Shown: positions 1 through 19,039 of the stretch, one piece after another
Layout: each line of letters starts with the position of its first letter
How positions within the stretch are numbered: the stretch's first letter is position 1
Origin: Anaerolineae bacterium
GTDB lineage: Bacteria > Chloroflexota > Anaerolineae > B4-G1 > SLSP01
Length of the DNA: 19,039 nucleotides
Direction of reading: 5' to 3'
Assembly (NCBI GenBank): GCA_016927095.1
Contig: JAFGNI010000056.1
Span: 1-19,039 of the forward strand
Notes under the pieces: model-generated
Seen by the model: only the letters and a program-made list of their open reading frames with translations
Database searches by the model: none
Told to the model about the DNA's origin: nothing
Made by a program: the position numbers and the translations under genes

Positions 1-243
1 CAGAACGTCACCGTCATCGTTCCAGACTTTGAAGGCAAGAGCTGGCTCGGTTTCAGAGGTGAGATCCTGGAGTCGCCCTGGTATCCCATATGCCGATCCC
101 AAGCGGAGGTCCGGATCGAAGGCGATTGGCAGGGGTTGCTCACGAAGATGCGGGGATTCCACTTCATGATGGGATACGGCGACTCTACGGAGGAACTTGG
201 CTATGCCCTCAACAAGGTGGGGATAGCGTGGACACTATTGTGA
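1..243 (+). CDS. C-terminal end of an L-fucose/L-arabinose isomerase-like protein (partial)
   Basis: The reading frame is open from the first base and stops at TGA 241-243, leaving the last 80 residues of a protein whose start lies outside the window. The visible part contains ESPWYPICRSQ, then a basic/aromatic stretch RGFHFMMGYGD, and ends in a short ALNKVGIAW segment. This order (a C-R-[ST]-Q strand, then G-x-H with a YGD turn, then a small helix and a final strand) resembles the C-terminal domain of the L-fucose/L-arabinose isomerase superfamily. Those enzymes interconvert aldoses and ketoses. The assignment rests on motif memory over a short piece, so the substrate is unknown. The next gene starts 135 bases later and need not be in the same operon. 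Confidence 0.5.
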   Translation, partial: QNVTVIVPDFEGKSWLGFRGEILESPWYPICRSQAEVRIEGDWQGLLTKMRGFHFMMGYGDSTEELGYALNKVGIAWTLL

Positions 244-378
244 TCAGCGAACGAGGATCTGGTCAAAGGCCATGCTTTGCGGTCCTGACGTGCAGTGGAA
301 TCCTTCTGTGAGGACACGTGGGGTGCCGGCGACCTTGCGCTGGTTGCACGGGGCTACTTGGATGGAGAGCGAAGGGCT

Positions 379-1488
379 ATGAGCAAAGTCATAGGCTTGA
401 TTGTCAATCCTGTCGCAGGCATGGGCGGCAGCGTTGGTCTGAAGGGCACCGATGGGCGGATGTATGAGAGAGCGCTGGCGTTAGGTGCTGATCCTGTAAC
501 GCCCCAGAGGACACAACAGCTCTTGGCGCATATCAGCAGGCAGGATGAGATTGGGTGGCTGGTGGCTCCCGGGAGGATGGGTGGGGACTATGTTGCTGAC
601 GCGTCTATCTCTTTCACGGTGGTGGGTGAGATCGGCAAGACGACCTCTGCAGAGGACACGAGACGAGTGGCTCAAGAGATGGTGGACCGTGGCGCCGATC
701 TGCTCGTCTTTGTCGGAGGCGATGGTACGGCAAGGGATATCTGCGATGCGGTGGGTACAGGTGTTCCGGTGGTCGGGGTGCCTGCCGGTGTCAAGGTCTT
801 CAGCGCCGCGTTTGCGTTGAGCGCGCGGGCTGCTGCCGACATGGTCGATGCCTTCGTGTGCGGTGTCGAGGTGACGGAAGAGGAGGTCCTCGACATTGAC
901 GAGGAAGCGTTCAGGGACGATCGTTTGGCATCCAAGCTGTATGGCTATCTTCGCGTCCCCGAGGTCCGCACCTTCCTACAGCCCGGCAAGGCTGCCTCCA
1001 ACGTCGGAAAGTCTGCCACTGAGACCAAGCAGGCCATTGCAGAGCAGATCGTAGAGGAGATGGATCCGGGGACCTTGTACCTCCTTGGTCCAGGCACCAC
1101 GGCAAAAGCGATCACCGACCGGTTGGGGCTTCCCAAGACGCTCTTAGGGGTCGATGCCGTGCTAGCGGGCAAACTGGTCGGCGAGGACGTGAATGAGAAG
1201 GGGATCCTGGATCTCCTTGAGAGATGCCGTCAGAGGAAGATTGTTGTCACGCCGATCGGCGGTAACGGGTTCATCTTTGGCCGCGGAAGCAAGCAGTTCA
1301 CACCAGATGTGATCAGGCAAGTGGGGCGGGAAAACATCATCGTTGTGGGCACGCCGGATAAAGTGAGCGGGCTCGACTGTTTGCGGGTAGATACAGGCGA
1401 TCTCGCGCTGGACGAAGCATTGTCTGGCTATTTAGAGGTCACGATTGGTTACAGGGATGCTATGGTGATGGAAGTCAGGTGTCGATGA
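379..1488 (+). CDS. ATP-NAD kinase-like protein (COG3199 family)
   Basis: This 369-residue protein has the two hallmarks of the COG3199 branch of the NAD kinase/diacylglycerol kinase fold. Residues 10-25 hold NPVAGMGGSVGLKGTD, the family's N-terminal signature, and residues 113-117 hold GGDGT, the nucleotide-binding turn. A later PGTTAKAI segment is also typical. Some relatives lie in acetoin gene clusters (AcoX) and the true substrate of most members is not known, so NAD phosphorylation should not be assumed. ATG 379 is chosen because a purine-rich GGAGAG lies about 10 bases upstream and the family signature begins right after it. An in-frame GTG at 295 would add 28 residues unlike the family. 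The stop overlaps the next gene's start as ATGA (1485-1488), which implies translational coupling to the aminotransferase. Confidence 0.82.
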   Translation: MSKVIGLIVNPVAGMGGSVGLKGTDGRMYERALALGADPVTPQRTQQLLAHISRQDEIGWLVAPGRMGGDYVADASISFTVVGEIGKTTSAEDTRRVAQEMVDRGADLLVFVGGDGTARDICDAVGTGVPVVGVPAGVKVFSAAFALSARAAADMVDAFVCGVEVTEEEVLDIDEEAFRDDRLASKLYGYLRVPEVRTFLQPGKAASNVGKSATETKQAIAEQIVEEMDPGTLYLLGPGTTAKAITDRLGLPKTLLGVDAVLAGKLVGEDVNEKGILDLLERCRQRKIVVTPIGGNGFIFGRGSKQFTPDVIRQVGRENIIVVGTPDKVSGLDCLRVDTGDLALDEALSGYLEVTIGYRDAMVMEVRCR

Positions 1489-2486
1489 ATATCGTCAAGC
1501 TCGATATGAATGAGATGCCTTACACGCCTCCGTTGCCTGTTATCGAGGCTGCGCAAAGGGGACTCGTGGATCTGAATCGTTACGCTGATGCCTGCCATCT
1601 GCAGCAGCTTCTCGAACTCGTGGCTGGCTATGCCGGAGTCCCTGAGCACAATATTGTGCTAAGCCCCGGCTCTGATCTCCTGCTGCGTGAAGTCATCCAC
1701 GCTTTTTCGTGGGACAGGCAAGTCCTGACGGTGAGCCCTTCCTTTCTTCCTACGGTTCAGATCGCCGACCGGTTCGCACATAAACGGCTTCGCCTACGGC
1801 TTAGTCCACCAGACTTCCGGCTGGATCCGGATTTGTTGCTTAGGGCGCTGAAGCCGTCCACCCTTGTGATCATTGACAATCCCAATAACCCTACGGGCCA
1901 AATCCTTCTGGATTGCGATCTGGTTGCGAGCCTTGCCAAGCGCCAGGAGACACTCATCGTCGTCGATGAGGCTTACTTCGAGTTCTCAGGGGTCACATGT
2001 GCCCCATTGGTGACGGACAACCCCAACCTTTGCGTCGTGAGAACGCTGGACAAAGCCTTTGGCCTCGCCGGCGCTCGCGTCGGTTATGCCGTGGCGGGGG
2101 AGCATTTCGTTGCGGCTCTGTCAACGCCGCTTGCGTACCTGCCTCAACCTAGCCTCCGTGCTGCGATGGAAGCTTTGCGGAATCCGGACTACATGCGCGG
2201 ATATGTCCGGCAGATCGCAGAGGAAAGGGCGTGGCTAGTGAAAGCCTTGCGTGCATCGGGAGCCACCGTCTATCCTAGCCACGCGAATTTCTTACTCGTG
2301 AAGGCACAGCTGCCCGATATGGCGCGCCGGCTGAGAGAGCTCAACGTATGGGTGTCTGACATGGCTACCCAGTTGCCCGCGGGTTACATTCGTGTGTCAG
2401 TGGGCACACCTGAAGAGAACAGGATCTTTATGACGCGCTACAAGCAGTTGACCGACGAGGCACACTACGAGGAGGACGAGAGATGA
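1485..2486 (+). CDS. HisC-like class I/II PLP-dependent aminotransferase
   Basis: This 333-residue fold-type I PLP enzyme resembles histidinol-phosphate aminotransferase (HisC) and its relative CobD. Residues 131-138 are DNPNNPTG, the cofactor/substrate loop. Residues 160-167 are VDEAYFEF, whose Asp contacts the pyridine nitrogen of PLP. RTLDKAFGLAGARVGY contains the Schiff-base lysine, Lys190. Near the C-terminus RVSVGTPEEN carries the arginine that usually holds the substrate acid group. ATG 1485 overlaps the preceding stop by 4 bases; GTG 1479 is an alternative start adding two residues. The gene ends in another ATGA overlap (2483-2486) with the radical SAM gene. No other his or cob gene is nearby, so a role in histidine or cobalamin synthesis is not supported by context. 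Class is secure, substrate unknown. Confidence 0.85.
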   Translation: MNIVKLDMNEMPYTPPLPVIEAAQRGLVDLNRYADACHLQQLLELVAGYAGVPEHNIVLSPGSDLLLREVIHAFSWDRQVLTVSPSFLPTVQIADRFAHKRLRLRLSPPDFRLDPDLLLRALKPSTLVIIDNPNNPTGQILLDCDLVASLAKRQETLIVVDEAYFEFSGVTCAPLVTDNPNLCVVRTLDKAFGLAGARVGYAVAGEHFVAALSTPLAYLPQPSLRAAMEALRNPDYMRGYVRQIAEERAWLVKALRASGATVYPSHANFLLVKAQLPDMARRLRELNVWVSDMATQLPAGYIRVSVGTPEENRIFMTRYKQLTDEAHYEEDER

Positions 2487-3424
2487 TCGCTTTCGGACCG
2501 GTCCCATCAAGACGGTTGGGGCGAAGCCTGGGGATCAACAACATACCGCCTAAGATCTGCACCTATTCATGCGTCTATTGTCAGTTGGGGCGCACCATCA
2601 AAATGCAGGTGGAACGCCAAGCATTCTACGATCCAAAAGATGTGCAGCGTGCAGTCGAGGAGAAGCTCGAGAAGGCCCAGGCGTCCGGGGAGGCCATTGA
2701 CTACCTCACGTTTGTACCGGATGGCGAGCCCACGTTGGATATTAACCTCGGCAATGAGATCGAGAACCTACAACCGTTAGGCATCAAGATTGCCGTCATC
2801 TCCAATGCGTCGCTTGTGTCACGCGAGGATGTCAGGGCGGATCTCGCAAAAGCTGATTGGGTCTCTCTGAAGGTCGATGCGGTACTAGAGGATACCTGGC
2901 GGCGGGTCAATCGTCCCCACAGGTCGTTACGGTTGGCGGAGATCCATGAGGGGATGCTCCAGTTCGCTGAAAGCTATCGCGGTAAGTTGATGACCGAGAC
3001 AATGCTTGTCACGGATCTCAATGATGGTGAAGACGACCTGCGAGCAGTCGCCGAGTTCCTGACTCGCTTGAGGCCCGATAGGGCCTATCTTGCCATCCCT
3101 ACACGGCCTCCTGCCGAGACCTGGGCTCAACCACCGGATGAGGGTGTCATCAATCGCGCCTACCAGATCCTCAATGAAGCTCTAGAGCATGTGGAGTATC
3201 TGATCGGTTACGAAGGCAATGCCTTTGCGTTCACGGGCAACGCTGAGGACGACTTGCTGAGCATTACGGCGGTCCATCCTATGCGCGAAGATGCGATCGA
3301 TGAGTTCCTGGGCAGAGCCCAGGCGAACTGGTCTACCGTTGAACAACTGGTCGCTGAGGACAGACTTGTCCAGACAGAGTACGGCGGGCACCGGTTCTTC
3401 CTCAGGAGGCTGAATACGCACTGA
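2483..3424 (+). CDS. Radical SAM protein (COG0731-type Fe-S oxidoreductase) with C-terminal winged-helix-like region
   Basis: This 313-residue radical SAM enzyme opens with FGPVPSRRLGRSLGINN, and the 4Fe-4S-binding CxxxCxxC motif is at Cys26, Cys30 and Cys33 (CTYSCVYC). It is followed by typical barrel segments such as YLTFVPDGEPTLD, the GGE-like SAM contact region, and VSLKVDA. This start is characteristic of the COG0731 group, distantly related to the wybutosine-pathway enzyme TYW1. Bacterial members lack an assigned reaction. From about residue 255 the sequence looks like a small winged helix (HPMREDAIDEFL, then a W-x-x-V-x-x-L helix and a YGGHRFFLRR wing), which may bind nucleic acid or a partner. 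The start overlaps the aminotransferase stop, so the two are very likely co-translated. Confidence 0.83.
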   Translation: MIAFGPVPSRRLGRSLGINNIPPKICTYSCVYCQLGRTIKMQVERQAFYDPKDVQRAVEEKLEKAQASGEAIDYLTFVPDGEPTLDINLGNEIENLQPLGIKIAVISNASLVSREDVRADLAKADWVSLKVDAVLEDTWRRVNRPHRSLRLAEIHEGMLQFAESYRGKLMTETMLVTDLNDGEDDLRAVAEFLTRLRPDRAYLAIPTRPPAETWAQPPDEGVINRAYQILNEALEHVEYLIGYEGNAFAFTGNAEDDLLSITAVHPMREDAIDEFLGRAQANWSTVEQLVAEDRLVQTEYGGHRFFLRRLNTH

Positions 3425-3447
3425 GTGTATCGAGTTGAGGTGTTGTG

Positions 3448-4476
3448 ATGAAAGAGGCAATGTTGTATGAGCGATTACCGGACGGCAAAGTCCGCTGCCA
3501 TCTGTGTGCGCATCGTTGCGTGATCGCTGATGGCCGAAAGGGCATTTGCCAAGTACGTGAGAATCGAGATGGGACACTCTATACCTTGGTGTATGGACGG
3601 GCCATCGCACAGCACGTGGATCCCGTCGAAAAAAAGCCGCTCCTGCACTTCTATCCAGACACGCGCGCTTACTCTATCGCGACGGTGGGCTGCAACTTTC
3701 GCTGCCGCTGGTGCCAGAACTGGGAGATCTCCCAGATGGTACGAGAGCGACATCTCGTGATGGGCGAGGAGGTGAGTCCTGAGCAGATTGTGTCTGCAGC
3801 CAAACGTTCCGGCTGCCGGAGCATTGCGTACACCTATACTGAACCGACCATCTTCTTTGAATACGCCTACGATACCGCGCGTCTCGCACATGAGGCTGGG
3901 CTGACCAATATCTACGTGAGCAATGGTTATATGACTGAGGAGATGCTTGAGACCTTCCAGCCCTACTTGGATGCGGCCAACATAGACCTCAAGGCTTTCC
4001 GTGACGAGACCTACCGGAAGTATGTCGGGGCACGGCTGCAGCCTGTGTTGGACTCTATGAAGGTGATGAAGCGACTGGGGATTTGGCTGGAGGTGACCAC
4101 ATTGGTCATTCCCGGCATCAACGACGACGAGGAGGAGCTTAAAGACGCAGCCGGCTTCGTCGCCAATGAGTTGGGTGTCGAGACACCATGGCATATCAGT
4201 CGCTTCTTCCCCGCCTACGAAATGACCGACGTGCCCTCCACGCCTGTTGAGACGTTGCAGAGAGCACGCGAGATTGGCCTGGAGACAGGACTTCGCTATG
4301 TCTACGTGGGCAACGTAGCCGGCGAGGCCAACACGGTGTGTCATGTCTGCGGTAAGACGCTGATCCGCCGCTCCGGCTACATGATTCTGGAGAATCATGT
4401 GCAACCGGATGGCCGGTGTCCCGAGTGCGGGACTGCCGTAGCGGGCGTGGGGATGGGACCGGATCGCGGACGCTAG
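3448..4476 (+). CDS. amrS: AmmeMemoRadiSam system radical SAM enzyme AmrS
   Basis: This 342-residue protein has the full AmrS architecture. An N-terminal cysteine cluster (Cys17, Cys20, Cys24 and Cys34, in CHLCAHRCVIADGRKGIC) precedes the radical SAM CxxxCxxC at Cys82, Cys86 and Cys89 (CNFRCRWCQNW). It continues with AYTYTEPTIFFEY, NIDLKAF and the WHISRFFPAYEM segment typical of the family. The C-terminus ends in a zinc-ribbon-like pair of CxxC knuckles (CHVCG and CPECG). The family is related to pyruvate formate-lyase activating enzymes. It is named for its co-occurrence with AMMECR1 and Memo proteins, but neither is present here, at least within the window. ATG 3448 is preferred over GTG 3445 because TTGAGG lies at good distance upstream. 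It starts 23 bases after the upstream radical SAM gene and probably shares its transcript. Confidence 0.9.
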   Translation: MKEAMLYERLPDGKVRCHLCAHRCVIADGRKGICQVRENRDGTLYTLVYGRAIAQHVDPVEKKPLLHFYPDTRAYSIATVGCNFRCRWCQNWEISQMVRERHLVMGEEVSPEQIVSAAKRSGCRSIAYTYTEPTIFFEYAYDTARLAHEAGLTNIYVSNGYMTEEMLETFQPYLDAANIDLKAFRDETYRKYVGARLQPVLDSMKVMKRLGIWLEVTTLVIPGINDDEEELKDAAGFVANELGVETPWHISRFFPAYEMTDVPSTPVETLQRAREIGLETGLRYVYVGNVAGEANTVCHVCGKTLIRRSGYMILENHVQPDGRCPECGTAVAGVGMGPDRGR

Positions 4477-4575
4477 ACAGGACCTTCGCAAAGCGGACGC
4501 ACCGGCGCAGACGTGAGCGCGCTATCAGGCAATAGACTGTCGTGTGCGTGAGGTATTCCATTGAAGGAGATGGCT

Positions 4576-5490
4576 ATGTGTTCAGCAAATCAGACAAAGC
4601 CACTTGCTGACAAGAGGATAGGCATACTTGGGAAAGGGGGCGCCGGCAAGAGCACCGTCGTCGTCTTGTTAGCCCAAGCTCTCGCAGAGCATGGATACCA
4701 TGTCTGCGTGTTGGACGCAGATTCGACGAACGTGGGGATCCATCAAGCTATGGGGCTTAGCGAATCACCCACACCGCTCATCGAGTACTATGGTGGAACG
4801 GTGTTCAGCGGTGGTGCGGTCACCTGTCCGGTAGATGATCCTACTTCCTTGCCAGAGGCAGAGATCTTTCTGGATGAGCTTCCCCAACAGTACTATGTCC
4901 AAGATCCACGAGGTGTATTGCTTTTGGTAGCAGGGAAAATCGGTGGCAAGGGCCCGGGAGCAGGATGCGACGGTCCTGTATCCAAGATCGCCAGAGACCT
5001 CAAAATACGCCGATGTGGAGAATATCCGGTGACGTTAGTGGACCTCAAGGCGGGTATGGAGGATTCCGCAAGAGGCGTTCTTACCAGTCTGGATTGGGCG
5101 ATCGTTGTTGTAGATCCAACGAACGCTTCCATTCAGCTGGCAGCGGATATGAAACAGATGGTTGAGCAGATAAGGGCTGGTATACCGCCTGCCACCGACC
5201 ACTTGCAGGATCCTGAGCTCGTGGAGACGGCTCGCCGGGTGTTCAGAGAAGCGAAGATCAAGGGTGTCTTGTGTGTGCTGAACCGGGTTAGAGACGATGA
5301 AATGGAGAGCCATATGCGACGGCGACTCGAAGAAAGGCGGGTGGCGCCCATAGGCGTGATCCACGAAGACGCGTCGATCGCTATGAGCTGGTTGGCGGGG
5401 ACCCCGCTTGACACCACGTCCACGACGAAGGACATAGAGAGCATACTCAACGATGTGGAAGCAGCCGAGTTGATCTCGGGTGTTTCGTAA
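4576..5490 (+). CDS. CooC-like MinD/ParA-superfamily ATPase
   Basis: This 304-residue P-loop ATPase carries a deviant Walker A motif (GKGGAGKST, residues 19-27) with the signature lysine of the MinD/ParA/CooC superfamily. It continues with LDADST (46-51) and DLKAGMEDSARG, the switch region seen in CooC proteins as D-x-E-A-G-x-E. CooC proteins use ATP to help insert nickel into carbon monoxide dehydrogenase. Here the usual GCxC metal/dimer motif reads GCDG (Cys131, second Cys missing), so nickel handling is doubtful and another maturation or partitioning role is possible. ATG 4576 is chosen because AAGGAG (4564-4569) lies six bases ahead; TTG 4561 and ATG 4570 are in frame but badly placed. 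Its 99-base leader suggests separate expression from amrS, though no strong promoter is visible. Confidence 0.72.
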   Translation: MCSANQTKPLADKRIGILGKGGAGKSTVVVLLAQALAEHGYHVCVLDADSTNVGIHQAMGLSESPTPLIEYYGGTVFSGGAVTCPVDDPTSLPEAEIFLDELPQQYYVQDPRGVLLLVAGKIGGKGPGAGCDGPVSKIARDLKIRRCGEYPVTLVDLKAGMEDSARGVLTSLDWAIVVVDPTNASIQLAADMKQMVEQIRAGIPPATDHLQDPELVETARRVFREAKIKGVLCVLNRVRDDEMESHMRRRLEERRVAPIGVIHEDASIAMSWLAGTPLDTTSTTKDIESILNDVEAAELISGVS

Positions 5491-5568
5491 GGGCACCGGC
5501 GGCGGAAAGGCCGATCGATCTGCTGGCACCCATTCAGCAAGACATACACTGCTCCCGGGGAGTGCAAT

Positions 5569-6120
5569 ATGGCTGTGAGAGACATCGTCATCTATCCAGA
5601 AAGTAAGGAGATTCTGCGCAAGAAGTGCGAGCCGACACGGCAAATCAACAAACGGGTCAGCCGGTGTGCGCAGGATCTCGTGGACACGCTGAACGCGCAT
5701 CCTGAGGGTATCGGATTGGCGGCCCCGCAGATTGGGGTGCATCACCGCGTCGTGGTGGTGCGTTTGGGCGGCGGGCCGGACAGTGAGCAGGCGCCCGGTC
5801 CCCCGCTGCCACTCATCAATCCGGAGATCGTCGAGGCCGGGGACGAGCAACGAGATTTCGATGGGTGTCTCAGCTTTCCGGGTCTCTATGGTGAAACCGT
5901 GCGACCCCATTACCTACGGGTAACCGGCCTTGATGAGCACGGTCGTGGTTTCGATACCGTTTTTGAAGGCTTCGACGCGGTGGTCGTTCACCACGAGCTT
6001 GATCACTTAGACGGTGTCCTCTTTATTGACCGTGTCGAACGTCTGGAGGATCTCTATCAGATCCAGGAGGACGAGGAGGGAAATCCGATCCGCGTGCCAT
6101 TGTCGCCTTTGACCGGCTGA
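5569..6120 (+). CDS. def: Peptide deformylase
   Basis: This 183-residue enzyme removes the N-formyl group from new proteins in the cytoplasm. All three catalytic motifs are visible: GIGLAAPQIG (47-56), DGCLS (98-102) and HHELDH (141-146). The metal ligands should be Cys100, His142 and His146, with Glu143 as the catalytic acid/base. Motif 2 normally reads EGCLS; here an aspartate replaces the glutamate. The tail after the third motif is acidic. A GGGGAG ribosome-binding site lies six bases before ATG 5569. The companion enzyme, methionine aminopeptidase, is encoded about 9.6 kb downstream in the same window rather than next to def. Length is ordinary for the family. Confidence 0.95.
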   Translation: MAVRDIVIYPESKEILRKKCEPTRQINKRVSRCAQDLVDTLNAHPEGIGLAAPQIGVHHRVVVVRLGGGPDSEQAPGPPLPLINPEIVEAGDEQRDFDGCLSFPGLYGETVRPHYLRVTGLDEHGRGFDTVFEGFDAVVVHHELDHLDGVLFIDRVERLEDLYQIQEDEEGNPIRVPLSPLTG

Positions 6121-6214
6121 GGGAAGGCTATGGCGTAGCAGGTAACAGCGAGCGCTCACGCTCATCTTGGCGGACAGAAGCGTGGTGAGAAACCGTTGAG
6201 AACGGAGTCTGTCA

Positions 6215-7234
6215 GTGTTTCTGCTAAGTGATTGGTTCTGGCCCATTGTCGCAGGTGTGCTGGCTGTGCTATGGCTCTGGACGCTGATTCGGTGCCAGCC
6301 GAAGCGGTCGAAAACCGAACCGGCGCAGTCCCGACGAGTATTGGAACGTCGAGAGGCAGAGGATCTGCTCAAGGTCGTCTACACGCTAGAGGCACAGATA
6401 GGCGACGTCAGCGTAGAGGCACTGGCGCGCAATCTACATCTTTCTGAGGCAGCGGTTAGCGAACAGCTTGATGCGCTCTCCGACCTTGGCTGGATCATCA
6501 AGGAGGCAGAGGGCGGACTCCGCTTAATGGCGGAGGGGAGGCAACGTGCCAGGGATCTGATCCGAGCGCATCGGCTCTGGGAACGCTATCTGGTAGATCG
6601 AGAGGGGATGGCGCTAGACGTGGTTCACGCCGAAGCCCATCACCGTGAGCACGAGGCAACCCCGCAGGAGATTGCGAGATTGGACGCCGAGCTTGAGCAT
6701 CCAGCCTGGGATCCCCATGGGCACGTGATTCCGGCGCCAGGCAGCCGGCTGCCTGCCACCGATGCACGCTCGCTCCTGGAAGAGGGTAAATCGGGCAGCC
6801 GTCTCCGCATTACGCAGCTTGAAGAAGAGCCTTCAGCATTGTTAGCCCAGCTTGTTGCACTTGGGCTCAAGCCAGGCGTGGAGATAGAGATCCTAGAGCG
6901 GGAATCGAACTTGATGCAGGTGGCGCTTCATGGTAACACCGTGCCCTTGGCCAACCCCGCTGCCCGCCGCATACACGTGGTGCCGGTTCCCGCTCTGTCA
7001 GTACCGCTAGGGGAGCTGCCAATCGGCAGTCGGGCACGTGTGGTTGACATTAAGGGTAGCGGGAAGCATCAGCGGCGTCTGCTGGATCTGGGGTTTGTGC
7101 CCGGCGCAGAGATCAGCGTGGTCCGCCAGGCACCTCTGGGTGACCCTGTTGAGTATCGCGTCAAGGAGACAGCCGTCGCGCTTCGCAAGGAAGACGCAGG
7201 TACCGTCTCGGTTGAGGAGCTTCATAGTGACTGA
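6215..7234 (+). CDS. Membrane-anchored DtxR/MntR-like regulator fused to two FeoA domains
   Basis: This 339-residue protein combines parts usually encoded separately. Residues 7-27 are a single hydrophobic helix followed by basic residues, predicting an N-in membrane anchor with the rest in the cytoplasm. Residues about 45-100 form a winged helix (VSVEALARNLHLSEAAVSEQL). Residues 101-175 match the DtxR/MntR metal-binding and dimerisation region, including HAEAHHREHE and DPHGHVIP, where DtxR has E-A-C-R-W-E-H and C-P-H-G-N. Two FeoA-like SH3 domains follow, at about 185-258 and 262-337 (PLGELPIGSRARVVDI and RLLDLGFVPG). It starts at GTG 6215 with GGAG seven bases ahead and overlaps feoB by 8 bases, so it may act both as metal-sensing regulator and as the missing FeoA partner. 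Direct DNA binding from the membrane is inference. Confidence 0.82.
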   Translation: MFLLSDWFWPIVAGVLAVLWLWTLIRCQPKRSKTEPAQSRRVLERREAEDLLKVVYTLEAQIGDVSVEALARNLHLSEAAVSEQLDALSDLGWIIKEAEGGLRLMAEGRQRARDLIRAHRLWERYLVDREGMALDVVHAEAHHREHEATPQEIARLDAELEHPAWDPHGHVIPAPGSRLPATDARSLLEEGKSGSRLRITQLEEEPSALLAQLVALGLKPGVEIEILERESNLMQVALHGNTVPLANPAARRIHVVPVPALSVPLGELPIGSRARVVDIKGSGKHQRRLLDLGFVPGAEISVVRQAPLGDPVEYRVKETAVALRKEDAGTVSVEELHSD

Positions 7235-9296
7235 GAAAAGCCCCATTGTCGTAGGTATGGCCGGCAATCCCAATGTGGGCAAGAGTGTCATTTTCAATGC
7301 CCTCACTGGCGGCAGGCAACACGTCGGCAATTGGCCAGGTAAGACGATCGAGCGCGCCGAGGGCGTCTTTTACCACGGTGATCAGGAGATTCGCTTGGTG
7401 GATCTGCCCGGTACCTACAGCCTGGCTGCCCAATCACCTGAGGAGGTCGTTGCCCGAGACTACATCGTGTCCGATGAACCTGCGGTAGTGGTGAACGTTG
7501 TCGATGCCACAAGGCTAGAACGCAACTTGAATCTGACGCTTCAGATAGTAGAGCTAACCGCTAACGTCGTCGTCGCTCTGAACCTGATGGACGAGGTCCG
7601 GCGAGAAGGATGGGAGATCGACGTGGCGGGTCTCGAGGCGGCTCTGGGTGTGCCTGTGGTGCCTATGGTCGCGATTGAGGGGAAAGGCCTTCCCGAACTG
7701 ACAGAAGCGATCATAGCCGTGGCGGATCGATCTCGGCAGACGCGTCCGATTTCCGTTAACTACGGTCTGTCTATTGAGGGCTATGTTCGAGAATTGATCT
7801 CAGATCTGGAAGGCCTGGGTGTCGACGGACATGGGCACTGGATAGCGCTCAGGCTGCTGGAGGACGATCCGGAGATTGTTGCCGCATTCCAGCAGGGAGA
7901 TCTCACCGGTTGTTGCCTCAAAGAGGAGGTGTCACAGGTCTCACCAAGTGCCTTGCAGGCCGTACTACGAAGGGCTGCACGCATGCGAGAGGCATCACAT
8001 CCAGACGCCCATGTCGAGATTGTGCGTCGCCGCTACGAGTTGGCCCACGATGTGGTGTACCGGGTGATGCATCGCATACGACCTGCCGAGGAGAGCCTGA
8101 CCGAGCAGATCGATCAGATTGTCACACACAGGATCTGGTCGTGGCCCATTACCTTGGCGGTCTTCGTTGCTATTTTCTGGATTACCATCAAGGGCGGGGA
8201 GATCGGAGGCGCATGGCTGGGGACGGGCCTCTCCTGGCTCACAAGCACTGCCCGAGTTTGGTTGAGAAGCATTGAGGCTCCGTGGTGGGTGACCGGCGCC
8301 TTGGTAGATGGTTTTGTTGTCGGCGTCGGTACGGTGATCACCGTGATGCTGCCTCCTATGATGATTCTGTTCATTGGTTTCGCCCTGCTGGAGGACCTGG
8401 GCCTTTTGCCGCGAATCGCGTTCAACCTAGATCGCCCTATGCAAGCCTTGGGGTCCCAGGGTAAGCAGACCTTGACCTGGGGTATGGCATTTGGCTGCAA
8501 TGTCACGGGTGTCATGGCCTCACGCATCATTGAGAACGAGAAGGTCCGATTGACAGCTATTCTCACCAGCCCTCTGATCATTTGTAGTGGGGGTTACGGC
8601 GCGGGGACCGCGTTGGTGATCGCGCTCTTCGGCGACCGTGCACTGCCGGTCATGTTGAGCCTCGTTTTCCTCAGCCTTGGGGCCGCTTCCCTTGCAACGT
8701 GGACGCTGAATAAGACCATCTTTCGGGGCGAACCCGGTGGTTTTGTGCTGGAGATGCCGCCCTACCGGAGGCCAAAGTGGGGACAGGTCGTCTGGCGAGC
8801 GTTGGTAGATCGCGTGGTGCACACGATGTGGCGGGCGGTGCAATTTGCAGGTCCTGCCTCCCTCATCATCTGGATGCTGGGCAATTTCCCACCCGGCGCA
8901 CCGTTTGAGCAGACGCCCATTGGCTGGTTGGTGCGCATGCTTGCGCCGTTGGGTCGCCCCTTCGGTCTGAACGGCGAGATGCTGACCGCCTTACTCTTCA
9001 CGCTACCGGCCAAGGAGATCGTCGTGCCTGCGTTGGCGATGACCTATGGACTCCAGACCAGCCTTGTGGAATCCGAGGGCGTGTTGGCCATGCTGCCGCA
9101 GGTATGGACGCCATTGTCGTCGTATGCGTTCATGGTTTTCTTTATGCTCTATCTGCCCTGTTTAGTCACGGTGTGGGCGATATGGCGGGAGACCCGCAGC
9201 GCCAAATGGATGCTGATGGGGATTCTCGTACCCCTGTTGACAGCTAGCGCGATCACATTCCTGATCTATCAGGGTGGATACTGGCTGGGGTTCTGA
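7227..9296 (+). CDS. feoB: FeoB-family ferrous iron (metal) transporter
   Basis: This 689-residue protein has an N-terminal G domain and a C-terminal membrane permease. G1 is GNPNVGKS (13-20), the switch I region holds VGNWPGKTIE, G3 is DLPG (59-62) and G4 is NLMD (119-122), all typical of FeoB. A helical linker follows, then multiple hydrophobic segments from about residue 305. The permease keeps the FGCNV core (around 423) but reads GCNVTG instead of GCNVPA. The later conserved S-C-x-A-R-L-P-V-Y gate is replaced by PLIICSGGYGAG (449-460). GTG 7227 is chosen because GAGGAG lies seven bases ahead; the frame is open further upstream, but that part overlaps the regulator gene. FeoA is supplied as two domains of the preceding protein. 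Divergence at the gates leaves room for a metal other than Fe(II). Confidence 0.9.
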   Translation: MTEKSPIVVGMAGNPNVGKSVIFNALTGGRQHVGNWPGKTIERAEGVFYHGDQEIRLVDLPGTYSLAAQSPEEVVARDYIVSDEPAVVVNVVDATRLERNLNLTLQIVELTANVVVALNLMDEVRREGWEIDVAGLEAALGVPVVPMVAIEGKGLPELTEAIIAVADRSRQTRPISVNYGLSIEGYVRELISDLEGLGVDGHGHWIALRLLEDDPEIVAAFQQGDLTGCCLKEEVSQVSPSALQAVLRRAARMREASHPDAHVEIVRRRYELAHDVVYRVMHRIRPAEESLTEQIDQIVTHRIWSWPITLAVFVAIFWITIKGGEIGGAWLGTGLSWLTSTARVWLRSIEAPWWVTGALVDGFVVGVGTVITVMLPPMMILFIGFALLEDLGLLPRIAFNLDRPMQALGSQGKQTLTWGMAFGCNVTGVMASRIIENEKVRLTAILTSPLIICSGGYGAGTALVIALFGDRALPVMLSLVFLSLGAASLATWTLNKTIFRGEPGGFVLEMPPYRRPKWGQVVWRALVDRVVHTMWRAVQFAGPASLIIWMLGNFPPGAPFEQTPIGWLVRMLAPLGRPFGLNGEMLTALLFTLPAKEIVVPALAMTYGLQTSLVESEGVLAMLPQVWTPLSSYAFMVFFMLYLPCLVTVWAIWRETRSAKWMLMGILVPLLTASAITFLIYQGGYWLGF

Positions 9297-9314
9297 TTGG
9301 GAGGGAGGCTACGG

Positions 9315-10058
9315 ATGTTTGACAATGCTCTGGGAGCTGTGATATTGACTAGCTTTCTTGCGTGTCTGGTCACGACGATCGGCATCTACGTCATCAGCCA
9401 ACACGAAAGATGGGGAAGGGAGCACGCCGCTTACTTCATGAGCTTCGCGGCGGGTGTGCTGATCGCTGTATCGTTTATGCACATCATTCCCAAGTCGTTT
9501 GAGATGCGTGACTCAGCGCCTGTTGCCCTGTTGGGGGGGTTCCTCGGCATCTACCTGCTCAACCGTTTTGTGAGGCTGTATGTCTGCCATGACTATCAAG
9601 GTGCCGAAAACTGCGACTACGCCGTGGGCATCATCCCGATGCTGGGCATTGGCTTTCATTCTTTTGTCGATGGTGTGATCTACTCCGTGACTTTCAACGT
9701 CAGCATCTTCACGGGGGTGTTGGCGGCTGTGGGGATGGTGCTTCACGAATTCCCCGAAGGGATTGTGACCTTCGTGCTCCTAGAGCGCGCTGGCTTCGGT
9801 CGCAAGCGATCAGCCCTCTATGCGTTCCTGGCGGCTGCGCTCTCAACCCCGTTGGGCACGGTGGTCTCCTTTCCGTTCATAGAGAACATCGACCGTTCGA
9901 TGCTCGGCGGCATGCTCGCCGGCTCCGCCGGTGCCCTGGTCTACGTGGGGGCTTCGCATCTGTTGCCGGCGGTGGAGACCGAGAACCGGAAATACACGAT
10001 CTTCGCGTTAGTTGCGGGGGTTCTGGTGGCTCTCGGAATCCTAGCGTCAAAAAGCTGA
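9315..10058 (+). CDS. ZIP-family divalent metal transporter
   Basis: This 247-residue integral membrane protein carries both ZIP signature helices: HSFVDG (115-120) in TM4 and HEFPEG (144-149) in TM5, whose His, Asp and Glu residues form the binuclear metal centre in ZIP proteins. About seven to eight hydrophobic segments are visible. The loop after TM3 contains a Cys/His-bearing segment (CHDYQGAENC) rather than a long His-rich loop, which could be a metal-sensing site. The start at ATG 9315 follows GGGAGG (9303-9308) by six bases, 18 bases after the feoB stop, so it belongs to the same operon. ZIP proteins move zinc, iron or manganese into the cytoplasm; the company of FeoB and a DtxR-like protein favours iron or manganese. 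Direction and substrate are not proven. Confidence 0.9.
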   Translation: MFDNALGAVILTSFLACLVTTIGIYVISQHERWGREHAAYFMSFAAGVLIAVSFMHIIPKSFEMRDSAPVALLGGFLGIYLLNRFVRLYVCHDYQGAENCDYAVGIIPMLGIGFHSFVDGVIYSVTFNVSIFTGVLAAVGMVLHEFPEGIVTFVLLERAGFGRKRSALYAFLAAALSTPLGTVVSFPFIENIDRSMLGGMLAGSAGALVYVGASHLLPAVETENRKYTIFALVAGVLVALGILASKS

Positions 10059-10329
10059 GCTGGCTGAGTCACTGGCGCACACTACCGGGCATCCGCCTCT
10101 CGGGCAGTCGCACTTGAGCACCCAGGCATCTTCTGGGAAGCGCGACTAAGCCCTGACATCCAGGGATCCGCGCAGACGCACAATTCCGTATGCCAGGTGG
10201 GCTGCGTAGGTTCCCGGAAGAGCCCCGTATCTGCTCCGACATTGCCTTCGCGGTCGCTCGTGCTGGACTGTCGTTAAGGAGACGTGGAATTCTCTGTGCC
10301 ACATGCGCCCTCGTGAAAGGAGGAGCTGG
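10059..10329 (+). other. Non-coding gap between the metal-uptake operon and the telA-like gene
   Basis: This 271-base gap contains no frame with family-like content and no convincing sigma-70 promoter or T-tailed terminator. The only structure seen is a short CCCAG...CTGGG hairpin near 10120-10136. The strong AAAGGAGGAG ribosome-binding site for the next gene lies at its right end (10316-10325). The gap is the longest apart from the pheS leader and separates two functionally unrelated gene groups, so a promoter for telA is expected here but was not recognised. Confidence 0.5.
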
Positions 10330-11213
10330 ATGGTTGACAGGTCCACATCCCCAGAGCGTCTTCAGCCGCCCGAGCCGGTCGAGGTTGTCAAGGCTAAGGA
10401 CGTCGACGAGATGCTGCCCCTGAGTTCAAAACCCGACACGCAAACGTTGGCTCAGATAGATGCCCGGGCTGTCCTCAATAGCCTGCGCCACGGGCAGGAC
10501 GCGCTCCGCAAGGATGTTGCTGCGATCGAGCAGGAAAAGGTGAACCTGTGGGAGATCATGCGCGAGCTCCAGAAGGTGATCCACGCTTGCCGTCAACTCG
10601 ACACCGCGCTGGGATTCCGCCTTGCCAAAATCGGGGTTGAGGATGCCGAGAAGGGACGGATCGTCAACGAAGAGGTGCTCTTTTACGTTCGCCAGAAGGA
10701 ACAGGACCTCCTCACGCAGCTCGCCGTCAGTGTCCAGGGATATCTCGCCCTCGATGTGATCCGCAAGAATAACCTGGAGCTGATCAAGGGGTGGAGCGCG
10801 CCACCACGACGACCATCTCCGCTCTGCGGACCGCTGTGATTGTCGCGCAGGCGCTCTCCAGCCAGAAGTTAGTGCTCGACCAGATCTCGGCGCTCGATAC
10901 GACCACCGGGGATCTCATCGTGTCCACGTCGTCGATGCTCCAGCAGCAATCCGGTGAGATCCACGAGCAGGCGACCTCAGCCACCGTCGATATGGCGCAG
11001 CTCCAGACGGCCTTCCAGAACGTCTTCCAGACGCTGGATATGATCAGCGACTACAAGGTCGCGGCCCTCGAGCGGATGACGCACACGATCGGCGCGCTGT
11101 CAGGTGAGGTTGAGCGGGCGGCTGCCTATCTCGATCGCGTCCGCACTGAGCAGGCGATTGAGAGCACCGATGACCTGCTCTTGCTGGAGGGTGAAGGTCT
11201 GCTGGACGGGTAA
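10330..11213 (+). pseudogene. TelA-family toxic anion (tellurite) resistance protein, interrupted by a frameshift
   Basis: Two adjacent frames together encode one TelA-like protein. The first (10330 onward) contains LGFRLAKIGVEDAEKGR, then EEVLFYVRQKEQDLLTQLAV and DVIRKNNLELIKG. The second, entered at 10791, continues as VERATTTTISALRTAVIVAQAL, QKLVLDQISALDTTT and DMAQLQTAFQNVFQTLD. In intact TelA proteins these blocks are contiguous. The join lies at a run of four G (10788-10791): one extra G would restore the frame and give about 294 residues. Without it the first frame ends at 10839 after a short nonsense tail. Bacillus relatives are longer (about 360-390 residues), so the N-terminus is also short. 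ATG 10330 follows AAAGGAGGAG. A sequencing or assembly error is as likely as a true mutation. TelA proteins are coiled-coil-rich, and their biochemical role is unclear. Confidence 0.85.
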
Positions 11214-11230
11214 CAGGTGGGGTAACGGAG

Positions 11231-12628
11231 ATGCAGCGCACGTCACCGAGGCCGTCTGTGGAGGCCCAGGCACTGTCGGCGCTCTATCGTCAGGCAGATG
11301 GTCCCCGGTGGCTGCGCGCCGAAGGCTGGCCCGGTGAGGGCGATCCCTGTTCATGGTATGGTGTGACCTGTGAGTCGGGTCGGGTCGTCGAACTGAGCTT
11401 GCCCCGCAATCGTCTGGCCGGCACACTTCCCTCGGATATCGGCCTGTTGGCCCATCTGCGCTACCTTGATCTTGCCGACAATCGTCTGGCGGGGCGGATC
11501 CCTGCGGCGCTCGGCAATCTGCGTCACCTCGTCACGCTTGATCTCTCGGACAACGCGTTGCACGGTCCGCTGCCGGCGCGGTTGCGCCTGTTGCGCCATC
11601 TGCGCGTTCTCGATCTGCACGGCAATGCCCTCAGGGGCGCGATCCCATCCAGCTTGCGCGACCTGCGTGCGCTGGAGAAACTCGATCTGTCCCGCAATCG
11701 CTTCACCGGTGACGTGCCACCTGAGCTAGGGCGTCTTATGCGGTTGGTCTCCCTCTCCCTGGAGGACAATCCCCTCAGTGGACCGCTGCCCCTGACTTTG
11801 GTCCAGCTCAAGGCGTTGGCGCGTTTTTCTTTCAACGGGACCAACCTCGTCGAGCCGCCTGACGTCGCATTTCAGATATGGCTTGCAGGCATCGACGACC
11901 TGTCTCACACCGGAGCCCGGCAAGCTGAGGTCATCGCGCCGGGCCGCATTGGACTTGCTGCCTTAGCCGGCCTTTCGACCCTAGACGCTACGGCTGCCAC
12001 GGCCTGGCTGGTGCTCCTGCCGCTCCTGGGCCCGCTTGCCGGCCCTATCGTGGGCGTGCTCTCGACGCTCGGTGGGACCGCGGGGGCCGGCCTGGTTGCG
12101 CGCAAGGTCTATGAGCTGTCGCGAGGACTGACCGCCCGCGGAGTGCCTCCCGACGGTCGCGCCGCGGGCGATGCTGCATCTGGGGATGGGCCCGGCGCAG
12201 TCGCACTCCGTGCCGAGCTGGCTGAAGAGCTCCGAAAGCTGGTGTGGGCGGCCCGCCCCGACCTGCCGGCGGACGTTGCTATGCGCCTGAACGCGATTGA
12301 GGAGATCTTGCTTAGCATCCTGCCGCGCCTCAAGCGCCCGGCGAGCGGTGAGCGGGATGCCTATCTCGTCCGCCAGACCATCCGAGACTACCTGCCCGAG
12401 GCGCTGGCGTTCTATCGCGCCCTGCCGACTGACTTTGACTTTGCGGTCAGTTCTCCCATCCGCGGCGACGAGACCGCTCACGATGAGCTGCTGCAACAGC
12501 TCGACCTGTTGCTGCGTGTGCTACGGGAGATCGACGCCCGGCTTGACCAGGCCGACGCCGACCGGCTCCTGATTCACGGTCGCTTCCTCAGAGAGAAATT
12601 CGAGGCGGGTGACGACACCCAGCCGTGA
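11231..12628 (+). CDS. Plant-type LRR protein with hydrophobic hairpin and C-terminal XpaC-like domain
   Basis: This 465-residue protein has an unusual layout. Residues 12-47 resemble the plant LRR cap (ALSALY, two tryptophans, then DPCSWYGVTC). Residues 52-195 are six regular 24-residue plant-specific repeats of the form LxxLdLsxNxLxGxiPxxL, with a degenerate seventh at 196-219. A glycine-rich hydrophobic stretch (about 239-290) could form a membrane hairpin. Residues 300-325 are a Gly/Ala/Asp linker. The C-terminal part (326-460) is helical, and TIRDYLPEALAFYRALP resembles the I-x-x-Y-L-P-x-x-L-x-x-Y core of XpaC-family proteins, common neighbours of TelA in Bacillus. No signal peptide is visible, so the LRRs are probably cytoplasmic. 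It starts 17 bases after telA, preceded by AGGTGGGG about 10 bases upstream. The XpaC similarity is inference from motif recall. Confidence 0.75.
   Translation: MQRTSPRPSVEAQALSALYRQADGPRWLRAEGWPGEGDPCSWYGVTCESGRVVELSLPRNRLAGTLPSDIGLLAHLRYLDLADNRLAGRIPAALGNLRHLVTLDLSDNALHGPLPARLRLLRHLRVLDLHGNALRGAIPSSLRDLRALEKLDLSRNRFTGDVPPELGRLMRLVSLSLEDNPLSGPLPLTLVQLKALARFSFNGTNLVEPPDVAFQIWLAGIDDLSHTGARQAEVIAPGRIGLAALAGLSTLDATAATAWLVLLPLLGPLAGPIVGVLSTLGGTAGAGLVARKVYELSRGLTARGVPPDGRAAGDAASGDGPGAVALRAELAEELRKLVWAARPDLPADVAMRLNAIEEILLSILPRLKRPASGERDAYLVRQTIRDYLPEALAFYRALPTDFDFAVSSPIRGDETAHDELLQQLDLLLRVLREIDARLDQADADRLLIHGRFLREKFEAGDDTQP
11384..11815 (+). repeat. Six in-register 72-bp coding repeats (LRR units)
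   Basis: These six units of exactly 24 codons lie inside the LRR gene. Each places leucines at fixed positions with an invariant N in the DN/RN/GN/HGN turn and a G-x-x-P step characteristic of the plant-specific LRR class. The DNA copies are diverged, so this is an old protein repeat rather than recent tandem duplication. Confidence 0.85.
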
Positions 12629-12637
12629 CCCTTTCCC

Positions 12638-14383
12638 TTAGGGATACCGGAAGATCCGGGCGCGGACCCAGCAGGCCTGGTTGTCTGTGCCGTCGTCGCC
12701 CGCCTCGACCTGCAAGATGACGTTCGCCGTCTCACCTGCGTAGGAGGTAAGATCGGCCCGCAGGATCTCGATGCCCTGACGGTAGCTATGGCGTTCTGAT
12801 GCGATCCACTTGCCGCCAGACTCACTCAGGATCAGCATGACCCGATAGGTGACGTCGGCCTCAGTCGCGCCCTCGAGGAGACTGACCGCCGCTTCGAAGT
12901 GATCGCCGGGCTCGATCACGTAATCGGGATCACCGAGATCCTCGTACTCGCCACGCACGATGCCGCCGGCAACCTGGCGCGGATGCGTCTCAAGGCAGAG
13001 TCCCTGGATTGCGCTTCCTGTCTCCAGCGTGCCCCCGGTGAGGCGGGCGTAGGCTTGATCTCCATCCGGGCTACCGGGCCAGGGGATATCCGCAGGGGGT
13101 GGCCCACCAATCCAGTTCGCCATCCCGGCGTTGGCCACAAAATCGAAGACGACCTCGGGGGCGACCACGGTTGCAGATTCCTCTAGAAGGTTGTTGTCCT
13201 CCTCGGACTCCACCACGATGTCGGTGGTGTCCACCTCGACGGTGGTCACCAGGTCAGCATAGGCAGCGCTGTAGGCCACGGCGGTACAGCTTAGTTCCCG
13301 GGTGTCCCCAGCTTCCAGCCCCGTATCGATCTTCCATTGACAGGCAGGCCTTGACGCCGTCTTGAGTCCGCGCCAGGCTACGACGAAGACGCCGCTGTCG
13401 GCATCGCCCTGATTCTCGATCTCGATGGTCGCGGTGACAGGCAGATGGGCGACCGGCGTCGTGGGCACGAAGGTGACGGAGAGCGGCACCAAGTCGGGCC
13501 GACCATCGTCGCAGGTGACGCCGACGGTGGTCTGGAGGCTCGCGATCTCGTCGTCGTCGGCGTCCAGGGCCGTCAGGGTGATCACCGCCAGACCGGACGG
13601 CGGGTCGGTCCAGGTGTAGGTGGTCGTGTTGGCGCTCAAGTTGACGTCCAGGTCAGGGCCGCTCAACCGGTAGGCGCTCTCCCCCCTGCCGTCCACCCAG
13701 CTCACGATGACCGACTCGCAGTCCTCCAAGACGACACCAAACAAGCTCCCCGGCGCGCTAGTACCTTCCTCAGTGGGAGCGGGGGAAGGTGTCTCGTTGG
13801 CTTCCCCGGGCACAACGATCTGCACATAGAAGACGCCGCCATAGCGGCGTCCATCTGGCGTCTCGAGTTGCCAGTTGCTGCGATACGTCCCGGGCTCGTC
13901 TGGCGCTGTCATCTCGACGGTCAGCTCGATTTCTTGGTCAGGTTCTGTGCTAGGCACAGCGATGGCGCCTTCCTCGCTGAGATCGTCACCAGAGAGGTAG
14001 GCAAAGGTGGTGCCCAGCATCCAGGGGCAGGTGCCGCTGTTGCGGATGCGCCACGTTTTCTCGAAGCTCTCTCCGGCGGGGACCACTGTGTCGTCGGGGA
14101 TGGTCACGTCAGCAACGTATGCGGCGCGATAGGTGCAGTCCTCACCCTCGATATCCTCTCCCGGTGTTGGGGTCGGCGTCGGGAGGATAATGGTTTCCTC
14201 TTCTTCCTCAGCCCTCGCCGTCGCGGTCGACGTCGCAAAGGGAAGCGCTGTGTTAGTGGCCTCCGGTGTTGGCGAGGTCCCCTCTGCCGGCCCTCTCAAG
14301 AGCGCGGGGAAGTTGCACGCAAGCGCCACCATCACCAACAGCAACGCGCATGCCCACCGGCAATGCCTAGTTCGTTGCCTCAT
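12638..14383 (-). CDS. Secreted lipoprotein with NBR1-type Ig-like and CARDB-like domains
   Basis: This 581-residue protein begins with a basic stretch and a hydrophobic helix ending in VALAC, giving a likely lipid-modified Cys23. The -3 residue is Ala rather than the preferred Leu, so lipidation is probable rather than certain. A Thr/Pro/Glu-rich linker with a PTPTPTP run (to about 80) leads to an NBR1-type Ig-like domain (83-191: TWRIRNSGTCPW, GTYRSNWQLETPDG). A second beta domain follows (212-291), then a CARDB-like domain (295-408: NQGDADSGVFVVAWRG, VDTTDIVVESEEDNN) and an unassigned beta-rich C-terminal domain with two cysteines (412-581). It probably acts at the outer face of the cell in adhesion or protein-protein contact. 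ATG 14383 follows an AGGAGGCAGGAG site. The gene converges on the LRR gene with 9 bases between stops and diverges from tgt. Confidence 0.82.
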   Translation of the reverse strand: MRQRTRHCRWACALLLVMVALACNFPALLRGPAEGTSPTPEATNTALPFATSTATARAEEEEETIILPTPTPTPGEDIEGEDCTYRAAYVADVTIPDDTVVPAGESFEKTWRIRNSGTCPWMLGTTFAYLSGDDLSEEGAIAVPSTEPDQEIELTVEMTAPDEPGTYRSNWQLETPDGRRYGGVFYVQIVVPGEANETPSPAPTEEGTSAPGSLFGVVLEDCESVIVSWVDGRGESAYRLSGPDLDVNLSANTTTYTWTDPPSGLAVITLTALDADDDEIASLQTTVGVTCDDGRPDLVPLSVTFVPTTPVAHLPVTATIEIENQGDADSGVFVVAWRGLKTASRPACQWKIDTGLEAGDTRELSCTAVAYSAAYADLVTTVEVDTTDIVVESEEDNNLLEESATVVAPEVVFDFVANAGMANWIGGPPPADIPWPGSPDGDQAYARLTGGTLETGSAIQGLCLETHPRQVAGGIVRGEYEDLGDPDYVIEPGDHFEAAVSLLEGATEADVTYRVMLILSESGGKWIASERHSYRQGIEILRADLTSYAGETANVILQVEAGDDGTDNQACWVRARIFRYP

Positions 14384-14421
14384 AGCTCCTGCCTCCTGGC
14401 GGTCCGCCGCCGTCGACATAA

Positions 14422-15621
<1,200 letters not shown>

Positions 15622-15629
15622 TCTCGGGG

Positions 15630-15659
15630 CGCGCTGCACTTGACCTTCGGGTGCGCGCG
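15630..15659 (+). promoter_or_regulatory. GC-rich hairpin between tgt and map
   Basis: CGCGC-T-GCAC (15630-15639) can pair with GTGCGCGCG (15651-15659), giving nine base pairs with one bulged T and an 11-base loop. No T run follows, so it is not a standard terminator. Its loop and 3' arm coincide with the -35 box and spacer of the map promoter, so it could be an operator-like or attenuating structure, or just the 3' end structure of the tgt transcript. Confidence 0.35.
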
Positions 15660-15668
15660 GTCTAGACT
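15640..15668 (+). promoter_or_regulatory. Sigma-70-type promoter of map
   Basis: TTGACC (15640-15645) and TAGACT (15663-15668) are separated by exactly 17 bases. Transcription should begin around 15675, about 20 bases before the TTG start codon of map. This implies map is expressed independently of tgt. Confidence 0.55.
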
Positions 15669-15695
15669 TCTGAGAAACAGAGAGGTAGGTAACCC

Positions 15696-16568
15696 TTGCG
15701 ACAATTATCACGTAACGATCCGTGCTGGTGTGGGAGCGGTAAGAAGTATAAGCACTGTCACTTAAAACTCGACCTCGCCGAAGCCCGCGCCAAACGGCAC
15801 CTGACGGCCCGGCAGCGTCGCGAAGTGATCATCAAGACGGAGGCGCAGATCGCGGGCATTCGCAAGGCCTCTCATCTGACCCGTGACATCCTGGATGAGA
15901 TCACGCCCAAGATCCAGCCTGGGATCACGACCGAGCAGATTAACACCTGGGTGCATGGTCTGACGGTGGCGGCGGGGGCTACGCCGGCACCCCTCAACTA
16001 CCGTGGTTACCCCAAGAGCGTCTGCACCTCCATCAACGAGGTCGTCTGCCACGGTATCCCGACCCCGGAGCGGACGTTGCAGGATGGTGACATCATCAAC
16101 ATCGACGTGACCTCGATTCTCGACGGCTACTATGGCGACTCAAGCCGGATGTTCCTGATCGGCGACGTCTCCGATGAAGCGCGAAGGCTGGTTGAGGTGA
16201 CGCGTGAATGCCTCTATCTCGGCATCGATCAGGTGAAGCCCGGCGCGACGTTGGGGGATATCGGCTATGCGATCCAATCGCACGCTGAGGCCCACGGATA
16301 CTCGGTCGTGCGGGCGTTTGTCGGCCATGGCACGGGCATACGCTTCCACGAACCACCCGACGTCTACCACTACGGCGAGCCCGGTACGGGCTTGGCGCTC
16401 CAGAAGAACATGGTCTTCACGATTGAACCGATGATCAACACCGGTGGTTATGAGGTCACCGTCCTGGAAGACGGCTGGACGGCTATTACCTCGGACCATT
16501 CCCTCTCGGCGCAGTGGGAGCACACGATTCGTGTCACGGATGATGGGGTGGAGATTCTCACTGCGTAG
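15696..16568 (+). CDS. map: Type I methionine aminopeptidase with N-terminal SEC-C zinc motif
   Basis: This 290-residue enzyme removes the initiator methionine. An N-terminal SEC-C motif (DPCWCGSGKKYKHCH: Cys10, Cys12, Cys21, His22) probably binds zinc and may dock it to the ribosome or SecA-related partners. The catalytic domain shows His119 (CHGIP), the metal ligands Asp137 (NIDVT), Asp148 (YYGDSS), His211 (GHGTG), Glu244 (TIEPM) and Glu275 (QWEHT), and the normal pita-bread spacing. The start is TTG 15696: no ATG or GTG gives the SEC-C region, and AGAGAGGT lies upstream. The family with this N-terminal extension is known in other bacteria. A promoter at 15640-15668 drives it. Confidence 0.95.
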   Translation: MRQLSRNDPCWCGSGKKYKHCHLKLDLAEARAKRHLTARQRREVIIKTEAQIAGIRKASHLTRDILDEITPKIQPGITTEQINTWVHGLTVAAGATPAPLNYRGYPKSVCTSINEVVCHGIPTPERTLQDGDIINIDVTSILDGYYGDSSRMFLIGDVSDEARRLVEVTRECLYLGIDQVKPGATLGDIGYAIQSHAEAHGYSVVRAFVGHGTGIRFHEPPDVYHYGEPGTGLALQKNMVFTIEPMINTGGYEVTVLEDGWTAITSDHSLSAQWEHTIRVTDDGVEILTA

Positions 16569-16606
16569 AAGGGCTATTGGGCTCGGCGGAGACGAGCTAG
16601 GTCGAA

Positions 16607-16634
16607 AGTCACGAGTCACGATTCACCATTCATT
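16607..16634 (+). repeat. Degenerate heptamer tandem repeat, four units
   Basis: AGTCACG-AGTCACG-ATTCACC-ATTCATT form four head-to-tail 7-base units, the first two identical. They lie in the 201-base gap between map and the SufT-like gene, whose base composition is more AT-rich than the flanking genes. Confidence 0.5.
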
Positions 16635-16669
16635 GGTCGGCGACCGCGCCTTGTGATCTGAGATCTGTT

Positions 16670-16701
16670 GATTTGTCCATTTGCCGGTTTGTTCGATTTC
16701 T
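16670..16701 (+). repeat. Degenerate octamer tandem repeat in the same gap
   Basis: GATTTGTC-CATTTGCC-GGTTTGTT-CGATTTCT shows an 8-base period with a central TTT-rich core. The rest of the gap (16569-16606 and 16635-16669) shows no coding frame or other structure. Similar short degenerate repeats occur between genes in some bacterial genomes; whether they recur here is not visible from one window. Confidence 0.4.
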
Positions 16702-16731
16702 ATCACGTTAATGGCCTGAACTGCGGCGGTG

Positions 16732-16740
16732 TGGTATACT
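16732..16740 (+). promoter_or_regulatory. Extended -10 promoter of the SufT-like gene
   Basis: TG-G-TATACT is an extended -10 element nearly identical in context (GTGGTAT) to the one before tgt. It lies 29 bases before ATG 16770. A TTGACA at 16742-16747 immediately downstream has no -10 partner at the right distance and is probably incidental. Confidence 0.5.
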
Positions 16741-16769
16741 GTTGACAACATTTATCGAGGAGGTTGGCG

Positions 16770-17063
16770 ATGCAGGGTGATGCAAGCGAGATCCGCATGG
16801 GACTGCGCGATGTGATCGATTTCGAGATCGGGCTGGACGTTGTGGCCCTCGGTATGATTCGGGACATCGAAGTGAGCGACGACAAGGTCACGGTCACGAT
16901 GATCCTCACGTCGCCGATGTGCCCTATGGCGTCGTTTATGATGAACCAGGTGAAGGAACGCGCATCAGAGCTGACGGATCTGCCGGTCGAGGTCGTGATG
17001 GGCCGGGAGCTCTGGAAGCCCGATATGATGGAAGAGGAAGCGCGGGAGGCGTTGGGCATCTAG
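16770..17063 (+). CDS. SufT/MIP18-family (DUF59) iron-sulfur assembly protein
   Basis: This 97-residue protein has the family pattern: an N-terminal DVIDFEIGLDVVALGMIRDI (usually D-P-E-I-x-x-x-I-V-x-L-G-L-I), a beta strand pair, and the conserved cysteine Cys51 in LTSPMCPMA. The C-terminal W-K-P-D-M-M-E-E-E-A-R segment is also typical. Members help assemble or deliver Fe-S clusters (SufT, eukaryotic MIP18). The aromatic Phe replacing Pro in the DPE motif is a small deviation. ATG 16770 follows GAGGAGG (16757-16763) by six bases. It stands alone with its own promoter, not inside a suf operon. It may service the radical SAM and other Fe-S enzymes of the cell, which is inference. Confidence 0.88.
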   Translation: MQGDASEIRMGLRDVIDFEIGLDVVALGMIRDIEVSDDKVTVTMILTSPMCPMASFMMNQVKERASELTDLPVEVVMGRELWKPDMMEEEAREALGI

Positions 17064-17118
17064 GCGGCTATGTCGTGACGTCCTGGCGCATGGTAGGATG
17101 CGCGGCATCCGGTCCTTC

Positions 17119-17146
17119 TTGACAAGGATCCCGTGTCGTGCATAAT
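17119..17146 (+). promoter_or_regulatory. Sigma-70-type promoter of pheST
   Basis: A perfect TTGACA (17119-17124) is followed after 16 bases by CATAAT (17141-17146); reading ATAATA (17142-17147) gives the ideal 17-base spacing. Transcription should start near 17153, just ahead of the T-box stem I. It is the best promoter match in the window. Confidence 0.8.
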
Positions 17147-17159
17147 AGATAGTACATAG

Positions 17160-17462
17160 CGATCAAAGGCTGTGACAGGGAGAAGTACCCGGGCCGCATC
17201 TGACAGGGAGGCGTGATCGGCGACTGAGAATCGCGCCCAGTGAAAGCCCGGCGAAGTTCGCCCTCGAGCCGACCATTGAACGGCCTGCTGGCGGCACAAG
17301 TAGATGGCTCCGCTGGCCCGGCGTTATCGGGGCAACCCATCGTCGAAAGACTGTGGGGGTGAGTGGCCTAGCGTGTCGTGGTTGTGATGCGGCAAGCCGG
17401 GCAAGCAGGGTGGTACCACGGGAGTTACGCTCTCGTCCCAGCAGGGATGAGGGCGTTTTTTT
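17160..17462 (+). promoter_or_regulatory. T-box leader (tRNA-Phe-responsive riboswitch) of pheST
   Basis: The leader senses uncharged tRNA-Phe and permits transcription of pheST when phenylalanyl-tRNA is scarce. Stem I base pairs are visible: GGCT 17168-17171 with AGCC 17267-17270, AGGG 17177-17180 with CCCT 17261-17264, and CCGGGC 17189-17194 with GCCCGG 17246-17251. The internal loop left by these holds TTC at 17257-17259, the Phe specifier codon. A stem III-like CGTTATC lies near 17321. The T-box core TGGTACCACG (17411-17420) carries the TGGT that pairs with an ACCA tRNA end, which fits tRNA-Phe discriminator A73. The terminator follows at once. Specifier, discriminator match and downstream gene all agree, so the assignment is strong. 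Confidence 0.93.
17428..17462 (+). terminator. T-box-controlled intrinsic terminator
   Basis: CGCTCTCGTCCC (17428-17439) pairs with GGGATGAGGGCG (17444-17455) across 12 positions with two G-T wobbles and an AGCA loop, followed by seven T (17456-17462). The 5' arm also pairs with the T-box core region in the competing antiterminator. Confidence 0.92.
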
Positions 17463-17534
17463 GTGCTGGGGCCGGTCATCGGAAGACGCCGAGGACGGGC
17501 CCCCTCCGACACAAAGTGCCAATGGGGGTGATGT

Positions 17535-18584
17535 ATGCGTTCATTCGAGCAGTTGGAGCAGTTGCGCGAGCAGGCGATGGCTGAGCTTGCTGTGGCCTCG
17601 GCCACCGATACTTTGGCGGCCTGGGAAGATGACTACTTGGGCCGCAAGGGCCAGATGACCCAACAGGCGCGGATGGTGGGCCAGCTGTCTAAGGAGGATC
17701 GCCCCGCCTTCGGGCGGCGCGTCAACGAGATCAAGCAGGAGTTGCAGGCGGCCTATGAGGCGCGCATGGAGGCGGTGCGCCATGAAGAGCTCTCGCGGCA
17801 GCTGGTTGAGGAGGCGATCGACGTGACGCTGCCGGGTCGCCCCGTCGTGCCCGGTCACCTGCACCTGACCACCCAGGCGTTGCGCGAGCTCTACGATGTC
17901 TTCGCGATCATGGGGTTTGAGGTCTACCAGGGCCCGGATGTGGAGTTGGAGGCCTACAACTTCGACCTGCTGAACATGCCGCCCTACCATCCGGCCCGCG
18001 ACAAGTGGGACACCTTCTGGGTGGCTGGGGGCGGCCACGATGACGGCGATCGCCGGCTGCTGCGCACGCACACATCGCCGGGCCAGATCCGGGCGATGCG
18101 CGAGCGTTATCCCGAGCCGATCCGTGTCATCTTGCCGGGCAAATGCTATCGCTACGAGCAGATCACCGTGCGGTCCGAGCACCAATTCTACCAGCTCGAG
18201 GGCCTCGCCGTGGGCCGCACTATAACGATGACCGATCTTATCGGCACGATCCAGCAATTCGCGCGGCTTTACTATGGGCCGAGCCGCACGGTTCGTGTGC
18301 GCAGTTCCTACTTCCCCTTCACGGAGCCCAGCATCGAGGCCGACGTGGATTGCCGATTCTGCGACGGCAAGGGATGCGCCATCTGCAAGTACACCGGCTG
18401 GCTGGAGATCGCCGGCGCGGGCATGGTCCATCCCGTCGTGCTCCAGAATGGCGGCTACGATCCCGCTGAGTGGAGCGGCTTCGCTTTCGGTCTCGGCGTT
18501 GAGCGCCCCGCGATGCAGAAGTACGGGGTGGAGGACATCCGGTACTTCTATGGGAACGATCTGCGGTTCTTGAGGCAATTCTAG
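17535..18584 (+). CDS. pheS: Phenylalanine-tRNA ligase alpha subunit
   Basis: This 349-residue catalytic subunit charges tRNA-Phe together with PheT. An N-terminal coiled-coil arm (1-95) precedes the class II catalytic core: RTHTSPGQIRAM (177-188), motif 2 region GKCYRYEQITVRSEHQFYQLEG, the Phe-pocket block YFPFTEPSIEADV (259-271) and motif 3 GFAFGLGVERPAM (315-327), where Pro replaces the usual Leu after ER. Four cysteines, Cys273, Cys276, Cys281 and Cys284 (CRFCDGKGCAIC), form a zinc-knuckle-like insertion seen in part of the PheS family. ATG 17535 follows a GGGGGTG site. The gene sits 72 bases downstream of the T-box terminator and ends 12 bases before pheT. Confidence 0.96.
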   Translation: MRSFEQLEQLREQAMAELAVASATDTLAAWEDDYLGRKGQMTQQARMVGQLSKEDRPAFGRRVNEIKQELQAAYEARMEAVRHEELSRQLVEEAIDVTLPGRPVVPGHLHLTTQALRELYDVFAIMGFEVYQGPDVELEAYNFDLLNMPPYHPARDKWDTFWVAGGGHDDGDRRLLRTHTSPGQIRAMRERYPEPIRVILPGKCYRYEQITVRSEHQFYQLEGLAVGRTITMTDLIGTIQQFARLYYGPSRTVRVRSSYFPFTEPSIEADVDCRFCDGKGCAICKYTGWLEIAGAGMVHPVVLQNGGYDPAEWSGFAFGLGVERPAMQKYGVEDIRYFYGNDLRFLRQF

Positions 18585-18596
18585 GAGATACTAAGA

Positions 18597-19039
18597 ATGA
18601 AAGCACCTCTCTCTTGGCTCAACGATTTCGTCGAGGTCGAGGATCTCGACATGGCGACATTCCGGCGGCGGCTGGACCTGGCGGGGCTGGAGGTCGAGTC
18701 GCTGGACATCATCGGCTACCCCGGTGCCGATCTCCCGTGGGATCCTGACAAGGTGGTGACGGCGGAGGTTCTGAGGGTCAAGCCACATCCCAATGCGGAC
18801 CGGCTGGTGTTGGCTGAGGTCAACTACGGCGGACAGGTCCACGAGTGGGTTGTGACCGGTGCCCCCAGTCTTTACGACCGCATGGGGAAGACCGATCTGC
18901 ACCTTAAGGTCGCCTTTGCATGGGAAGGCGCCGAGCTTTACGATGGCCACGTTGAGGGTTGGAAGAAGGCGCGGCTCAAGAAGACCAGCATTCGCGGCGA
19001 GCCGTCCCGGGCGATGGTCTGCTCTGAGAAAGAGTTGGG
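18597..19039 (+). CDS. pheT: Phenylalanine-tRNA ligase beta subunit (N-terminal part)
   Basis: The first 147 residues are present; the gene runs off the window. It opens with MKAPLSWLNDFVEV, the standard PheT start (K-x-S-L-x-W-L-x-x-F-V), followed by LDLAGLEVESLD and the tRNA-binding OB-fold beginning at about residue 40. The VKPHPNADRLVLAEV and VTGAPS segments of that domain are clear. An AGGAG site overlapping the pheS stop region lies nine bases before ATG 18597, so the two subunits are co-translated from the T-box-controlled message. Confidence 0.95.
   Translation, partial: MKAPLSWLNDFVEVEDLDMATFRRRLDLAGLEVESLDIIGYPGADLPWDPDKVVTAEVLRVKPHPNADRLVLAEVNYGGQVHEWVVTGAPSLYDRMGKTDLHLKVAFAWEGAELYDGHVEGWKKARLKKTSIRGEPSRAMVCSEKEL

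Follow-up and report, generated by a model that had tools for sequence, protein, structure and literature searches.

In a 19,039-nt stretch of DNA from an Anaerolineae bacterium (the whole of which is referred to here as the window), a telA gene is directly followed by a gene for a 465-aa protein that combines a plant-type leucine-rich repeat (LRR) array, a probable membrane hairpin and a helical C-terminal tail. This gene pair is real and conserved. We class it as a TelA/XpaC-type module that rests on a portable tail domain. With slightly better than even confidence, we read the gene as encoding the membrane partner of TelA in a TelA/XpaC-like module, a partner that gained its N-terminal plant-type LRR in an Anaerolineae-type lineage.

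The XpaC-TelA pairs (xpaC-yaaN in Bacillus, lmo1966-1967 in Listeria) likewise join TelA with a small membrane protein. Among the core sigma-W operons of B. subtilis, an excerpt of PMC3498285 includes xpaC-yaaN; excerpts of PMC12791056 describe Listeria lmo1966-1967 as resembling XpaC and TelA, and cite the greater nisin and tellurite sensitivity of a telA mutant. In Lactococcus, an XpaC-like gene of uncertain role was mutated in a bacteriocin-selected strain, according to an excerpt of PMC7864038. Compared with these operons, telA comes first in the pair described here, the partner carries an N-terminal LRR, and the kinship of its tail with the XpaC family (PF10112) is suggestive. A search of the open-licence literature for TelA or toxic anion resistance together with leucine-rich repeats gave no title on this layout among the matches listed.

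The LRR-hairpin-tail protein and its locus

The gene for the window protein (11231..12628, plus strand) was defined from its open reading frame, Pfam matches, homologues and an AlphaFold model. Because 12 homologous protein clusters share the LRR-hairpin-tail layout, we ruled out a chance open reading frame. The plant-type LRR array with a cap that an earlier note on this DNA had described was borne out. The protein matches LRR_1 (E 5.5e-21), an LRRNT_2 cap occupies residues 11-47 (11261..11371, plus strand; PF08263, E 2.5e-5, over its cut-off), and 24-residue repeats of the form LxxLxxLxLxxNxLxGxIP, the plant type, extend over residues ~51-210 (11381..11860, plus strand), with LxLxxN at 55, 79, 103, 127, 151 and 175. 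The sole cysteines of the protein are a C-x6-C pair in the cap (C40/C47). In a sequence search of the PDB, the array matched plant receptor ectodomains, and the best structure matches of the model were plant LRR proteins, including the SERK1 ectodomain (4lsc, TM by target 0.81). The window protein thus has the 24-residue repeats, the LRRNT cap and, by prediction, nearly the fold of SERK-type ectodomains; unlike SERK-type proteins, it has no signal-like N-terminus, and a hairpin and tail replace the transmembrane helix and kinase.

The glycine-rich hydrophobic hairpin region of the same note is likewise present by hydropathy and predicted helices. This probable membrane hairpin spans residues ~238-301 (11942..12133, plus strand), within which hydropathy passes the threshold at residues 255-280 (26 residues) and AlphaFold places low-confidence helices at 240-249, 253-265 and 268-301. 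The tail domain follows at residues 321-461 (12191..12613, plus strand), with modelled helices at 321-344, 347-366, 375-396 and 416-461, and resembles stand-alone proteins encoded near telA. From alignments, we placed a VR-x5-YLP motif at residues 380-389 (12368..12397, plus strand), which also occurs at residues 127-136 of the XpaC protein P0158. In the AlphaFold model (36-row alignment, mean pLDDT 83.7), the LRR solenoid is confident, the hydrophobic region at ~240-301 is poorly predicted and the helical tail is mostly confident, with pLDDT per 10-residue block of 82-98 up to residue 450 and then 75. A 6-bp tandem repeat at 12431-12442 gives two extra residues (DF) that are missing in 12 other aligned rows.

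The window telA is damaged or mis-assembled. Its first piece (10303..10839, plus strand; PF05816 TelA, E 5.5e-24) and its second piece, the C-terminal part in another frame (10791..11213, plus strand; PF05816, E 4.8e-30), align with positions 101-216 and 218-332 of the 332-position Pfam profile, and the first 100 positions are unmatched. By blastp against the intact TelA of locus L001, the first piece aligns with residues 37-75 and then 181-291, and the second corresponds to 292-426 at 68%. Relative to this reference, ~105 residues are absent after the N-terminal stretch, and the frame switches near 10790. The spacing between telA and the LRR gene is 17 nt.

The loss of ~105 aa and of the frame could mean that the locus is decaying, with the module out of use here and the LRR gene a passenger. 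We consider this very unlikely. The reading frame of the LRR gene is uninterrupted, and another contig encodes a protein 99% identical to its product (the nearest relative, P0001, has 463 aa). In addition, telA is full-length in the fusion loci L081, L083 and L084 (near full-length by Pfam in the last two, as it also is in L010), and we therefore take the damage in the window to be local or an assembly fault.

On the same strand 5′ of telA, the window carries metal genes (6215-10058) for an iron-dependent repressor with a FeoA domain, FeoB and a ZIP transporter; the genes upstream of telA in L001 differ from these. The gene after the LRR gene (12638-14419, minus strand) encodes an NBR1-type Ig-like domain (PF16158) and CARDB. 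Promoter and terminator scans gave no signal above chance.

Conservation of the telA-LRR pair

Using residues 205-465 as the query, with scoring limited to the 7,998 candidates sharing most words, we recovered 14 protein clusters: 12 of LRR-tail proteins, 42-99% identical to the window protein over these residues, and two of histidine kinases with a C-terminal tail. When P0006 was used as the query, 154 of 396 Anaerolineae genomes were matched, among the matches listed nearly all via the LRR part alone; a near-full fusion was found, again among the matches listed, in at least four of the 396 (G001, G315, G353 and G202). In each of these genomes, telA immediately precedes the fusion gene, in the same orientation. 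A survey of related genomes for this pairing had been set in advance as a test, and what had been noted in the window, telA beside an LRR protein with a hairpin and a distinct C-terminus, proved to recur in every near-full fusion. In one case (L082), telA is known from a 58-residue C-terminal match at the contig edge, and a TelA profile search of that genome (G315) gave no match. The two genes are separated by 3 nt in L081 and by 16 nt in L083 (measured from the most upstream start), and they overlap by 4 nt in L084.

Some telA clusters contain p370, an SBP/vWA protein and a hairpin protein (L010, the Sphaerotilus plasmid L111 and the Variovorax plasmid L116), and the last gene of these clusters encodes a stand-alone member of the same tail family. 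By comparison, the tail of the fusion regions is joined to an LRR, and the surroundings of the four LRR fusions, as far as they were read, yielded no homologue of SBP/vWA or p370.

Among plasmid records, nine matched the LRR protein, the best eight of the nine through its LRR part (query up to residue 233). With these eight plasmid matches confined to LRR sequence, and with no match to the L010 stand-alone tail in 50,697 phage records, we rejected a reading of the gene as phage or plasmid cargo. A TelA scan of viral contigs gave four loci.

Predicted topology

Judged from sequence features, the LRR is probably cytoplasmic, which is our first choice, and the main rival is export. If exported, the LRR would belong to an outward receptor with a cytoplasmic TelA-docking tail, a plant receptor minus its kinase, and the hydrophobic region would be a single anchor. 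The 26 hydrophobic residues of the window protein suffice for one such span, the nearest folds of the LRR are plant ectodomains, and the C-x6-C pair of the cap is kept in 13 of 15 fusion proteins. The Laminin_G_3 domain that stands before the tail in the protein of locus L168 also speaks for export, since lectin-like domains of its type are often extracellular.

However, none of the 15 fusion proteins has a hydrophobic, signal-like N-terminus (19-residue mean at most 0.84), and the hydrophobic region over threshold measures 36-48 residues in the other 14. The cap cysteines are reduced to one in P0008, and the relative in L083 has none, which counts against export, as does the hairpin-like N-terminus seen both in the modelled XpaC protein and in stand-alone tail proteins. 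We consider export unlikely, and an extracellular ligand-binding role for the LRR is doubtful because a signal-like N-terminus was found in none of the 15 proteins. The cytoplasmic placement that we prefer would fit the arginine or lysine found near both hairpin ends in most aligned stand-alone proteins, as expected if both ends are cytoplasmic.

The tail domain outside the LRR fusions

When the tail was searched by tblastn against 80 loci selected by telA alone, it matched hairpin proteins mostly 205-240 aa in length. Stand-alone tails occur in Pseudomonadota, Verrucomicrobiota, Thermodesulfobacteriota and Chloroflexota. By HMM, the tail is present in 17 of the 80 telA loci, and 13 of these 17 also have SBP-vWA and p370 homologues; in 59 of the 80, mostly Psychrobacter, none of these three is nearby. 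The telA genes of these 59 tail-less loci (L002-L078) are close to the window telA. The L010 stand-alone protein has 427 relatives, and the best 120 of the 427 are without a Pfam domain or informative name.

Of 261 Chloroflexota genomes, 17 contain a match to the tail model, and TelA was found in 27 at E 0.001 and in 21 over the cut-off. Tail and TelA over cut-off occur together in 16 of the 261 (Fisher p 2e-20); the remaining tail genome, G906, has no TelA match. In 12 of the 16, the two lie on one contig and one strand with the tail downstream, at a distance from the TelA domain of 99-480 bp in 11 and of 1.7 kb in G002, where an SBP-vWA gene stands between them. Tail and TelA are on different contigs in the other genomes (G793, G849, G863 and G877). 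Complete reading of five regions (L163-L167, of which two come from closely similar genomes) showed a stand-alone tail gene directly after telA every time, in the slot of the window LRR gene. Two consecutive tail copies stand just after telA in L069 and L061 (L167). A smaller Anaerolineae draw gave the tail in 1 of 150 genomes and TelA over cut-off in 2 of 150; one of these two, G119, has TelA and no tail.

Five further tail copies were found in four Anaerolineae genomes (G265 twice, G356, G322 and G340). TelA scored over the cut-off in each of the four, on another contig in all but G340, whose copy is the one of the five with telA near the tail (in the order telA, SBP-vWA, tail). The expectation that the tail is encoded beside telA, as XpaC is, held in the window, in all four fusion genomes and in 12 of the 17 Chloroflexota tail genomes, and it failed for four of these five further copies.

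Other tail proteins share the C-terminal domain and differ in their N-terminal parts. The 660-aa protein of L168 (G265:C27, 2116-4098) has Laminin_G_3 at residues 84-235 (28.5 bits versus a cut-off of 27.6) and then the tail at 509-657, with no telA within the 7.4 kb read. P0013 (750 aa) and P0014 (719 aa) are histidine kinases (HisKA_3, HATPase) with the same tail at the C-terminus; a kinase query matched 375 of 396 Anaerolineae genomes, and none of the matches listed spans kinase and tail. Because it is joined to an LRR, to Laminin_G_3 (one case) or to a histidine kinase (two cases), the tail is portable. In a tail tree of 43 rows, which leaves out L168, 14 of the 15 LRR tails fall into one weakly supported group (70/76), and L083 lies outside. 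Both kinase tails and L116, a long branch, are also placed in this group.

Relationship of the tail to XpaC

We judge a distant kinship of the tail with XpaC to be somewhat likelier than its absence. The C-terminus had been called XpaC-like in the earlier note; its best profile match, a shared motif and a shared helix order suggest this, whereas a PF10112 match was not obtained and the other profile set-ups gave probabilities of 0.06%-51%. The tail may instead be unrelated to XpaC, an independent helical TelA-linked domain with convergent size, hairpin and operon slot, and the LRR fusion would then be a TelA system without XpaC. We hold this to be possible, though on the doubtful side.

The Pfam searches favor the independent-domain account: PF10112 matched none of the tail proteins scanned. 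Neither the window protein (up to E 10; cut-off 29.8 bits) nor eight stand-alone tail proteins gave a match (up to E 10 for L010, L016, L077, L059 and two from L069, and up to E 1 for L116 and L111), and a weak match to the kinase P0013 (17.2 bits) does not involve its tail. The profile also matched none of 61 Chloroflexota genomes, none of a set of four genomes and none of six mixed genomes. In 14 control genomes, PF10112 matched Lactococcus alone, and TelA matched B. subtilis too; because xpaC is a B. subtilis gene, searches with PF10112 may miss real XpaC proteins.

For profile-profile comparison, we drew XpaC sequences from genomes of Pseudomonadota (22 of 299 exceeded the cut-off) and from the best 120 of the 232 relatives that a protein search returned with six of these sequences as seeds. 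The best result came from comparing 12 rows of LRR tails with 45 XpaC rows, with a probability of 70.5% and E 3.9e-5 over 127 collinear columns; the score of 38.7 was reached in none of 60 column shuffles (maximum 21.9), and the reversed profile scored 23.1. Against the same 45 rows, the stand-alone tails gave 36% (E 3.8e-4) and the pooled LRR and stand-alone tails 42% (E 2.6e-4), again with 0/60 shuffles as high. Against the 21 genome XpaC sequences, the LRR tails gave 49-51% and the stand-alone family 8-16%.

Several set-ups scored weakly, and chance scores come easily to helical proteins, which is in keeping with an independent domain. In a tool comparison, tail and XpaC aligned over 165 columns, hairpin on hairpin, with E 0.0016 and a probability of 16%, and the LRR alignment gave 11% over 104 columns. 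Domain-only profiles gave 2%, and their score of 19.3 was exceeded by the highest-scoring of 100 shuffles (22.0). With XpaC split into two subgroups, all probabilities were ~5% or less (lowest 0.06%), and 1, 2, 2, 2, 3 and 55 of 60 shuffles scored as high, the 55 coming from the domain-only profile against one subgroup. Against an unrelated tail stand the collinearity of the matches, one of which includes the hairpin, and the VR-x5-YLP motif shared at the same place, a pattern chosen post hoc.

The XpaC family as sampled here (a Pseudomonadota-derived set rather than Bacillus or Listeria) resembles the tail in its hairpin, helix order and, mostly, YLP motif. The model of XpaC P0158 (mean pLDDT 79.6) has helices at 8-28 and 33-51 (the hairpin), 62-93, 97-119, 121-150, 156-181 and 188-204. 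The tail model has the same helix order, with one long helix replacing the last two of XpaC, and in each model helix three of the domain carries VR-x5-YLP. The window protein therefore has the XpaC-type layout of a membrane hairpin, here at low confidence, and then a helical domain with YLP in its third helix. A loose YLP pattern, picked after the alignments were seen, occurs in 131/133 tail-family, 116/120 listed XpaC and 8/21 genome XpaC sequences. A PDB search with the XpaC model gave no match under E 0.001.

Gene neighborhoods also speak for kinship: in some loci tail and XpaC occupy the same slot behind an SBP-vWA gene. XpaC follows a homologue of the L010 SBP-vWA protein (28-30% identity, ~500 aa) in 5 of the 22 XpaC loci, these five being picked because such a neighbor was visible, and a p370 homologue is also present in three of the five. 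In L145, the protein preceding XpaC carries Pfam SBP_bac_11 and VWA; the tail gene likewise follows SBP-vWA in L010 and L172. By tblastn, with flanks of ~1.5 kb, telA lies near 9 of the 22 genome XpaC loci, and one locus missed by this search (L131) has Pfam TelA and TerC as neighbors.

Discussion

In the mechanism that we favor, hairpin and tail would correspond to the stand-alone ~205-aa protein encoded after telA elsewhere, probably a distant XpaC relative. The hairpin would serve as the anchor of the fusion protein in the cytoplasmic membrane; on the cytoplasmic side, the tail may form a docking site for TelA, and the LRR, which probably lies on this side as well, may bind a protein or other ligand. 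The TelA complex could in this way be placed or switched through LRR recognition, and other tail proteins would use Laminin_G_3 or a histidine kinase where the LRR stands. More speculatively, and in our view rather unlikely, the tail is a portable TelA-docking plug with swapped recognition parts, and its LRR form a bacterial receptor that would detect a protein linked to damage or to an invader and, in response, drive TelA at the membrane.

TelA has been linked to nisin and tellurite tolerance and stands in an operon with XpaC in Bacillus and Listeria. That a naturally occurring fusion has stayed next to telA singles out the tail as the part likely to contact TelA, and the LRR of this fusion offers a bait for whatever the TelA system recognises. 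The unnamed tail family, which extends over several phyla, is a possible counterpart of XpaC. Our results suggest that the addition of the LRR joined a recognition module to a poorly understood envelope-stress pair.
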